64,000 nucleotides of DNA from Verrucomicrobia bacterium LW23 (GTDB taxonomy: Bacteria > Verrucomicrobiota > Verrucomicrobiia > Methylacidiphilales > UBA1321), in contig QAZA01000003.1 of assembly GCA_003054695.1 (NCBI GenBank), positions 1-64,000 on the forward strand, given 5' to 3'. The translations under genes and the position numbers were made by a program. Of the stretch, positions 1-64,000 are shown piece by piece. The notes below the pieces were generated by a model. It was not told the DNA's origin, did no database searches, and saw only the letters and a program-made list of their open reading frames with translations. Position 1 is the first letter of the stretch. Each line of letters opens with the position of its first letter.

Positions 1-56
1 CGACATCCAACCACCATAACTCTTCTAACTTCCTATGGGAAGCTATTTTGGAATGA

Positions 57-2027
57 TCAGTAATAGGTATTTACAATTTCCGGCGATATGTGGGGGAGCT
101 TTTCACTGGAGCCGGGGGCCTTCTCCGGAAATGCCCAGTCGCCCAGGCACCAGCTGCCGGGTTCTTCATGCGTTACTATGCCGCGGTCGTCGGTGTGCGC
201 GGCAAGGTAGCGGGTCCACGCATGCATGCGTTTGTAATTGTGCCTGAGAATGCGCTCATCGCCGTAAAATTGATAATATGTCCATGGCACGATAATGCAC
301 GCGGAACCCCATCCCGGCCCTCCGCCGCCACCGTAGAAAGGCACGGTATGGGGAACGTAGCCAGACGTAGCATGTTGGGCGTCAAATATATCCGCGATCC
401 ACTTGCCGTAAAGGGATCCCACGTCAAGATTCCACATCACGGCCTCTGCGGTGATCTGGGCGTCGCCCGTGTAGCCCAATCTTTCGCGGTGTGGGCAGTC
501 GCTGGGAACGCCTCCGTGCTGATTGACAAGCTGTGTATCGCGGAACAGTGTGACGAGTTTCTCAAGCAGCGGATGGGAGCAAGAGAAGCTGGCTGTTGTT
601 GCCGAATTGACGTAAACGACTCGAGCTTGAACGTTTTGAGACGACGGCTTGCCACTGGTAGCATCAGGCCAGCCCTGAATCTCCGCATAACGAAAGCCGT
701 GCCACGTAAAGCGCGGCTCCCAAACTTCGCCGGCCGTCACGTCGCCGCAAAGCGTGTACTCGTCGCACTGGATATGCTCCCGCCCGGCTGAAAGGAATGC
801 AGGAAGTCCCTGGCTATCAATGTTTTCCGAGAAGCGAAGCGTTACTTTTGTGCCAGCGGCGCCCTTGACAGAAATGCGGAGCCAGCCACTGATGACTCTA
901 CCGAAGTCGAGAACAAAGCGACCTGGCTCAGGTTCGGCTACAGCCACAGGCGCGAGAGTCTCGACTATGGTGTCGGACGGGCAGATCTGGGCGACAACCG
1001 AGGCGGAGGGCTGCGGCGCTTTCTGAGCAACGGGCCACGCCGAGGCGTCGAAACCGGGCGCGTTCCAGTTGTCGGGAAGGCTGAGTCGCGCGTCGTACTG
1101 TTCCCCCGTAAAGACGTTGTTGCTGATGATCGGACCTTCTGTCCATCGCCATGCATCTGATGGCGAGGAGGTTACATAGATAATGCCGCCGGTAAATGTA
1201 AGAGCGAGGAGAAAAAGCAGTCGCGGCGGGCCATAAGACATTTTGCCTTCGATAGTGCGAACGCGTTGCTGGTGCATGCCGTTGCCCAGAATAATACCCA
1301 CGACGTTTTCGCCTCCCCGGAAGCTGTGCACATCGATGGCGTGCACGCGATAGAGCACGCGTTTGCTGCCGGCATCGCTATAGGGGTATAGCATATCGCT
1401 ATACTGCCGATGGTCATAATCGGTCCAGGCAGGGCTTAACTGGTCGTCGCCTATGCGATTTCCGTTTACGTAAAGCTCACCATATCCCAGCCCGCACAGG
1501 CAGGCCCGCGCGTGAACGAGGGAACCCAGATCCGTGGGGACCTGAAACTGGTGGCGAAAATAAGGTGCGGCCTCTCGGTCGCCCGCGGTTATCCATTCTG
1601 CTGCAGCCCAATCAGTTGCGCATAACAGGCCTGTCTCAAACCAGGTGGGCTCGCTCCAGTCCGACGGCACGTCATTTTCGTCCCATACCCGTATGCGCCA
1701 CCATACACGTTGTAGCGCATGGAGAGCAAGAGGGGTAACTTCCTTGGGGCCGCCGGCTTTGCCGTAGAGGACCTGCTGGGCGGAGGACGAGACTTTACCG
1801 CTCGTCCAGCAAGGGTTTGTGGCGCCCGGGTACCAGTGAAGGCGTGCGAAGGCGACGATTTCGAAGGCGGTGGGCGCGGCGCCTCGGTTGCTGGAGGCTA
1901 ACTCCCATGTTAGCAACGGGTTAGGGGACTGGACCCCCATCGGGGTGGTTTCAAACTCGCAGCGGAGCCGGAAGGGGGCACGGAGGGTGCAGGGGCGTGG
2001 CGTTTCTACAGGGGAAGTCGCGTCCAT
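57..2027 (-). pseudogene. GH78 alpha-L-rhamnosidase, C-terminally truncated
   Basis: Glycoside hydrolase family 78 enzymes release terminal alpha-L-rhamnose from plant glycosides and polysaccharides. The 656-residue product, read from an ATG at 2027, has the N-terminal beta-sandwich modules (LLTWEL, ARACLCGLGYGELYVNG) and the start of the (alpha/alpha)6 barrel with the family signature DCPHRERLGYTGD and the following GWGSA segment. Reading stops at a TGA (57-59) right after PEIVNTYY, inside the barrel. The rest of the barrel and the C-terminal sandwich, usually 200 or more residues, are missing. Only 56 bases remain to the window edge, so I cannot tell a frameshift, a nonsense mutation or a sequence-end artefact apart. 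An upstream in-frame start at 2228 would overlap the preceding gene and is unlikely. Family call is firm; broken status is likely. Confidence 0.8.
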
Positions 2028-2112
2028 GGGGAAGAATCGCGAGATCCTAGTGGTGTGCAGCAATGCCGTCGAGACAAATGGTGCTTTGGTGCAAACGGCA
2101 CGGCCCCAGGGC

Positions 2113-3456
2113 TTAACGGCGGGGCTGCGGCGGCGCAATTCTGCCGGCGGTGGTGGCCTCGCGGCGCATAGATTCGAGGCGATCCTCCGCGATACGAAGC
2201 TGGCGCAGGTTGGAGAGCAGCTCCTCAAACCGGGCTGCCGATTCGGGCGTTACGGAGCGGAAGTTTTGCGGCAGGGGGTTGGCCTTTTCGATTTCGTGCC
2301 ATGCTTGCCACACGGCAATGAGCGCCGCGTTGTGGACGCCCGGGCTGAACTCGGTGGCGGCAACGCCGGCCAGGTTATCCATCACAAACTCGGCAAGGAA
2401 CTGGGGAAGGTGCCTGGAGTAGACGCGGCAGCCGAAGCGGAAAAGCTCCTGCGAAAGCGGGCGAAGGCGCGCGTCGCCGAGCGCCTCCCAGTGGCGGGAG
2501 AGGGCCAGGCCTTCGTCGATGGCATTAGTGGTGAGCGCCGCCCACTCGTGCTCGGTGCGGGTTCGGGCGATCGGGTCGGCGTCCAGAACGGCCAGCGCCT
2601 GGCAGAGCAGGTGGCGGAGCTTCATTGTATGTAGCGCAATAGCAATGTCTTCCGTTTCCAGCGAGCGGCCGGATTCCAATGCGTTTTGGCAGACAGCTAA
2701 CGCCTCGCGTGCATAGTCGCAGCGCGTGACGCTGAGCAGGCTGACGGACAGGTTTGCGGCGGCGCCGAGAGAGAGAAGGAGGCGGTCGTCGACAGCAGCG
2801 GCCTCCGGCCTGGACAGGGCGGCCAACGCGGCGCGAAAGGAGTCGGACGCCAAGGCGGAGATCTCGGCGTGGCGCGATGGAAGTGCTTTGGCCTGATCCG
2901 CTTGCGATTGCAGGGCAAAGCCGCGGTTGATGTGAGCAATAGCGACGCGGCGAGGAAAGAGAGGATTCTCGGCCAGGGGAAGATCGTGCAGGAGGGCAAG
3001 AGCTTCGTCGTACGCAAGTAACGCGTTCTCAAGATGTTGCGCGCTACCAAGCCGGGTATGGGCGTCGCCGCGGTTCAGCCAGCCGGCAATCAGGCCGTAG
3101 CGATACCAGGAACTCTCGCCAAGGGGCAGGCCATTGCGCAGCTGGATGGCGATGTCAAAGCAGCGGATAGCCTCGTGCAGGCTTTCGATGCGCTCCGGGG
3201 TCAATGCTTGCCCCTGCGGATGTAAGTCTAACAGTGCAATGCCTTTGCGCGTGATCGCTGAGGCTTCTTCGTGAATCTCGGCCGAGGTCTTGGTGCGAGG
3301 TGCGGCCGCGGATGGTATCGCATTGACGTAGCTGGATGCGAATCGAAGCGAATAGAACTCACCAGAATCCCCGGGCGGGGAGGCCGCCTGATACTGCAAA
3401 CCAGGTGCAACTTCCTTATGCGCAGTATGTTGAGGGGATGCGGGGTCAAAATTCAT
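2113..3456 (-). CDS. Helical-repeat (TPR-like) protein of unknown function
   Basis: A 447-residue protein without a signal peptide or membrane segment. From about residue 60 to 430 it is almost entirely helical, with several degenerate TPR-like motifs (AIRCFDIAIQLRNG, NALLAYDEALALLHDLP, AHINRGFALQSQAD), suggesting an alpha-solenoid protein-binding scaffold. Residues 1-60 look disordered. The ATG at 3456 is the natural start; no Shine-Dalgarno is visible. It lies 117 bases downstream of dnaB and 85 upstream of the GH78 gene on the same strand, so it may share the dnaB transcript. I do not recognise a specific family; 'TPR-like' is a judgement from helix spacing and A/L/Y placement. Coding status is supported by length and uninterrupted frame. 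Confidence 0.65.
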   Translation of the reverse strand: MNFDPASPQHTAHKEVAPGLQYQAASPPGDSGEFYSLRFASSYVNAIPSAAAPRTKTSAEIHEEASAITRKGIALLDLHPQGQALTPERIESLHEAIRCFDIAIQLRNGLPLGESSWYRYGLIAGWLNRGDAHTRLGSAQHLENALLAYDEALALLHDLPLAENPLFPRRVAIAHINRGFALQSQADQAKALPSRHAEISALASDSFRAALAALSRPEAAAVDDRLLLSLGAAANLSVSLLSVTRCDYAREALAVCQNALESGRSLETEDIAIALHTMKLRHLLCQALAVLDADPIARTRTEHEWAALTTNAIDEGLALSRHWEALGDARLRPLSQELFRFGCRVYSRHLPQFLAEFVMDNLAGVAATEFSPGVHNAALIAVWQAWHEIEKANPLPQNFRSVTPESAARFEELLSNLRQLRIAEDRLESMRREATTAGRIAPPQPRR

Positions 3457-3573
3457 GATACGCGGCAGTCGATGGGAGATGCAGTCTCACTCTGCCCGAT
3501 CAATCGACTCCGTGCCGACGGCGCATTGCTATTCCTTGATGGCGTGTTGCTCCGCCACCGCCCCACATCCGGA

Positions 3574-5094
3574 TTATCGCGCGGGTCGCACCGAGGGGTC
3601 CTCAAATCGCGTAAACTGGCTATTGAAAACGATATCCAGCTTATCGGTCGGGCCGCTTCGCTGCTTGGCAATAATGAGGCTGTAGGGCAGCAGCGGGCTG
3701 GGCGGGGCGCCCTCTTCCAGCTCGTGGCGGTGCAGCATCAGCACCATGTCGGCGTCCTGCTCAATGGCGCCGGACTCGCGAAGGTTGTGGAGCGCGGGCT
3801 CGGTTTTGCCCTCTTCGCTTTTACGGTTAAGCTGCGCCAGGATGAGGATCGGGATCCCCAGCTCCTTCGCTAACCCCTTGATACCACGCGAGATCTCGGC
3901 GACTTCGACCTGGCGGTTGTCTTTGGCCTGGTCGCTCTCGCTACGCAGCAGCTGCAGGTAGTCGACGACCAGCATCTCGATGTTGTAGCGGTCCTTCATG
4001 CGGCGGGCTTTGCCGCGTAACTGGTTAATAGTCATGAAGCTGGAATCATCCAGGTAGAGGGGGAGCCCCTTCATGTCTTCGGCAATCATGCGCAGTTTTT
4101 GCATGCTGTGGTCGTCCAGCTCGCCACGGCGGATGCGCTGGAGCCCCTCGCCGCTGTAGGAGGACATGAGACGAAGCATCAGCTGCGCGTTCGTCATCTC
4201 CAGCGAGAAGAAGCCGACGGCGTAGCCGGGCTTTACCCACTCGTCCAGCGTGTCGTCGTAACGGGCGTCCATGGCGTGGCGCGCAAAGGTGAGCGCCAGC
4301 GCGGTTTTACCGGCGCCGGGGCGAGCGGCGAGGACGACCATGTCGCCGGGCTGCCAGCCGGTTGTCAGCTCGTTAAGGCGGTAGAAGCCCGTGGGGATGC
4401 CGCTGAGCTTGCCCTTGCGGCTTTGGAAGGTCTCGATGAGCGCCAGCGTGGCCTCGATCTCCTGCCGCGCCGTGGTGATCGAGTTGGTCATTCCTTTGTT
4501 GGTGACCTGGAAGATGGCGCTCTCCGCCTGATCGAGCACGGTGCTGACCTGGTCGGGCTGGTCCGAGATGTTCTGCACAATGGTGGCGCAGGCGCCCTGC
4601 AAGTGACGTAACAGGCTCTTGTCCTTAACGATACGTATGTAAGCCGCAGCGTTAAGGTGCGTGGCCAGGCCGGCGGCAAGCTCCGCCAGGTAGCCCGGGC
4701 TGCCGATCGGCTCGGCCAGCTTTTTGTCGACAAGATACTGGTGCAGCGTCGTGATGTCGATCGGCACGCGCATGTTGTGCATGGCGCTGAGCGCCTTGAA
4801 CAGCTCCTTGTGCGCGGGCACAAAAAAATCTTCTTCGCGCAAAGCTTCAAGCACCGTGTCGATAATTTCGTCCGGGCGCGACATCATCGAGGCGAGCACC
4901 GCCTTCTCGGCGTCGGCGCTATACAGGGGGCCGGGGATGAACGTGGCAGGATTCAGCAGCTCCGCCGTCGGCTGCTGGCCCATCCCCTGCTTGCCAAACC
5001 GGCGTCGGCCACCGCCTCCGCCACCCCCCTGGCCGCCGGAACCGAATCCGCCGGAAGTGGTTGATGACGAGGAAGATGAACCGGGAGCAATCAT
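3574..5094 (-). CDS. dnaB: Replicative DNA helicase DnaB
   Basis: Hexameric 5'-3' helicase that unwinds DNA at the replication fork and recruits primase. From the ATG at 5094 the product is 506 residues: a Ser/Gly-rich disordered leader (about 5-35), the DnaB N-terminal domain (about 58-160, PLYSADAEKAVLASM onward), a linker, then the RecA-like domain with Walker A ARPGAGKT (about 257-264), the SLEM segment, Walker B LVVDYLQLL and the C-terminal AKQRSGPT motif. Length fits bacterial DnaB apart from the Gly-rich leader. The longer frame to 5238 adds a Pro-rich stretch unlike any DnaB, and the ATG at 5094 is preceded by a C/T-rich leader as elsewhere in this window. It lies beside a 510-base gap with DnaA-box-like sites. 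No intein is present. Confidence 0.96.
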   Translation of the reverse strand: MIAPGSSSSSSTTSGGFGSGGQGGGGGGGRRRFGKQGMGQQPTAELLNPATFIPGPLYSADAEKAVLASMMSRPDEIIDTVLEALREEDFFVPAHKELFKALSAMHNMRVPIDITTLHQYLVDKKLAEPIGSPGYLAELAAGLATHLNAAAYIRIVKDKSLLRHLQGACATIVQNISDQPDQVSTVLDQAESAIFQVTNKGMTNSITTARQEIEATLALIETFQSRKGKLSGIPTGFYRLNELTTGWQPGDMVVLAARPGAGKTALALTFARHAMDARYDDTLDEWVKPGYAVGFFSLEMTNAQLMLRLMSSYSGEGLQRIRRGELDDHSMQKLRMIAEDMKGLPLYLDDSSFMTINQLRGKARRMKDRYNIEMLVVDYLQLLRSESDQAKDNRQVEVAEISRGIKGLAKELGIPILILAQLNRKSEEGKTEPALHNLRESGAIEQDADMVLMLHRHELEEGAPPSPLLPYSLIIAKQRSGPTDKLDIVFNSQFTRFEDPSVRPAR

Positions 5095-5605
5095 GATAGG
5101 GCAGGGGAGGCTTGGTGCGCGGGAACGGGTTAAGTGCGGCGGGTTATTGTACAGATGCGTCAAGCCCCCCGGCGGAATGGGCCAGGTTATTGGGCATGCC
5201 ATTGGCACGTTATGCGCAGGCAAAGCGGGGATACTCACAGGTTATTCACAATATGCTGCACGGCGGCGCACAACTCCTGCAAGATAATGCCCATAAACAA
5301 CTTACGACTTGTACACTTACGCATAATATCCCCGTATTTGACGGAAAAGCCCATGTTATTCGCACGATGGGAACGACTTGCGGAGGCTGAATATACAAGT
5401 GGGCAGCACATCCCGTGCCATCCCACTTTTCAACGGTTTGCGTCGTTATTCCCATGAGTCCAAAAAATGTACCAATTTTTCCGTGAATAACCTGAACAGC
5501 ACTTTATTCGCCCGCCTGTTAAGGTGGCGGAAGCTGACCTCCCCCCATACCACGAGTGGAGTTGCGCCGGCCTGCAGGCGTGGTATCATCAGAAACTTAC
5601 CTGTA
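5095..5605. other. 510-bp gap with clustered DnaA-box-like sites
   Basis: Non-coding region between divergent dnaB and the aldolase gene. It holds one exact match to TTATNCACA (TTATTCACA, 5242-5250) and four one-mismatch sites: TTATGCGCA 5210-5218, TTATTCGCA 5356-5364, TTATTCCCA 5446-5454, and TTATTCACG on the minus strand at 5482-5490. Two weaker ones lie at 5316-5324 (minus strand) and 5504-5512. The stretch around 5280-5345 and 5455-5515 is much more AT-rich than its surroundings. Short frames here lack any recognisable protein. The arrangement fits either an origin-like element or DnaA-controlled expression of dnaB; the sequence alone does not decide between them. Confidence 0.5.
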
Positions 5606-6694
5606 ATGGACGCTCGCACCTTTTCTACCAATTCCGTAACCAACGCGACAGCAACACGTTACGATTTTGCAAGCGACAACACGGCGGGCATCTGCCCGGA
5701 GGCCTGGCGCGCGATGGAGGAGGCCAACCGAGGCGCGCTTGTCTCCTATGGCGAGGACGCCTGGACGCAGCGTGCGTCGGATCTGATTCGCGCGCTGTTT
5801 AACTACGACGCGGAGATCTACTTTGTTTTCAACGGCACCGCCGCCAATTCGCTTGCGCTGGCGTCACTGTGCCAGTCGTACCACAGCGTCATTTGCCACG
5901 AGCGGGCGCACGTTGAAACGGACGAGTGCGGGGCGCCCGAGTTCTTCTCCAACGGCAGCAAGTTGTTGAGTGTCAATGGCGAAGGCGCCAAGATCTCGCC
6001 GGAATCGGTGTCGCGCCTGGTGCTTCACCGGTCGGATATTCATTACCCCAAGCCGCGCGTCGTCACCATCACGCAGTCCACGGAGCTTGGCACCGTTTAT
6101 AGTGTGGGCGAAGTGCGTGCGCTGGGCGAGGTAACAAAGGAGCTGGACCTTGCCTTGCACATGGACGGCGCCCGATTCGCCAACGCCGCGGCCAGTTTAG
6201 GCGTTGCGCCCGAGGAGTTTACATGGAAGGCGGGCGTGGATGTGCTTTGCCGCGGCGGCACCAAAAACGGGCTGGGGGTAGGGGAGGCGGTCGTCTTTTT
6301 CGACAGATCGCTGGCCACCGACTTTGCGTACCGCTGCAAACAGGCCGGCCAGCTGGCCAGCAAAATGCGCTATCTTGCCGCCCCATGGGTGGGGTTGCTG
6401 GAGGGGCACACCTGGCTCAGAAATGGCCGCAATGCCAACGACTGCGCTCGCCGCCTTGCGGAAGGCCTGGTAAAACTCCCTCACGTGCGGGTGGTGCAGC
6501 CAGTGGAGGCAAATGCGGTGTTTGCGGAAATTCCAGGTCCTGTGACACAGGAGTTGCGCCGCCGGGGATGGTATTTCTACACGTTTATTGGTGCAAGTTG
6601 CGCTCGCCTTATGTGTTCGTGGGCAACCACTTATGCAATTGTAGATGAATTTTTGGCCGATGCCGCGGCAGCTTCGGCATCTTACGGGGCTTAG
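5606..6694 (+). CDS. Threonine aldolase family PLP enzyme
   Basis: PLP-dependent fold-type I lyase that most likely cleaves L-threonine or L-allo-threonine to glycine and acetaldehyde; beta-eliminating relatives exist. The 362-residue product starts at ATG 5606. It has the family N-terminus (YDFASDNTAGICPEAW), the phosphate-binding FNGTAAN near residue 75-81, the ring-binding Asp in HMDGARF (D187) and the Schiff-base Lys in RGGTKNGLG (K220). Length matches the family (about 340-360). The longer frame back to 5378 would run through the DnaA-box region and is not conserved-looking. The gene is monocistronic and followed by a cluster of GGGACA palindromes. Exact substrate specificity cannot be read from sequence. 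Confidence 0.9.
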   Translation: MDARTFSTNSVTNATATRYDFASDNTAGICPEAWRAMEEANRGALVSYGEDAWTQRASDLIRALFNYDAEIYFVFNGTAANSLALASLCQSYHSVICHERAHVETDECGAPEFFSNGSKLLSVNGEGAKISPESVSRLVLHRSDIHYPKPRVVTITQSTELGTVYSVGEVRALGEVTKELDLALHMDGARFANAAASLGVAPEEFTWKAGVDVLCRGGTKNGLGVGEAVVFFDRSLATDFAYRCKQAGQLASKMRYLAAPWVGLLEGHTWLRNGRNANDCARRLAEGLVKLPHVRVVQPVEANAVFAEIPGPVTQELRRRGWYFYTFIGASCARLMCSWATTYAIVDEFLADAAAASASYGA

Positions 6695-6706
6695 GCAAAG
6701 CGGCGA

Positions 6707-6772
6707 GGGACATATCGTGTCCCAGGGACACGCTGTGTCCCTGCCATGTTGGGTAGGGACATACAATGTCCC
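6707..6772. repeat. Three tandem GGGACA-N5-TGTCCC type palindromes
   Basis: Three 17-bp dyads lie in a row: GGGACATATCGTGTCCC (6707-6723), GGGACACGCTGTGTCCC (6725-6741) and GGGACATACAATGTCCC (6756-6772). Each has six-base or longer arms around a short centre, so the array can also form alternative hairpins. The same unit occurs at 58393-58440. Here it follows the aldolase stop by 12 bases and could act in termination, mRNA protection or protein binding. There is no U-tract typical of a simple intrinsic terminator. Confidence 0.75.
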
Positions 6773-6790
6773 ACCCATGCCCGGGCGCTG

Positions 6791-7384
6791 ATGTACTTGC
6801 CTCATCTTGAAGCTACGTGTAGTATCCAAGCCATCGAAACGCCCAAGCTCAAGCCCTGGCAGCCCCGGCCGCGCCTCAGCGATACCATGTTGCTGACGCG
6901 TTCACGCTCGCTGTTCTCCGAGTTTGACCGCCGCGCGCGGAGGCTTTATCCTCTGGACGTGTCAACAAAAGTCAGGCGCAACGTCACACTCAGCCTGGAG
7001 GTCATCGAAGCTGCCAAACAGCGCGGGATGCATCTGGGAGACTATATTCTTAATCTCCATCACAACCAGCGCTCCGCACGCGTTGCGTTTGTTGCCAGCA
7101 TTTATCGCTCCTTCGCTCTGCTGGAGATGGCCCGAATTCCTGTCGACCCCGCCTACTACGAGCTGGTGGACGGCGCGCTTGGCGGCGACGATGCGCACAG
7201 GTTTCGCGTGATTGCCTCCAGCGGCGTGGACAGCGCTTTGGTTAAGGCCTCCGCGCGCCTGCTGGGTGCGGATACTCGCTCAGGCGCGGTGGAGGCGCTG
7301 CTGCTGGCGAGCAAACGGGCCCAGGTATTGCACGAAGGTTTTCTGGAGGCAGCGCGGCTGTTAGAGGCAACTTATTATCGCTAA
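6791..7384 (+). CDS. Hypothetical helical protein
   Basis: A 197-residue protein (from ATG 6791) that I do not recognise. It is basic in its first third (RPRLSDTMLLTRSRSLFSEFDRRARRLYP) and helical afterwards, with Ala/Leu-rich segments (ASARLLGADTRSGAVEALLLASKRAQVLHEG) and no signal peptide, membrane helix or metal-binding motif. A second possible start is ATG 6887, just ahead of LLTRSRSLF. The earlier start at 6746 would run through the palindromic repeats and is less likely. It stands alone between the aldolase gene and the uronate-isomerase homologue, on the same strand. Real coding status is supported by codon pattern and balanced composition but not by homology I can name. Confidence 0.55.
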   Translation: MYLPHLEATCSIQAIETPKLKPWQPRPRLSDTMLLTRSRSLFSEFDRRARRLYPLDVSTKVRRNVTLSLEVIEAAKQRGMHLGDYILNLHHNQRSARVAFVASIYRSFALLEMARIPVDPAYYELVDGALGGDDAHRFRVIASSGVDSALVKASARLLGADTRSGAVEALLLASKRAQVLHEGFLEAARLLEATYYR

Positions 7385-7634
7385 ACACGGAAATTCATAC
7401 GTAAGCTGTTGCAAAATTTGACGACTGCATAGCAAAGCGCGCGGATTCCTGTTTACTTTTCGTCATCCTTTACTTATTCTACAAGGCGTTGCCAATGCCC
7501 TTGCCAACGCAGGTCAGGACGCCGCGGCAGCACCAAGCCGTACCCCGCAGCTCCCGCAGGAAGTACCCATCCCCTTCTGCCCCTTGTATTTATCCACGAA
7601 GTCAGCGCCATTGCTACCCGTTTGGAAAAGGGAC

Positions 7635-9095
7635 ATGAACTCCTTCCACACCCCCCACTTTCTCCTGACGACGGAGGCCGCCCGGGAGCTGTACCACAAC
7701 CACGCGGCGCCGTCGCCCATTTTTGATTTCCGCTGCCATCTGCCGACGGCGCAAATCGCTGCGAATAAACGCTTTCGCAACTTGTACGAGCTGTGGATCG
7801 AGCACGATACGTGCAAGCACCGCGCCATGCGCGCCAACGGCATTCCCGAGCAGTTTGTAACGGGGGAGGCGAGCGATTTCGAGAAGTTCCTGGCCTTTGC
7901 GACCACGATGCCCTACACGATGCGGCATCCCCTCTATCACTGCACGCACCTGGAGCTCTACCGCTTCTTTGGCATCACACGTGTGCTGGATGAGCACTCG
8001 GCCCGCGCCGTATGGGACGCCGCCAATGAGCAACTCTCTTCGCCCGAGATGTTTACGCACGGGCTGCTGGAGCGCGAGAACGTGGTGGCGCTGTGCACGA
8101 TGGAGGACCCCATCGACACGCTGCTGCACCACCAGACGGTGCGCGAGACGGACCTGGGCACACAGGTATACCCCGCCTTCGCCCCGCGCATGCTGCGTTA
8201 TGTGGCAGAGGCCCAACGCTTTACGCCGTGGCTGGAAAGCCTGGAAAGCGTGAGCGGCGAGGACTGCTCGTCGCTTGTTGGGTTTCTGACTGCGCTGGAG
8301 CAGAGGCACGATTGCTTTCACCAGCTCGGCGGGCGCCTTTCCTGCTACCGGCTCAATATGCTGGACCGCACCATCCCGCCCTGCCCGGAGGGCCGAGCCG
8401 CGGCCATTTATGAGAAGGCCCGCGCCGGCGCCACCGTCACCCCGGCTGAGGCCGACCAGCTGAGCATGCACATCATGCTGGTGCTTGCGCGCCTGGACTC
8501 CGACCGCGGCTGGACGACGCAGCTGCAGCTGGAGGCCTGCGACGACCGCGCCACCGAGACGCCGGAGGGCCTCATCGCGTTCCTCAGCGCTTTGGAGAGC
8601 ACGGAGCAGATGCCGCGCGTGCTGTACAGCGCCGCCCGCATGGGCGACAGCGAGCTGTTTGCCTCGGTTATCGCCTCCTTCTTGCAGCGCAGCACCGACG
8701 CCGCCGGCCCGCATCCCATGCATCTGGGCGCGGCGTGGGATTACCTGGAGCGCGCGGGCGTGGAAAGCCAGCTTAACCTCTTCTCGCGCATCAGTTTACT
8801 GCGACGGTTCATCGGCGTGGCGTCAGATGCAAGCGTGTTCCTCTCCTTTAGTCGTCACGAGTTCTTTCGACGGCACTTGTGCAACATGCTGGGGCAGGAT
8901 ATGGAGAACGGCACGATGCCGGGGGATATGGAGCTGGTGGGCAAAATGGTGCGCGAGATTTGCTTTGAGAACACGCATCAATACCTGGGGATGGAGGTCG
9001 GCAACCTCGGTTTCCCCAAACGGCATGGCGGTCGCGACCCTGTGGATCTGGTTGATGAAGCGACACTTGCAGCGATGCGGCAGTCGCGGGAGTGA
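7635..9095 (+). CDS. Uronate isomerase (UxaC) homologue with altered active-site motifs
   Basis: Amidohydrolase-superfamily protein of 486 residues that aligns end to end with uronate isomerase, the enzyme converting glucuronate and galacturonate to fructuronate and tagaturonate. Shared blocks include the N-terminus (HFLLTTEAARELYH), NPLYH-like HPLYHCTHLELYR, DPIDTLLHH, FLSFSRHEFFRR and the C-terminal NLGFPK. Several functional positions differ from the UxaC I know: DYHCHLP is DFRCHLP here (first metal His is Arg33), QYHIGA is QLQLEA (His to Gln), the Arg of SWRPDK is absent (PAFAPRM), and TDSRSF is SDASVF (Asp kept, Arg lost). It may therefore have a changed or lost activity. The start at ATG 7635 follows a GGAAAAGGG stretch and matches the family N-terminus. 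It is about 36 kb from uxuA, not in its operon. Confidence 0.85.
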   Translation: MNSFHTPHFLLTTEAARELYHNHAAPSPIFDFRCHLPTAQIAANKRFRNLYELWIEHDTCKHRAMRANGIPEQFVTGEASDFEKFLAFATTMPYTMRHPLYHCTHLELYRFFGITRVLDEHSARAVWDAANEQLSSPEMFTHGLLERENVVALCTMEDPIDTLLHHQTVRETDLGTQVYPAFAPRMLRYVAEAQRFTPWLESLESVSGEDCSSLVGFLTALEQRHDCFHQLGGRLSCYRLNMLDRTIPPCPEGRAAAIYEKARAGATVTPAEADQLSMHIMLVLARLDSDRGWTTQLQLEACDDRATETPEGLIAFLSALESTEQMPRVLYSAARMGDSELFASVIASFLQRSTDAAGPHPMHLGAAWDYLERAGVESQLNLFSRISLLRRFIGVASDASVFLSFSRHEFFRRHLCNMLGQDMENGTMPGDMELVGKMVREICFENTHQYLGMEVGNLGFPKRHGGRDPVDLVDEATLAAMRQSRE

Positions 9096-9216
9096 GGCGG
9101 GGCAGGGGATCGGCGCGCGTGCACGGGCTGTTTTTACTGTTTTGTATACAGTCGAACTTGCCATCGGCGTAAAAACTCGCTTTGTTGTGATCTGACCTGA
9201 TCTGATCCAACGCATT

Positions 9217-10383
9217 ATGTCCACAGCCACCTCTTCCGCCCTCGCCGCCGCCCCTTCCTCTCCCGCCGAAATCAGTCCCGAAGCGCTGCGCGCCGCGGGT
9301 GAGCTTATCATTATGGGCGTGCCGGGGCCGGAGCTGGACGAAGCGACGCGCGCGGCCATTGCGCAGGTGCAGCCGGGCGGCTTTATTCTTTTTGGCCGCA
9401 ACATTAAGCAGCCCAGGCAGTTACGCAAGCTGGTGGACGAGCTGCGGGCGGCCGTGGGGCACGAGCCGGTGATCACGATTGACCAGGAAGGGGGCCGCGT
9501 ATCGCGCCTGCGGGAGATGGGCGCCGAGCCGCCGAGTGCCAAGCAGCTGCGCGACAGGGGCGACCTGGAGCTGATCCACCGCCACGGTGAGCTTGTGGGT
9601 AAGCAGTTGCGGCTGTACGGGTTCAATCTGAATCTCGCCCCGGTTCTCGATGTCTCCTTTGACGACGCGGCGGACAACTCGCTCAAAAACCGCACGTGGG
9701 GGCTTAACGATCCCGCGCAGGTGGTGCGCAACGCGGGGGCTTTTACGCGGGCCATGCGCGCGGAGGGCATCCTGAGCTGCGGCAAGCATTTTCCCGGCTA
9801 CTCGGGGGCGGGGATTGATCCGCACCACGAGCTGCCGGTGCTGGATCGCACGCGCGCGCAACTGGAGGCGGCGGAGTGGGTGGCGTTTCGCGAGTTGCTG
9901 CCCGAGATGGACGCGCTGATGATCGGCCACGCGCTCTACCCGGACCTGGACGACAGCGGCGAGCCTTCCTCGCTCAGCGCCAGGATGATCGACGGGATTT
10001 TACGCAAGGACTGGCGCTTTGACGGCATCGTGATAAGCGACGACCTGGACATGGGCGCCATCATCAACCACTGCTCCTTCGAGGAAAGCATGCGCCGCGC
10101 TGTGGTTGCGGGCAACGATTTGCTGCTGCTGTGCCACCGCGTGCACATGGTGGTGGAGGCCGCACGGGCCATCGCCACGCTGCCGGCGGAGGTGCTGGCG
10201 CCATCGTTGCGCCGCGTTCGCGCCCTGCGCGCGCGCCTGGCTCCGCCGGCGGAGTTTACCGACGAGGCGGTGCGCTCGCTGGACGCCCAGGTGGCCGCGC
10301 TGCGTGTCGCCACGCTTGGCGACGAAGCGGCGGCAACCCGCAGTGCTGAGGACGGCAAGCGCTCGCCGGTGGAGCTCTATTAG
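9217..10383 (+). CDS. nagZ: Beta-N-acetylhexosaminidase, GH3 (NagZ-like)
   Basis: GH3 hydrolase that removes N-acetylglucosamine from muropeptides in peptidoglycan recycling, or from chitin fragments. The 388-residue single-domain TIM barrel has the NagZ hallmarks: FILFGRN, TIDQEGGRVSRL, the Asp-His dyad loop after KHFPGYSGAG (DPHHELP), and nucleophile Asp in VISDDLDMGAI. No signal peptide is seen, which agrees with a cytoplasmic recycling enzyme. The ATG at 9217 is used; it has no Shine-Dalgarno. The loop reads PGYSGAG where many NagZ have PGHG, but the D-x-H pair is intact. It ends 37 bases from the convergent metallophosphoesterase gene. Confidence 0.9.
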   Translation: MSTATSSALAAAPSSPAEISPEALRAAGELIIMGVPGPELDEATRAAIAQVQPGGFILFGRNIKQPRQLRKLVDELRAAVGHEPVITIDQEGGRVSRLREMGAEPPSAKQLRDRGDLELIHRHGELVGKQLRLYGFNLNLAPVLDVSFDDAADNSLKNRTWGLNDPAQVVRNAGAFTRAMRAEGILSCGKHFPGYSGAGIDPHHELPVLDRTRAQLEAAEWVAFRELLPEMDALMIGHALYPDLDDSGEPSSLSARMIDGILRKDWRFDGIVISDDLDMGAIINHCSFEESMRRAVVAGNDLLLLCHRVHMVVEAARAIATLPAEVLAPSLRRVRALRARLAPPAEFTDEAVRSLDAQVAALRVATLGDEAAATRSAEDGKRSPVELY

Positions 10384-10420
10384 GCGGGAGCAAGCATGGC
10401 GGAGCGGCTTGGTGCGGAGT

Positions 10421-11263
10421 CTACCTGGCGCTTACGGCGCCCCAGCCGTCGGGGCCGAGGCTGAACAACTGCTCCGGCTGGGGCGTAAAGGCATCGCTTT
10501 GCGAGTCGTAGGCCATCAGCGTTATGGAGATGAGCGGCGGTTGCGCCTGTACGGTATCCTCTACACGTATAACGTTAAATGAGTTAGGCAAACCCCGCCT
10601 GGTGCGATGGGAAAGTGTAGTGCCGGCACCGGACATAATGTAGTGGCGAGGCAGCTTTGGAAAGATGCCGGACGTGGAAGCAATAACAGGTACGTGGACG
10701 TGCCCGGTCAGCACTATATCTATACCGGCCTCCGAGAATTGTTGCGCGGTGCGATCGGCATGAATCAACTCATTATCTCTGTCTTCACGCCACGCTGTGT
10801 AGAGAGGCTGGTGAACGCAAGCTGCCAGCAGGCCACCTGGTTTTAGCGATGCTTTTGCTTGAGCAACAGCGCTGCGCAATACGGTATCTCGCAGTCTGCC
10901 TTTGGTATGTCTCCAGGGGCTGGTGGCGTCGTAACCTATCATGGCGATGTTGTTGATATACCAGATGCCTTCGCGGTACGTAAAATCGCGATGGTAGTTG
11001 CGGTAAGGCGCCAGCATGCGCAGAAAAAGATTGTAGAGCGGCAGATCGTGATTGCCGGGGATGGCGAACTTGACTTGCCCGGGCAGCGACTTCAGAAACT
11101 CCCCGGCGCGGCGAAACTGCGAGGGCGTGGCGCGCTGGGTCAGGTCGCCGGAGATGAGCACGACGTCCGGGCGCAACTGGTGCACAGCATCTTTGGCGGC
11201 GGCCACAACGCGGGGGATTTCGGTGCCAAAGTGGGTGTCGGAGAGTTGCACAATCACGCTCAT
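10421..11263 (-). CDS. Calcineurin-like metallophosphoesterase
   Basis: Cytoplasmic binuclear-metal phosphoesterase of 280 residues. All metal-binding blocks are visible in order: SDTHFG near the N-terminus, SGDLTQ, PGNHDLP, VHQPLY and TGHVHVP. This set fits the cyclic-nucleotide/phospholipid phosphodiesterase-like branch, but the substrate is not evident. Its ATG overlaps the stop of the upstream lipid-kinase gene in an ATGA arrangement (11260-11263), so the two are probably translationally coupled. The coupling hints at a role in lipid or lipid-phosphate metabolism, which is inference. Confidence 0.88.
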   Translation of the reverse strand: MSVIVQLSDTHFGTEIPRVVAAAKDAVHQLRPDVVLISGDLTQRATPSQFRRAGEFLKSLPGQVKFAIPGNHDLPLYNLFLRMLAPYRNYHRDFTYREGIWYINNIAMIGYDATSPWRHTKGRLRDTVLRSAVAQAKASLKPGGLLAACVHQPLYTAWREDRDNELIHADRTAQQFSEAGIDIVLTGHVHVPVIASTSGIFPKLPRHYIMSGAGTTLSHRTRRGLPNSFNVIRVEDTVQAQPPLISITLMAYDSQSDAFTPQPEQLFSLGPDGWGAVSAR

Positions 11264-12204
11264 CCGGCTGCGGGCTCCTCAACGGGTGCGATAACGCTAA
11301 GTGCTTCGGGCTCAATGCGAAAGGCGAGGGGAGAGTTGCAAGTCATAATCTCGCCATCCACCACAATCTCGATGGTGGGGCGCTTGGTCTCCACCTCAAA
11401 ACTGTCCGCGCAAAACTGTTGCAGCCGGGGCTCGCCTTTCAGGTTTCGCACAATGCCGCGCCAGATTATGCGTGCGGTTTCGTACCGGGTCATTGGCTTC
11501 ATAATCACGACGGCAAGCCGATTTTGTCGGGCGCATTCGCTTGCTTCAAGGCCCAGATTCTCCAGCTGAAAGGAGTTGTTGCCGACGAAGACCATGCTGG
11601 TGCGGTAAATGTCCGTTTCGCCGCCATGGTGAAGCCTGATACCGAACTGTTTGCGTTTGGTGAGGAGGCTGCGGACGGCCGAAAGGACGGCGACCAGGCG
11701 CATGCGGCCAAAGCGGGATTTGGCCTGCTCGCGTTGCCGGATGATGGTGGGATAAAGTCCAAAGCTGGCGTTTACCAAAAAGATGCGATCCTGCACAAAA
11801 CCTGCGGAGAACTTACGAACAACGCCTTTGCTTAAAGCATCAATCGCACCCTCCAGTTGCATAGGCATGCCAATAACGCGGGCAAAGTAATTGAACGTGC
11901 CAAGAGGGAGTACGCCCATCAGTGCCTTATGCTTGTAGCACAGCCCCGCAATGGTGTTGACGGTACCGTCACCACCGGCCGCCACAACAAGGCCTTTTTC
12001 TTCTACTGCCTGCAGGATAAAAGGCTCGGCAAGCGTTGTTATATCCTGGCCCTTGGTCAAGATAACTAACGTGACGTTGTGCCCCAGTGCGGCAAGTCGT
12101 TCGTCGATAACGCATGGTATATCCTTACCGCTGCCACCGGAGCCTTCGTTTATAAAGACGAAGATATGGACGGGATGATCTAACGCAGGTGCGGGATCGG
12201 TCAT
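11260..12204 (-). CDS. Diacylglycerol kinase family lipid kinase
   Basis: ATP-dependent lipid kinase of the DagK/YegS/BmrU family, 314 residues. The nucleotide-binding motif GGDGTVN lies near residue 80, followed by LPLGTFNYFARVIG, and the C-terminal beta-sandwich ends with VVDGEIM and SPLAFRIEP. Family members phosphorylate diacylglycerol, ceramide or related lipids at the inner membrane face. The ATG at 12204 is preceded by a strongly C/T-rich leader and no Shine-Dalgarno. It is the first gene of a two-gene operon with the metallophosphoesterase. One frame, normal length, no oddities. Confidence 0.92.
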   Translation of the reverse strand: MTDPAPALDHPVHIFVFINEGSGGSGKDIPCVIDERLAALGHNVTLVILTKGQDITTLAEPFILQAVEEKGLVVAAGGDGTVNTIAGLCYKHKALMGVLPLGTFNYFARVIGMPMQLEGAIDALSKGVVRKFSAGFVQDRIFLVNASFGLYPTIIRQREQAKSRFGRMRLVAVLSAVRSLLTKRKQFGIRLHHGGETDIYRTSMVFVGNNSFQLENLGLEASECARQNRLAVVIMKPMTRYETARIIWRGIVRNLKGEPRLQQFCADSFEVETKRPTIEIVVDGEIMTCNSPLAFRIEPEALSVIAPVEEPAAG

Positions 12205-12435
12205 AGAGAAGCTGGAAGAAGGATGGCGGGATAGGGCGGCGTTCGGGCGATTTCAGTTCTCTAAACTAATGCAAAGCGGGAGATTCGCCAGCGTGAATCC
12301 GGTCCCGATGCGAGTCAGACCAGCTCCCATCGTTATTGGGTCTTGGTAGAAAATGTCTTGAATCAAACGTGTGAGCGGCCTATGCCGATAGTCGCAACTC
12401 TATATCGAATCCATCGCATCTTTTGCGCCTTCTTC

Positions 12436-14907
12436 ATGAGCTCTACCACCTGGATTGTGCCTTCCATTCGGCCCGCGGCGCCGTTTGTCATGGCGTATCG
12501 CCTCCACTTCAGCAGCGCCGCGGCGGAGACGCTGCGCTTTTCTGCCAGCGCCGATGAGCGCTACGCCCTCTATCTGGACGGCGAACGCGTGGGCCAGGGG
12601 CCGGAGCGTGGCGACGGTGAGAACTGGTTCTTTGAGCGCTACGAGCTTGCTGTCGCCGCCGGCGCGCATACGCTGGTGGCGCTGGTGTGGACACTTGGCC
12701 CGGAGGCATCGCCGCTGGCGCAGATGTCGGTGCGGCATGGATTCTGGCTGGACGGCGGCTCCGCTTCTTCGGCCCTTTCCACAGCAACGGGCGAGTGGCA
12801 GTGCATGCGTGTTGGCGGTCTGCTTTTCCGCGAGAACTTTACGCGCGTGCCAAGCTTCTATGCCGTGGGCGTGGATCTGCAGATTGACGGCGCGGCCTTT
12901 CCGTGGGGCGTCCGCAGTGGCACGGGGGAGGGCTGGGAGCCGGCCGCGCGCGTTGTCGAGCCGCCGAAGCGTTACCGCATTACCGGCGAGCTTGAGGAGA
13001 TGCACGCGCTGCGCGAAGCCATCCTGCCGCCGATGTTTCAGCAAACGCTGCACCTGGGGAGGACGCGCCACGTGGAGACTCTGGAGCCTGGCACCGATAC
13101 GTTGCTGCAGGCCGTGCAGTCCGCTCGGCACGATGCCGCGGCCGGCGCCGCCTGGGACGCGATGCTGGCGGGCAACGGCGCCGTGGTTATCCCGGCGGGC
13201 GCGGAGGTGCGGGTGATTGTGGATCTCGACAACTATTACTCCGCGTACCCCATCCTTACCACGATGGGCGGCGCGGGCTCCATCGTCACGCTCACGTGGG
13301 AGGAATCGCTGTATCATACGGCGCGTATGCAGCGGCCTCCGGACAAAGGGAACCGGAGCGAGGTGGAGGGGAAATTCTTCTACGGCATCTCCGACCGCTT
13401 TCTGCCCGACGGTGGGGCCGGCCGCGAGTTTGAGACGCTGTGGTGGCGCGCGGGCCGCTATGTGCAATTTCACATTGTAACGGGGCGCGAGGCGCTGACT
13501 ATCAGCGACTTCCGCCTGCGGGAGACGCATTACCCCATTACGGTGCGCAGCAGCTTTTCGGCCGCGGACGACCGGTTTGCGCCTCTGCACAAGCTGGGCA
13601 TCCGCACGCTGGAGATGTGCGCGCATGAGACCTACATGGACTGCCCGTTTTATGAGCAGCTGATGTATGTGGGCGACACGCGGCTGGAGATTCTGACCCA
13701 CTTTACGCTGGATACCGACAGCCGGCTGCCGCGCAAGGCCGTGGAGCTGTTCGATCGCTCTCGCGACGGCTTTGGGCTGACGGCCAGCCGCTACCCCAGC
13801 CACGTGCGCCAGCTTATCCCCACCTTTTGCCTGTGGTGGGTGCAGGCCGTGCACGACTTTAGCCGGTGGCGCGACGACGCGCCGTTTGTCCGCGAGCGCC
13901 TGGCCGGCGTGCGCACGGTGCTGGAGTGCGCCCTGGCCCATCGCGTGCGCTCCGGCCTGCTGGGGCTGATGCCGGGCTGGAATTTTGTGGACTGGGTGAA
14001 AGGCTGGACCACCGGCATCCCCCCAATGGGTGCGGATGGCACGCACTGCGCCATTAACTGGCAGCTGGTACTTGCTCTGGACGCCGCCGCCGAGCTGGAG
14101 CTGGAGTTTGGCGACGCCGAGCTGGCCGCGCGCTACACGCGCCTGGCCGGGGAGCAGACGGCGCTTATCCTGCAGCATTACTGGGATGCGGAGGCCGGCG
14201 TGTTTAGGGACGACACGGACGGCAAGTACCTTTCCCAGCACTCGCAGTGCCTGGCCGCCATAAGCGGGCGCCTGCCGCTATCGCACATGGATGCTCTGCG
14301 CCGCACGCTGCCCGCGCTGGTGGAGGAGGGCAAGGCGTGGCCAGTCAGTATTTACTACAGCCACTACTACCTGGAGGCGTTGCGTGCGCTGGGCCTTGGC
14401 GCGCAATGGCTTGCAAAGCTGGAGGACTGGTTTGAGCTGAACAATCTCGGCTTCCGCACCACGCCGGAGTGTGGCGTGGAATCGCGCTCCGACTGCCACG
14501 CCTGGGGAGCGCATCCCGTCTATCACTCCTACAGCACGCTGCTGGGCATCCGCCCCGGCAAGGCGGGCTTTGCGGAGGTGGAGATTCGCCCGCTGCCATG
14601 CGCGCTTGCTCAGCTTAGCGGCAAGATGGTGCATCCGCTGGGCATGATTGAGGTGACGCTGGATCGCAGCCGGGCGGGGCGCCTGGCCGCAACCGTTACG
14701 CTTCCCCCGGGCCTGGCTGGAAAGTTCAGCTACGGCGAGTCGACAGTGGAGCTGCGCCCCGGCGTCACCACGTCGCTCGATCTGCCCGAGCCGGGCACGG
14801 GTGCTTCCGAAAGCGCCGGCGCTCAGACGCCGGGCGAGCCGGCCAGTGCTTCGCGAATCACCGATGCCACGCGAGTGCCCAGCACGGCGCTGCCCTCGGG
14901 CGTGTAG
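12436..14907 (+). CDS. GH78-like alpha-L-rhamnosidase
   Basis: Predicted intracellular or non-classically exported rhamnosidase of 823 residues with no clear signal peptide. Domain order: an N-terminal sandwich (about 20-150, YALYLDGERVGQGPERGD), a second beta domain (ITLTWEES-like VTLTWEESLYHTARMQ near 290), the six-hairpin barrel (about 380-710) with ETYMDCPFYEQLMYVGDTRLE, GWNFVDW and HSQCLA segments, and a C-terminal sandwich (GKAGFAEVEIRPLP). This is the branch that keeps DCPFYEQ in place of the DCPxRER of classical GH78. The start at ATG 12436 is chosen over 12343 because the extra residues look unrelated to the family. The last 85 bases overlap the convergent SGNH gene, and the final 40 residues look like an unstructured tail. 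Confidence 0.88.
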   Translation: MSSTTWIVPSIRPAAPFVMAYRLHFSSAAAETLRFSASADERYALYLDGERVGQGPERGDGENWFFERYELAVAAGAHTLVALVWTLGPEASPLAQMSVRHGFWLDGGSASSALSTATGEWQCMRVGGLLFRENFTRVPSFYAVGVDLQIDGAAFPWGVRSGTGEGWEPAARVVEPPKRYRITGELEEMHALREAILPPMFQQTLHLGRTRHVETLEPGTDTLLQAVQSARHDAAAGAAWDAMLAGNGAVVIPAGAEVRVIVDLDNYYSAYPILTTMGGAGSIVTLTWEESLYHTARMQRPPDKGNRSEVEGKFFYGISDRFLPDGGAGREFETLWWRAGRYVQFHIVTGREALTISDFRLRETHYPITVRSSFSAADDRFAPLHKLGIRTLEMCAHETYMDCPFYEQLMYVGDTRLEILTHFTLDTDSRLPRKAVELFDRSRDGFGLTASRYPSHVRQLIPTFCLWWVQAVHDFSRWRDDAPFVRERLAGVRTVLECALAHRVRSGLLGLMPGWNFVDWVKGWTTGIPPMGADGTHCAINWQLVLALDAAAELELEFGDAELAARYTRLAGEQTALILQHYWDAEAGVFRDDTDGKYLSQHSQCLAAISGRLPLSHMDALRRTLPALVEEGKAWPVSIYYSHYYLEALRALGLGAQWLAKLEDWFELNNLGFRTTPECGVESRSDCHAWGAHPVYHSYSTLLGIRPGKAGFAEVEIRPLPCALAQLSGKMVHPLGMIEVTLDRSRAGRLAATVTLPPGLAGKFSYGESTVELRPGVTTSLDLPEPGTGASESAGAQTPGEPASASRITDATRVPSTALPSGV

Positions 14908-15425
14908 TGCACGCCGTCTTCGCAGATCATCGACGCCGGGCCGTGCTGATGCACCAGCGCGCCCAGGTCGTTGATCTGCACGCCGTGCCGCGCCAGCACG
15001 GGGGCGGCCGCCTCGTTAAAGCGCACAATGTCCTCGTTTACCCGCCAGGGGGACCAGCCCTTGGCGTGCGTGGCGCCGTAGCGCTCCTGCACCAGCGGCG
15101 TAATGGTGGCCCAGATTAGTTTGGCGCTGGTACCGCCGCGCACCACCTCAAGCAGGTAGTCCAGGTTGCGTAGGTAAGTCTCCAGCGGCACCAGGTTGTC
15201 GGTGCGAACGCGGCCCAGGCGCCGGCAATCCCACAAGCCAAAGTTAAAGTGGATGAGATCGGCGGGCTGATCCAGGTACCATCCCATGTTGCACAGGTGA
15301 TGCACCGAATGCATGCCGTTGCCCTCGGGCGACCACACCTCGGCCACATCCGCAAGCTGCTCCTTGACTGTGGCCTGATATCCAATGCGAATCGAATCGC
15401 CCAGCAAAGTGACGCGTTTGCTCAT
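14823..15425 (-). CDS. SGNH/GDSL-type hydrolase
   Basis: A 200-residue esterase-like protein. Block I carries the catalytic Ser in LLGDSIRIGY near the N-terminus, the oxyanion block appears as NFGLWD, and block V as DGVHYTPEG with the Asp and His of the triad. Relatives remove acetyl or acyl groups from sugars, which would suit the neighbouring rhamnosidase; the substrate is inferred only. The ATG at 15425 places the GDS motif in its usual position about ten residues in, whereas the longer frame to 15509 lacks a secretion signal. The 3' end overlaps that of the rhamnosidase gene by 85 bases, tail to tail. Confidence 0.85.
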   Translation of the reverse strand: MSKRVTLLGDSIRIGYQATVKEQLADVAEVWSPEGNGMHSVHHLCNMGWYLDQPADLIHFNFGLWDCRRLGRVRTDNLVPLETYLRNLDYLLEVVRGGTSAKLIWATITPLVQERYGATHAKGWSPWRVNEDIVRFNEAAAPVLARHGVQINDLGALVHQHGPASMICEDGVHYTPEGSAVLGTRVASVIREALAGSPGV

Positions 15426-15593
15426 AAAATGCGGGTAAGCATCTGGCAGGGGCGTGCCGATGTCAAGACGACGGGGGAAGACATGGGTTTGCGCTAAAGG
15501 AAGACCCAAAAATTCCCTCGCATCCCTGCTTTTCCTTGCCCGCGGGCGCTGGGGTTGCTAGTGTCGCCCCTTTTCTTTAAGTCTGCGAAATAA

Positions 15594-16709
15594 ATGAGGC
15601 GCTACAGGATATTGCATACGGAGGCATCGCTCGGTTGGGGCGGGCAGGAGATCCGTATCTTTCGCGAGATGGAGTGGATGCGTCGCAACGGCCACACCGT
15701 CGCCCTGTGCGCACCGGAGAACAGTGAGATTTACCGCCGCTGCCGCGCTGCCGGCATCGAGGCCTGGCCGCTGGAACGCGCCCCGCTCAAGGGCCCCTGG
15801 ACGGCGACGCGCCTCACGTTCCGCATGCTGGCGTGGCGGCCGGATATCGTCAACACGCACAGCTCGCGCGATGGCTGGATTGGCGGGATAGCGGCGCGCA
15901 TCGCCGGCGCCGCGCTTATTCGCTCGCGCCATATCGATACCGGGTACCCCTCGCAGGCCCTGTGGCGGCACCTGGGCTTCTGCATGCTGCCGCACCATCT
16001 GCTGACGACAAGCACCCGCATCCGCGAGCGCCTTATCGAGGAGGTCGGCGTCGATCCCGCGTGCGTCACCAACCTGCCCACCGGGGTCGATACCTCCATC
16101 TACCACCCCGGCGTGCCCGCCACACTGCATGCCGATCTGGCGTTGCCCGCGGACAAACCCATCATCGGCATGATCTCCGTGCTGCGCAGCTGGAAGGGCC
16201 ACCCGGATTTTATCGAGGCCGCACGCCGCACCCGTGATGCCCTTGCCGCCGCCGGTGCGCCCGCCTGCCACTTTGTCATCGCCGGCGGCGGGCCGGGCAC
16301 GGAGTCCATCCGCGGCATGGTGCAGGACGCCGGCATGGCGTCAGACATTACCATGCTGGGCCACCGCGAGGACGTACCCCATATCCTGGCCAGCCTGAGC
16401 GCCGTTGTGCTGCCCAGCACCGCGCACGAGGGTGTTCCGCAGATTCTCCTGCAGGCCCAGGCGATGGGCCGCCCGGTCATCGGTACATCTGTGGGCGGAA
16501 TCCCGGACATTGTGCAGGATGGCGAGACCGGCCTGCTTGTGCCCCCCAACAACCCGGGCGCCCTCTCAAACGCCATGCTTCGCATCCTGCGCGAACCCGC
16601 CTTCGCTGCCTCTCTGGCCGCCACCGCGCTTCCCCGCGTGCTGGAGAAGCACAGCGTGGACGGCATGGGCCATTTTCTGGAACGGCTATACGCAGACCTG
16701 GTGTGGTAG
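15594..16709 (+). CDS. Glycosyltransferase family 4
   Basis: GT-B fold glycosyltransferase of 371 residues that probably adds a sugar to a cell-surface glycan or lipid-linked intermediate. Visible features are the N-terminal acceptor domain start (ILHTEASLGWGGQEIRI), the interdomain VTNLPTGVDTSIY motif and the nucleotide-sugar-binding EGVPQILLQAQAMGRPVIGT with the E-x7-E like pattern, then GGIPDIVQDGETGLLVPP. No membrane helix is present, so it is likely peripheral at the cytoplasmic face. The ATG at 15594 follows an A-rich stretch. It stands alone with no other cell-surface genes adjacent, so pathway is unknown. Confidence 0.9.
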   Translation: MRRYRILHTEASLGWGGQEIRIFREMEWMRRNGHTVALCAPENSEIYRRCRAAGIEAWPLERAPLKGPWTATRLTFRMLAWRPDIVNTHSSRDGWIGGIAARIAGAALIRSRHIDTGYPSQALWRHLGFCMLPHHLLTTSTRIRERLIEEVGVDPACVTNLPTGVDTSIYHPGVPATLHADLALPADKPIIGMISVLRSWKGHPDFIEAARRTRDALAAAGAPACHFVIAGGGPGTESIRGMVQDAGMASDITMLGHREDVPHILASLSAVVLPSTAHEGVPQILLQAQAMGRPVIGTSVGGIPDIVQDGETGLLVPPNNPGALSNAMLRILREPAFAASLAATALPRVLEKHSVDGMGHFLERLYADLVW

Positions 16710-17001
16710 GGGAGCAAAAATTGCTTTTATTTCCTTTACAGCACTCTTTTACCATGATTAACTAAGCGCTGTCGTTCAAGGAGCAAGGCATTGCGTGCGC
16801 ACGCAGGTAAGCGGACGATGGGGTATCGGCGGCTGACGCGGCGGACTTGAAAAATATTCCTGTAAAGTTGCGAGACTTCTTATCCTTAAAATGGTATAGA
16901 AAGCGTTGTTGATGTTCGCACCCGCTTTCTCGCAGAAAGTCGCCCTCCCACCTGGCCCCGAACCGGCGCCGCCCGCGCTCCCCAACACCTCCCGGTAGTC
17001 G
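16710..17001. other. Intergenic gap, no gene recognised
   Basis: A 292-base gap between the glycosyltransferase and receiver-protein genes. It is AT-rich at 16720-16770 and 16845-16905, compatible with promoter DNA for the receiver gene, but I could not place a convincing -35/-10 pair. Antisense frames here run into the receiver gene and look like shadows. Confidence 0.4.
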
Positions 17002-18297
17002 ATGTCTTCGCCCAAAAACAAAACTATCCTTGCCATCGACGACAGCCTCACGCTGCGCAAATTCATCGAGCGCAGCCTGATGAATGAGGGGCTGTGCCAG
17101 AAGATTGTGATGGCCTCCGACGCCGCCTCCGGCCTCTCCCTGGCGCGCTCGCTCAAGCCCGACCTGATAATTTGCGACTACGTGCTGCCCGACGGCCAGG
17201 GCGACGAAGTATGCGCCCGCCTGCTGGAGACGCCGGGCACGGCGCACGTGCCCGTCATCCTCATGAGCTCCAGCGGGCCGGAGATCAAGCAGGTGCAGTC
17301 GCAGTACTCCAATATCGCCTCGGCGCTCGTCAAGCCCTTCACCAAGGAGCTGCTCGTCGCAACCGTGGCCTACGCCCTCAGCGCCGCCGAGGAAGCGGCC
17401 CTGCACGCCGCACCTGCCGCCCCCACGGGCAGCGCCGTCCGCTTCCGCGGTCGCTCATCGTCCTTCCCCATCCCCGCCGCCCTGCGCAGCATAGAACAGG
17501 ACAAACTGACAGGCGTACTGCGCACCTTTGTAACGCAGGAGCCCATTCAGGCCTACTTTCAGGAGGGCCACGTCCGCCTTGTCACCACACGCGACGTGCA
17601 CCTGTACCTCGACGGCTCGCCCTTTGACCACGCCGGGCGCAAGAATGACATATGGGAAAGCTGCGAGGAGCGCCAGACGACCACGCAATGGCCCTTCCTC
17701 CTGAGCCTGGCCGAGCACGGCGTCCTGGCCTCGCAAATGGCGGTGACGCTGACGGAAGTGTATGGCCACAGGCTGTTTGCGCAAGTTTGGGCCCGGCCGG
17801 ATGTGCTCTTTGAATTTGAGGAGCTTGACACCCTGCCGCCCTTCGTCAGCCTTATGCGCGTCAAACTGACCAGCATGGATAACTGGATGCTGGAGAACCT
17901 CCGCGCCGTCGACCGCGTGCAGGCCATCGGCAAGATCCTGGAGGACCCCCAGGGCGTGCCCTCCTTCACCGCCTCCGGATTCGCCAACATCCGCCGCGTC
18001 AAACTCTCGCGCGAGGAAGACGACTTCCTCTCCCTCGTCTCCGGCACCACGCCTTTCTCGGACATCTGCCACGAACTCCGCGTCTCCCCCGACGCCGCGG
18101 CTCACATCCTCTTCCGCTTCGTCCAGCTCGGATTCCTGGATCTCTGGGCCTCCTCACTCTTCGCCCCGCCGCCCGACTACTCCGACGAGCAAATCGTTGC
18201 CGTAGAAGAACTTCCGCTATCCGACGACACATTGGGCGAGGGCGGCTCCGACGCCGTCGACGAAGCAGGCATGCTGCGCTCCGCCCCCGCGGCGTAG
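17002..18297 (+). CDS. Receiver-domain protein with DUF4388-like C-terminal region
   Basis: A 431-residue signalling protein. Residues about 8-130 form a CheY-like receiver: acidic pair in AIDDS, phospho-acceptor Asp in ICDYVLPDG, the SSSG switch region and Lys in ALVKPF. Residues about 150-300 resemble the DUF4388/PATAN region often fused to receivers in Gram-negative gliding or twitching bacteria (LTGVLRTF, AYFQEGHVRLV). The remainder is a helical winged-helix-like segment (FSDICHELRVSPDAAAHILFRFVQLGFLDL) and an acidic tail. No kinase gene is adjacent. It probably relays phosphorylation to a protein partner rather than DNA, which is inference. Confidence 0.8.
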   Translation: MSSPKNKTILAIDDSLTLRKFIERSLMNEGLCQKIVMASDAASGLSLARSLKPDLIICDYVLPDGQGDEVCARLLETPGTAHVPVILMSSSGPEIKQVQSQYSNIASALVKPFTKELLVATVAYALSAAEEAALHAAPAAPTGSAVRFRGRSSSFPIPAALRSIEQDKLTGVLRTFVTQEPIQAYFQEGHVRLVTTRDVHLYLDGSPFDHAGRKNDIWESCEERQTTTQWPFLLSLAEHGVLASQMAVTLTEVYGHRLFAQVWARPDVLFEFEELDTLPPFVSLMRVKLTSMDNWMLENLRAVDRVQAIGKILEDPQGVPSFTASGFANIRRVKLSREEDDFLSLVSGTTPFSDICHELRVSPDAAAHILFRFVQLGFLDLWASSLFAPPPDYSDEQIVAVEELPLSDDTLGEGGSDAVDEAGMLRSAPAA

Positions 18298-18607
18298 CGC
18301 ATCGCTTCGGGATATGCTTCGGACGCCGAGTCTGCCCCGGTTTTCGGAAACTGCCTGTGGCGCAAAAGCTTGGGCGCGAATCTCCGGTTATTGCCCCGCA
18401 AACGACGCGTCTTGCTCCCTCACAAAAGCACCCACTGCTGCGATAAAGTGCTTTCGGATCGCAGGTTTTTCGACGATCTTCTGGGCAACAAACGTCTCAA
18501 CAGGCAGACTTTTGCCGCCCGACAACCTCCTCTTCGCCCGGAGGCGTGAGAAGCCGGCACCATTGCCGGCTTTTCGGCGTAACTCCTTCCCTATTCATTC
18601 CTTCCAC
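18298..18607. other. Gap with unexplained reverse-strand frame and terminator
   Basis: A 310-base gap. On the minus strand a TTG-initiable frame of about 45 codons, ending near 18390, reads as a plausible peptide (GGKSLPVETFVAQKIVEKPA, then IRKHFIAAVGAFVREQ). It lacks an ATG and the AGGAGG directly before the TTG is too close for a standard ribosome site. A terminator-like hairpin closes the gap on the plus strand at 18552-18574. This could be a gene remnant or a small RNA locus; neither can be proven here. Confidence 0.3.
18552..18574 (+). terminator. Rho-independent terminator-like hairpin
   Basis: Perfect eight-base stem AGCCGGCA / TGCCGGCT with a four-base loop (CCAT) followed by TTTT. 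It lies 255 bases past the receiver gene stop and 34 bases before the LolA-like start, so it may end the receiver transcript or a small RNA from the gap. Confidence 0.6.
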
Positions 18608-19357
18608 ATGTTGCACTTTCTCGCCCGTCGCCTCCTTTCCCCCAGGGCCGCCGCAGCGCTGCTGCTGGCCCTGCTCACGCTGCCCGCCGCCGCGGCGCCC
18701 GATGCCTCCACCATCTCCAAGGTGCCGCCGCCCGATGTGATGGTAAGCCGTATGTGGAAAGTGTTGCGATCCTCCGCCTGCGAGCTCACCGGCAACCTCG
18801 AAACCTCGGCGGGCAAAAGCTATCCGGTGGTTATCACCGCCCGCGGCAGCAGCCAAACCTACGTCTTCCCCAAGAACGACTTGCAGCTCTCCCTCACCAT
18901 CGGCGAAAACGGCTCCACCCTCAAGCGCCGCACCTCCGACGCCGACACGTGGAAGCCCGTCTCCCGCGCCGAGCTGACGACGGCCGTCTTCGGCTCCGAC
19001 ATCACCTTCGGCGATCTCGTGATGGACTTTCTTAACTGGGACGGCACCAAGGTGTTAGGCACGGACGACATCAAGACTGTGCCGTGCTACGCCTACCAGG
19101 TCAACGTGCCGGCCGCCGAGAAGACCAACTTTGACTCCGTGCGCTACTGGGTAGCCAGCGAACACAGCGCCATCATCCGCGCCGACGCCCTCAACGGCAA
19201 GGGCGAGGTTGTGCGGCGCATCGAAGTGAACGGGATCACAAAAATTGGCAAAACGCCCGTTATGAAGGAAATGATGATCTCCACGCTGATGCCGGGGCGC
19301 GACATCTCGTCGTCCCGCTCGTGGATCAAGATCCAGCAATCCCGCCTGCTGGAGTAG
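18608..19357 (+). CDS. LolA-like outer membrane lipoprotein-sorting protein
   Basis: A 249-residue secreted protein with a clear signal peptide (LARRLLSPRAAAALLLALL, cleavage near AAAAPD at about residue 29). The body matches the 'outer membrane lipoprotein-sorting protein' type of LolA-fold beta-barrel half: ELTGNLETSAGKSYPVVITARG, LLxxDL-like FGDLVMDFLNW, CYAYQVNVPA and RYWVASEHSAIIRAD. It would sit in the periplasm and bind lipid or lipoprotein. The start at ATG 18608 gives a proper signal peptide; the long upstream frame does not. It precedes the amidase gene by 41 bases and they may be co-transcribed. Confidence 0.8.
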   Translation: MLHFLARRLLSPRAAAALLLALLTLPAAAAPDASTISKVPPPDVMVSRMWKVLRSSACELTGNLETSAGKSYPVVITARGSSQTYVFPKNDLQLSLTIGENGSTLKRRTSDADTWKPVSRAELTTAVFGSDITFGDLVMDFLNWDGTKVLGTDDIKTVPCYAYQVNVPAAEKTNFDSVRYWVASEHSAIIRADALNGKGEVVRRIEVNGITKIGKTPVMKEMMISTLMPGRDISSSRSWIKIQQSRLLE

Positions 19358-19398
19358 CGCTTACCGAGACCGCGATGGGGCTTCACTGTATCTCCTTC

Positions 19399-20175
19399 AT
19401 GATAAAACATTTCCGTTTGGCCACGCTAACGCTTGCCGCCACGTGGATGCTGGCGGCGCTCCTTGCAATCGCCCCCGCGTATGCAACCAGCCTGGTTGTG
19501 GTGGTAGACGCCGGACACGGCGGCACCGCCCCCGCCGGCACAATGGCGGAGCGCACACTCAGCAGCCCCAACAACGCCACATCGCCCGGCAAAAAGTTCA
19601 AGGAGAAGGATTTGACGCTGGATCTGGCCGGTCGGACCATTAGAGCGCTCAATGCACTGCCAAAGCAAGGCGCCTTTAACGTTAAAGCTGTCCCAACACG
19701 CACAACGGACGTCAACCTCAACATGGCCGAGCGTGCAAAAATCACGCGCGACGCCGGCGCCGTCATCTTCGTCAGCATTCACTTTAACGCCGCCAACGGC
19801 AAAGTCCTTGGCTCCCGCGGCGTCATCCGCGCCAAAACGTACAGCAAGAGCTACGGAACCGACCACGCCTACGCCATGGCCCTGGCCGATTGCACCAACA
19901 AAGTCCTCCGCACCTACCTGCCAGGCGGTACGGCCCGCGTGCAGGACGACTCCGAACTGCACGGGGGCAAAGGCTCTAACCTCTTCCACCAGTTTGGTTT
20001 ATCCAAAAAGACCGAGACCATGCCGGCCTGTTTTCTGGAAGTCGAATTCCTCGACGTCCCCGACTTCGAAGCTTTGCTTGTAAATAAAAAAGACGAACTT
20101 TTTGACAAGCTTGCCGCCGCCCTTGCGCTGGAGCTGCGCGCCCAGGCCATCGCAACCTCCGGCACAAAGCGTTAA
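19399..20175 (+). CDS. N-acetylmuramoyl-L-alanine amidase (Amidase_3)
   Basis: Zinc amidase that cuts the lactyl-amide bond between MurNAc and L-Ala in peptidoglycan. The 258-residue product has an N-terminal signal segment (about 5-30, LATLTLAATWMLAALLAIA ending at AYA) and the catalytic domain with zinc ligands in VVDAGHGG, KEKDLTLDLA and SIHFNA, plus the catalytic Glu in EVEFLD. No AMIN or LysM targeting domain is present. ATG 19399 is chosen because it begins the signal peptide. It follows the LolA-like gene, consistent with an envelope-related pair. Confidence 0.92.
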   Translation: MIKHFRLATLTLAATWMLAALLAIAPAYATSLVVVVDAGHGGTAPAGTMAERTLSSPNNATSPGKKFKEKDLTLDLAGRTIRALNALPKQGAFNVKAVPTRTTDVNLNMAERAKITRDAGAVIFVSIHFNAANGKVLGSRGVIRAKTYSKSYGTDHAYAMALADCTNKVLRTYLPGGTARVQDDSELHGGKGSNLFHQFGLSKKTETMPACFLEVEFLDVPDFEALLVNKKDELFDKLAAALALELRAQAIATSGTKR

Positions 20176-20234
20176 TGCGTAGCCCATTGCAGCGATTGTT
20201 GGACACGCCGACCCGCACGCCGTAAGCTAAATCC

Positions 20235-21830
20235 ATGTTCAAGCCGGCTCCAGGCATCGCCTCCATCTTTACGCACCCGGGCCCGGGCGCTGCGGAGCCC
20301 GCGGGTGTCGATACACACGATCCCTACGCCTTCCTGCCCGGCGGTCGGCGCCCCGTGACAGTAACGGAGCTGACGCGCCGCATACGCCAGGTGCTCGAGG
20401 GTACGCTGGGCGAGGTGTGGGTGGCGGGCGAGATCTCGAACCTCTCCCAGCCCGGCTCGGGCCACGTCTACTTTACGCTCAAGGACCCCGGCGCCACGCT
20501 CAGCGCCGTCATGTTCCGCACCCAGGCGGCCCGCGTGCGCTTTGCCCTGCGCGACGGCACGGCCGTGGCCGTGCGCGGCACCATTACCGTCTACGAGGCG
20601 CGCGGGCAGTACCAGATTACTGTCCAGGAGATGCGACCGCTAGGCATAGGCAGCCTGCAACAGCGCTTTGAAGAACTGAAGCAGAAGCTGGCCAAAGAAG
20701 GCCTCTTCGATCGCGAACGCAAACGCCCGCTTCCCGTTTTTCCCGAGCGGGTCGGCCTCATCACCGCGCTGCAAGGTGCTGTGGTGCACGATTTTGTGCA
20801 AATCCTTCGCCGCCGTGCGCCCGGCATCGTCGTGCAGATTCGCGGCGTGCGCGTGCAGGGGCCCGGCGCGGCGGAGGAGATAGTCGCCGCCATCCGCGCC
20901 TTTCAAAAAGGCCCCGCGAGCGAGCGCGTGCACGTGCTTATTGTAGCGCGGGGAGGCGGCAGCCTTGAGGATTTGTGGGCGTTTAACGAGGAAATCGTCG
21001 CGCGCGCCCTGGCAGGCTGCTCCATCCCCACCATCTCTGCCGTCGGCCACGAAACCGACTTTACCATCGCGGACTTCGTCGCCGACCTGCGAGCCCCCAC
21101 GCCCAGCGCTGCCGCCGAGTTACTGACGCGCGACTGGCAGGAGTGGCGCGACAAACTGCGCACCCTCGACGCACGCCTCCGCCAAACCGCGCAGCGCCGC
21201 CTGGAGATGCTGCGCCTGCGAGTAGGCCGAGCCCGCGACAGCTATGTTTTTCGCGAACCGGTGCGCATCGTACGGCAAATGCAACAGCGCGTTGACGACC
21301 TGGAGCGGGCGATGCAGGACGCTCTGCGCCAACGCTTTGCGACTGCGCGACATACCCTGGAAAAGCTGACGCTTCGCTTCCGCGCCGCCGACCTGCGCCA
21401 CGTGCTGCGGCGCCATCGCGAGCGGCTTGCGAATGCCGGCCTGCGCCTGGCTGCCGCCGGGCCGCGCGCTGCGCTGGAGCGCTATCGCCAACAGCTGCAA
21501 GCACTTGCAACACGCCTGCGCGCGCAGGATCCCCGATCGGGACGAATCACGCGCTCCCGCGAGCGCATCGCGGCACTCGCCGCCCGATTGCGCGCGCTCA
21601 GTCCGGCCGGCACCCTCAGCCGCGGCTACGCGCTTTTTCTGGACTCCAACGGGCATATTGTGCGCGAGCCCGACCTGGCCATGGTGGGCTCCCGTGGCCG
21701 CGTTTTATTTGCGGAAGGCAGTGCCAATGTGGAGGTTGCGTCGGTTGACTCCGTGCCGCCGTTCTCGGAGGCAGCCTTCCTGCGCAAGCAGGCCGCCACG
21801 CCGTCGCAAACCCCCGTCCCTAAGGTCTAA
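20235..21830 (+). CDS. xseA: Exodeoxyribonuclease VII large subunit
   Basis: Large subunit of the single-strand-specific exonuclease VII. The 531-residue protein has a short disordered leader, the OB-fold domain (TVTELTRRIRQVLEG, VWVAGEISNLSQP, HVYFTLKD, about 38-130), the catalytic region with RVGLIT, ARGGGSLEDLWAFNEE and ISAVGHETDFTIAD (about 165-295), and long coiled-coil helices rich in Arg to about 460 before the C-terminal GYALFLD segment. No xseB follows; the small subunit must be elsewhere. It is a little longer than the usual 400-460 residues because of the extended ends. Confidence 0.95.
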   Translation: MFKPAPGIASIFTHPGPGAAEPAGVDTHDPYAFLPGGRRPVTVTELTRRIRQVLEGTLGEVWVAGEISNLSQPGSGHVYFTLKDPGATLSAVMFRTQAARVRFALRDGTAVAVRGTITVYEARGQYQITVQEMRPLGIGSLQQRFEELKQKLAKEGLFDRERKRPLPVFPERVGLITALQGAVVHDFVQILRRRAPGIVVQIRGVRVQGPGAAEEIVAAIRAFQKGPASERVHVLIVARGGGSLEDLWAFNEEIVARALAGCSIPTISAVGHETDFTIADFVADLRAPTPSAAAELLTRDWQEWRDKLRTLDARLRQTAQRRLEMLRLRVGRARDSYVFREPVRIVRQMQQRVDDLERAMQDALRQRFATARHTLEKLTLRFRAADLRHVLRRHRERLANAGLRLAAAGPRAALERYRQQLQALATRLRAQDPRSGRITRSRERIAALAARLRALSPAGTLSRGYALFLDSNGHIVREPDLAMVGSRGRVLFAEGSANVEVASVDSVPPFSEAAFLRKQAATPSQTPVPKV

Positions 21831-21861
21831 CACTCTCTTCATCAAAGCTTTACACTGCTAC

Positions 21862-22683
21862 ATGTCGACAACTCCTTCGGCCTCTTCCAACAGCACCTCG
21901 CGCCTGCGCTGGCAAGCCCGCGTCTATCACTGGTGTTTCTACCACACGGCCAACACACTGGCGCGCTGGTTCGTTTCCGCATTCAACCGCATCCATGTCA
22001 GTGGACGCGAGCATCTTCCAGCGCAAGGTGCGGGAAGGAAGGCGTTTCTGCTTATCTGCAACCATATCAGCCACTTCGATCCGCCCATCCTTGCCGGTCA
22101 AACGCCGGGCAAGATAAGCTGGGTGGTCGCGCTCGACATGTATGCACATCCCGCCGGCCGCTTCTTTTTTGAGGGCATCGATGCCATCCCGGTCGATCGC
22201 CAGAAGTCGGACCGCGCCGCCGCCAAAGAGTCGCTCCGGCGCCTGAAACGCGGCGAACCCGTGGGGCTCTTCCCCGAGGGCGGCATTCGCAGCGGCGCCG
22301 AGTCAATCATCGGTGGCGCGCCCCTGGACGAAGCGGTTGGCAGTTTTGCGCAACTTGCTGATGTGCCGATAGTTCCGTGCGTTATGCTGGGTACTGACAA
22401 ACTCTACGCCAAGGAGGCCTGGAAGTGGCGCCGCACTACGCTTTTCATCCGCTTTGGCGCGCCGCTCTCCATCGCGCAGGCCCAAGGGATGAGCGCCGCC
22501 GATGCCCGCGCCGACCTCACCCGCCGCGCCGAGGAAAGCATGCGCGCCCTGGCCGAGGAGCTTCGCGTGCAGAACAACCTCAGCGACAACGACATGCCGA
22601 TGACCGCGCAGGAGCGTTGGAAGCAGGAAGCAGAGATGCTGGCCGCGCTTAAATCGCTGACAGCAAAAAGCGCGGCAAGTTAG
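21862..22683 (+). CDS. 1-acyl-glycerol-3-phosphate acyltransferase (PlsC family)
   Basis: Membrane-associated acyltransferase of 273 residues acting in phospholipid synthesis. It has the NHxxxxD catalytic motif as NHISHFD, the second motif around GIDAIPVDRQ, and the glycerol-phosphate-binding FPEGG (GLFPEGGIRSG). One hydrophobic N-terminal stretch could anchor it. The start at ATG 21862 lies 31 bases after xseA; the earlier in-frame start at 21427 lies within xseA and is rejected. It converges on cysK with a 31-base gap. Confidence 0.9.
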   Translation: MSTTPSASSNSTSRLRWQARVYHWCFYHTANTLARWFVSAFNRIHVSGREHLPAQGAGRKAFLLICNHISHFDPPILAGQTPGKISWVVALDMYAHPAGRFFFEGIDAIPVDRQKSDRAAAKESLRRLKRGEPVGLFPEGGIRSGAESIIGGAPLDEAVGSFAQLADVPIVPCVMLGTDKLYAKEAWKWRRTTLFIRFGAPLSIAQAQGMSAADARADLTRRAEESMRALAEELRVQNNLSDNDMPMTAQERWKQEAEMLAALKSLTAKSAAS

Positions 22684-22714
22684 TGCAGGGCAGGGGATTA
22701 CGCCGTCTGCGAGC

Positions 22715-23734
22715 TTAAACGTCGAGCACGGAAGCCAGCGGCAGATCCGCCTTCAGTCCGCTGCTCGCAATCCACTCCGGATTATACAGGCGTGACATGT
22801 ACTTGTGGCCGGAATCGCAAAGGATGGTGACCACCGTTTTGCCCGGCCCATGCTTTTTGGCATAACGCGCTGCGCCCACGATGTTTATGCCGCTGCTCAG
22901 GCCCAGGAAAATGCCTTCCTCCCGCCGCAGTTGGTGAATCACGGTAAAGGCGGCCTGATCCTCGATTCGCATCGCCTCATCCACGGAAAAACCTTCGATA
23001 TTTTTCGTAACTCGCCCCTGGCCAATGCCTTCCGCATAGGAATCGCCGTCGTCCGTGTCGAGGTTTCCGTTGGCAAACCACGACCACATGGCCGCGCCAT
23101 AGGGATCGGCGCAGACGCTCCGTATTTCCGAATTCCGCTCCTTAAGATAAGTGCTTGTGCCTGCGAGAGTTCCACCGGTTCCCACCGCCGAGACGAAGGC
23201 GTTCACCGTTCCGTCGGTCTGTGCCCAGATTTCCGGGCCAGTGGTGCGATAGTGGATATTGCGGTTGTCCACGTTGTCAAACTGGTTGGCCCAGAACCAC
23301 CCGTTCTCCCCGGCCAGCCGTTGCGCCACCTTGTTGTAGTTGCCGGGATCCTTAAACGGTTTTTGTTCCACGACAATAACTTCCGCGCCCAGCGCACGCA
23401 GCAGCGCCATCTTTTCCGGCGACTGATTCCCCGGGATAACAATCACCACACGGTAGCCCTTGCTTTGCCCAATAACGGTAAGGCCGATGCCTGTGTTGCC
23501 GGCGGTGCCTTCCACAATGGTATCGCCGGGCTTCAGCTCGCCCCGCGCCTCGGCGGCCAGGATGATCCCCAGCGCGGCGCGATCCTTGACGGAGCCACCG
23601 GGGTTCATAAACTCGGCTTTCGCAAGTATCTCACAGCCAGTAAGTTCCGAAAGTCCGCGAAGGCGAAGGAGCGGCGTGTTGCCAACGTGGCCCTCCACGC
23701 CGCGGTAGACAGGTTGAGTTGCGAGGGGTGCCAT
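22715..23734 (-). CDS. cysK: Cysteine synthase
   Basis: PLP enzyme that makes L-cysteine from O-acetylserine and sulfide. The 339-residue protein has the Schiff-base Lys in NPGGSVKDRAA (near residue 46), the phosphate loop GTAGNTGIG, and SAVGTGGTLAG, followed by ILCDSGHKYMSRLYN at the C-terminus. The longer C-terminal form is typical of the family branch that also resembles the catalytic core of cystathionine beta-synthase, so that activity is a minor alternative. ATG 23734 has a C/T-rich leader; the 23845 start would add residues unlike the family. No cysE is adjacent. Confidence 0.92.
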   Translation of the reverse strand: MAPLATQPVYRGVEGHVGNTPLLRLRGLSELTGCEILAKAEFMNPGGSVKDRAALGIILAAEARGELKPGDTIVEGTAGNTGIGLTVIGQSKGYRVVIVIPGNQSPEKMALLRALGAEVIVVEQKPFKDPGNYNKVAQRLAGENGWFWANQFDNVDNRNIHYRTTGPEIWAQTDGTVNAFVSAVGTGGTLAGTSTYLKERNSEIRSVCADPYGAAMWSWFANGNLDTDDGDSYAEGIGQGRVTKNIEGFSVDEAMRIEDQAAFTVIHQLRREEGIFLGLSSGINIVGAARYAKKHGPGKTVVTILCDSGHKYMSRLYNPEWIASSGLKADLPLASVLDV

Positions 23735-23927
23735 AGGTAGAGGGAAATCATAAGGCCGGTGAGGGGGCTGCGCAAGAGTATTGGCTGCATCCTCCTGAGT
23801 GTGAATGCGGGAAATAGCGATTTTGGATTGACCCGCTATCTGCAAGCAGTTACTTCTTTAAACAAGTATTGGAGTCTCTCGCCCTTCTTTCCTTTTTCTG
23901 AACGCCCCTGCACCTCCCACCTGCCCT

Positions 23928-26900
23928 ATGCTTTATCTCCTCCGACTCCCGTTGCCCTGGCGAACCCTCGCTGTATACGCAACGCTCTCCGCCGCAATAC
24001 TTTCCGGCTATGCGCCCGCCGTCGCACCAATCGCCAGGGCGGATGAACCGTTGCCCCTCGTTCGCCAGGGCAAGCCCGATTTTGGCTGGAAGTTCGACAA
24101 CGGCAGCGAGTTCCCTGGAGCAAAAGGCGAGCTGGAAGTGGACGCCGCCGTGAAGCAGAACGGACTCGAAAGCCTTCGCTTATCCGGGGACTTCTCCGGT
24201 GGCGGTAACTACGTGCAGGCCATCTATGACTTTCCCGCAGGCACGGATATTCAGGATTTGTCTTTCTGGATCAGGAACTTGCGTAAGGATCACATTACCA
24301 TCCGACTGGTGGATTCCGCAGGCCGCTGCCATCAGTTTAATCTGAAGACGACACCCGAGGAAGGGTGGCAACGCATTGTCTTCCCTCTTGAGCGATACTT
24401 TGCAAGCCAGAGCACTTCCGCGGCACTCAAAATTGTTTCGAAATACGAGGCCTGGGGAGGCGATGAAAAGAGCCAGGGCACATGGAATGGCCCGGCAAAA
24501 TCGCTCTCTATCCTCATTGGCAAAGGGCCGGACCAAAATCCTCTTAACACCGTGTGGCTCAATAGCATAAGCGTGGTGCCGCGCGCCCTTGCGAGGGAAG
24601 CGACAAAGCTTGAGACCACCGTTGTGCTGGACGAAGTGGTTGATGGCGAACACCTTTGGGAGTTTCACGACGGCCGCGAATTCCCCGGCGCCAAAGGCAG
24701 CCTCACTGTCGCCCCGGGCACGGAGGGAGAGTCCGGAAATGTCCTGCAGCTTGGTGGCGATTTTACGGGGGGCGGCATCTACGTAGCGGGCATCCGCAAG
24801 TTGGAAGAGTTTGCCCTGCAGGATGTTAAGGAGTTTCGCCTGCGCTACCGTACCACAGACGCCAAAAGCATCGGTGTCCGTATCGGCGACGCCACGGGCC
24901 AGACCCATCAGAAGAAAAAAATCCCCCTGACTGCCGACGGCCAGTGGCACGACCTCGTCCTTCGCCCCCAGGAGATTGCCGGCGGCGAGCACTGGGGCGG
25001 CGCCAACGATGGAAGGTGGCATGGCGCACCCCAGTATATCTCGATCGGCCTGGGAAAGCCGGAGGGGGACCCGAAGACAGCCAGCCTGCAGCTTGCGCAG
25101 GTGCGCGCCACGGGGGTTGTGGCCGCGGGTTCCGGCGATACCGCCTGGCAGGCTCCGTTTGAGGGCGCCCCGGCGCAAGCGATCGCCGGCTGGCAAACGC
25201 AAGGCGCCGTGCAAGTAGATGCCGCAGAGGGCTTTAAGGGCAAGCAATCACTGCGGCTTAGCAAGACAGAACAGACGCTGCGCGATTCCGTAACCGCGGC
25301 CGGCCCGGCCTTTCCAGCCCGACCTGGTGCGTGGGAGGTAACCTTTGCGGGCAAGTCGGACCTCACGTCGATGGACAACTCGTACAACGGCAGCCTGCGC
25401 ATCGAGTTTCTGGACGCGACGGGTAAGTCTTTGGGCGCCAGGGAGTTGGAGACATACTTCCGCAAGATGGGCTGGCGTCCCGTCAAAAAGCAGGTGGAGG
25501 CGCCGGCCGGCACGGCGTCGGCCCGGTTTGTGGCGTCCATCAACAAGGAGACGCCCGGTCGTTTCTGGATCGACGAGCTGGGCATCGCTCCTGTCGTTTT
25601 GGAGCGCAAGGACGATTCCATCCGCCGGCTGATGTTTACCACCGCGCAAATGGGCAACCTGCTTTTTCCCGACGATTCGCGGGAAATTACCTTGGAAGTA
25701 TGGGCATCCAAACCACTTAAGGCGGACATGCGCAAGGTTGTGCTGACCGTGCACGACTACTGGGGCGCCGAGCAGGCCGAGCCGCTGACCGCCACACTTG
25801 CCCGCGATGGCCGCAAGGATGCGCTTTTTCGCTACACGGCAAAGGTGGACCTGAAGGGGATTGCCCTGGAGACCGGGCGCTATTACGAGATCCACGGTGC
25901 CATACAACGTGCTGATGCAGAGCCGTTTACCAACTATACCTCGTTTGCCATCCTTCCAGAGGCGCCCAACAACGCCCACAAGGCCGAGGAGGTACCGTTT
26001 ACCAGCCGTAACTGGGACAACCGCATTGCCGAGTACGTGCGGCTCAGCAAGCGCCTGGGCATTCGAATCTGCGGCATTTGGGGGCGCATGGACGCGGACC
26101 CCGCCAAAGTAAGCGCGCCGCAACTCGATCTTATAGGCGAACTGGGCATGGGCTACCTTACGGGCTCAGCCGCGCACGACGTGGAGCAGCGCTCCAAGGG
26201 CTGGGAGGAGTTGCTGGCCAACGATGGCGCGAAACTGCGCGAGGGCGTCCGCAACTACATGGCCAAATTCGGCGGTAAAGTACGGCCGGCCTACGTCAAT
26301 CTCGGCAACGAGCCGCACCAGAAGGGTGACGAGGTTAAAGCCAACGTGGAGGCGTATCGCATTGTGTATACGGAACTTAAGAAGATTGACCCCACGATGT
26401 ATGTGGTGGGCACTTCGGTGTTTAGCGAGGACTTTTTTAAGCACGGCTACGGGCAGTGGCTGGATGCTTACGATTTTCACGTCTACGAGGACGCGAAGAG
26501 CGTGAGGCGTATTGTCTCGGAAGGCTTTCCGGCGATGTTTCGCAAGTATGGCCACCCCAAGCCGGTGTGGTCGACGGAGCTTGGACTCAATAGTCAGGGC
26601 ATGGCGCGACAATTTGTCGCGGCAGAGGTCTATCGCAAGTTTGTGAACTTCTTTGCAGGCGGTGGTGCGAATGTTTCGTGGTTTGGCATCATTTATCCCG
26701 ATCCGGAAGGCAAGAGCCACGACTCCTTTGGTTCCGCCCACAACACATTTGATTGTCGTTACAACAAATATGCGCCAAAGCTGGATGCTATTGCGGTGTA
26801 TAACGCGGCCAATGCCATTGGAATCAAAAAATATGTGCAGGACAAGGAGTATGGCGCCGACATTCACGCCTTTCTGTTTCAGGATCGCGACGGTCGGTCA

Positions 26901-28394
26901 CTTCAGGTGTGGTACAAGGACAAGGGCCGGGAGGATATCTTTATACCAATGCCTGGAATTGGCGAGGTTCAACTGGTGCGTATTGATGGCACCCGCAGCA
27001 CCCTTTATGCGGGCGATACCGGGATTACCCTGACCATCACCGAGGATCCGATCGTCGTGCTTTACCAGGGGGGCGAAAAGGAGCTTCCCCAGCAGCTGGG
27101 AACACCTGCCGCAAGCCTGGCCGCCGCGCCCCCTTTACTCGTTCGCGGCACAGAATCTGAGCTGGCCGTGGCTCTGCAAGGTGTTGATGCCCAAAAGGTA
27201 AGCCTGAAATCGCCACCAATGTGGAAGGCGGTGAAGGGCGTGGCTCGCACATCCGCGTCGGGCGACGTCCTGCCCTTCCGCCTCTCCGCTCCGGAGCACA
27301 GTGCGGTGCGCGAGGCCGAGATGGTGGTGACGCTCGCCGGGGCGGACGGAAAGCCGCGCGGCGAGCTCTATTACCGGCCGCAAGTTACCGGAACTCTCTC
27401 CGCACAAGTGCTGCCCGTACCCGTGCAGGACGCGACGCAACGTCCTGTCATCAAGATAGTTGTGACGAACAACAGTGATAAGCGACAGAAAGTAAACTGG
27501 GACCTGGTACTCACGGGCGAGCAATCGCTGAGGGAGGGCGTTTTCAGCAAGGTGGAGCCGACAAGCGCCTACTTTACAGAGGCCGCATCGGGCTCGCTTG
27601 AAGTTGAGGGGATGAAGTCCGCCGAGGTGCAACTTCCTGTGGCTGAGGGAGATCTGTACACGGTGTATCGCGCAAGGGCGACGATTCGCGACGCGGGCGG
27701 GCGGACGACCGTGGTGGAGAGGCCGGTCTCGGCATTCTACCCGGTGCGCAAGGCGAAGCAGGCGCTGCAGGTTGACGGGGTGACGGATGAAGCGGACTGG
27801 AAGCATGCCCAGGTGCGTAAGTTGGACAACATCAACCAGTTCTATGCATTCAGGACGAAGGATAAGCCGGCGGCGGCGGATTGGACGGGAGCGGAAGACT
27901 TGTCGGCGGAGATTCGCTATTTGTGGGACGATGCGTACTTTTATGTAAGCGTAAAGGTAAAGGACGACGTTGCCGGAAAAATTCTGCACAAGGACGGCAG
28001 CCTCTGGCAGCAGGACGGGCTTCAGTTCCTGATCGACCCGATGCGCACAAGTGCTTACAAGGTAGGCAAATACGAATACCAGCTTGGCCTTGGTACTGCC
28101 GGTGCGCAAACGTGGTGCACTTTGTCGGCGGATGGCGCTGCGCCTGCCGGGAGCGCGCCGGAGATCAGGCTTGCGATGCAGAAGGATAAGGAGGGGACGG
28201 GCGATGTGACGTACGAGGTGGCCATACCCTGGAGCAGGTTGGCTCCGTTTAAACCGTTTGTAAGCAATAACTTAGGCTTTACCCTTATTATTAACGAGGA
28301 CGACGGAGCAGGACGTAACGCATTTATGACGTGGTTTGGCAACGCGCACTCGAAAGACATCGATACTGTGGGCGATCTCATTCTGACGGAATGA
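23928..28394 (+). CDS. Large secreted clan-A glycoside hydrolase with carbohydrate-binding modules
   Basis: A 1488-residue exported protein, signal peptide about 1-38 (cleavage near ARADEP). Two related beta modules follow in tandem: FGWKFDNGSEFPGAKG at about 52 and LWEFHDGREFPGAKG at about 242, each continuing into LSGDFSGGG- or LGGDFTGGG-type strands. A third CBM-like module covers about 415-560. A TIM barrel (about 690-960) has the clan-A pair: acid/base Glu in NLGNEPHQ (about E795) and nucleophile Glu in WSTELGL (about E884). Beta domains follow, and the C-terminus (about 1270-1488) is CBM9/DOMON-like (LQVDGVTDEADWKHA, FLIDPMRTS, INEDDGAG). It resembles GH39- or GH5-type enzymes but I cannot assign the family. 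It converges with the DUF4380 lipoprotein with six bases between stops. Confidence 0.82.
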   Translation: MLYLLRLPLPWRTLAVYATLSAAILSGYAPAVAPIARADEPLPLVRQGKPDFGWKFDNGSEFPGAKGELEVDAAVKQNGLESLRLSGDFSGGGNYVQAIYDFPAGTDIQDLSFWIRNLRKDHITIRLVDSAGRCHQFNLKTTPEEGWQRIVFPLERYFASQSTSAALKIVSKYEAWGGDEKSQGTWNGPAKSLSILIGKGPDQNPLNTVWLNSISVVPRALAREATKLETTVVLDEVVDGEHLWEFHDGREFPGAKGSLTVAPGTEGESGNVLQLGGDFTGGGIYVAGIRKLEEFALQDVKEFRLRYRTTDAKSIGVRIGDATGQTHQKKKIPLTADGQWHDLVLRPQEIAGGEHWGGANDGRWHGAPQYISIGLGKPEGDPKTASLQLAQVRATGVVAAGSGDTAWQAPFEGAPAQAIAGWQTQGAVQVDAAEGFKGKQSLRLSKTEQTLRDSVTAAGPAFPARPGAWEVTFAGKSDLTSMDNSYNGSLRIEFLDATGKSLGARELETYFRKMGWRPVKKQVEAPAGTASARFVASINKETPGRFWIDELGIAPVVLERKDDSIRRLMFTTAQMGNLLFPDDSREITLEVWASKPLKADMRKVVLTVHDYWGAEQAEPLTATLARDGRKDALFRYTAKVDLKGIALETGRYYEIHGAIQRADAEPFTNYTSFAILPEAPNNAHKAEEVPFTSRNWDNRIAEYVRLSKRLGIRICGIWGRMDADPAKVSAPQLDLIGELGMGYLTGSAAHDVEQRSKGWEELLANDGAKLREGVRNYMAKFGGKVRPAYVNLGNEPHQKGDEVKANVEAYRIVYTELKKIDPTMYVVGTSVFSEDFFKHGYGQWLDAYDFHVYEDAKSVRRIVSEGFPAMFRKYGHPKPVWSTELGLNSQGMARQFVAAEVYRKFVNFFAGGGANVSWFGIIYPDPEGKSHDSFGSAHNTFDCRYNKYAPKLDAIAVYNAANAIGIKKYVQDKEYGADIHAFLFQDRDGRSLQVWYKDKGREDIFIPMPGIGEVQLVRIDGTRSTLYAGDTGITLTITEDPIVVLYQGGEKELPQQLGTPAASLAAAPPLLVRGTESELAVALQGVDAQKVSLKSPPMWKAVKGVARTSASGDVLPFRLSAPEHSAVREAEMVVTLAGADGKPRGELYYRPQVTGTLSAQVLPVPVQDATQRPVIKIVVTNNSDKRQKVNWDLVLTGEQSLREGVFSKVEPTSAYFTEAASGSLEVEGMKSAEVQLPVAEGDLYTVYRARATIRDAGGRTTVVERPVSAFYPVRKAKQALQVDGVTDEADWKHAQVRKLDNINQFYAFRTKDKPAAADWTGAEDLSAEIRYLWDDAYFYVSVKVKDDVAGKILHKDGSLWQQDGLQFLIDPMRTSAYKVGKYEYQLGLGTAGAQTWCTLSADGAAPAGSAPEIRLAMQKDKEGTGDVTYEVAIPWSRLAPFKPFVSNNLGFTLIINEDDGAGRNAFMTWFGNAHSKDIDTVGDLILTE

Positions 28395-28400
28395 GTTACG

Positions 28401-29522
28401 TCAATCCGACGAGCCCGCGCCTCCTTCGATTGAGGAGGGGGTGCGGCTGTCAGCTGGGACGGCTGACATGCGTAAAGCAATGTCTTTCAGGTACTTGGAG
28501 CGCGCCTCTATCGTATTTTCAGCAGCAGGAAAGTCGATCAGATTCCATGTAACGTTCCACACTTTTCTCTCGCCTTCCGCCATGTGCCATGTGGGGCTAA
28601 GTGCCTCAATTTCATAGATTTGCGTCTCGCGCTTGGCATAAGCCTGCAGGTTGCTGGCTTCCAGGTAAACAGCGGCGCGATCGTGCGCGACAGTTTGTAT
28701 AAATGCGGAGTTTTCTTCTACGTACGCGATCCAGGTACCGAAGGTGCCCGCCTTGATGTACTTCTCGGGCATGGCGACATGGAGAGTACGTAAAGGCTTG
28801 TTGTACTCCACTTTAGGTTTCCCCACAACATCGGGCCACAACCGGTAGGGCAGGTAGTTGGGATGGGGAATGCCGGGCACGTTATCCAGCAGGAAGTAGC
28901 GCGCGCTGTCGGGCTGGCCGGGTACATCTTTGCGGACGGTAGTGACGGTCCAGACGTGCACGGGCCATACGGACGGCTTAAGTTTCTCCACCACAATAGT
29001 TTGCCACACCTGGGGCGAGTTCTTGCGGAGCTCGAAACGGCGGGTGATCCGAATGCCCAGGTGGGCGCTGAGGCCGCTGCGAATCTCCAGCGCGGTAGGG
29101 GTGGATGTCACGATCTCCCAGGCCGCGCCGTCGATAACCGGGTCCCATCCAGTATTGCCATATATCTGTGGATTAAGAAGTTGCGTGGTGGGCCAGATGC
29201 GATCGCCGCCCCACGGATTCCAATGCCAGCTGGGGATCGGTGCCTCGTCGGTAATGCCAAGCCAGTTGGGTTCGCTCGGCCCTGCTGCGGTTTTGCGCTG
29301 GTAGGTGACAACGCGCCCGACGCGAGCCGCGACGCCAAGCGTAACCACGCCGTTGTCAAGCACTTGCACTGGGCCAAGGTGCTTGTAATCCAGGGGTGCG
29401 GCTTGGGGCTGCGGGGAGGGGGGCGAAGCCTTTGGCGCCTCGGCATCCTGTGCGTAAACGGCGTGGTGACAGCTACTTAGCGTGACGAAGAAGATGGCGG
29501 AGGCCAGAAGCGACGACCGCAT
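28401..29522 (-). CDS. DUF4380-like lipoprotein
   Basis: A 373-residue protein with a lipoprotein-type leader from ATG 29522: hydrophobic LLASAIFFVTL then SSC, giving a lipidated Cys near residue 18. The body is beta-rich and resembles DUF4380 / galactose-mutarotase-fold proteins common near glycosidases: GVVTLGVAARVGRVVTYQ, HWNPWGGDRIWPT, FELRKNSPQVWQTI and VWNVTWNLIDFP. The GGDRIWP motif is the strongest cue. It likely binds or reshapes a carbohydrate at the outer membrane, by analogy. It faces the large glycosidase, so the two loci may serve the same substrate although transcribed separately. Confidence 0.65.
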   Translation of the reverse strand: MRSSLLASAIFFVTLSSCHHAVYAQDAEAPKASPPSPQPQAAPLDYKHLGPVQVLDNGVVTLGVAARVGRVVTYQRKTAAGPSEPNWLGITDEAPIPSWHWNPWGGDRIWPTTQLLNPQIYGNTGWDPVIDGAAWEIVTSTPTALEIRSGLSAHLGIRITRRFELRKNSPQVWQTIVVEKLKPSVWPVHVWTVTTVRKDVPGQPDSARYFLLDNVPGIPHPNYLPYRLWPDVVGKPKVEYNKPLRTLHVAMPEKYIKAGTFGTWIAYVEENSAFIQTVAHDRAAVYLEASNLQAYAKRETQIYEIEALSPTWHMAEGERKVWNVTWNLIDFPAAENTIEARSKYLKDIALRMSAVPADSRTPSSIEGGAGSSD

Positions 29523-29587
29523 TGTGGAGATGAAGCACGCGTACATCGTTAAGCTGTTGTCCCGCATGATGTTGTGTAAGTGTCTGT

Positions 29588-30817
29588 CTACCGGACGTTG
29601 TCGAAATCAAACAGAACGGGCTGTTCCATCGTTGCGACCGCAAGGGCGTCGGCATTGCCAAAGACTTCCTCGAATTGCTTCATGGCACAGCGGTCGGTCA
29701 TGCAGGCCAGGTAATCGCAGGTGGCGCGATACAATCCGTCTTTCTTGATGCGCGTATTGAACTGTTGGCTTAGCAGATGTGGATGCTTGACAATGAGTTG
29801 GAACAATTGACGGAGGCAGAGCATGGCTCGCTCATTTATCTTTTTTATATCGTCGTGGTGATAGAACTGGTTGAACAGAAAGCGCCGCAGGAGCAGGAGC
29901 GGCTCGCGCAATTCGTCGGAGACGGTAATGAGTTTGTTCTGCAAAGCTCGTACATCAGCAACCGTGGCCACGCCGGATCGCGCAATGGCATCCGACGAGG
30001 TGTGAATGGCATCGCCCACAAGCATATCCAGCAGGCAGCGAAGCACATACGCATGGCCGCGTTCGCTTTCCAGGCGGCTGTAATTGCGCTGGGCGCGGCG
30101 GAGCGTGTTGCGCCACAGGGGCTGCTCGGCCAGGTCGTCGCGGCAAATCAGGCCGGCTTCCAGGGCATCGTCCAGGTCGTGGCAGACGTAGGCGAGGTCG
30201 TCGGCGAGGTCGGCAACCTGGGCTTCCAGACTGGGCTGCCAGGTGCTGCCGTGGGCGGCAGCGCTTTCGGGCACGGCAAAGCCGGAGCTGTTTTCGTAGC
30301 CGGGGCGCAGATTTTTGGCCAGGCCTTCCATGGTTTCCCAGCTTAGGTTTAAGCCGTTGAATTCCGGGTACTTAAGCTCCAGCTCGCTCACCACGCGGAT
30401 GCTTTGGTGGTTGTGATCGAAACCGCCGTGCTCCTTCATCAGAGTGTTCAGCATCACCTCGCCGGCGTGGCCAAAGGGGGGGTGCCCCAGGTCGTGCGCC
30501 AGGGCGATGGCTTCGGCCAGGTCCTCATTCAGGCCCAGGGAGCGGCTGATGCTGCGCGCGATGCAGGCCACCTCCATGGTGTGCGTCAGGCGGGTGCGGT
30601 AGTGGTCGCCGCCGCCGTTCAGGAAGACCTGCGTCTTGTACTCCAGCCGGCGGAAGGCGCGGCTGTGGACAATGCGGTCGCGGTCGCGCTGATACTCGGA
30701 GCGATAGGTGTGCGCCTCCTCGGCGTGCTGCCGACCGCGGGAGGCACAGCTGAGCTGGGCGTAGGGCGCCAAGGATCGCGCTTCGATTTTTTCGAGGTCG
30801 TCTCGCTCACGGGTCAT
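29588..30817 (-). CDS. dgt: Deoxyguanosinetriphosphate triphosphohydrolase (HD domain)
   Basis: HD-superfamily enzyme that splits dGTP or other dNTPs into deoxynucleoside and tripolyphosphate, controlling nucleotide pools. The 409-residue product has the family opening (LAPYAQLSCASRGRQH), the metal His in THTMEVA, the HD pair in LAHDLGHPPFGHAG and the distal Asp in DLADDLAYVCHDLDDAL. The start at ATG 30817 fits the usual N-terminus; 30856 is possible. It lies 43 bases downstream of the BNR protein gene on the same strand. Precise dNTP preference cannot be read from sequence. Confidence 0.92.
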   Translation of the reverse strand: MTRERDDLEKIEARSLAPYAQLSCASRGRQHAEEAHTYRSEYQRDRDRIVHSRAFRRLEYKTQVFLNGGGDHYRTRLTHTMEVACIARSISRSLGLNEDLAEAIALAHDLGHPPFGHAGEVMLNTLMKEHGGFDHNHQSIRVVSELELKYPEFNGLNLSWETMEGLAKNLRPGYENSSGFAVPESAAAHGSTWQPSLEAQVADLADDLAYVCHDLDDALEAGLICRDDLAEQPLWRNTLRRAQRNYSRLESERGHAYVLRCLLDMLVGDAIHTSSDAIARSGVATVADVRALQNKLITVSDELREPLLLLRRFLFNQFYHHDDIKKINERAMLCLRQLFQLIVKHPHLLSQQFNTRIKKDGLYRATCDYLACMTDRCAMKQFEEVFGNADALAVATMEQPVLFDFDNVR

Positions 30818-30860
30818 ACCGTTGCCTATTCTTGTGGCTGCAAGGCTTTCCGGCAAGCTG

Positions 30861-32147
30861 TTATTCGTTTGTTACGCAAAAAGACTCGCCATCGCAGTCG
30901 TTCTCGAGTGCCCGGAAGTCTTTTATGCGGTGAAAGGTGAGGTAGTTGGCGTCGTGCTCGTTGGGGGCGCCACCCGTGGCGTCCTCCCAGGCGGTGCGGA
31001 CGGCGGCAATCATGTCGTTTCCGTCAAAATGCCAGTCCGCGTACTGAAATCCATGGCGATGGACGTCGGGATGTTGCAGGATGACAGCTCGCCTTGTCCA
31101 TTGCCGGAGATTGGAAGAGCATAGCAACATCAATGTGTTGCGAATGGATGCGTGGTTGTCTTTGGTGCCGGAATAACGGGCGGGAACGGCGTTGGCAAGC
31201 GTCCAGTAAAGGCCGGAGACGGAATCGTGACGCACTGTAAACTTGGTGGAGCCACCCGGCAGCTCGATCCACTCCACCTTATCGGTGCCAGGGCGCAGGA
31301 GCGCGGCTTTGCCGCCGGGCGGGTACTCCACGCGTAACAGATTTCCCACAGCAGCAACGGGTTGCGAGGCATCGTCGTCGGTCGCCGAGGCGCCTGCGGA
31401 CCGGGGGACGGTGGCGGGAAGGACGACGGCGTTGCCCTCCAGCCAGCCGCCAAAAAGGCCGCCCAGCCACTCCGGCCGTTGCGTGCCCATGCGGTCGAGC
31501 GTCCAGCTTGCGGGGTCCATCAGGTCGGAGTCCTCGGCTGCGGAAAGCATGCACGGGTTGTAGCGGCGGCCCCACTGGTGGCCGGAGGAGGCGTCCTCGA
31601 TGGCGCGCCACAGGCGGCCGTTGTGGATGGCGACCGGCATTGGGCCGGTGTGGTACTGTCCGGATGCGGTAAGCAGGGCGGGTTCCGACCAGGTGCGGCC
31701 GCCGTCGTCGCTGCGGCGCAGGCAGACGAGGCCGTGGTGATGGGTTACGCCCAAAAGCCACACGGCGCCGCGATGCTGGAAGAGGTTGCACCAGAAAGCT
31801 TTATCCAGGCGCGCGGTTTGCGTCCATGTGGCACCGCGGTCCTCGCTGCGGAAGATAAGTGTGGTGCCGCACTGAAATTCGCCGCTTTCCGGGCCAAAGA
31901 AGTCGTGCGCCGCGACCAGAGCGCCGTCCTGTAGGTTGGCGATGGCCGGCGACCCCACAAACAGCCCGTTCCCCGAGGGCTGATGGCTGATGACCACGCC
32001 GGGAGGCGGGGTGTGCGGGCGCGGCGTGGAGACGGTTTGCGGCGGGATGGAGGCGGCAGTGCCGGCGCGGGGGGCGCAGCCGGGAGTAAGGGTCAGAGTC
32101 ATTCCAGGAATTGTTGCGTTAGCGCCAGCTTGCGCGGCGACTCGCAT
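30861..32147 (-). CDS. BNR/sialidase-like beta-propeller protein
   Basis: A protein of up to 428 residues with Asp-box motifs of the sialidase/neuraminidase propeller fold: FRSEDRGATWTQ and LRRSDDGGRTWSEP (S-x-D-x-G-x-T-W). Blade-like strands continue to the C-terminus (FRALENDCDGESF). Relatives include exo-alpha-sialidases and other glycosidases, but the catalytic Arg triad cannot be confirmed by eye, so function is open. Starts at 32147 and 32102 are both ATG; neither gives a convincing signal peptide, which is odd for this fold. It is first in a probable operon with dgt. Confidence 0.7.
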   Translation of the reverse strand: MRVAAQAGANATIPGMTLTLTPGCAPRAGTAASIPPQTVSTPRPHTPPPGVVISHQPSGNGLFVGSPAIANLQDGALVAAHDFFGPESGEFQCGTTLIFRSEDRGATWTQTARLDKAFWCNLFQHRGAVWLLGVTHHHGLVCLRRSDDGGRTWSEPALLTASGQYHTGPMPVAIHNGRLWRAIEDASSGHQWGRRYNPCMLSAAEDSDLMDPASWTLDRMGTQRPEWLGGLFGGWLEGNAVVLPATVPRSAGASATDDDASQPVAAVGNLLRVEYPPGGKAALLRPGTDKVEWIELPGGSTKFTVRHDSVSGLYWTLANAVPARYSGTKDNHASIRNTLMLLCSSNLRQWTRRAVILQHPDVHRHGFQYADWHFDGNDMIAAVRTAWEDATGGAPNEHDANYLTFHRIKDFRALENDCDGESFCVTNE

Positions 32148-32471
32148 GGATAGCGACGAACGTGCTGAAGATCAAGCTAATCGTGCGGCCCGAGGGCTGG
32201 GATGCAGGGCTCGAGCCAGGAAGGCAGCATCCAGCATCCCCCTCCTCTTTCATTTAATACAACATATATTGTGCGAAGTCATGTTAGTCCGGGCTCGGGC
32301 CCTCTTTTTGTCTGACGGCCCGTGTTTCGACAAATGGGGCCAAGGTTGACCGTGCATCCACAGTCGCGCGCACAGGCGCGGGTTCCTCTAAACCCGGGCC
32401 GAAGGGAGTCATCGCTCAGGTGCTCTGGCGCTCTGGCGCGCCTGTTGCGAGGAAGCCCTCGCGAGGAAGGC
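32148..32471. other. Intergenic gap, no gene recognised
   Basis: A 324-base gap upstream of the BNR gene. The part at 32235-32285 is AT-rich and could hold its promoter; I see no clear -35/-10 pair. Short GC-rich inverted repeats occur near 32292-32305 and 32450-32475. No small protein or RNA stands out. Confidence 0.35.
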
Positions 32472-33083
32472 TTATGTATTTTTTCCTCCGTCCTGATCGG
32501 CGGCATCCCCACCATCGCCAAGGTCTAAATCCAGCCTGCCAGGCTTCTTCGGGCGCTTTTTCCTGGGATTCCATCTGCTGCCGGGCGGGAATTCTCCTTT
32601 GTATATCACTCCGCTGGCGCGCCCCATTCTCTCTATGTCCGCCAACTCCGCGCTGCGCATGGCCCAGCGCACAAAGGTGTGCCCAGGCGCGGACGGATTC
32701 TCTCCTGCCACGTTGAGGGCCGCCAGCGCTTCCCGCAGGCAGGCCAATCCCTTGTCGTCCTGTCTCGCCTCAAAATAGTCGCAGGCAAGAATGCCCAGAT
32801 GGCTGGCCAGTGCTTGCGCGTTGGAGCGGTGGGTCGCGCGTAAAAACTCCGCCTGCTTCTCCAGCACAGCCAAGGCTTCATCCTTATGTCCAGCGTCCTT
32901 AAGGACGACGGAGGCCCAGCCTGCTACAGCGCCCATGGCCCCCGGGCCTGGCCGGTCCATCGTGTCTTGCTCCACTTTAATCCAAAGCTCGCGGCATTTC
33001 GCAGCAATCTCCAGTGCCCGCCGCCGCTTGTTTTTGGTACCTATAATCGCAACGAATTCGGCATGCCACTCGTCGTGTGTCAT
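32472..33083 (-). CDS. Small TPR-like helical-repeat protein
   Basis: A 203-residue soluble protein from ATG 33083. It contains two to three TPR-like helix pairs (KRRALEIAAKCRELWIKVEQ, KDEALAVLEKQAEFLRA, DKGLACLREALAALNVA) followed by a very basic stretch (NPRKKRPKKPGR) and an acidic tail (LDLDLGDGGDAADQDG). No signal or membrane segment. It is divergent from the AAA+ ATPase gene, with only about 50 bases between the starts, so they probably share a promoter region. I infer a functional link but cannot name the partner. An upstream ATG at 33134 overlaps the AAA gene start and is less likely. Confidence 0.6.
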   Translation of the reverse strand: MTHDEWHAEFVAIIGTKNKRRRALEIAAKCRELWIKVEQDTMDRPGPGAMGAVAGWASVVLKDAGHKDEALAVLEKQAEFLRATHRSNAQALASHLGILACDYFEARQDDKGLACLREALAALNVAGENPSAPGHTFVRWAMRSAELADIERMGRASGVIYKGEFPPGSRWNPRKKRPKKPGRLDLDLGDGGDAADQDGGKNT

Positions 33084-33134
33084 GCGCGTTACCTTAGCTG
33101 CTCTATTCAGTGGCGCAAAGTCCAAAACCCGCAT

Positions 33135-35378
33135 ATGATGTTCCGCGCGATGGCTGAAACTCCTGTTCCCGTCCCGCCTCACATTCCGGTGCGTCACGCG
33201 CATAGTCCGGGTTCTCCTGCCATTCCTGGCGGTCGTCAGCATTCTGGCGCAGGCTCAGAGGATGCCGCCGGCGCGCACCCGCTTCTCACCAGCGTTGTAG
33301 ATCCAGACGCCGCAGCCCCTGCGTCTCCGTCGCCACCTGCTCCTGCTGGAGCACCGCCTGCGGAAGCGCCATCCCCCTCACCCGCATCTCCTGCTCCACC
33401 CGCTCCCTCTCCCGCACCGCCTCCGGAACCCCCGTCCCCTGCCCTCACCTCCGCCGAGTTCCTTTCCCTGCCCGCCACGCCGCGGTGGATTCGCGATATC
33501 TTTCGGTTCCTGCCCGTCAAATCGCAGTTTGTCTGCTTTGGCAATGTGCGCGATCGCTATCCGTATCCTGTTCAGGATAAGCAGTTTGTACCGCTTTTCT
33601 TTACCTCCTACCTGGCTTCCTCGCTGCAGCTCCGCGGCTTCCAGTACTTTCTGAGCTACGATCCCATCGACGGCTTTACGGTCGTTTCCCCACGCGGCAC
33701 GGCGGATGCCGACCAGCGCGCCTTCTTTTCGAAGCAGTTTCGGATGAGTTTTGACGCGGCTAACCGCATGCGCTGCACTCTGGAGCGCTCGCTCGAATTC
33801 ATCAGCGACATCCTGACACATCGCGAGCATTTTATCGCCTTATTTCTCGACTTCGCCTCGCGCTACGCCGTGCAGCCCAACGACTTAAGCGAGCGCGAGC
33901 ACGAGTACTTTACCCGCGCCCTGAAACTGAGCCACAGCGCCATGCCCCACGCCACCGCCACAATGCGGGAGGCGCAGTTCAACCCGGTCTTCTGGATCTG
34001 CGACCGCGAGAACGACCTGCCTGGCTGGTTTACGCTGGAGAACCCGCGCATCCGCTCCGCCATGATTCCCCGCCCGGACCACATCGTGCGGCGCGCCATG
34101 ATCGAAGGCATCGCTCCCAGCCTGCCCGGCTACCTGGACGGCTCCGACGACGAAAACGCTCGGCAAACCACCGTGTTTGTGGAGCAAACCGAAAGCATGC
34201 TCGTTTCCGACCTCATCGCCATTACGCAACTTTCACGGCGCGAGGCACTTCCGTTCAGCGATATTGGCGAGGCCGTGCGGCGGTTCAAGCTGGGCGTCTC
34301 GGAGGATCCCTGGCGACGTATCGATCGCTCACGCATTGTCGCGGGGCGGGAATTCATCGAGAAACGCCTGAAGGGACAAACGCAAGCCGTTGTCAAAGCG
34401 ATGGATATCGTCAAACGCGCTGTCACCGGCCTAAGCGGCGCTCAGGCGGCGCGCATCGGCGGCAAACCGCGCGGTGTCATGTTCCTGGCCGGCCCCACTG
34501 GTGTGGGCAAAACGGAACTGGCGAAGACGCTGACGGAACTGCTGTTTGGCGACGAGCGCGCGTACATCCGCTTTGATATGAGCGAGTTCTCGCAGGAGCA
34601 CTCGGACCAGCGGCTCATCGGCGCGCCCCCCGGCTACGTCGGCTACGATCAGGGCGGCGAGCTCACCAACGCCATCCGGGAGAAGCCGTTTTCGGTGGTG
34701 CTTTTCGACGAAATCGAGAAGGCGCATCCCCGCATCCTCGACAAATTTTTGCAGATGCTCGACGACGGCGTCATCACCAGCGGCCGCGGCGAGCGCGTGT
34801 ATTTTAGCGAGGCCGTCATCATCTTTACCAGCAACCTCGGCATCTTCAAAATCTCCCCAGAGGGCGAACGGGTGCCTAACGTGCTGCAGACGGACCCCTA
34901 CGACGCGGTGGAAAAGAAAGTGCGCGCCGAAATTGAGAGCTACTTTAAGGTACAGCTCAACCGGCCTGAAATCCTGAACCGCATTGGCGAAAACATCGTG
35001 ATTTTCGACTTTATCCGCCTGGAGGTAGGCGCGCAAATCTTTGAAAAGATGGTACTTAACGTGCTGGAACGCCTGGAGGAGCGCCAGCGCGTGCGCGTGC
35101 GCATCAGCGCGGAAGCCGCCAATGTGCTCGGTGCCATATGCCTGGCCGATCTCTCCAACGGCGGCCGCGGCATCGGCAACCATATTGAGGCATGGCTGGT
35201 CAATCCCCTGGCCCGCGCCCTGTTCGATTCCGACGCCCGTCCAGGTTCGCAACTGCTTATCCAGGAAATAGTTACCGTTGGTGAAGTGCCCGAACTTGTG
35301 CTGGTGGACGACACCGAAGCGATCGCCATAACCGGGGAGATCAAGGCCGAAGCACTGGACGAAACGGGGATGAGCTAA
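33135..35378 (+). CDS. ClpB-type AAA+ ATPase with unusual N-terminal half
   Basis: A 747-residue ATPase (starts at ATG 33135, 33138 or 33150). Residues about 55-105 are Pro/Ala-rich linker. Residues about 113-345 form a conserved-looking domain (WIRDIFRFLPVKSQFVCFGN, FLSYDPIDGFTVV, FIALFLDFASRYA, FWICDRENDLPGW), which may be a degenerate AAA domain without Walker A. The C-terminal half is a ClpA/ClpB D2-like module: Walker A GPTGVGKT (about 453-460), the pore loop GYVGYD, Walker B VVLFDEIEKAH (about 521), sensor FTSNLGI, arginine-finger region RPEILNRIG and the D2-small domain. It lacks the ClpB N and coiled-coil domains and a ClpP loop is not obvious. It probably remodels protein complexes. 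Divergent from the TPR-like gene. Confidence 0.8.
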   Translation: MMFRAMAETPVPVPPHIPVRHAHSPGSPAIPGGRQHSGAGSEDAAGAHPLLTSVVDPDAAAPASPSPPAPAGAPPAEAPSPSPASPAPPAPSPAPPPEPPSPALTSAEFLSLPATPRWIRDIFRFLPVKSQFVCFGNVRDRYPYPVQDKQFVPLFFTSYLASSLQLRGFQYFLSYDPIDGFTVVSPRGTADADQRAFFSKQFRMSFDAANRMRCTLERSLEFISDILTHREHFIALFLDFASRYAVQPNDLSEREHEYFTRALKLSHSAMPHATATMREAQFNPVFWICDRENDLPGWFTLENPRIRSAMIPRPDHIVRRAMIEGIAPSLPGYLDGSDDENARQTTVFVEQTESMLVSDLIAITQLSRREALPFSDIGEAVRRFKLGVSEDPWRRIDRSRIVAGREFIEKRLKGQTQAVVKAMDIVKRAVTGLSGAQAARIGGKPRGVMFLAGPTGVGKTELAKTLTELLFGDERAYIRFDMSEFSQEHSDQRLIGAPPGYVGYDQGGELTNAIREKPFSVVLFDEIEKAHPRILDKFLQMLDDGVITSGRGERVYFSEAVIIFTSNLGIFKISPEGERVPNVLQTDPYDAVEKKVRAEIESYFKVQLNRPEILNRIGENIVIFDFIRLEVGAQIFEKMVLNVLERLEERQRVRVRISAEAANVLGAICLADLSNGGRGIGNHIEAWLVNPLARALFDSDARPGSQLLIQEIVTVGEVPELVLVDDTEAIAITGEIKAEALDETGMS

Positions 35379-35470
35379 GGGTAAGTCCGGTAAGCACAAA
35401 TACCTGGACTCCAACAACTTAGTGCCTTGCAACAAACGGTGCGCTATAGACAGCCAAACAGCGGAAAGGG

Positions 35471-35543
<73 letters not shown>

Positions 35544-35597
35544 ATGGGTAACTTCGATTGAGCTGACGAGATTGTCATGACCTTGAGCTACTGACAA
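35544..35597 (-). promoter_or_regulatory. Promoter and 19-nt leader of tRNA-Gly copy 1
   Basis: On the minus strand -35 TTGTCA (35592-35597), 17-bp spacer and -10 CAATCT (35569-35574). Transcription should begin about 35562, exactly where the leader shared by all three copies (CTCAATCGAAGTTACCCAT, 35544-35562) begins. Confidence 0.75.
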
Positions 35598-35718
35598 GCA
35601 CTATTTTCAGAATAAATGGAGGACGACCGAGCGGCCACAACAGGCGAACGGAAGGTAGAAGTAACTGGCCGACAAAACCTCAGGAAAGCCTCTCACCCCA
35701 CAACAAGTGGGCGAAGGG

Positions 35719-35791
<73 letters not shown>

Positions 35792-35845
35792 GTGGGTAAC
35801 TTCGATTGAGTTGGCGATAATGACACGAGATCTAAAACCTGACAA
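35792..35845 (-). promoter_or_regulatory. Promoter and leader of tRNA-Gly copy 2
   Basis: Minus-strand -35 TTGTCA (35840-35845), 17-bp spacer, -10 CATTAT (35817-35822), then the conserved leader at 35792-35810, which differs from copy 1 only in its last base (C for T). Confidence 0.8.
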
Positions 35846-35993
35846 GCCCTTTTTTCACCTCAAAGCATTTTTCTGATCGCAGACGGGAAACAGGCAGGGA
35901 ATCGTGGCCGGAGGCATGCGAATTTTCGGGCGCGAATCCGCTTAAACACTTGCTAACCAATAACCTGCCACCCGAAAAACAAAGGCGGAAGGG

Positions 35994-36066
<73 letters not shown>

Positions 36067-36120
36067 ATGGGCAACTTCGATTGAGTTTGGGAGAATGCCA
36101 TAGCTTCGCGATTCTGACAA
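36067..36120 (-). promoter_or_regulatory. Promoter and leader of tRNA-Gly copy 3
   Basis: Minus-strand -35 TTGTCA (36115-36120), 17-bp spacer, -10 CATTCT (36092-36097), and leader 36067-36085 with one change from copy 1 (GTTGCCC for GTTACCC), which keeps pairing potential with the tRNA 5' end through G-U. Confidence 0.8.
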
Positions 36121-36392
36121 GTGCTCATTTGCAGGATCGTGCAGAAAAAAACCTGTGCCGGCCTTGATTACAGGCCGAAGGCCGTCTCCAAGCTTTCCAT
36201 TTGAAAACTTCGTGCTCCGCCCTATTTTTCTGAATTGCACGATGGTGCCGGGCCTGGTTAGGATGGCGCTCTTATTCAGACGTTCCGACCGCGGCCGCAT
36301 CCTTTATCTACGCAAAATCCGGTCGCTTCCCGATATGCTATCCGCCTCTGCCACAGGCTATTACAAGCATTCTTCCTTACGTTTCCAACTCC
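36121..36392. other. Intergenic gap before the MoxR gene
   Basis: A 272-base gap between the tRNA-Gly cluster promoter and the MoxR gene, which are transcribed away from each other. No further tRNA or small gene is recognisable. The last 25 bases before the MoxR ATG are C/T-rich. Confidence 0.4.
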
Positions 36393-37430
36393 ATGCCCAC
36401 AGCTTCCCCCCTACCTCCTCAGCGCGTCCCGGCCGCAGCGCCCGCCATTAATATCCAGGCCATCAACGATGCCGTGCAGCGCGCGTCCGCGTGGGTGCGC
36501 CCCATGCAGCAGCAGATGGGCCGCATTATTGTGGGGCAAAAGGATCTGGTGGAGCGCCTTATTGTGGGCGTCGTCGCCAACGGCCACGTCCTGCTGGAAG
36601 GCGTCCCCGGCCTGGCCAAGACGTTGACACTCAAGACTTTGGCGCAATGCATGCAGGTGCGCTTTCAACGCATCCAGTTTACGCCCGACATGCTGCCCGC
36701 CGACATCGTCGGCACCCTCGTTTACAACCCGGTAGAGGGCACCTTCAACACCAAGCACGGCCCGATTTTCTCCAATCTGGTGCTGGCCGACGAAATCAAT
36801 CGCGCCCCGGCCAAGGTGCAAAGCGCCCTGCTGGAGGCCATGCAGGAGCGCCAGGTAACGCTGGGCGATCAGACCTACCGCCTGCCGGACCCGTTTCTGG
36901 TGCTGGCAACGCAAAACCCTGTGGAGCAAGAGGGTACGTACTCCCTGCCCGAGGCGCAGGTCGACCGTTTTATGCTCAAGGTGGTCATCCACTACCCCAC
37001 GCGTACGGAGGAGCGCTCAATCCTGGACGCCATGGGCACCAGCGCACCGCTGCTGGATGTGACGCCGGTGATCACGCCCGAGGATGTGATCCACTCGCGC
37101 CATGTTGTTAATTCCATTTATATAGATGATAAAGTGAAGGATTATATTGTGGATATCGTCCTTGCCACGCGCGATCCGCAAGCCTATCGCCTTGATTTCC
37201 AAAGCTTTATCCAGTACGGCGCCTCACCCCGTGCTACTATCGCCCTCACCCTGGCCGCCAAAGGCTACGCGTTTATCCACGGCCGCGGCTACGTTACCCC
37301 GCAGGACGTCAAGGCGATGGCGCCCGACGTGCTCCGCCACCGCGTCATCGTTACGTACGAGGCGGAAGCGGAGAACCTGACCTCCACCGATATTGTCCAG
37401 CAGATCCTGGACACTCTCCCCGTCCCGTAA
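36393..37430 (+). CDS. MoxR-family AAA+ ATPase
   Basis: A 345-residue AAA+ ATPase of the MoxR/RavA group, chaperones that usually work with von Willebrand A-domain proteins to assemble complexes or insert cofactors. Visible motifs: Walker A GVPGLAKT, Walker B LADEINRAPAK, sensor LATQNPVEQEGTYSLPEAQVDRF, and the C-terminal helical lid. A short Pro/Ala-rich leader precedes the core. Usual partners (a DUF58 protein and vWA proteins) are not next to it; a methyltransferase gene follows after 42 bases. ATG 36393 has a C/T-rich leader. Confidence 0.93.
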   Translation: MPTASPLPPQRVPAAAPAINIQAINDAVQRASAWVRPMQQQMGRIIVGQKDLVERLIVGVVANGHVLLEGVPGLAKTLTLKTLAQCMQVRFQRIQFTPDMLPADIVGTLVYNPVEGTFNTKHGPIFSNLVLADEINRAPAKVQSALLEAMQERQVTLGDQTYRLPDPFLVLATQNPVEQEGTYSLPEAQVDRFMLKVVIHYPTRTEERSILDAMGTSAPLLDVTPVITPEDVIHSRHVVNSIYIDDKVKDYIVDIVLATRDPQAYRLDFQSFIQYGASPRATIALTLAAKGYAFIHGRGYVTPQDVKAMAPDVLRHRVIVTYEAEAENLTSTDIVQQILDTLPVP

Positions 37431-37472
37431 ACAGCAGCGCCCCAACGCTTTACCTAAGCAACCCCGGATCCC

Positions 37473-38183
37473 GTGGAGCGCCAATTCTCGCCTGATGAGC
37501 CCGAGCTGATGGACCGGGACGGAAACGATCCGGCCGAACTGGAGCGGGATCTGCGGAATCTGGAAACCATAAACCGTTGGTTTGGAGGGCGTTCCGCAGT
37601 CCTGGGGATTCTCGCCACGTTTGTGCGGGATCTTAACCTGCGCCAGGTGCTCGTCATCGATATCTGTACCGGATACGGCGACCATCCCCGCGCCATGGTT
37701 GCCTGGGCACGCCGCCGCAAACTTTCCACCACGGTGATAGCCGTTGACAGGCAATGGGATACGCTAACAAGCGCTCGCAAAGCCACGCCGACGGATGCCC
37801 CTATCCATTTTGTACTGGCCGATGCGCGGCATCTGCCGTTTCGAGAGGCGGCGGCCGATCTCTCGATGTGCTCGCTGGCCCTGCACCACTTTGCGGAAGA
37901 TGATGCGGCGCAAGTGCTTGAAGAGGCCAGACGTGTTGCCGCGCGTGGTGTGGGGTGCATGGATTTACGGCGCGGGCGCCTTGCCTATGCGGCTGTATGG
38001 CTGCTCACGGCCGTAATCCTCCGCGATCCAATGACGCGGCACGACGCCAGGATTTCGGTGCTACGGGCATTCAGCCGCGATGAGTTTCAGGACCTTGCCC
38101 TGCGTGCAGGCTGGGAGCGCATCTGGTACAGCCGTTTACCGTGGTTTCGCCAGCGGATGCTCTACCTCAAGGACAAGATGTAA
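37473..38183 (+). CDS. Class I SAM-dependent methyltransferase
   Basis: A 236-residue methyltransferase with the Rossmann motif I VIDICTGYGDHP, acidic end of strand 2 in VIAVDRQWD, motif II-like LADARHLPF and CSLALHHFAEDD, as in the UbiE/Methyltransf_11 group. The substrate is unknown. The frame opens with GTG at 37473; ATG 37509 is a possible alternative. It lies 42 bases after the MoxR gene and is probably co-transcribed. A hydrophobic patch (AAVWLLTAVIL) near residue 170 may contact a lipid-like substrate, which is speculation. Confidence 0.85.
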   Translation: MERQFSPDEPELMDRDGNDPAELERDLRNLETINRWFGGRSAVLGILATFVRDLNLRQVLVIDICTGYGDHPRAMVAWARRRKLSTTVIAVDRQWDTLTSARKATPTDAPIHFVLADARHLPFREAAADLSMCSLALHHFAEDDAAQVLEEARRVAARGVGCMDLRRGRLAYAAVWLLTAVILRDPMTRHDARISVLRAFSRDEFQDLALRAGWERIWYSRLPWFRQRMLYLKDKM

Positions 38184-38309
38184 CAACAAGGTATCCTCAA
38201 CACAGACAACAGCTTATGCAGTATCCAAATGGCTGTCTCTGCCAGATGCCGCTTATTTTGGCTTTGCGACTCATTTTCTCTGGATTTATCCGAAACGCAC
38301 ACTATTCTT

Positions 38310-40733
38310 ATGAGCATGGTCTGCAGAATGTTCCGTCGTAATGTGTGCACTGTGGCAGCTTTGCTGCTTTTGCCCGCGCTTATGTGCTCAGCGGAGCTGC
38401 ATCCCCTTTATGCACAAGCGGTTACGCCGGTGCCGTCGGTTCGGGAGCCGGTTGAAGTGACGACGAAGGAAGGCGCGAGGCTGATATCGTCGGTGGGAAC
38501 CGTGAAACTGCCGGCGGGCATCAAGATTCAGGTCGTCGGGACCAAGGGCGAAGATAAGCTGGAGGTGGTCGTCACAAACATCCGCGGGACGGTGCTGCGA
38601 AGCGCCACCGACTTCGACGATCGCTCCAAGGGTGTTGCTGCGGGCACTGCGCCCGTCGCGCCAACTGCGACGGCGGATCAGAAGCCGACAGCCGATCCCT
38701 CCAGGGCTCCGTTGGGAAGCGCCACGCAAACGTCTCCGCCACAACAAGTAACAGCAGGTGCATCGCCTCAGGCCGGCAGGACGGCCGATCCGGGTGGCGC
38801 CGATCGCGGAAGCCTGGATGAGCGCGATATTCCGAACGAGCTGGGCATACTCGCCAACTTCCGGCTTCCACTCAGCGCTCCGGCTCGCACGGCGGCGGTG
38901 CAGTATGCGGCAAGCAAGGATCGGTGGTTTCAGCTGAGCCGCGGCATGTCGGAGCCGCTCGTTTCGGACGTGAGCTCCGGCCTTGTCGATCAGTCGGGCT
39001 GGCGCGATCGACTCATCCTCGCCACTATCTTCTCGTGGCTGGGGACTACGGAGGAGAGATGCATCGCGGCGCTCGCACTTCGGCCGCCCGAGTCGCTTCA
39101 TGATTTCCGCATGACACCGGCGCAGGAGAAAACGTACCGCTCGATGGTGACGGCCGGGGTCAACAGCCTGGACGCGACGTTTCGCAATGAAATGTGCATG
39201 TATTTTTTAGGCAGCGACCGCAGCAAGTGGCCCCGCGGCAAGGCCTCCGTGGGCAGCCGGCTCGAGGCTGCGCCGCTGGAGGCGATGCTGGTAAAGAAGG
39301 AGTTTTGCGAGGCGCTGGTGCAATCCGTCAGCGAGAAAGACTACCTGCCCGGCGTCTTTATGGTGCTGCAGGATCTGTACAAGCGATTTCCGCAGGATTT
39401 CTTTGAGTATCAGAACCTTGCGATTGCAATGGCCATCGTCTACGACGTAAAGCCGCCGACGGACTGGCCGCACGGGCAGGTAAAGGATGGACTACTGAGG
39501 CTGACCACGGAGCCGTGGGTGGAGCTTTTCCCCTATTTTGTGCGCAAGGACAGGGACAAGGCGCTGTATGCGGATATCAAGACGTTGCCTGCCGATATCC
39601 TTAAGTTCCTTGTCGACGCACCGATCCCGATTTCCGAGCTGGAGTGGGCCTCCAACAATGTGACAACGGGGCGCGCCGTGTTTGACAAACTGTATAGCAG
39701 CATTCGCTATGACATAGAGCGCCTGCGCCAGGGGCGCTTTGACTGGGAGGCCGGCCCTTACTCTCTGGAGTCCATCAAGCGGATGGGCGGCATTTGTACG
39801 GACCAGTCCTATTACTGTTATATCTCCGCCAAGGCCAAGGGTTTACCTTCGCTCATCTTCACGGGTATCGGCGTTGCCGCGGGCCACGCGTGGTTTGGTT
39901 ACCTGCGGGCGGATGGCTGGTATATGAACGCGGGGCGCGGCGATGAGCCGAGTGGGCAGGCGATGGACCCGCAGACCTGGCAGGTGATTTCGGACACTCA
40001 GCTAGCATTTATCTCCACCCGGCAAAGTGGAAGCACAGCTTACCAGTACAGCCGCAACATGTTACGCCTGGCATTCCTGCCCGTGCGGGAGTTGTCGGAC
40101 GAGAAGCGGCGGCGCATTTGCCGGCTGGCGCTGGAGTCCTCGCCCGAGATCCCCGCCAGCTGGTACGCGGTTGCGGAGCTGTTGGAGCGCGATGCCGGTC
40201 GCACGATTGAGCTCCGCTCCCACTATCGGTCGATGAGCGATCAGTTCTCGAAGCAGCTGGACATCTGGGCGGAAATTCAGCGTAAGCTGGCGCGCCTGGA
40301 GTGGGCCAGCGGCAGCGAGTCGCGCGCAAAAGCGATTGAGGAGGATTTGCTTCGCTCGCGCTCGGACATTGCGCTGGATACGGCGCGGGAAATCCTGCGG
40401 CGTATGCAGGAGACGCAGGACACCGAGAGTGTGCTGAAGCGCTATCGCAAGTACATTGCCGAGTACTCCAAGCTGGGTGGTATGACATTTTATCGCGTTG
40501 CCGTGCCGTTCGTTTCGGATCTGATCCGGTCCGGCAAGACCTCGCTGGCTCTTGACGTTTTGCGCGACTCGACGGCGTGCATCCCCAGCGACCCGGACAG
40601 CCCCGTGCGCGCGCAGTACGACGCGGTTCACGCGTGGCTTACCAAGGAGCTGAAACGAAGGGGCGCCGGCGAATCCCTGGGAGATGAGGAGCAGAAGCGG
40701 GAGCGGCGACGGGCACGGCTTGACACTTTGTAA
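38310..40733 (+). CDS. Secreted protein with transglutaminase-like core
   Basis: An 807-residue exported protein. From ATG 38310 it has a signal peptide (VAALLLLPALMCSAE, cleavage near YAQA at about residue 37), an SH3-like stretch (EGARLISSVGTVKLPAGIKI), a low-complexity segment (about 100-165), a long helical region, and a transglutaminase-like core with GGICTDQSYYC (Cys), AGHAWFGYL (His) and DGWYMNAGRG at about 490-550. TPR-like helices fill the C-terminal third. The Cys-His arrangement suggests a peptidase or crosslinking fold, but the third catalytic residue is not certain. Otherwise unrecognised. It precedes recR by 151 bases. Confidence 0.7.
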   Translation: MSMVCRMFRRNVCTVAALLLLPALMCSAELHPLYAQAVTPVPSVREPVEVTTKEGARLISSVGTVKLPAGIKIQVVGTKGEDKLEVVVTNIRGTVLRSATDFDDRSKGVAAGTAPVAPTATADQKPTADPSRAPLGSATQTSPPQQVTAGASPQAGRTADPGGADRGSLDERDIPNELGILANFRLPLSAPARTAAVQYAASKDRWFQLSRGMSEPLVSDVSSGLVDQSGWRDRLILATIFSWLGTTEERCIAALALRPPESLHDFRMTPAQEKTYRSMVTAGVNSLDATFRNEMCMYFLGSDRSKWPRGKASVGSRLEAAPLEAMLVKKEFCEALVQSVSEKDYLPGVFMVLQDLYKRFPQDFFEYQNLAIAMAIVYDVKPPTDWPHGQVKDGLLRLTTEPWVELFPYFVRKDRDKALYADIKTLPADILKFLVDAPIPISELEWASNNVTTGRAVFDKLYSSIRYDIERLRQGRFDWEAGPYSLESIKRMGGICTDQSYYCYISAKAKGLPSLIFTGIGVAAGHAWFGYLRADGWYMNAGRGDEPSGQAMDPQTWQVISDTQLAFISTRQSGSTAYQYSRNMLRLAFLPVRELSDEKRRRICRLALESSPEIPASWYAVAELLERDAGRTIELRSHYRSMSDQFSKQLDIWAEIQRKLARLEWASGSESRAKAIEEDLLRSRSDIALDTAREILRRMQETQDTESVLKRYRKYIAEYSKLGGMTFYRVAVPFVSDLIRSGKTSLALDVLRDSTACIPSDPDSPVRAQYDAVHAWLTKELKRRGAGESLGDEEQKRERRRARLDTL

Positions 40734-40884
40734 CACCGGATTCCGCAGGCGCTCCCGGCTGGCCGTCCGCCCCGGATCCCCGTCCGCGGCGGTTAACGGC
40801 GCGGTTTCCTGTGGACTCCGACGGCTCATGCGGTACAGTCGGCGTTCCCGTTCGCAACGCATTGCATCGCCCCTGCCCCGCATC

Positions 40885-41484
40885 ATGGCTGAATATCCCC
40901 CCGCCTTTCAGGAGTTGATTCGCGCTTTTCGACGCCTGCCGGCCGTGGGGCCGCGCAGCGCGGAGCGCCTTGCCCTCCATTTGCTGAGTGCGGAACCCGC
41001 GCAAAGTCAACGGCTTGCGGAGGCTATCTCCCGTGCGAGGGAGGTCATCCACCCCTGCCCTCGGTGTGGCTTTTTTGCGGAAGGGGAGCTGTGCGCTATC
41101 TGCGCGGATTCCTCGCGCGATACGAAGGTGTGGTGTGTAGTCGCTCAATCGTCGGATGTCATCAGTATGGAGAAAGCCGGCGGATTTTCGGGGCTCTATC
41201 ACGTGCTTGGCGGGCGCCTTTCCCCGCTGGAAAAGATTGGGCCGGAGCAACTTGCAATCGCTTCGCTCTTGCGCCGCATTGAGGAATCCGCGCCCGCCGA
41301 GATTATCCTGGCCCTCTCTGCGGACGTGGAGGGCGAGACGACATCTCTCTACCTTGCGCCGCTCATCAAAAAGCACGGCGTCAAGGTAAGTCGTCTCGCC
41401 ACCGGCATCCCCGCCGGCTCCGGCCTGGAGTTTGCGGATAGGGTGACGCTCGGCTACGCACTCACCGGCAGGCGCGAGGTGTAG
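40885..41484 (+). CDS. recR: Recombination protein RecR
   Basis: RecFOR pathway protein that helps load RecA on gapped DNA. The 199-residue product shows all RecR parts: N-terminal helix-hairpin-helix (FRRLPAVGPRSAERLALHLL), a C4 zinc finger (CPRCGFFAEGELCAIC), the Toprim domain (VVAQSSDVISMEKAGGFSGLYHVLGG, ALSADVEGETT) and the C-terminal Walker-B-like RLATGIPAGSGLEFAD. ATG 40885 gives the normal length; the longer frame from 40684 overlaps the upstream gene. No dnaX or ybaB neighbour is present. Confidence 0.97.
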   Translation: MAEYPPAFQELIRAFRRLPAVGPRSAERLALHLLSAEPAQSQRLAEAISRAREVIHPCPRCGFFAEGELCAICADSSRDTKVWCVVAQSSDVISMEKAGGFSGLYHVLGGRLSPLEKIGPEQLAIASLLRRIEESAPAEIILALSADVEGETTSLYLAPLIKKHGVKVSRLATGIPAGSGLEFADRVTLGYALTGRREV

Positions 41485-41518
41485 GAGGCGCTTTCCAGTC
41501 AGGAATCCTGATTCTCTT

Positions 41519-42559
41519 TTACCGGACGGTTCTCGCCGGGTAGTCCAGGAGCTCGGCTTTACCTCCGGCGATTGGCCCGGCGACTGTGGCGACAACCTCG
41601 TGCGGGTAGCCCAGGGGAAAGGCACTTGCGGTCGTGAGGCGTGTAACTTGTTCGGGCGTAAGCACTAAGGTTGCGGATGCCAGATTGTCGGTAATTTGCT
41701 GCAGTGTGCGCGGGCCGATAAGCGGCAGGCGCCCTCGTGCCAGCACCCAGGCGATGGCGATTTGCCCAGGCGGCTTTCCGGTCTCCTGCGCAATGGCCAG
41801 CACTTCGTCGAGAATAGCGGTTTTGCGGGCGTCGGATTCCGCGTGGATGACAGCGCCGAGGCCCTGCGCGCGGCCGGTTTCACCCTTGCGGTACTTGCCG
41901 GTAAGCAACCCTCCCCCCAGGGGCGACCAGGTGACGGCACCGAGGTTAAACGCCTCCGCCATGGGCAGTACTTCGCGCTCGGCTGTGCGCTCCACAAGGC
42001 TGTACTCCAACTGCACGGCGGAGACAGGCGTCCAGCCGTGTGCCTCCGCCAGGGTTACGGCGGTTGCCACACGCCATGCGGGAAAGTTGGACAGGCCCGG
42101 ATAGAGTATCTTGCCCGAGCGCACCAGGTCGTCAAGGCCCCGTGCTATCTCGTCGATCGGCGTGACGCCGTCCGGAAAATGGACCCAGAGGATATCGATG
42201 CGATCCGTTTTGAGGCGGCGCAGGCTGGATTCTACGGACTGGACCAGGGAGCGGCGGCTGTTGCCCGTGCCCTGCAAGCCTGCGGCGGGGTTGTTGCCGA
42301 GCGAGAATTTGGTGGCGAGCACGACGCTGTCGCGCTCGGGCTGGATAAAGGCGCCCACCATTTCCTCCGACTGCCCGAACTGGTACTGGTCGGCTGTATC
42401 GATAAAGTTACCCCCGGCGGCGCGGTAGGCAGCGTAAATCTGCTGGGCCTCGTCGCGATCGGTTCCGTAACCCCAGCCTTTGCCAAAGTTTCCGGTGCCC
42501 AGGGCTATGGAAGAGACACGCAGGCCGGTGCGGCCGAAGACTTTATAGCGGAGACTCAT
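41519..42559 (-). CDS. Aldo/keto reductase
   Basis: NAD(P)H-dependent oxidoreductase with an (alpha/beta)8 barrel, 346 residues. The catalytic tetrad is visible: Asp and Tyr in FIDTADQYQFGQSE, Lys in VLATKFSLG, His in ILWVHFPDG. The C-terminal cofactor-binding region (PLIGPRTLQQITDNLAS) is typical. Substrate is unknown. The ATG at 42559 is divergent from a TetR-type gene and a 24-bp dyad lies between them, so the reductase is probably controlled by that regulator. Confidence 0.93.
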   Translation of the reverse strand: MSLRYKVFGRTGLRVSSIALGTGNFGKGWGYGTDRDEAQQIYAAYRAAGGNFIDTADQYQFGQSEEMVGAFIQPERDSVVLATKFSLGNNPAAGLQGTGNSRRSLVQSVESSLRRLKTDRIDILWVHFPDGVTPIDEIARGLDDLVRSGKILYPGLSNFPAWRVATAVTLAEAHGWTPVSAVQLEYSLVERTAEREVLPMAEAFNLGAVTWSPLGGGLLTGKYRKGETGRAQGLGAVIHAESDARKTAILDEVLAIAQETGKPPGQIAIAWVLARGRLPLIGPRTLQQITDNLASATLVLTPEQVTRLTTASAFPLGYPHEVVATVAGPIAGGKAELLDYPARTVR

Positions 42560-42607
42560 GGCGGATTCCAGTGGTTGAAGGAGGTGTTGAGGTGGTGGCG
42601 AAGCGCT

Positions 42608-42631
42608 GTTATATTATCATCATCATATAAC
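42608..42631. promoter_or_regulatory. Dyad operator candidate between reductase and TetR genes
   Basis: Inverted repeat GTTATAT-N10-ATATAAC with perfect seven-base arms, centred in the 123-bp divergent intergenic region. Position and symmetry suit autoregulation by the adjacent TetR protein and control of the reductase. Confidence 0.55.
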
Positions 42632-42682
42632 CGTCAAACAGATCGCATCTTTGCTTCATCATGTCAAACTGAAGTCAAGCTT

Positions 42683-43273
42683 ATGAAAGTCTCCCGAAAG
42701 CAAGCCGATGAGAACCGTATGCGCGTGTTGCGCGTCGCGGCTCGCCTTTTGCGCGAGCGGGGCGTCCACGGCGTGGGCGTGGCGGATGTGATGCGCGAGG
42801 CGGGGCTGACGCATGGCGCGTTTTACAATCAGTTTCGCAGCAAGCAGGACCTTGTGCGCGAGGCGTGCGCGCTGGGGTTGAGCAGCAATCTCGCAGGCTA
42901 CCAGGAGCTGATGCGCACCCCCGGGGGTTGCGCTTTGCAGACTTTGGCGGACGCCGTGTTGTCGGATCTTCATCGCGATGAGCCGGGGGACGGTTGCGTG
43001 ATGGCGGCGCTGGGGCCCGACATTGTGCGGGCCGATCCCGCTGTGCGCCAGGAGGTTACGGAGGGCGTCCGGCGGATGATCCAGCAGCTGGAGGAGGCGA
43101 TGCCGGCCAGCGACCCGCCGGAACTGCGCCGAAGCAAGGCGATGCGCTCTTACGCCACCATTGTGGGAGCGCTTATGCTGGCCCGCGCCGTGGATGACGC
43201 CGCGTTGTCCAGAGAGATTCTTGCCGCAGGCCGGGGGGCACTTGTGGAGGGAAATGCGAGCGACGGGGAATAG
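42683..43273 (+). CDS. TetR-family transcriptional regulator
   Basis: A 196-residue repressor-type regulator. The N-terminal helix-turn-helix is clear (VGVADVMREAGLTHGAFYNQFRSKQDLV, about 27-54) and the helical C-terminal ligand domain has the usual size and a TetR_C-like CVMAALGPDIVRADPAVR. It resembles regulators of reactive electrophile or drug-responsive reductases. ATG 42683 is the start; the long open frame back to 41696 is antisense to the reductase and not real. It probably controls the divergent aldo/keto reductase. Confidence 0.92.
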   Translation: MKVSRKQADENRMRVLRVAARLLRERGVHGVGVADVMREAGLTHGAFYNQFRSKQDLVREACALGLSSNLAGYQELMRTPGGCALQTLADAVLSDLHRDEPGDGCVMAALGPDIVRADPAVRQEVTEGVRRMIQQLEEAMPASDPPELRRSKAMRSYATIVGALMLARAVDDAALSREILAAGRGALVEGNASDGE

Positions 43274-43480
43274 CGGACGCCTGTCGCGCTTTCGTGCCCC
43301 TTGTCACCGGGCGGCTATTTGTGTAAGCCCCATGGACTTGCCGCCGTGCACGAGCCCATTCCAGAAACATTATGCTTCGCAAGCGGGGCGTTTCGTGGAA
43401 TAACATCTGTTTTTCCACCCGGTTCGGCTCATTTTACCTGATCTGACTCCGCTACAGACCGACTTCTTTTCCACTCCTCT

Positions 43481-44329
43481 ATGGCGACTTCTTCGCTCTT
43501 CGATATCTCCGGACGCGTTATTGTTATCACCGGCTCCACCGGCGCCCTTTCGGGGTCTGCCGCCAATTATCTCGCCGCGCAGGGTGCGCGCATTGTGTTT
43601 CTTGGTCGCTCTCAGGAGAAACTGGACGCGGCGATTGCGGCGTGCCGCTCTATTACGCCGGGCGCCGAGTGCCTTGGCCTGATCGCCGACGTGCTGGACC
43701 GGCCGGCGCTGGAGATTGCGCGCGATACAGTGCTGGACAAGTGGGGGCGCCTGGATGTGCTGATTAACGGCGCGGGCGGCAATATCCCCGGCGCGGTTAT
43801 TACTCCGGACAAGTCGTTTGCCGACCTGGATTTTACGTCGTTTCAGCAGGTGGTGGATCTTAACCTGCACGGTACGGTGCTGCCCTCGCTGGTGTTTGTG
43901 CCTTCGATGGTAGCGTCTGCAAGCTCCGGGCCGGAAGCGCCGGCAGCGTCGATCGTTAATTTCAGCTCTGTCTCTGCGCCGCAAGTACTTACGCGTGTGG
44001 TGGGGTACAGCGCGGCCAAATCCGCCGTGGAGAATTTTACGCGCTGGCTGGGCGTGGATCTGGGTAAAAAGCATGGCGGCAAAATCCGTGTCAACGCGGT
44101 GATGCCCGGCTTCTTTCTGGGCGAGCAGAACCGGCGCCTGCTGACCAACGAGGACGGCACCCTTACCGCGCGCGGAGAGCTTATTGTGCAAAACACCCCG
44201 TTTGGCCGCTTTGGCAAGGCGGAGGAGTTGCACGGCGCGATTCACTATCTGGTGTCGGACGCCTCGCGCTTTGTTACCGGCACGGTGATGGGCGTGGACG
44301 GCGGCTTTGTGGCATTTAGCGGCGTGTAA
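43481..44329 (+). CDS. SDR oxidoreductase, probable D-mannonate oxidoreductase
   Basis: Short-chain dehydrogenase of 282 residues with the cofactor motif TGSTGALSG, NGAGG, and the catalytic set Ser (NFSSVSAP), Tyr and Lys (YSAAKSAV). It starts 61 bases ahead of uxuA on the same strand. Many bacteria without classical UxuB pair UxuA with an SDR that interconverts fructuronate and mannonate, so this is the most likely role; the sequence alone shows only an SDR. The ATG at 43481 is preceded by a strongly C/T-rich leader. Confidence 0.85.
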   Translation: MATSSLFDISGRVIVITGSTGALSGSAANYLAAQGARIVFLGRSQEKLDAAIAACRSITPGAECLGLIADVLDRPALEIARDTVLDKWGRLDVLINGAGGNIPGAVITPDKSFADLDFTSFQQVVDLNLHGTVLPSLVFVPSMVASASSGPEAPAASIVNFSSVSAPQVLTRVVGYSAAKSAVENFTRWLGVDLGKKHGGKIRVNAVMPGFFLGEQNRRLLTNEDGTLTARGELIVQNTPFGRFGKAEELHGAIHYLVSDASRFVTGTVMGVDGGFVAFSGV

Positions 44330-44389
44330 GCGAGACGCGGCATATCCCTCCAGAATATCCCTCCAGATTTTCATTCCCCCCTCACTCTT

Positions 44390-45610
44390 ATGCACGCTCC
44401 CAGTCCTTCGCTTTACATGGAGGAATCGTTCCGCTGGTTTGGCCCGCAGGACGAAGTTCCCCTCTCATTCATCCGCCAGGCCGGCGCTACGGCCGTCTTT
44501 ACGTCGCTCCACCAGATTCCCTACGGCGAGGCGTGGCCTCGCGAGGCTATTGTCGAGCGAAAGGAGATTCTGGCCGCGGCCGGTTTACGCTGGACGGCTG
44601 TGGAATCCGTTCCGGTGCACGAGGATATAAAAACCGGGCGCGGCGATCTGAAGCGCCTTTTTGATAACTACCGCACCTGCCTGCGCAACCTGGCGGCGGA
44701 GGGCATCTTCACCGTCATCTACAATTTCATGCCCGTGCTGGATTGGGTGCGCACCGATACGCGGCACGTGCTGCCCGACGGTTCCGAGTGCTTACTCTTT
44801 GATCCCGTGCACTTTGCGGCGTTTGAGATCCACGCCCTCAACCGCAAGGGCGCCGAGGCGGACTACACGCCGCAGCAGCTGGAGCTTGCCGCCAGATGGT
44901 GGGAGAGCATGGACGCCGCCGCTAAGGAGGAGTACATCCAGAGCATTATCGACGTGTTCCCCGGCACCAAGCTGGGCCTCGGGCTGGACGACATCCGCGC
45001 GATGCTGGCCAAATACGACGGCCTGGGCGACGAAGGCCTCCGCGCCAATTACGACCGCTTTTTGCAGGAGGTCGTGCCAACCGCGGACGAAGTCGGCGTA
45101 CGCCTGGCCGTGCATCCCGATGATCCGCCCTACTCGCTGCTGGGCCTGCCGCGCATTGTCTCCCAGGCTTCGGATGTCGAGCGGCTGTTGAAGGCCGTGG
45201 ATACGCGCGCCAACGGATTATGTTTCTGCACAGGCAGTTACAGCGCGCGGCCGAGCAATGATTTACCCGCGATGGTCAAGCGCTTTGCCGATCGCATCCA
45301 CGCCGTGCACCTGCGCAGCACACAGCGCCTGCCGGACGGCTCCTTTTACGAGGCCAATCACCTGGAGGGCAGCGTGGATATGCCCCGCGTGATGCGTGCC
45401 CTGCTGGACGAACAGGATCGCCGCGCCGCCGAAGGACGCGAGGATTGCCAGCTGCCCTTCCGCCCCGACCACGGCCATACCATGATGGACGATCTGGCCA
45501 AACCGCCCGGCACCCCCGGCTACAGCTGCATTGGCCGCATGCGCGGCCTCTCGGAGCTGCGCGGCGTGATGCGCGGCCTGCGCTTTGCAGAGCAGGCGGC
45601 AAAGGGATAG
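44390..45610 (+). CDS. uxuA: Mannonate dehydratase
   Basis: Dehydrates D-mannonate to 2-keto-3-deoxygluconate in the glucuronate pathway. The 406-residue protein aligns along its length with UxuA: MEESFRWFGPQDEVPL, ESVPVHEDIKTG, YNFMPVLDWVRTD, and intact metal-binding segments AVHPDDPP, CTGSY, HLRSTQR and RPDHGH. All catalytic positions expected for the family are present, unlike the divergent isomerase homologue at 7.6 kb. It is second in a two-gene operon with the SDR. The ATG at 44390 follows a C/T tract. Confidence 0.96.
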   Translation: MHAPSPSLYMEESFRWFGPQDEVPLSFIRQAGATAVFTSLHQIPYGEAWPREAIVERKEILAAAGLRWTAVESVPVHEDIKTGRGDLKRLFDNYRTCLRNLAAEGIFTVIYNFMPVLDWVRTDTRHVLPDGSECLLFDPVHFAAFEIHALNRKGAEADYTPQQLELAARWWESMDAAAKEEYIQSIIDVFPGTKLGLGLDDIRAMLAKYDGLGDEGLRANYDRFLQEVVPTADEVGVRLAVHPDDPPYSLLGLPRIVSQASDVERLLKAVDTRANGLCFCTGSYSARPSNDLPAMVKRFADRIHAVHLRSTQRLPDGSFYEANHLEGSVDMPRVMRALLDEQDRRAAEGREDCQLPFRPDHGHTMMDDLAKPPGTPGYSCIGRMRGLSELRGVMRGLRFAEQAAKG

Positions 45611-45752
45611 GCCGGGCTCTTGCATGGCCCAGAGCTTTTCTGTGCAACCCACCCCGGGAGCCGCCGCCGGCGCCCGGGGCAAAGCAAAAATTACCTGAAA
45701 GTCAGACCTCCAGAATGTTGCCAGTTGTCCGATCTTCAGTTTTATTGCACCT

Positions 45753-47201
45753 ATGAAGCTGGCCCCCACTCCGGACAATGAGGCCGCGCGGCTGGATGCT
45801 CTGCGCCGGTACGATATCCTCGACACGCTGCCCGAGCAGGCGTACGACGACCTGACCCACCTGGCCGCGCAAATCTGCGGCACGCCGATTGCGTTGATGA
45901 CCCTTGTCGACAAAGAGCGGCAATGGTTCAAATCCAAAATCGGCCTGCCGTCCAGCGAGTCGCGGCGCGATATCTCCTTCTGCGGCCATGCGGTGGCGGA
46001 GCCCGAGAAGCTGCTGATTGTGCCGGACGCCCGGCTGGACCCTCGCTTCTCGGACAACCCGTTCGTCACCGAGAGCCCGCACATAGCCTTTTACGCCGGC
46101 GCACCGCTGATTACAGGCGACGGCTTTGCGCTGGGCACCGTGTGCGTCATCGACCAGGAGGCGCGGCAATTGACGCCAGACCAGGAGCGTGCGCTGGAGG
46201 CGCTGGCGCGGCAAATTGTGGCGCAAATGGAGCTGCGCCGCAAAATGCGGGAGATGGAAACCATGGCCAAAACGCGCGATACCGCCATGAACGAGCTCGT
46301 CCGCAGCCAGGCGCAGTTTAATGCGTTTATGGAAAACACGCCCGCGCTCACCTCCATCCGCAACGAGAAGGGCCGCCTCGTTTACGTCAACACCGCCCTC
46401 TCCGAGCATTTTGGCATGCCGCACGAGAAAGTGCTGGCCCTGGACCCACCGGAACTCTGGGGCGAAGCCGCCGCTGCCATCCGGCAAAACGACACCCAGG
46501 CGTTTAGCGAGAACCGCCTGCTGTCCTTCGAGGAATCGGTAGTCGCCCCCGACGGCCGTACCAATCACTGGCTCAGCTTCAAGTTCCCCCTGCCCGCGGA
46601 GGATGGCGAGCGGCGCCTGGCCTGCATGTCCATCGATATTACCGAGCGTAAGTACTACGAGCGACAAATGGATGTGTACCAGCGCAAGCTGGAGGAAGCC
46701 GTCTCCCGCCTGGAGGAGCTCTCCGTAACCGATGCATTGACGGAGCTGCGCAACAAGCGCTCCTTCCTCGACACGCTGGAGACCGAGTTTACCCGGGCGC
46801 GCCGCTACACGCTGCCGCTCGCCCTCATTATGCTGGATGTGGACCACTTTAAGCAGTACAACGATACCGAAGGCCACCCCGCCGGCGACGAAGTCCTGCG
46901 CCGCGTCGGCAAGATCCTGCAGGCGCAGTGCCGCCCCAATGATTATCTGGCGCGCTACGGTGGCGAGGAGTTTGCCGTGCTGCTGCGCGGCACGCCTAAG
47001 GAAGGCGCTTTTCTCGTAGCCGAGCGATTTCGCCGAGCGTTACGTGAGCACCCCTGGCCGCGCCGCAAAATAACCGCCAGCCTGGGCGTTGCGGAGCTCA
47101 CCCTCGCCATGCCCGACTACTCCGCGCTCGTCACCGCGGCCGACCAGGCCCTTTACAGCGCCAAAAAGGCGGGGCGGGACCGGGTGATGCTGGCACAGTA
47201 G
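45753..47201 (+). CDS. GAF-PAS-GGDEF diguanylate cyclase
   Basis: Cytoplasmic sensor that makes cyclic di-GMP from two GTP. Domains in order over 482 residues: GAF (about 20-165, ALMTLVDKERQWFKSKIGL, FCGHAV), a linker helix, PAS (about 190-300, FMENTPALTSIRNEKGRLVYVN), a coiled-coil signalling helix and GGDEF (about 325-482). The active-site signature is GGEEF (near residue 403) with an inhibitory RxxD (RPND) five residues upstream, so product feedback is likely. No EAL domain. No membrane segment, so the signal is cytoplasmic. Stand-alone gene. Confidence 0.95.
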   Translation: MKLAPTPDNEAARLDALRRYDILDTLPEQAYDDLTHLAAQICGTPIALMTLVDKERQWFKSKIGLPSSESRRDISFCGHAVAEPEKLLIVPDARLDPRFSDNPFVTESPHIAFYAGAPLITGDGFALGTVCVIDQEARQLTPDQERALEALARQIVAQMELRRKMREMETMAKTRDTAMNELVRSQAQFNAFMENTPALTSIRNEKGRLVYVNTALSEHFGMPHEKVLALDPPELWGEAAAAIRQNDTQAFSENRLLSFEESVVAPDGRTNHWLSFKFPLPAEDGERRLACMSIDITERKYYERQMDVYQRKLEEAVSRLEELSVTDALTELRNKRSFLDTLETEFTRARRYTLPLALIMLDVDHFKQYNDTEGHPAGDEVLRRVGKILQAQCRPNDYLARYGGEEFAVLLRGTPKEGAFLVAERFRRALREHPWPRRKITASLGVAELTLAMPDYSALVTAADQALYSAKKAGRDRVMLAQ

Positions 47202-47335
47202 GGCGCGAAGGGGAGGATTTTGTGGGGATGCTGGATGTTGGGTGGGAGAATGCTCGGCGCTGCAACGCAACCTGCAGCATTGCGCGCTTGTAAAAGCGGC
47301 GCGTTCGCCCCATCATCCACATTCACACCCTTTCC

Positions 47336-48493
47336 ATGTCCAGCGATTTCTCCTCCCCTGCCCCCGCGGCCGCCGCGGTTTACGATGCCACCGCAACCCA
47401 TGACGCCGCGGCAGATCTGCCCGCGCTGCGAGTCTACGCGCCCGGCCGGGCGGAGCTGCTTGGCAATCACACTGACTACAATGCCGGGCTGGTGATGGCC
47501 ATTGCCGTCAATCGCGGCATCACGCTCAGCGCCAGGCCTTTACGCGATGGCGCCATTCACCTGCGCGCACTCGATATCCACCGCGAGTACCACGGTCATG
47601 TGGATCAGCTGCATCCCTCCGCCACGGAGTCGTGGGCCAATTATGTGCTGGGCGTTGCCTTCCAGTTCGTCAACACCGGGCGCCGCCTGGGCGGCTTTTC
47701 GCTGGAGATTACCAGCAACCTGCCGATGGGCGCCGGCCTGAGCAGCAGCGCCGCGCTGGAAATCGCTACGGCCCTTGCACTTGCGGAGATGTTTGGCCAC
47801 GAGGTGGAACCCCTCGCCCTCGCCAGAATTGCGCAGAAGGCGGAGCACGAGTTTGCGGGCGTTAAATGCGGCCTGCTCGACCAGATCTCCAGCCTCATGT
47901 CCGCCGCCACGTCGGTAACCAGCATCGACTGCCGCAGCCTGCAGGTAACCCCGGTCGCCATCCCGTCCGGCGGCGTGTTTGTGATTGCCGACCCGCACGC
48001 CAAACACCAGCTGGTTACCGGCGAGTACAACGAGCGCCGCGCCAGCTGCGAAAGCGCCGCACGCAAACTTGGAGTGCCCTTTCTGCGCGACATTACCAGC
48101 GCGCAGCTGGAGGCCCGCCGCGAGGAGCTGACCGATATGGAATACCGCCGCGCCCTGCACGTTGTGGGCGAGACCGAACGGGTAGCCCTTGGGGCTGAAG
48201 CACTTGCGAAGAGTGACCTTGCGACGTTCGGTGCCCTGATGTTTGCCTCGCACGAAAGTTCGATCGCAAACTTTGAGAACTCATGCCCGGAGCTGGACAC
48301 GCTGGTAACAGCCGCGCGGAGACATGCGGGCTGCCTGGGCGCTCGCCTGAGCGGCGGCGGTTTCGGCGGCTCCACCATCAACCTGGTGCGCGCCGGTCAG
48401 GAAGAAAGCTTTATCCAGGCGCTTAAAGCGGCGTGGCCGAAGACGGAATGTCTGGTGACCCCGGCTTGCGCCGGGGCCACAGTGCTCAGCTGA
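47336..48493 (+). CDS. galK: Galactokinase
   Basis: GHMP kinase that phosphorylates galactose in the Leloir pathway, 385 residues. The galactokinase signature appears as PGRAELLGNHTDYN, the ATP loop as PMGAGLSSSAALE, the catalytic Asp region as KCGLLDQ and the third motif as LSGGGFGGSTINL. The usual GEHTDYN reads GNHTDYN here, placing Asn where a sugar-binding Glu often sits; the variant may affect specificity. No galT or galE is adjacent. ATG 47336 follows a C/T-rich leader. Confidence 0.93.
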   Translation: MSSDFSSPAPAAAAVYDATATHDAAADLPALRVYAPGRAELLGNHTDYNAGLVMAIAVNRGITLSARPLRDGAIHLRALDIHREYHGHVDQLHPSATESWANYVLGVAFQFVNTGRRLGGFSLEITSNLPMGAGLSSSAALEIATALALAEMFGHEVEPLALARIAQKAEHEFAGVKCGLLDQISSLMSAATSVTSIDCRSLQVTPVAIPSGGVFVIADPHAKHQLVTGEYNERRASCESAARKLGVPFLRDITSAQLEARREELTDMEYRRALHVVGETERVALGAEALAKSDLATFGALMFASHESSIANFENSCPELDTLVTAARRHAGCLGARLSGGGFGGSTINLVRAGQEESFIQALKAAWPKTECLVTPACAGATVLS

Positions 48494-48585
48494 ACTGTGG
48501 CGAAGTCACGCTGATGTACTAAGCTGCTAAGCTTCTGGACTGCAATAAGATGTGAAGAGAAATAGGAGACGGAACAAGCGAAAGC

Positions 48586-48717
48586 TTATTTAGCGTCGTC
48601 TTTCTTCTCTTCCTTCTTGCCTTTGCAGCCGCCGCACTCGCCGGCAGAAACGGTGGCAACGGAGCCAGCGGTAAACGCGGCGAGAACAGCGAGGAGGATG
48701 AGGGATTTGAGTTTCAT
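48586..48717 (-). CDS. 43-residue secreted Lys/Cys-rich peptide
   Basis: A short gene below the usual length cut-off. The ATG at 48717 opens 43 codons ending in TAA (48586-48588). The product has a textbook signal peptide (MKLKSLILLAVLAAFTAG, cleavage after SVATVSA), then a mature peptide of about 18 residues: GECGGCKGKKEEKKDDAK, with two Cys in a C-x-x-C arrangement and many charged residues. Its mature part would be periplasmic. A metal- or thiol-related role is possible but unproven. It lies between galK and comF, on the opposite strand to both. The signal peptide plus clean stop makes chance unlikely. Confidence 0.7.
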   Translation of the reverse strand: MKLKSLILLAVLAAFTAGSVATVSAGECGGCKGKKEEKKDDAK

Positions 48718-48929
48718 TAAGTCAAAGGTTAAAAGCAGGCAAACAAAAGTCAAGGGGCAGAAAGTGAAAATTGTAAGACTCTTAGCGAAAACCTATTACG
48801 CAAAGTAAGGCGCCTTCTTAATCCATAAAATTCGCAGAAATCGCGCGATTTTCTGTACTTGATGATACGATTGAATCGGTGGAAGATCGAAGCTCTCACA
48901 GCGCAACTCCCGTCGCCCCGCGCTCCACG

Positions 48930-50027
48930 ATGAACGGTTCCGCCCTCTCCCCCTCCGCAGGCGCCGCTGCCGTTCCTGTCGCCGGTTTGCCACGCCGCCT
49001 GTGGTCCAACGCAACGGCGCTTGCCCTTGCCTGCCGCAATCTCCTCTACCCACCCGTGGCGATTGACCCCGCCGCCATGCCGCCGCGCATGCTCGGTATG
49101 ACGATGTGCACCCAATGCGGCGATCTCCTTGGCATGGAAGGACTTACCGGAAGCAGCCGCAAGCGCGTCAAACACGCCGAGGCGCTGGAGCGAGCTCGAA
49201 AAGCCTCCGCCGCAAGCGCCGACGCCGCCAACCCGCCGCAGCAGAGCGAGGCTGCCGAATCCTACATCGCGCCCGAGGCTCCCATCCTCGCCATGCCTCG
49301 CAAAGTGCGGATCGATGGCCCCGATCTGGAGGACGAAGCGCTGGACTGGGAGCATAACTGGAATCCCGACTTTGATGGCGTTGCGGATACAGTTGTCCCG
49401 GATTACCCCCAGGTTACGCCTCAAGCCGAGGCGGTGCCCCCCCCCTCGTCCCCTTCCCTGCCTCCCCCACCCCGCTATTGCGAAAGCTGTGAGACCCAGC
49501 TGCGCAAGCGCGACGCCTACAGCTACCAGTGGGCGCGCGCCGCCTACCCGGCCGTGGGAGCCGTACGCGAAGCCGTCATCGCGTTCAAATACCACGGCCT
49601 GTGGCACTTACGCGGCACGCTGGCGGACTGGCTGGAGCTTGCCTACACCGACCACGCCCTGCCCCGCAGCGCCACGTGGGACGGCCTTGTGCCCGTGCCC
49701 CTCCACTCCGTTCGCCGCTACTGGCGGCAGTTTAACCAGGCGCAGGAACTGGCGTGCGAGCTCGGCCGCCGTCGCAACATCCCCCTGCTCCCCTGCCTGC
49801 GCCGTGTGCGATACACAGGCACGCAAACGCGCCTGACCCACGCCCAACGACGCGCCAACATGTTGGACGCGTTCGACTTACGCCCAGGATCAGCCGACCT
49901 CCACGGCCGGCGCCTCCTCCTTATCGACGACGTTTTCACCACCGGCGCCACGTGCGAGTCCTGCGCCCGCGTGCTGCGCGCCCACGGCGCCGCCGAGGTG
50001 GGCGTGCTGACGGTGGGCCGCGGGTAG
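48930..50027 (+). CDS. ComF-family phosphoribosyltransferase-like protein
   Basis: Protein of 365 residues (ATG 48930) related to ComF/GntX, involved in DNA uptake or processing. The zinc-ribbon pair is split: CTQCGDLLG near residue 55 and YCESCETQLRKRD near 185, with about 115 low-complexity, Pro/Ala-rich residues between them. The PRTase domain follows: VPVPLHSVRRYWRQFNQAQELA, LTHAQRRANMLDAF and the PRPP loop LLLIDDVFTTGAT. An alternative start is GTG 48879. The insertion is unusual for the family. Stand-alone gene. Confidence 0.85.
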   Translation: MNGSALSPSAGAAAVPVAGLPRRLWSNATALALACRNLLYPPVAIDPAAMPPRMLGMTMCTQCGDLLGMEGLTGSSRKRVKHAEALERARKASAASADAANPPQQSEAAESYIAPEAPILAMPRKVRIDGPDLEDEALDWEHNWNPDFDGVADTVVPDYPQVTPQAEAVPPPSSPSLPPPPRYCESCETQLRKRDAYSYQWARAAYPAVGAVREAVIAFKYHGLWHLRGTLADWLELAYTDHALPRSATWDGLVPVPLHSVRRYWRQFNQAQELACELGRRRNIPLLPCLRRVRYTGTQTRLTHAQRRANMLDAFDLRPGSADLHGRRLLLIDDVFTTGATCESCARVLRAHGAAEVGVLTVGRG

Positions 50028-50159
50028 CTCAGGCAAATTCGTCCGGACAAATTGGAAAGCCTATGAGGGGAATTCTTCACCACCAAGGCACCAAGGGAAG
50101 AGGGATAAAGGTATACCTGTTCGCTTGTAGATTACTGTGCGAACTTCTGACATAGAACA

Positions 50160-52154
50160 CTACGGGCTGTTTGGCGCAAACAGGAAGATCAGTTCGTTCT
50201 CGGGGGTTACATTGTGGTACTTTACACCTTTATACTCGAACTCCGACGCGGGCCTTCCATCATTTTTTGCATGAACAATGCATTGAACAGGACGCTCTTT
50301 GAAAACCGCTGTTGTTGTATAGTTGTCAACACCAATGTGGACAGGGCGAAGCGTTCTCGCGTAGCAGTCTACAAATAGCGGATATTCAAACGAATTACCG
50401 GGAATGCGCAGGCCTATATCGGTATAGCCGGCACGTGCTATTTCTTCACGAATGCGCTTGTAATCTTTATAGTGGCGGAGCGATTCGACACGTCCGCGAC
50501 CGTTGAAGTAGTGGAGGTAGCGAGGTTGTTGGAGATGCCTGAAATCGATCGGCCGCAAGTCGTTGTTAAGGACGATGACAAACGAGTAGAAAATGATCGG
50601 AGACAGCAGGATGCAGCATACAGCCCTGTAAACAGATACCAGACTCATCGCATAAGCAACCAGGGGAATAGCGAGAAGGAATATCTCTGAATGAAGACGC
50701 GTGTGATACGGCATCCACTTGAGGTATGCGCAAAAGAGAGCTCCCTGCGCGAGAACAAGAGCGAGCAGGAAGATGGCCAGGCGATCAACCCTGCCTAATA
50801 ACATGCATACAAGAAGGGTAGCGAAAGCGCTGACAATCAGCAGAAGATGAAAGGGATTGGGAGCGAAATCCTCGTGTACGGTGCGTGTGTCCGTTGTAAA
50901 CTTTTCGCTGGCAAAATTGGTTTCCGGACTGTTGATATCTTCGCCCAGCCATTGATGCAGACTGTGCAGTGTATCCGACACAGCCACAGAGGGATACTTG
51001 AAATTCTTGATCCTGCTGTGCAGGGCCAGATTTTTAAGCACAGCAAGGACGAATCGCACTGGCGTCATCCCCACATTGCTATAGGTCCCGTGCTCCGCCC
51101 TGGAGAGGCCAAGTATGTTGCCTGAGAATCGATAATTACTTATATATACAGGCCCCACAATAAAGATAATAAGGGCGGGGATGATAAGGCTGTACTTGAG
51201 CACTTGCAGCGACTTCTCCTGCCATATACATACAGCAACAGCAGCAACAAAAGCGAGAACCAGAGGTGCCAGGTAGACAAAGGCGGTGCCTTTGGTAAGC
51301 ATCGCCAGGCCGATACAAATACCCACGAGAATAAAGCTTGCCCATTCTCTGGTGATAAATGCCTTAGCCGAGAAGTAACAGGCGCTTAGCGCAAAAAAGC
51401 TGACGACGAGATCATTCTGCGTGGAGGATGCCTGAAGTGTCGCTTCGGGAAGCGTTATGCACAGAACTATGCTGATACTCTGATAGAAGCGGGGCAGGCC
51501 AAGCATTCTGGTGAGCAGGGATGCAATAACACAGCATCCCAGCAGATAGAAGAACTGGATTGTATTGGCAAAACAGTCGTCGCCCGTTAGTACATTAAAG
51601 TGCAGGGCAGTGTACTCTGCAAAGGGTGGTTGGTAAAGCTGCCTGGGCTCGTTTGTCACGAACGTATCGACGGACCCGTTGGCCACCCAGCTTGCAACGC
51701 GGGCCATGTGGTAAGTCATTGAGTCGTAGTTATTAGGCGGGTAGGCAAGGGCCTGGAATAAAATGACCGCCGCCATGGCCCCGGCGACGCTGGCCGCCAG
51801 GTAGTCCAGCCATCCACAGCGGGCGCGCAGGTCCTTTAGCTCCCCCGCACGGCGGCTCAGTACTTCTCCCAGCCGATTCCGCTGACAGGCGAGCGCGCCG
51901 CCGCACGTGACGGCAACCGCTGTCCAGGCGGCCAGCAAGGGTTGGTACGCCAGCTGCTGAAAGGGGCTTAGCACTATTGTTATGGCCAGGACGATCAGCG
52001 AGAATGCTATGACGGTGATCAGTACAATATCGCGCTTTGTATCTGTTGCTTTAACATACAGACTTACAATCAGGAGCAAGAGCAAAAATACGATGCATGG
52101 TAAGAGGATTGCCATTACAATGTCCTGGAAATGAATCTTGCTTAAGGAAAGCAC
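50160..52154 (-). CDS. GT39-like polytopic membrane glycosyltransferase
   Basis: An integral membrane protein of 664 residues (GTG 52154; ATG 52115 is an alternative) with about ten or more hydrophobic helices. The first luminal loop has the catalytic-type acidic motif in PPNNYDSMTYHMARV, typical of GT39/PMT-ArnT relatives that transfer sugars from lipid-phosphate donors in the periplasm. The C-terminal 140 residues are soluble (HYFNGRGRVESLRHYKDYK). It is less GC-rich and uses more Ile/Tyr codons than its neighbours, which may mean transfer. No O-antigen cluster is nearby. Confidence 0.75.
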   Translation of the reverse strand: MLSLSKIHFQDIVMAILLPCIVFLLLLLIVSLYVKATDTKRDIVLITVIAFSLIVLAITIVLSPFQQLAYQPLLAAWTAVAVTCGGALACQRNRLGEVLSRRAGELKDLRARCGWLDYLAASVAGAMAAVILFQALAYPPNNYDSMTYHMARVASWVANGSVDTFVTNEPRQLYQPPFAEYTALHFNVLTGDDCFANTIQFFYLLGCCVIASLLTRMLGLPRFYQSISIVLCITLPEATLQASSTQNDLVVSFFALSACYFSAKAFITREWASFILVGICIGLAMLTKGTAFVYLAPLVLAFVAAVAVCIWQEKSLQVLKYSLIIPALIIFIVGPVYISNYRFSGNILGLSRAEHGTYSNVGMTPVRFVLAVLKNLALHSRIKNFKYPSVAVSDTLHSLHQWLGEDINSPETNFASEKFTTDTRTVHEDFAPNPFHLLLIVSAFATLLVCMLLGRVDRLAIFLLALVLAQGALFCAYLKWMPYHTRLHSEIFLLAIPLVAYAMSLVSVYRAVCCILLSPIIFYSFVIVLNNDLRPIDFRHLQQPRYLHYFNGRGRVESLRHYKDYKRIREEIARAGYTDIGLRIPGNSFEYPLFVDCYARTLRPVHIGVDNYTTTAVFKERPVQCIVHAKNDGRPASEFEYKGVKYHNVTPENELIFLFAPNSP

Positions 52155-52417
52155 CCTGTTGCTTATGGAGTCAGCCGTACGGAGATAAAGTGGAAGAAGA
52201 AAAGCGATGGAACGCGTTGGAGCGAGGGTAACGCTTCTAGCACGTCAGGTGTATAGATCCAGCCAAAATGTGGCGTTCGTGGCGGCGGGAATCTGAGCGC
52301 GCGTGAATCGGCCTGATTCGCTCGATTTCGTTTGCATTGCGATAATGTTTGCTTTTTTATGTCGGTCGCCTCGTTCGAGATTGACGCGTCGGCATTATTT
52401 TATCACATGTTAGATAC
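52155..52417. other. Divergent intergenic region
   Basis: A 263-base gap between the divergent GT39-like and TPR genes. It becomes AT-rich at 52335-52418 (TTTTTTATG, ATTATTTTATCACATG), which suits a promoter for the TPR gene. No small gene is evident. Confidence 0.4.
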
Positions 52418-53392
52418 ATGACTCCGTCCCGCAACGGGCTACACGCCCTCCTTCTGGCTCTACAAATTGTGCACGTGCCCATTTTGGCGCTCGCGCAAAA
52501 TCCCGCTGCCACGCCCGCCCCCGCCACGCCTTCCGGCTGGGATTTCGCGTCGCGAATCCTCGCCGATGAAGCCATTCGGGATTTCCAGGCCCGTGCGCGC
52601 GTGGAAAAGGATCCCGCGGTACTGCGCGAGCTGCGACTGGGCGAAGCCGTCGCGCTCATCAACTCCCAGCCTAAATCCGAGGAGAAGCTGGATGAGGCTG
52701 CCCGCAAGTTTGACGCGCTTATAGCCGATAACGGCAAGGACGATATCGCCATTGCCGCCCGTTACTACAAGGCACGCATTGCCCAGCGCCACCGCTACAC
52801 GCCGGACGAGAAGGAAGCAGCGCGCCTGTATAAGGAACTTTTTGCGGACCACCCGGACCATCTCTTTGCCCAGCTTGGCATGGTTAAATACACAATGATG
52901 CGCATTCACGAGCCCGGCATCCCCGCCGCCGACCGCGCCGCGCGCCTGGCCGAGGCCGAGGAGCTTCTGCCGAAGATCACGAACCGACTGCCGCGCCGCG
53001 ACCTGCACGCGGAGCTGGGTTTCGCCTGGCTTCATGCCTCCATGGGCGGCAACCGGGAGAAGGCGCTGGCTCATTTTGTGGAGCAGAACAAGCTGGGCAT
53101 CCAGCGTTACAGTGCCCGCGCCGATAGCCTCCTGCGCATCGCCAACCTGGCTAAGGAGTTGGGCAAGAACGACATCGCGATCGCGTTCTACTCCCGATTC
53201 ATCAAGGAGTACCCGCGCGACGCCCGCAACTACACGGCCGTGGTACTGGCCCGGGAGTGTGGCGCCGTTATCGAGGCGCCCGTGGACGCGGCCGGCGCAG
53301 GCACTCCCTCTACCGCAACGCCTGCGGCTGTGCCAGTCCAGGCTCCCGCCCCCGCCATCCCCCCCTCACCTGCCGCACCGTCTCAGCCATGA
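52418..53392 (+). CDS. Exported TPR protein
   Basis: A 324-residue protein with a signal-like N-terminus (LLLALQIVHVPILALAQ) and helix pairs of TPR type: DEAARKFDALIADNGKDDIAIAARYY, EAARLYKELFADHPDHLFAQLG, AEELLPKI and LLRIANLAKELGKNDIAIAFYSRFIKEYPRD. The tail is Ala/Pro-rich. It is probably periplasmic. Its stop overlaps the ATG of the solute-binding gene in an ATGA arrangement, so translation of both is coupled and the products likely act together. Confidence 0.82.
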   Translation: MTPSRNGLHALLLALQIVHVPILALAQNPAATPAPATPSGWDFASRILADEAIRDFQARARVEKDPAVLRELRLGEAVALINSQPKSEEKLDEAARKFDALIADNGKDDIAIAARYYKARIAQRHRYTPDEKEAARLYKELFADHPDHLFAQLGMVKYTMMRIHEPGIPAADRAARLAEAEELLPKITNRLPRRDLHAELGFAWLHASMGGNREKALAHFVEQNKLGIQRYSARADSLLRIANLAKELGKNDIAIAFYSRFIKEYPRDARNYTAVVLARECGAVIEAPVDAAGAGTPSTATPAAVPVQAPAPAIPPSPAAPSQP

Positions 53393-55113
53393 AGTCCCAC
53401 GAATCTCTTTCCCTTATCGAGCGGCTGTGCCTCTGGTACGAGGTGCGCGGCGAAAGAATCCTTAACCTGTGCGGCTTTGCGCTGCTGGGCATCTGCTTTG
53501 CTATCGCCACATGGCGCATTATCATGCGCACGGCGGCCGACGCGGACCCGAGCGTGGTGACGATCCGCATTGCCCACTGGAACCTGGAGGCCGGGGTGCG
53601 CGAAGGCCTGGAAGCGGTCGCACGCGAGTACGAGAAGATCTGCGCCGCCAGGGGCAAGAAGGTGCGCATTGAGCAGATTCCTGTGCCGGAGCAGGTGTAT
53701 GCCAACTGGTTTATCACTCAGCTGGTGGGTGGCACGGCGCCGGATCTGATCTCCATCGGCTATGGCAGCACCGACGAGCGGCTTGCACGCTTTTTCCAGC
53801 CCTTTTCCGCGTATATTGATGCGCCGAACCCCTACAACGCGGGCACTCCTCTCGATGGCCTGCCGTGGCGCGATACCTTTATCGACGGGCTGCAAAGTGC
53901 GTATCGCCAGGAGCTTCTGGACTATTACACGCTTCCCTACACAATGCTGACGACGCGCGTGTATTACAACAAGGCGATGTATCGCGAGATGTTTGGCCCC
54001 AATCGCCCCCTGCCCAAAAACTATGAGGAGTTTATCGCCCTGTGCGCGGATACCGTGGCGTGGGCCAAGGCGCACGGCAAACCAGGGCTGCTCCCCATCG
54101 CCGGCAGTAAATACAACGCGCCGATGATTACCGGCCGCCTGCTGGGCAGCCAGACGCAGAAGCTGAGCCGTCGCAACAACCGCAACCTTACGCTGGCCAA
54201 CGTTGCGGAGGAAAACATGCTGGCCTATCTGCGCGGCGAGTGGGACCTCAACACGCCCGACGTTGTCTCCGGCTTTGAGCTGATGCAAACGATGATTCAG
54301 TACATGCAACCCGGCTTTGTGCAGCTGCAGCGCGAGGACGCCATGCTTAATTTCGTGCAACAGCACTCCCTGATGATCGCGTCCGGCGCCTGGGACCGCA
54401 CCAGTATCGAGCAGGAATCGCCCTTTCCCGTCGAGGTTTTCCGCGTGCCCGTGCCCACGCCGGAGGACCCGAAGTTTGGCAAGTTTACGTATGGCGCACT
54501 TGCGGAGGCAAACTCCCCCGGCAACGGCGGTTTTGGTCTCAATCGCGAATCGCCGCATCTCGAGACGGCTGTTGATTTCTACCGGTACCTCACATCGCTG
54601 CCCGGCAGTGAGCTGTTTACGCAGTACAGCGGCTGGCTTCCGTCGATTGTGGGCGCGCGCATTACGCCGGGCCTGGAGCCATTTCGACCGGAGCTGGGGG
54701 GCTTCCCCGCCGGTACGGACATGAATAACGGTACTGAGTCCAAACGCTTGTGGGACAGGAACTTCTATCTGCTTGCCAAAACGCCGGAGGACTCCGGGCC
54801 CTTTCGCCGCAGCATGGGGCCCGATATGCGCTCGGCCTACCTGGAGGACCTGCGCCTCATCGCCCGAGGCCGCTGGCGCTCGATTACCCGCATGGATACG
54901 CCGCTGGCCGCGTTTTGGTGGAGGAGCGGCAGAGGCGCCGCCCCGGGCAACAAGGGGGTGGTGGAGGAGAACAGGCCGGGAGCCGAAGCTCAGTCGCGGC
55001 GCCGGCCCGGCGGCTCCGACGCCGAAAAGCTGGGCGAACTGATCGAAAGCCAGAACGCGCAGGAATCCCTTTGGTACCGCTACCGCAAGGAGCTGGCGGA
55101 AATGAAGAAGTGA
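53389..55113 (+). CDS. Membrane-anchored extracellular solute-binding protein
   Basis: A 574-residue protein resembling family-1 sugar-binding proteins of ABC transporters. A single N-terminal membrane helix (about 25-45, LCGFALLGICFAIATW) replaces the usual cleaved signal. The binding-protein fold follows: IRIAHWNLEAGVREGLE, GGTAPDLISIG, TLPYTMLTTRVYYNKAMY and a hinge near YMQPGFVQ. The C-terminal 60 residues are charged and helical. No permease or ATPase gene is adjacent, so transport cannot be assumed. It is translationally coupled to the upstream TPR protein. The start at ATG 53389 gives the ATGA overlap; an earlier start lies within the TPR gene. Confidence 0.8.
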   Translation: MKSHESLSLIERLCLWYEVRGERILNLCGFALLGICFAIATWRIIMRTAADADPSVVTIRIAHWNLEAGVREGLEAVAREYEKICAARGKKVRIEQIPVPEQVYANWFITQLVGGTAPDLISIGYGSTDERLARFFQPFSAYIDAPNPYNAGTPLDGLPWRDTFIDGLQSAYRQELLDYYTLPYTMLTTRVYYNKAMYREMFGPNRPLPKNYEEFIALCADTVAWAKAHGKPGLLPIAGSKYNAPMITGRLLGSQTQKLSRRNNRNLTLANVAEENMLAYLRGEWDLNTPDVVSGFELMQTMIQYMQPGFVQLQREDAMLNFVQQHSLMIASGAWDRTSIEQESPFPVEVFRVPVPTPEDPKFGKFTYGALAEANSPGNGGFGLNRESPHLETAVDFYRYLTSLPGSELFTQYSGWLPSIVGARITPGLEPFRPELGGFPAGTDMNNGTESKRLWDRNFYLLAKTPEDSGPFRRSMGPDMRSAYLEDLRLIARGRWRSITRMDTPLAAFWWRSGRGAAPGNKGVVEENRPGAEAQSRRRPGGSDAEKLGELIESQNAQESLWYRYRKELAEMKK

Positions 55114-55234
55114 GGAGGATTGGATTCCCCAGCGGCCTGACCGCCGTGAGTAAGGCCAAATAACGGTGCGATTTGGTCTTACTGTGCGATTTGGATAAGA
55201 GGAACTCCTAGCTCGCACATCCGCGCGCAACCGC

Positions 55235-58200
55235 TTATGCGCCAAGCGCTTCCAGCTCGCGGGGCTCGCCGCTCCCGGTCGCGGCGGCGGCCTCCTCCCG
55301 GCGCCCCGTAAGACGCCGCAGCAGCTGGCCCAGCCACTCCACGTAGGAGAAGACGACGGGCACGACGAGGAGGCTTAGCACTGTAGAGGTGATCAGCCCG
55401 CCGATGACCGCAATGGCCATCGGCTGTCGGAAGCTGGCGTCCGCACCCAGGCCCAGGGCGATGGGGGCCATGCCGGCGATCATCGCCACGGTGGTCATCA
55501 CAATGGCGCGGCTGCGCTTATGGCAGGCGTCGATAAGGGCGTCGTGCATCTCCATCCCCTGCTCGCGCATGTTTACGATGGCGTACTCGGCCAGCAGAAT
55601 GGAGTTTTTGGTGACGATACCCATCAGCATAATCAGGCCGATCATCGACGGAATATCCAGCTCCGATCGCGCACCAAGCAGTGCCACAAAAGCGCCGCCG
55701 AGGGACAACGGGATGGCCGACAAAATCGTGAAAGGATGCAGAAAGTCCCTGAACAGAAGCACTAACACGCAGTATACGCAAATCAGGCCGGTCAATATCG
55801 CCATGCCAAAGCCGGCGCCCAGTTCGGCCATAATCTCCGCGTCGCCCGTCTCAATCAGGCGCACGCTCGAGGGGAGCTCCTTGGCCGCCGGTAGTGCCTT
55901 GGCTGCTGCCAGGGCCTGCCCCAGCGGCGTCCCACCCAGGTCCGCGTTAATGGAAACGTACCGGCGCCGGTCGTAGCGATCGATCTGCGAAGGGCCGCTC
56001 TCCACTTCTATACTGGCCACGCTGCTTAGCGGCACAAGCCCCTCCTTGCCACGCACGCGCAGGTTGGCCAGCGTGTTGATATCGCGCCGTGCGGCATCCG
56101 GAAGTCGCACGCGGATATAGACTTGCCGATTGTCCAGATTGAGACGCGCCACTTGCGTGTCAAAGTCGCCGCTGGTTGCCACGCGTACGGTCTCGCCGAT
56201 CGCCGCCGTCGTCACGCCTCGGTCAGCCGCGCGGTGCGAGTCCGGCCGCACGATAATCTCCGGCCGCTCAAGGCTGGCCGTGCTGCTTATGTTGCTCAGG
56301 CCCGGGATGTTACGCATTTCGCGCTCAAACCGCTGCGCGCTGGCTTTCAACGCTGCCGCGTTATCGCTGGCCAGCAGCAGCTGCATTTTCTCGCCGGCGC
56401 CGCCGGTGCCCAGGCTAAAGCGGGCGCCCGGCACCATCTCCAGGCGTTTGCGCACATCATTCTCTATCTCCTTCTGCCCGCGGCGTTTAGAGCGCTCGTC
56501 GAGAGTCAGCGTCAGCACCGCCTTGCGCACCTCGCCCGCCATCTGCACGGCGCCCATTCGCTGGCCCTCGCCCACACTGCTGTACACGCTGTGGATGCCC
56601 GGCACATTCATCAGCGCTTCGCGCGCAAGTTCCGAAGTCGCAAGGGTATCCGTAAGCGCGCTGCCTGGCGGAAGCTCCATCGTAACCGACGTATGGCCGC
56701 GATCCGCCGCAGGGATCAACCCCGTGGGAATCAGCGGCACCAGCATCAGCGATCCCGCAAAAAAGGCAGCAGCTCCCATCATGGTAATGCGCGGATGCGC
56801 CAGGCACCAGCGCACGCCGTACAGGTAGCCCGTCATGATCCAGCCGTCCTCATGCACCGTATGTGGCTTAGGCTTAAGCATATACGCAGCCATCATCGGC
56901 GTCAGCAAACGCGCCACCAACAGCGATGCCAGGATGGCGACGACCGCCGTCCAGCCAAACTCCCGGAAGAAAAGCCCCGGCACGCCACTCATCATTGCCG
57001 TGGGGACAAACACGACAACAAGCGCAAGTGTCGTAGCTATAACGGCTAACGCAATTTCCGTAACCGCATCCCCCGCCGCCTGGATGATCGGCTTGCCCAT
57101 GTGACTATGCCGCTCAATGTTCTCCACTTCCACAATCGCGTCGTCCACAAGAATGCCGACAACCACCGCAAGTGCCAGCAACGACAACACGTTAAGCGAG
57201 AAGCCAAAATACTGCATCGCCAGGAAAGTGGGCATGATGGAGAGCGGCAACGCCGAGGCCGCCACAATCGTCGCTCGCCAATCCCGCAAAAAGATCCACA
57301 CCACAATGACGGCCAGAATGGCACCCTCGTACAGCATGTGCATGGAGCCCTCGTACTGCTCCAGGGTGTAATCCACTGTGCTGGAGACTCTTGTGATGGT
57401 AAGCGTCGAATCGGCCTCGACGAGTTTGTTGACTACGGCCTGCACACCGGAGGCAATGCGCGTTTCGTCGTAACCCTTTGCGCGATAGATCTTAAACCCA
57501 ACAACCGGCTTGCCGTCCAGCAACGCCGCCTGCGTGCGCTCTGCTACCGTATCGTGCACGGTGGCGATCTGATCCATGCGAACCTCGCGTCCGCTCGGCA
57601 ACACAATCGGCAGAAACGCAAGCTCTTGCGCCTGCCGCACCGTTGCTACGGTGCGCACCGATTGCTCCGCGAGGCCAATCTGCCCGCGCCCGCCGGAGCT
57701 TTCCTGCTGAACCGTCCGCAGCGCGCGCGATACGTCCGCGGCCGTGACCCCCATCGCCGCCATGCGTACCGGGTCCACCTCCACGCGAATCTCCCGCAGG
57801 ACGCCGCCTGTGCGCTCAAACCGGCCAACACCCTGAACTGTCAGAACTGCCTTGCCCACAACATCATCCACATACCAGGAGAGCCCCTCCTCATCGAGCT
57901 TGGTCGACGAAACCGCGAAAGTCTCCAACGCCTGGCCGCCTACCTGCACGGCGGTTACGCTGGGTTGTAAAAGGTCCAGAGGCAGATCGGAACGCACGCG
58001 ATCCACCGCGTCTTTTGTCTCGATAAGTGCATCGGAGAGTTTCTTTTCCAGCACAAATTCCACAAAAATCATGCACATGCCGTCCGTTACCGCGGTGCGG
58101 ATGTGCTTAAGGCCGGAGATCGTCGCCAGCGAATCCTCCACCTTGCGCGCCACTTCTGTCTCCATCTGCGACGGCGCGGCGCCCGGCTGATTGAGCATGA

Positions 58201-58339
58201 TCTGCACAGTAGGCAGATCAATATCGGGGAAATGCTGGATAGAAAGCTTATGGATCGCGCGCCAACCCGCCAGCGTCAGCAACGCAAACAGCAGGATGGA
58301 GGGAATGGGATTACGAATGGACCAGGTCGCGAAGTTCAT
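55235..58339 (-). CDS. RND efflux transporter, AcrB/MexB type
   Basis: Inner-membrane proton-driven pump of 1034 residues, normal for the family. It starts NFATWSIRNPIPSILLF and has the twelve-helix layout with two large periplasmic loops. Key parts: the proton-relay Asp pair in VGILVDDAIVEVENIERH (helix 4), ALALVVVFVPTAMMSGVPG, and the second-half GIVTKNSILLAEYA. Start ATG 58339 is the family N-terminus; the track-like longer start at 58417 runs into the palindromic repeats. It follows the adaptor gene by 101 bases on the same strand; no outer-membrane channel gene is present. Substrates are unknown. Confidence 0.93.
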   Translation of the reverse strand: MNFATWSIRNPIPSILLFALLTLAGWRAIHKLSIQHFPDIDLPTVQIMLNQPGAAPSQMETEVARKVEDSLATISGLKHIRTAVTDGMCMIFVEFVLEKKLSDALIETKDAVDRVRSDLPLDLLQPSVTAVQVGGQALETFAVSSTKLDEEGLSWYVDDVVGKAVLTVQGVGRFERTGGVLREIRVEVDPVRMAAMGVTAADVSRALRTVQQESSGGRGQIGLAEQSVRTVATVRQAQELAFLPIVLPSGREVRMDQIATVHDTVAERTQAALLDGKPVVGFKIYRAKGYDETRIASGVQAVVNKLVEADSTLTITRVSSTVDYTLEQYEGSMHMLYEGAILAVIVVWIFLRDWRATIVAASALPLSIMPTFLAMQYFGFSLNVLSLLALAVVVGILVDDAIVEVENIERHSHMGKPIIQAAGDAVTEIALAVIATTLALVVVFVPTAMMSGVPGLFFREFGWTAVVAILASLLVARLLTPMMAAYMLKPKPHTVHEDGWIMTGYLYGVRWCLAHPRITMMGAAAFFAGSLMLVPLIPTGLIPAADRGHTSVTMELPPGSALTDTLATSELAREALMNVPGIHSVYSSVGEGQRMGAVQMAGEVRKAVLTLTLDERSKRRGQKEIENDVRKRLEMVPGARFSLGTGGAGEKMQLLLASDNAAALKASAQRFEREMRNIPGLSNISSTASLERPEIIVRPDSHRAADRGVTTAAIGETVRVATSGDFDTQVARLNLDNRQVYIRVRLPDAARRDINTLANLRVRGKEGLVPLSSVASIEVESGPSQIDRYDRRRYVSINADLGGTPLGQALAAAKALPAAKELPSSVRLIETGDAEIMAELGAGFGMAILTGLICVYCVLVLLFRDFLHPFTILSAIPLSLGGAFVALLGARSELDIPSMIGLIMLMGIVTKNSILLAEYAIVNMREQGMEMHDALIDACHKRSRAIVMTTVAMIAGMAPIALGLGADASFRQPMAIAVIGGLITSTVLSLLVVPVVFSYVEWLGQLLRRLTGRREEAAAATGSGEPRELEALGA

Positions 58340-58392
58340 GATTATCAGCAAGTTAAGACTACAGCGAATGCGAGGGAAACACGGCGGAAGAC

Positions 58393-58440
58393 ACAACATG
58401 TCCCCTGGGACATTCAATGTCCCAGGGACACACTATGTCC
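58393..58440. repeat. GGGACA-type palindromes between adaptor and pump genes
   Basis: Contains the half unit CATGTCCC (58398-58404 region), the full dyad GGGACATTCAATGTCCC (58407-58423) and GGGACACACTATGTCC (58425-58440). Same family as 6707-6772. It lies directly after the adaptor stop and before the pump start, so a hairpin here could shape relative expression within the operon. Confidence 0.7.
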
Positions 58441-59766
58441 TTACTTCAGCTCCCTAAGCGTTCCTTCGCCCGAGCCCGACGTTGCGCTGCCCCCGGTGGG
58501 ATAGGTGCCAGCGACAACTCGAACCACGTCCCCATCGTTAAGAAAGCCGGCGCCCTGCACCACTAGGCGATCACCCTTCGCAAGCCCCTCCAGAATTTCC
58601 GCTTCGCGATCCACCCGCCGGCCCACGGTAACGGGCTGCAGGGCCACGCTCGGCGTCGCGCTATCATCCTTAAGCTTAAGCACATAGCTACGGCCGTCGC
58701 GGATAACGACGCAGCCGGCGGGTACCACAAGCGCCCGGCTTTCGGCCAGCGTAACACGGCCATTTGCGTACATACCAGCGCGGGCGCGGCTGCCCATCTC
58801 CAGGTCGGCATACACCACGCCAAGGCGGGATTGGGGATCGACGTAAGGGGCGGTTTGGCGAACCCGCGCCTTTGCGGGGCTTCCGTCAGGAAGCGTCAAC
58901 GTAATCTCCTGGCCTTCTTTGATTTGCGCAAGCTGGGGTGCCGTGAGTTCGCCACGCCACTCCAGGCGGTCCTGGCGAATCAACCGGAACAGCTCCTGCC
59001 CTGCAGGGGCAACAGCGCCGAGCGTTGCATTACGCGCGCTAATCGTGCCGGAATCCGGCGCAAGTACTTCGGCATAACGCAGTTGCACCTCCTTGGCATC
59101 CAACTGCGCCTTGGCCGATTGCACCTGCGCTTTGGCCGTGGACGCCTGGGTGGTGGCCTGCAAAATATCCTGCTCGCTCATCACGCCGCCTGTCAGCTTG
59201 TTGGCTCGCTGCCGATTGATTTCCGCCTGCTCGGCAAGCGCCTCGCACTGGGCAAGGGCCGCTTTCAGCTGCGCCACCTCGGCGGTCAAAAGCACCGTGT
59301 CAAAGCGAGCCAACACTTGCCCTTGCTTCACCGTATCACCCACATTCACAAGAACTTCCACAAGGCGGTAGCCCCCAACCTGGGTGCCGATGACGGCCTC
59401 CTGCCAGGGCATAATGGGGCCGGACGCCTCCAGATGCGTAGGCCACACCACGCTGCGAGGGCTGGCCGTTGTTACCGTAAGTGCTGGTGCGATAGATACT
59501 TGTACAGATGAAGCACCGCTCCCGTGCCCACCCACGCCGGTGCTTTCTCTCCCCGTACCGTGGCCGTGACCACGAACCGTTCCGTACAGCCAAACACCAG
59601 TGCCGGCCGTGATAGCGGCCCCGACCAGGCATGCGGTAACGAAGGTGCCACGTCCCGCGGTTGTGTCGCCCTTTACATGGGGATGCGACGGGGAGGTGGA
59701 GCGGTGGGCGCCGCGCGGAGTGGCGGCCTCCGAAGTTGTTGCTTGCGAAAGGGTTGTGTGGCTCAT
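58441..59766 (-). CDS. RND periplasmic adaptor (HlyD/MFP family)
   Basis: A 441-residue membrane-fusion protein that links the pump to an outer-membrane channel. It has one N-terminal membrane helix (about 35-55, FVTACLVGAAITAG), a His/Gly-rich stretch (GHGHGTGRESTGVGGHGSG), the lipoyl-like half motifs (GGYRLVEVLVNVGDTVKQGQVLARFD and AVAPAGQELF), coiled-coil hairpin (about 165-230) and beta-barrel/MP domains to VVQGAGFLNDGDVV. The His/Gly-rich segment could bind metal, which is inference. It is first in the operon and divergent from a TetR gene. Confidence 0.92.
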   Translation of the reverse strand: MSHTTLSQATTSEAATPRGAHRSTSPSHPHVKGDTTAGRGTFVTACLVGAAITAGTGVWLYGTVRGHGHGTGRESTGVGGHGSGASSVQVSIAPALTVTTASPRSVVWPTHLEASGPIMPWQEAVIGTQVGGYRLVEVLVNVGDTVKQGQVLARFDTVLLTAEVAQLKAALAQCEALAEQAEINRQRANKLTGGVMSEQDILQATTQASTAKAQVQSAKAQLDAKEVQLRYAEVLAPDSGTISARNATLGAVAPAGQELFRLIRQDRLEWRGELTAPQLAQIKEGQEITLTLPDGSPAKARVRQTAPYVDPQSRLGVVYADLEMGSRARAGMYANGRVTLAESRALVVPAGCVVIRDGRSYVLKLKDDSATPSVALQPVTVGRRVDREAEILEGLAKGDRLVVQGAGFLNDGDVVRVVAGTYPTGGSATSGSGEGTLRELK

Positions 59767-59816
59767 TCGGTGTGCCTTCGTGTATAAGATAGCGATCGGT
59801 GGGTATTACAATTACA

Positions 59817-59889
59817 AATGACCACCGTTCATTAGACCACGCTAGCACGACCGCCTTTTACGTCAACACACAAATGACCAGTGGTCATT
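59817..59889. promoter_or_regulatory. Two operator-like dyads upstream of the RND operon
   Basis: A perfect dyad AATGACCA-G-TGGTCATT (59873-59889) and an imperfect copy AATGACCACCGTTCATT (59817-59833) lie 56 bp apart between the adaptor and the TetR gene. They are the obvious binding sites for the TetR protein at 59958 and would repress the pump and the regulator. Confidence 0.7.
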
Positions 59890-59957
59890 AATTGGCGTTA
59901 AGCGGCATTTCCATATGGACGAATCGTTTATCCGCGTTTACGGTGAGATAAGTAGAC

Positions 59958-60611
59958 ATGCACGCCCCCTCCACCACCCTCCCCCACGCCGCTTTTGCCC
60001 GCGCCGATTTGCCCGAGCAAAAGGATGAGCGTCGCCAACTGATCCTGCGGGCGGCGGCTGAAGAAATCGCCTCGTTGGGGTCGGGCAAGGACTTTACTAT
60101 CAACAGCTTAGCCAAACGGGCCGGGCTGGCGAAGGGCACGGTTTATCTCTACTTCTCCAGCAAGAGCGCCATCCTTCTCGAGCTCCTTATAGAAGCAACG
60201 GATCTCCTTACCAGCAAACTGATTACGGCGATATCGATCCTTCCTCCACCGGTATCTGCCAGGGACTTGGCGAGAGAGATTGAAGCTTCCTTTAACTGCC
60301 TGGAGGAATCGCGCCAATATTCGTGCCTCTTCAAGAGCATCTCACTGGACAGCGCCGGGCGGGAGCAGTTTCACGAGCACGCGATGCCCAGTCTCGAAAA
60401 GCTGGATGCGCTTCTGCGTCAACGCTTTCCACAACTTCGCGAGGGTGAAGGGATGGAAATCATCTTCTTTAGCTGGGCACTGCGGCTGGGGCACTATGCC
60501 ATCCAGGAAACCAAGCATGAGTGCCGGGATGATGTGGAGTGTCTGCCCAAGGTTGAGCCGGCCACCGGGCTTATTCGCCTGATTGAGGGCTATCTGTTTC
60601 GCCCGCAATAG
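59958..60611 (+). CDS. TetR-family regulator of the RND operon
   Basis: A 217-residue regulator with the TetR helix-turn-helix (FTINSLAKRAGLAKGTVYLYFSSKSAIL, about 53-80) and a helical C-terminal ligand domain (AREIEASFNCLEESRQYSCLF). It is divergent from the pump operon and the two operator-like dyads lie between. Such regulators respond to pump substrates. Its 3' end overlaps that of the convergent AraC gene by 41 bases. Confidence 0.92.
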   Translation: MHAPSTTLPHAAFARADLPEQKDERRQLILRAAAEEIASLGSGKDFTINSLAKRAGLAKGTVYLYFSSKSAILLELLIEATDLLTSKLITAISILPPPVSARDLAREIEASFNCLEESRQYSCLFKSISLDSAGREQFHEHAMPSLEKLDALLRQRFPQLREGEGMEIIFFSWALRLGHYAIQETKHECRDDVECLPKVEPATGLIRLIEGYLFRPQ

Positions 60612-61503
60612 GTTGTGTGGTGGCGCCCGACCTCCAGCCCCCCGGCGTCATGCCGATCATTTGCCGGAACTTGCGGTTGAAATAGGCCAGATCCTGAAAT
60701 CCGCATTCCAAGGCAATTGTCAAAATTTTCTCGTCGCCGCCACGCAAAAGCACCATGGCGGCCTGAATTCGGCGCTCAATCAGGTAGTCAAAAACGGTCT
60801 TGCCGGTATGCTGGCGAAAGAGCCGGCACAACGAGGTCCTCGAGATTCCTGCGATATCTGCAAGATCCTGAAGGCTAATGGCTTGTGCAAAATGCTGATC
60901 CATATGCCAGCGCACCTTCTCGATGCGTGGCCAAGCTCCGGTGGGGAGGTCGGAGCGGGTGCTGGGCACGACGCCGCGGGCGATGACGTGACGGCAGCAT
61001 CGGATAAGGAAGGTCTTGAACTGCAACAGGATAGCTTCTTCAAAACCGGCCTCTTTTCCTTTCAGCTCGCGAATGATGGCGAAGAGAGGCTCCGCGAACG
61101 GGGCCGGGTCGTCGAACTGCAGGCGAACGATGCGATTGAGCGTGTTGCGGAACCGCGGATGCAACGGAAGCCACAGAGGCAGTACATCTTGCAACGGGCG
61201 CGGCAAGGATGGCAGCCGGTGCGTGTTGAGGTCCAGGTAAACGTTGATAATCGACATCCCACGGCCATCCGTCAGGACGTCGTGCGCCTGCCCGTAGTGG
61301 GTTATGCCAAGGGACGCACCGTTTTCGGGAAAGGTTTGCTTGCCGATGACGTGGTTGCCGCGCCCGCGCAGGATGCACGTAAGCAGCACGACATCAAGCT
61401 GATGCAAGCGCAGTTGACGGTTGACGTAGCGAGGGAAATACTCGGCACCCAGACCGAGGCCGCGGACGGTGAGATCGCGCTCGAGGATGGAAAATTTACG
61501 CAT
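60571..61503 (-). CDS. AraC-family transcriptional regulator
   Basis: A 310-residue regulator. The N-terminal cupin-like ligand domain spans about 30-150 (HQLDVVLLTCILRGRGNHVIG) and the C-terminal double helix-turn-helix about 205-300 (SLQDLADIAGISRTSLCRLFRQHTG, KILTIALECGFQDLAYFNRKFRQMIGMTPGGWR). ATG 61503 fits the family start. It is divergent from the PhyH-type dioxygenase gene, with 85 bases between starts, and probably activates it in response to a sugar or small ligand. Confidence 0.93.
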   Translation of the reverse strand: MRKFSILERDLTVRGLGLGAEYFPRYVNRQLRLHQLDVVLLTCILRGRGNHVIGKQTFPENGASLGITHYGQAHDVLTDGRGMSIINVYLDLNTHRLPSLPRPLQDVLPLWLPLHPRFRNTLNRIVRLQFDDPAPFAEPLFAIIRELKGKEAGFEEAILLQFKTFLIRCCRHVIARGVVPSTRSDLPTGAWPRIEKVRWHMDQHFAQAISLQDLADIAGISRTSLCRLFRQHTGKTVFDYLIERRIQAAMVLLRGGDEKILTIALECGFQDLAYFNRKFRQMIGMTPGGWRSGATTQPIAGETDSPQSGE

Positions 61504-61588
61504 GGGTTGCGATGCTCGGTAATATTGTCTGGCTGCGAAGATAATATAGTCCAGGCAGGAAGCCAGCCAAAGGATTATATTGCGCGCC

Positions 61589-62416
61589 ATGAATACCGAA
61601 CTCAGTCAGCAGCAGATCGACTCCTACCAACGCGATGGCTTTGTGGTTAAGCGCGGATTCCTCTCGCCCGCCGAGGTGGTGGAGCTCAAGACGGCGGTGC
61701 TTGACGCGATTGCCGACATGGCGCGCACGCAGGGGGAGCAGATGGTGGCCGGCGGGGGCGTCAAAATGGAGCAGAAGGGCTACTACGCAAAGGTTTTTAC
61801 TCAGCGCCTAAACCTTTGGCGCATAAGCACTACGGTTAAACGCTACATGCTCGCTTCTTCGCTCGGCAAAGCGCTTTGCGATCTGGCGCAGGTGGACGGG
61901 ATGCGGGTGTGGCATGATCAGGCGCTGATCAAGGAGCCTTTTGGCAATCCGACGGCGTGGCATCTGGACAATCCGTACTGGTCGTTCTATTCGCGTCATT
62001 CTATTTCTATCTGGATAGCGTTAGAGGATGCTACTCTTGAGAACGGATGTATGTGGTTCTCGCCGGGTTCGCACCATCTTGCAACGTATGAGAACAGGGG
62101 GATTGGACAGAACATGGGCGAGTTGTTTACTATCTATCCGGCCATGGGCCAAATCGATCCCGTGCCCGCGCCAATGAAGGCCGGGGACTGCAGTTTTCAT
62201 AACGGCCTGTGCGCGCATGGCGCCGGCCCCAACATGACGCGTGGGCGTCGCATAGCAATGACTTGCGCCTACATGCCGGTAGGCAGCGAGTTTAACGGGC
62301 AGCAGAACATTCTGCCGGACAGCTACTTCCAGACGCTGACCAAGGGTGATGTGCTGCAGAATGACGACTGGAATCCCGTTCTGTACAACAAGGTGAGAGA
62401 GTCTTCGTTGGTATAG
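61589..62416 (+). CDS. Phytanoyl-CoA dioxygenase family (PhyH) protein
   Basis: Non-heme Fe(II)/2-oxoglutarate oxygenase fold of 275 residues. The metal triad is visible as His and Asp in AWHLDNPYW and the distal His in GLCAHGAGPN, with the 2-oxoglutarate-binding Arg near TRGRRIAM. The opening (IDSYQRDGFVVKRGFLSPAEV) is typical of the family. Substrate is unknown; neighbours suggest a carbohydrate- or metabolite-related reaction under AraC control. ATG 61589 is preferred over the TTG at 61580. Confidence 0.9.
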   Translation: MNTELSQQQIDSYQRDGFVVKRGFLSPAEVVELKTAVLDAIADMARTQGEQMVAGGGVKMEQKGYYAKVFTQRLNLWRISTTVKRYMLASSLGKALCDLAQVDGMRVWHDQALIKEPFGNPTAWHLDNPYWSFYSRHSISIWIALEDATLENGCMWFSPGSHHLATYENRGIGQNMGELFTIYPAMGQIDPVPAPMKAGDCSFHNGLCAHGAGPNMTRGRRIAMTCAYMPVGSEFNGQQNILPDSYFQTLTKGDVLQNDDWNPVLYNKVRESSLV

Positions 62417-62444
62417 AAATCGGAAGGGCGAGCCTGAGGAATGG

Positions 62445-62471
62445 CCGGGCAATCTCGCAGGGATTGCCCGG
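62445..62471 (+). terminator. Strong hairpin after the PhyH gene
   Basis: Ten-base stem CCGGGCAATC / GATTGCCCGG with a seven-base loop, 29 bases past the stop. A TTTT occurs only 15 bases later, so termination is likely but not of the classic compact type. Confidence 0.55.
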
Positions 62472-62660
62472 TGCTGCGGCAATGTTTTAAGCTGCTAACA
62501 GTGTTTTCATTTACTAGAATGGATTGTGGTGTGTACGCATATTAGCAGAAGCTTTCTATATTATTTGGTTTTAATTAAAATGGTTGCATCTCCTTCCTTC
62601 TTAGCATTTTGTAACCTAATATTGTCTTGCTTTTATATGTAGAAGTGTATATTTAGCGGT

Positions 62661-63638
62661 ATGAAGTCGAAGGAGAGTACTACCGTCCCGGACTCGAGGG
62701 CGGAGAGGGCGGAGACCGCGCTGCGGACTGGTCTGGTGGGTGTGGGCGCGAATCTTGTGCTGGCCGGGGTGAAGATCACGACAGGCGTGTTCGGAAACTC
62801 CTACGCGCTTATCGCAGACGGCATTGAGTCGCTGGGCGATATTTTTGCGTCCATTGTTGTGTGGCGAGGCGTGGTGGAGGCCTCGAAGCCGGCGGACGCC
62901 GACCACCCGTACGGGCATGGCCGTGCGGAAACCATTGCCACTGGAATAGTTGCGCTGATGTTGATCGGCGCGGGGCTGCTTATCCTAGTGGAGAGCTTCC
63001 GCGAGTTGATGAACCCGCACGGCCCACCGGCCGCGTATACGCTGCTGGTGCTGGGCATGGTTATCGTGGTAAAGGAGGCGCTTTACCGCTTTGTGGAGAA
63101 GGCCGGGACGGATGCGCAAAGCGCTGCGGTTAAGGCGGATGCGTGGCATCATCGGTCCGACGCGCTGACCTCCGCCGCCGCGTTTATCGGCATTGCCGTG
63201 GCGCTGGCGGGCGGCAAGGGCTGGGAGGGCGCGGATGACGTGGCCGCTATGTTTGCGGCATGTGTGATTGCGCTGAACGGCTGGCTCATTCTGCGCCCGG
63301 TTATCGCGGAGATTATGGAGAAGGCGCCGATGGAATCGGTCGAGCATTTTCGTGTGCTGGCGGCGGGATTTGAGCAGGTGCGGCACGTGGACAAATGCCG
63401 TGCCAGCCGCGTGGGAAATCGTGTTTTTGTGGATTTGCACATCCATGTTGACCCGGAGATGACGGTGGCGGTGAGCCATACCCTGGCGCATCGCATCAAG
63501 GATGACATTATGCTGGCATTTGCGGAAGTGGCTGATGTTACGATACATGTGGAACCGAGTGCTTGGCTCGGGCACGGCTCGCGCGTCCCACAGGCGGCGC
63601 GCGGGAGCGTCCGCACGCGATGGCGGACAAAAGCGTAA
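62661..63638 (+). CDS. Cation diffusion facilitator family transporter
   Basis: A 325-residue metal/proton antiporter that exports divalent cations such as Zn, Fe, Mn or Co. Helices 2 and 5 carry the metal-site motifs ADGIESLGD and DAWHHRSDALTS (HxxxD), and HPYGHGRAE is the family signature. The cytoplasmic C-terminal domain (HVDKCRASRVGNRVFVDLHIHVDPEM) completes the fold. Six membrane helices are visible. The short TA-rich gap before it and the missing neighbours suggest a single-gene unit. Metal preference is not evident. Confidence 0.93.
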   Translation: MKSKESTTVPDSRAERAETALRTGLVGVGANLVLAGVKITTGVFGNSYALIADGIESLGDIFASIVVWRGVVEASKPADADHPYGHGRAETIATGIVALMLIGAGLLILVESFRELMNPHGPPAAYTLLVLGMVIVVKEALYRFVEKAGTDAQSAAVKADAWHHRSDALTSAAAFIGIAVALAGGKGWEGADDVAAMFAACVIALNGWLILRPVIAEIMEKAPMESVEHFRVLAAGFEQVRHVDKCRASRVGNRVFVDLHIHVDPEMTVAVSHTLAHRIKDDIMLAFAEVADVTIHVEPSAWLGHGSRVPQAARGSVRTRWRTKA

Positions 63639-63828
63639 TGCACGCGAAATAATTGTCATCTTTTGGAAGGGAATCGCGTATACTAGCGGAGGCGGAGCAT
63701 CTCTTGCTTCGCGCCGGGTTATGCGCTATAAAGGCGTATAACGTCAGCAGCAGGCTGCCCTGCGCCTTGGCGCGCGGGCTCTCGCGGACTGGATCCGCGG
63801 CCGCGGCAGCCACCCACCATCCTTTGCG

Positions 63829-64000
63829 ATGACAAGCGCTTCCCCCGAACCCAGGCAAGTCAAGGCCCCCGTTACGGTAAAGCCGCCGGCGCCGCCGCCC
63901 TCCAGCGCGCTGCCGATGCCGCTGGGCGCGTATACCCTGGAGGAGGTGATTGGCCAGGGCGGCATGGGCACGGTGTACAAAGCCAGGCGCCAGGGGCTGG
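63829..64000 (+). CDS. Ser/Thr protein kinase, 5' part only
   Basis: The first 57 codons of a bacterial Hanks-type kinase; the gene runs off the window edge. A Pro-rich leader (VTVKPPAPPPSSALPMPLG) precedes YTLEEVIGQGGMGTVYKARRQG, in which the Gly-rich ATP loop GQGGMGTVY is intact. ATG 63829 is the start. A weak promoter-like TATACT at 63679-63684 with TTGTCA 20 bases upstream lies in the 190-base gap ahead. The rest of the kinase and any sensor domain lie beyond the window. Confidence 0.85.
   Translation, partial: MTSASPEPRQVKAPVTVKPPAPPPSSALPMPLGAYTLEEVIGQGGMGTVYKARRQGL

Follow-up and report, generated by a model that had tools for sequence, protein, structure and literature searches.

A uronate isomerase homologue and its surroundings

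The window analyzed here is a stretch of 64,000 nucleotides from Verrucomicrobia bacterium LW23. Near its start, an uninterrupted open reading frame encodes a protein, P0001, that resembles the uronate isomerase UxaC (Table 1). The ATG at 7635 is taken as its start rather than an in-frame TTG at 7584, because the ATG aligns with the starts of related genes. The next gene on the same strand is nagZ-like, 62-64% identical across the family, and uxuA lies further along the window. On the other side is an orphan reading frame with no match in Pfam or NCBIfam; all 11 other genomes of the family have it, with identities of 62-71%, as do two further genomes from the order. An alpha-L-rhamnosidase reading frame at the start of the contig breaks off within the 6-hairpin domain, at profile position 164 of 339, and is either a broken gene or one cut by the assembly edge. 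No RNA elements and no promoter were found near the P0001 gene.

Table 1. Positions in the window of the P0001 gene, its altered motifs and nearby genes
Feature	Positions	Strand	Comment
alpha-L-rhamnosidase open reading frame	57-2228	-	ends inside 6-hairpin domain
orphan open reading frame	6746-7384	+	no Pfam or NCBIfam match
uxaC-like gene, dismantled active site	7635-9095	+	486 aa, P0001; Pfam PF02614, NCBIfam NF002794, AF2 model
DFRCHLP, residues 31-37	7725-7745	+	metal ligand His33 to Arg; His35 kept
HDTCKH replacing GDHYKW, residues 57-62	7803-7820	+	Gly57, His59, Tyr60, Trp62 lost
AFAPRM replacing S/T-W/F-R-P-D-K, residues 181-186	8175-8192	+	Arg185, Asp187 (E. coli numbering) lost
SCY replacing SDH, residues 236-238	8340-8348	+	Asp238 lost
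QLQLEACDDRATET, residues 296-309	8520-8561	+	His297, Arg302 lost; 313-323 segment deleted at end
SDASVF replacing TDSRSF, residues 397-402	8823-8840	+	Arg414 lost, Asp412 kept
nagZ-like gene	9217-10383	+	62-64% identical across family
uxuA	44390-45610		

The P0001 gene has the reading frame, codon usage and GC3 of a maintained gene. Its GC3 is 0.82, as compared with 0.53 in the flanking spacers, and its codon usage is that of other genes in the window. When a uxaC gene of the family was allowed to drift neutrally in simulation, the frame stayed open in none of 150 trials at 60% identity or less, and at 45% identity a mean of about 9 stops had accumulated; the P0001 frame has none. A sequencing error at a single residue is ruled out by the presence of at least 11 active-site changes together with an in-frame deletion and normal codon use.

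P0001 belongs to the UxaC family as a homologue, matching Pfam UxaC (PF02614) with an E-value of 7.9e-119 and 397.9 bits (gathering score 25). It falls short of the NCBIfam equivalog for the enzyme (NF002794, EC 5.3.1.12), scoring 355.5 bits against a cut-off of 387, while relatives score about 600 (603 for the host's canonical copy, 610 for one relative in the family). It also fails at the residues on which that assignment turns: with H33R and H297Q, only H35 and D412 remain of the H-x-H pair, His297 and Asp412, and the acid-base and substrate set of H59, Y60, R185, R302, W382 and R414 reads T, C, A, D, D and S.

The three closest solved structures by sequence, 3iac, 1j5s and 2q01, are all uronate isomerases. 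An AlphaFold2 model (pLDDT 87, pTM 0.86) was built from 57 related sequences, among them canonical relatives that favor the canonical fold. Confidence is low at 304-307 (the shortened segment, pLDDT below 50), at about 351-370 (the region of strand 7) and after 460. Both Foldseek and VIA-align rank UxaC structures first for the model. Superposition on a solved UxaC, a check called for by the original prediction, gave a TM score of 0.86 and a Z score of 45.0 over 446 residues at 1.9 A with the Salmonella enzyme (3iac; 34% identity), and Z 42.7 with T. maritima TM0064 (1j5s; 29%), identities being those of the structural alignments. P0001 is thus confidently predicted to take the uronate isomerase fold, as a full-length, colinear homologue of these enzymes and that of E. 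coli. The amidohydrolase barrel is shared more remotely with Bh0493 of B. halodurans (2pnk, 3hka; Z 26, 11-12% identity), a divergent isomerase that is active with bound Zn, whereas in P0001 only one His of the H-x-H pair is left.

The active site of P0001

P0001 has exchanged nearly all the catalytic residues of UxaC. The comparison drew on 129 other UxaC proteins: whole-genome searches supplied 48 of the loci, genome_contigs another 80, and E. coli K-12 (NC_000913.3) the protein whose numbering is used below. H33, H35, G57, D58, H59, Y60, K61, W62, R185, D187, D238, H297, R302, W381, W382, D385, D412 and R414 are invariant in 129 of 129, a count in which the 80 genome_contigs loci lean canonical at 57-60 because one of the peptide patterns used to find them contains GDHY, and in which the 48 genome-search loci, free of that bias, are the best matches to P0001. 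P0001 has H33R, H59T, Y60C, W62H, R185A, D187R, D238C, H297Q, R302D, N352R, W382D and R414S, along with His for Gly57, Cys for W103 and a gap at D385. It has also lost the conserved segment containing 313-323 (RNNN...LGPDTGFDSIGD). What remains is H35, D58, K61, W381 and D412. This set of substitutions is found in none of the 129.

Both the alignment and the model bear out the view that a UxaC scaffold has been kept with its metal and substrate sites substituted. The changes on which that view was first based, DFRCHLP (31-37), QLQLEA (296-301), the lost motif of SWRPDK type and TDSRSF turned to SDASVF, are all present, and to them are now added losses in GDHYKW, SDH, TTDDP (now TMEDP), YNLNP (YSAARM) and GSGWWFLDQ (GAAWDYL-E) and the deletion already described. 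It had been allowed that ligands might be supplied from shifted positions. This rescue is ruled out: the alignment is colinear, and the only His near the lost H33 and H297 is the retained H35.

In the uronate isomerases of E. coli and B. halodurans, the strand-1 His pair and the strand-8 Asp are metal ligands, Tyr60 and the Asp transfer protons, and the arginines hold the carboxylate and hydroxyls of the substrate. The roles of these residues are said to come from work by Williams et al. in 2006 and Nguyen et al. in 2009, the former reportedly having found that metal is not strictly required by E. coli UxaC, which tolerates its loss. For this reason what argues against isomerase activity is that these residues are lost together, and loss at the metal site would by itself be no proof of inactivity.

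The losses are concentrated at the mouth of the barrel. Near-invariant positions have been lost at 29 of 45 places within the barrel-mouth motifs and at 9 of 58 elsewhere (Fisher p 4e-7, an indicative value, since the motif windows were set after the alignment had been viewed); chance does not account for this pattern, as far as such a post hoc value indicates. In a leave-one-out count over the first set, P0001 retained 77 of 129 conserved columns, the others at least 122 of about 130.

Even divergent UxaC proteins scoring 420-474 bits still keep H33, H35, Y60, R185, H297, R302, D412 and R414, and the sub-threshold hits that were checked in the rest of the class proved to be fragments, split frames, far homologues, or proteins with the core active site intact. 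L163 in G079 and L164 in G103, whose open frames are 476 and 431 codons long, carry H59P, W62H, D159R and D319A, the rest of the core being intact, and are a second, milder divergent form of UxaC. Position 34 is Asn in 20 of the 129 relatives; in L009, L010, L011 and L055, DYHCHL is replaced by DYHNHL or DFHNHL. At L159 and L179 in G020 and at L158 in G192, uxaC runs across two frames, from either gene breakage or sequencing errors.

Relatives, ancestry and the canonical copy

As anticipated, a canonical uxaC exists elsewhere in the genome, on another contig (G000:C23:45529-46929); it scores 603 bits, above the equivalog cut-off, and has all the residues in question. P0001 is 36% identical to it. 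Long-chain mannitol/fructuronate dehydrogenase (PF08125) was not found in the host genome, which is 95% complete, despite the presence of uxaC and uxuA; the fructuronate reductase step may be carried out otherwise (by another type of enzyme?), be missing, or be encoded in the unsequenced part.

The original prediction imagined a family of proteins sharing the pattern of P0001. No second protein with its substitutions turned up in the family, order, class or phylum samples, in viral contigs or in genome_contigs. Nor was any sequence more than 48% identical to P0001 found among the 12 genomes sampled from the family, 62 from the order, 384 from the class and 387 from the phylum, nor any relative in viral contigs. 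Six peptides specific to P0001 brought out no relative from 84,980 species genomes, a search from which the host's own records were possibly excluded. The nearest relatives are ordinary UxaC proteins from the same family and class, and to those of the family P0001 is at most 47% identical.

The branch leading to P0001 is 1.8 changes per site in length, the median being 0.12. A recent duplication of the canonical copy (L002) is rejected as its origin, since the two are not sisters (AU p 0.002); with p values of 0.175 to 0.54, the data are compatible with P0001 grouping among the family, class or wider clades. P0001 is apparently a diverged copy confined to a single lineage. It is possible that it descends from the lineage's old uxaC, released once another copy took over. 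The neighborhood offers no help: none of the three nagZ loci checked in relatives has a UxaC-like gene beside it, and no conserved neighborhood, evident partner gene, operon or synteny pointed to a role for P0001.

What P0001 might do

I propose that P0001 is a folded pseudoenzyme, most likely acting without catalysis, a reading that seems to me somewhat better than an even bet. It would be a diverged copy of uronate isomerase that has kept the amidohydrolase barrel and lost the machinery of isomerization: a strand-1 metal His, the His and Tyr of the acid-base loop, the arginines that would hold sugar and carboxylate, and an entire stretch of the active site. What it still shares with the enzyme is H35, D412 and many residues of the scaffold, and the canonical copy, on contig C23, would carry out the isomerization of uronates in the host. 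I infer that isomerase activity has been lost and that the gene has been retained by selection. As to the role itself, one can only guess that the former pocket of P0001 binds some small molecule, or that the protein assembles with a partner. The combination of a kept scaffold and a lost active site is more in keeping with a change of function than with decay. Against the proposal count the failure to find an orthologue by which to gauge purifying selection and the lack of a conserved neighborhood or evident partner gene; moreover, with H35, D58, W381 and D412 retained, some chemistry may still be possible.

If there is chemistry, the pocket may have been rebuilt for the binding and conversion of another substrate. 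In P0001's own numbering, the rebuilt residues would be R33, T59, C60, H62, C103, R185, C237, Q298, E300, D303, R335 and D369, and H35 and D398 would be carried over from the old center. This is a tentative idea, a good deal less probable. It draws strength from the replacements, which are often chemically specific (R302D, D187R, N352R, D238C, Y60C, W103C) and not simply exchanges for small residues, and from the conserved scaffold with its His and strand-8 Asp, but no orthologues were found in which the new residues are conserved, the predicted structure is of low confidence at about 304-307 and in the region of strand 7, and no operon context points to a substrate. More specifically, Y60, W103 and D238 have all become Cys beside the retained C34 and H35, making up a putative Cys/His site. 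That a new catalytic or metal-binding center has been built there is doubtful; its chemistry could be unlike that of known amidohydrolases.

Perhaps the gene is simply a redundant copy in slow decay, its active site eroded first under relaxed selection and its frame not yet broken. The canonical copy in the host, the very long branch, and the confinement of P0001 to one genome with no synteny would all fit. It is hard to see, however, how so diverged a gene would have escaped the stops expected of neutral drift, kept 49 of 58 near-invariant scaffold positions, and held to the GC3 and codon use of a maintained gene, and I consider decay unlikely. Least likely by far is that P0001 is still a uronate isomerase with an altered, metal-free center. 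The fold is retained, and the reported tolerance of metal loss would permit such a center, but it is too much to expect of a protein in which Tyr60, R185, R302 and R414 are lost together, a combination seen in none of the 129 relatives.

A model for how a pseudoenzyme of this kind might earn its keep is the prozyme of T. brucei, a catalytically dead paralogue that regulates a live AdoMetDC (PMC5201418). P0001 might tune a live enzyme in the same way. As there, a dead-looking copy and a canonical one occur in a single genome. The two cases differ in that the folds are unrelated, and P0001 and the canonical copy, at 36% identity, are not sisters in the tree.

One sequence does not make the new branch of amidohydrolases once envisaged. 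P0001 does carry a warning for annotation, as a general Pfam match would name it a glucuronate isomerase. UxaC active sites are strictly conserved, the core catalytic set being kept in every relative examined, and the literature searched yielded no report of a UxaC pseudoenzyme. If it is maintained and folds, P0001 would be, as far as that literature shows, the first proposed in the family. Together with a live copy in the same cell, it would offer a defined case in which to ask why the dead scaffold of a sugar isomerase is kept.
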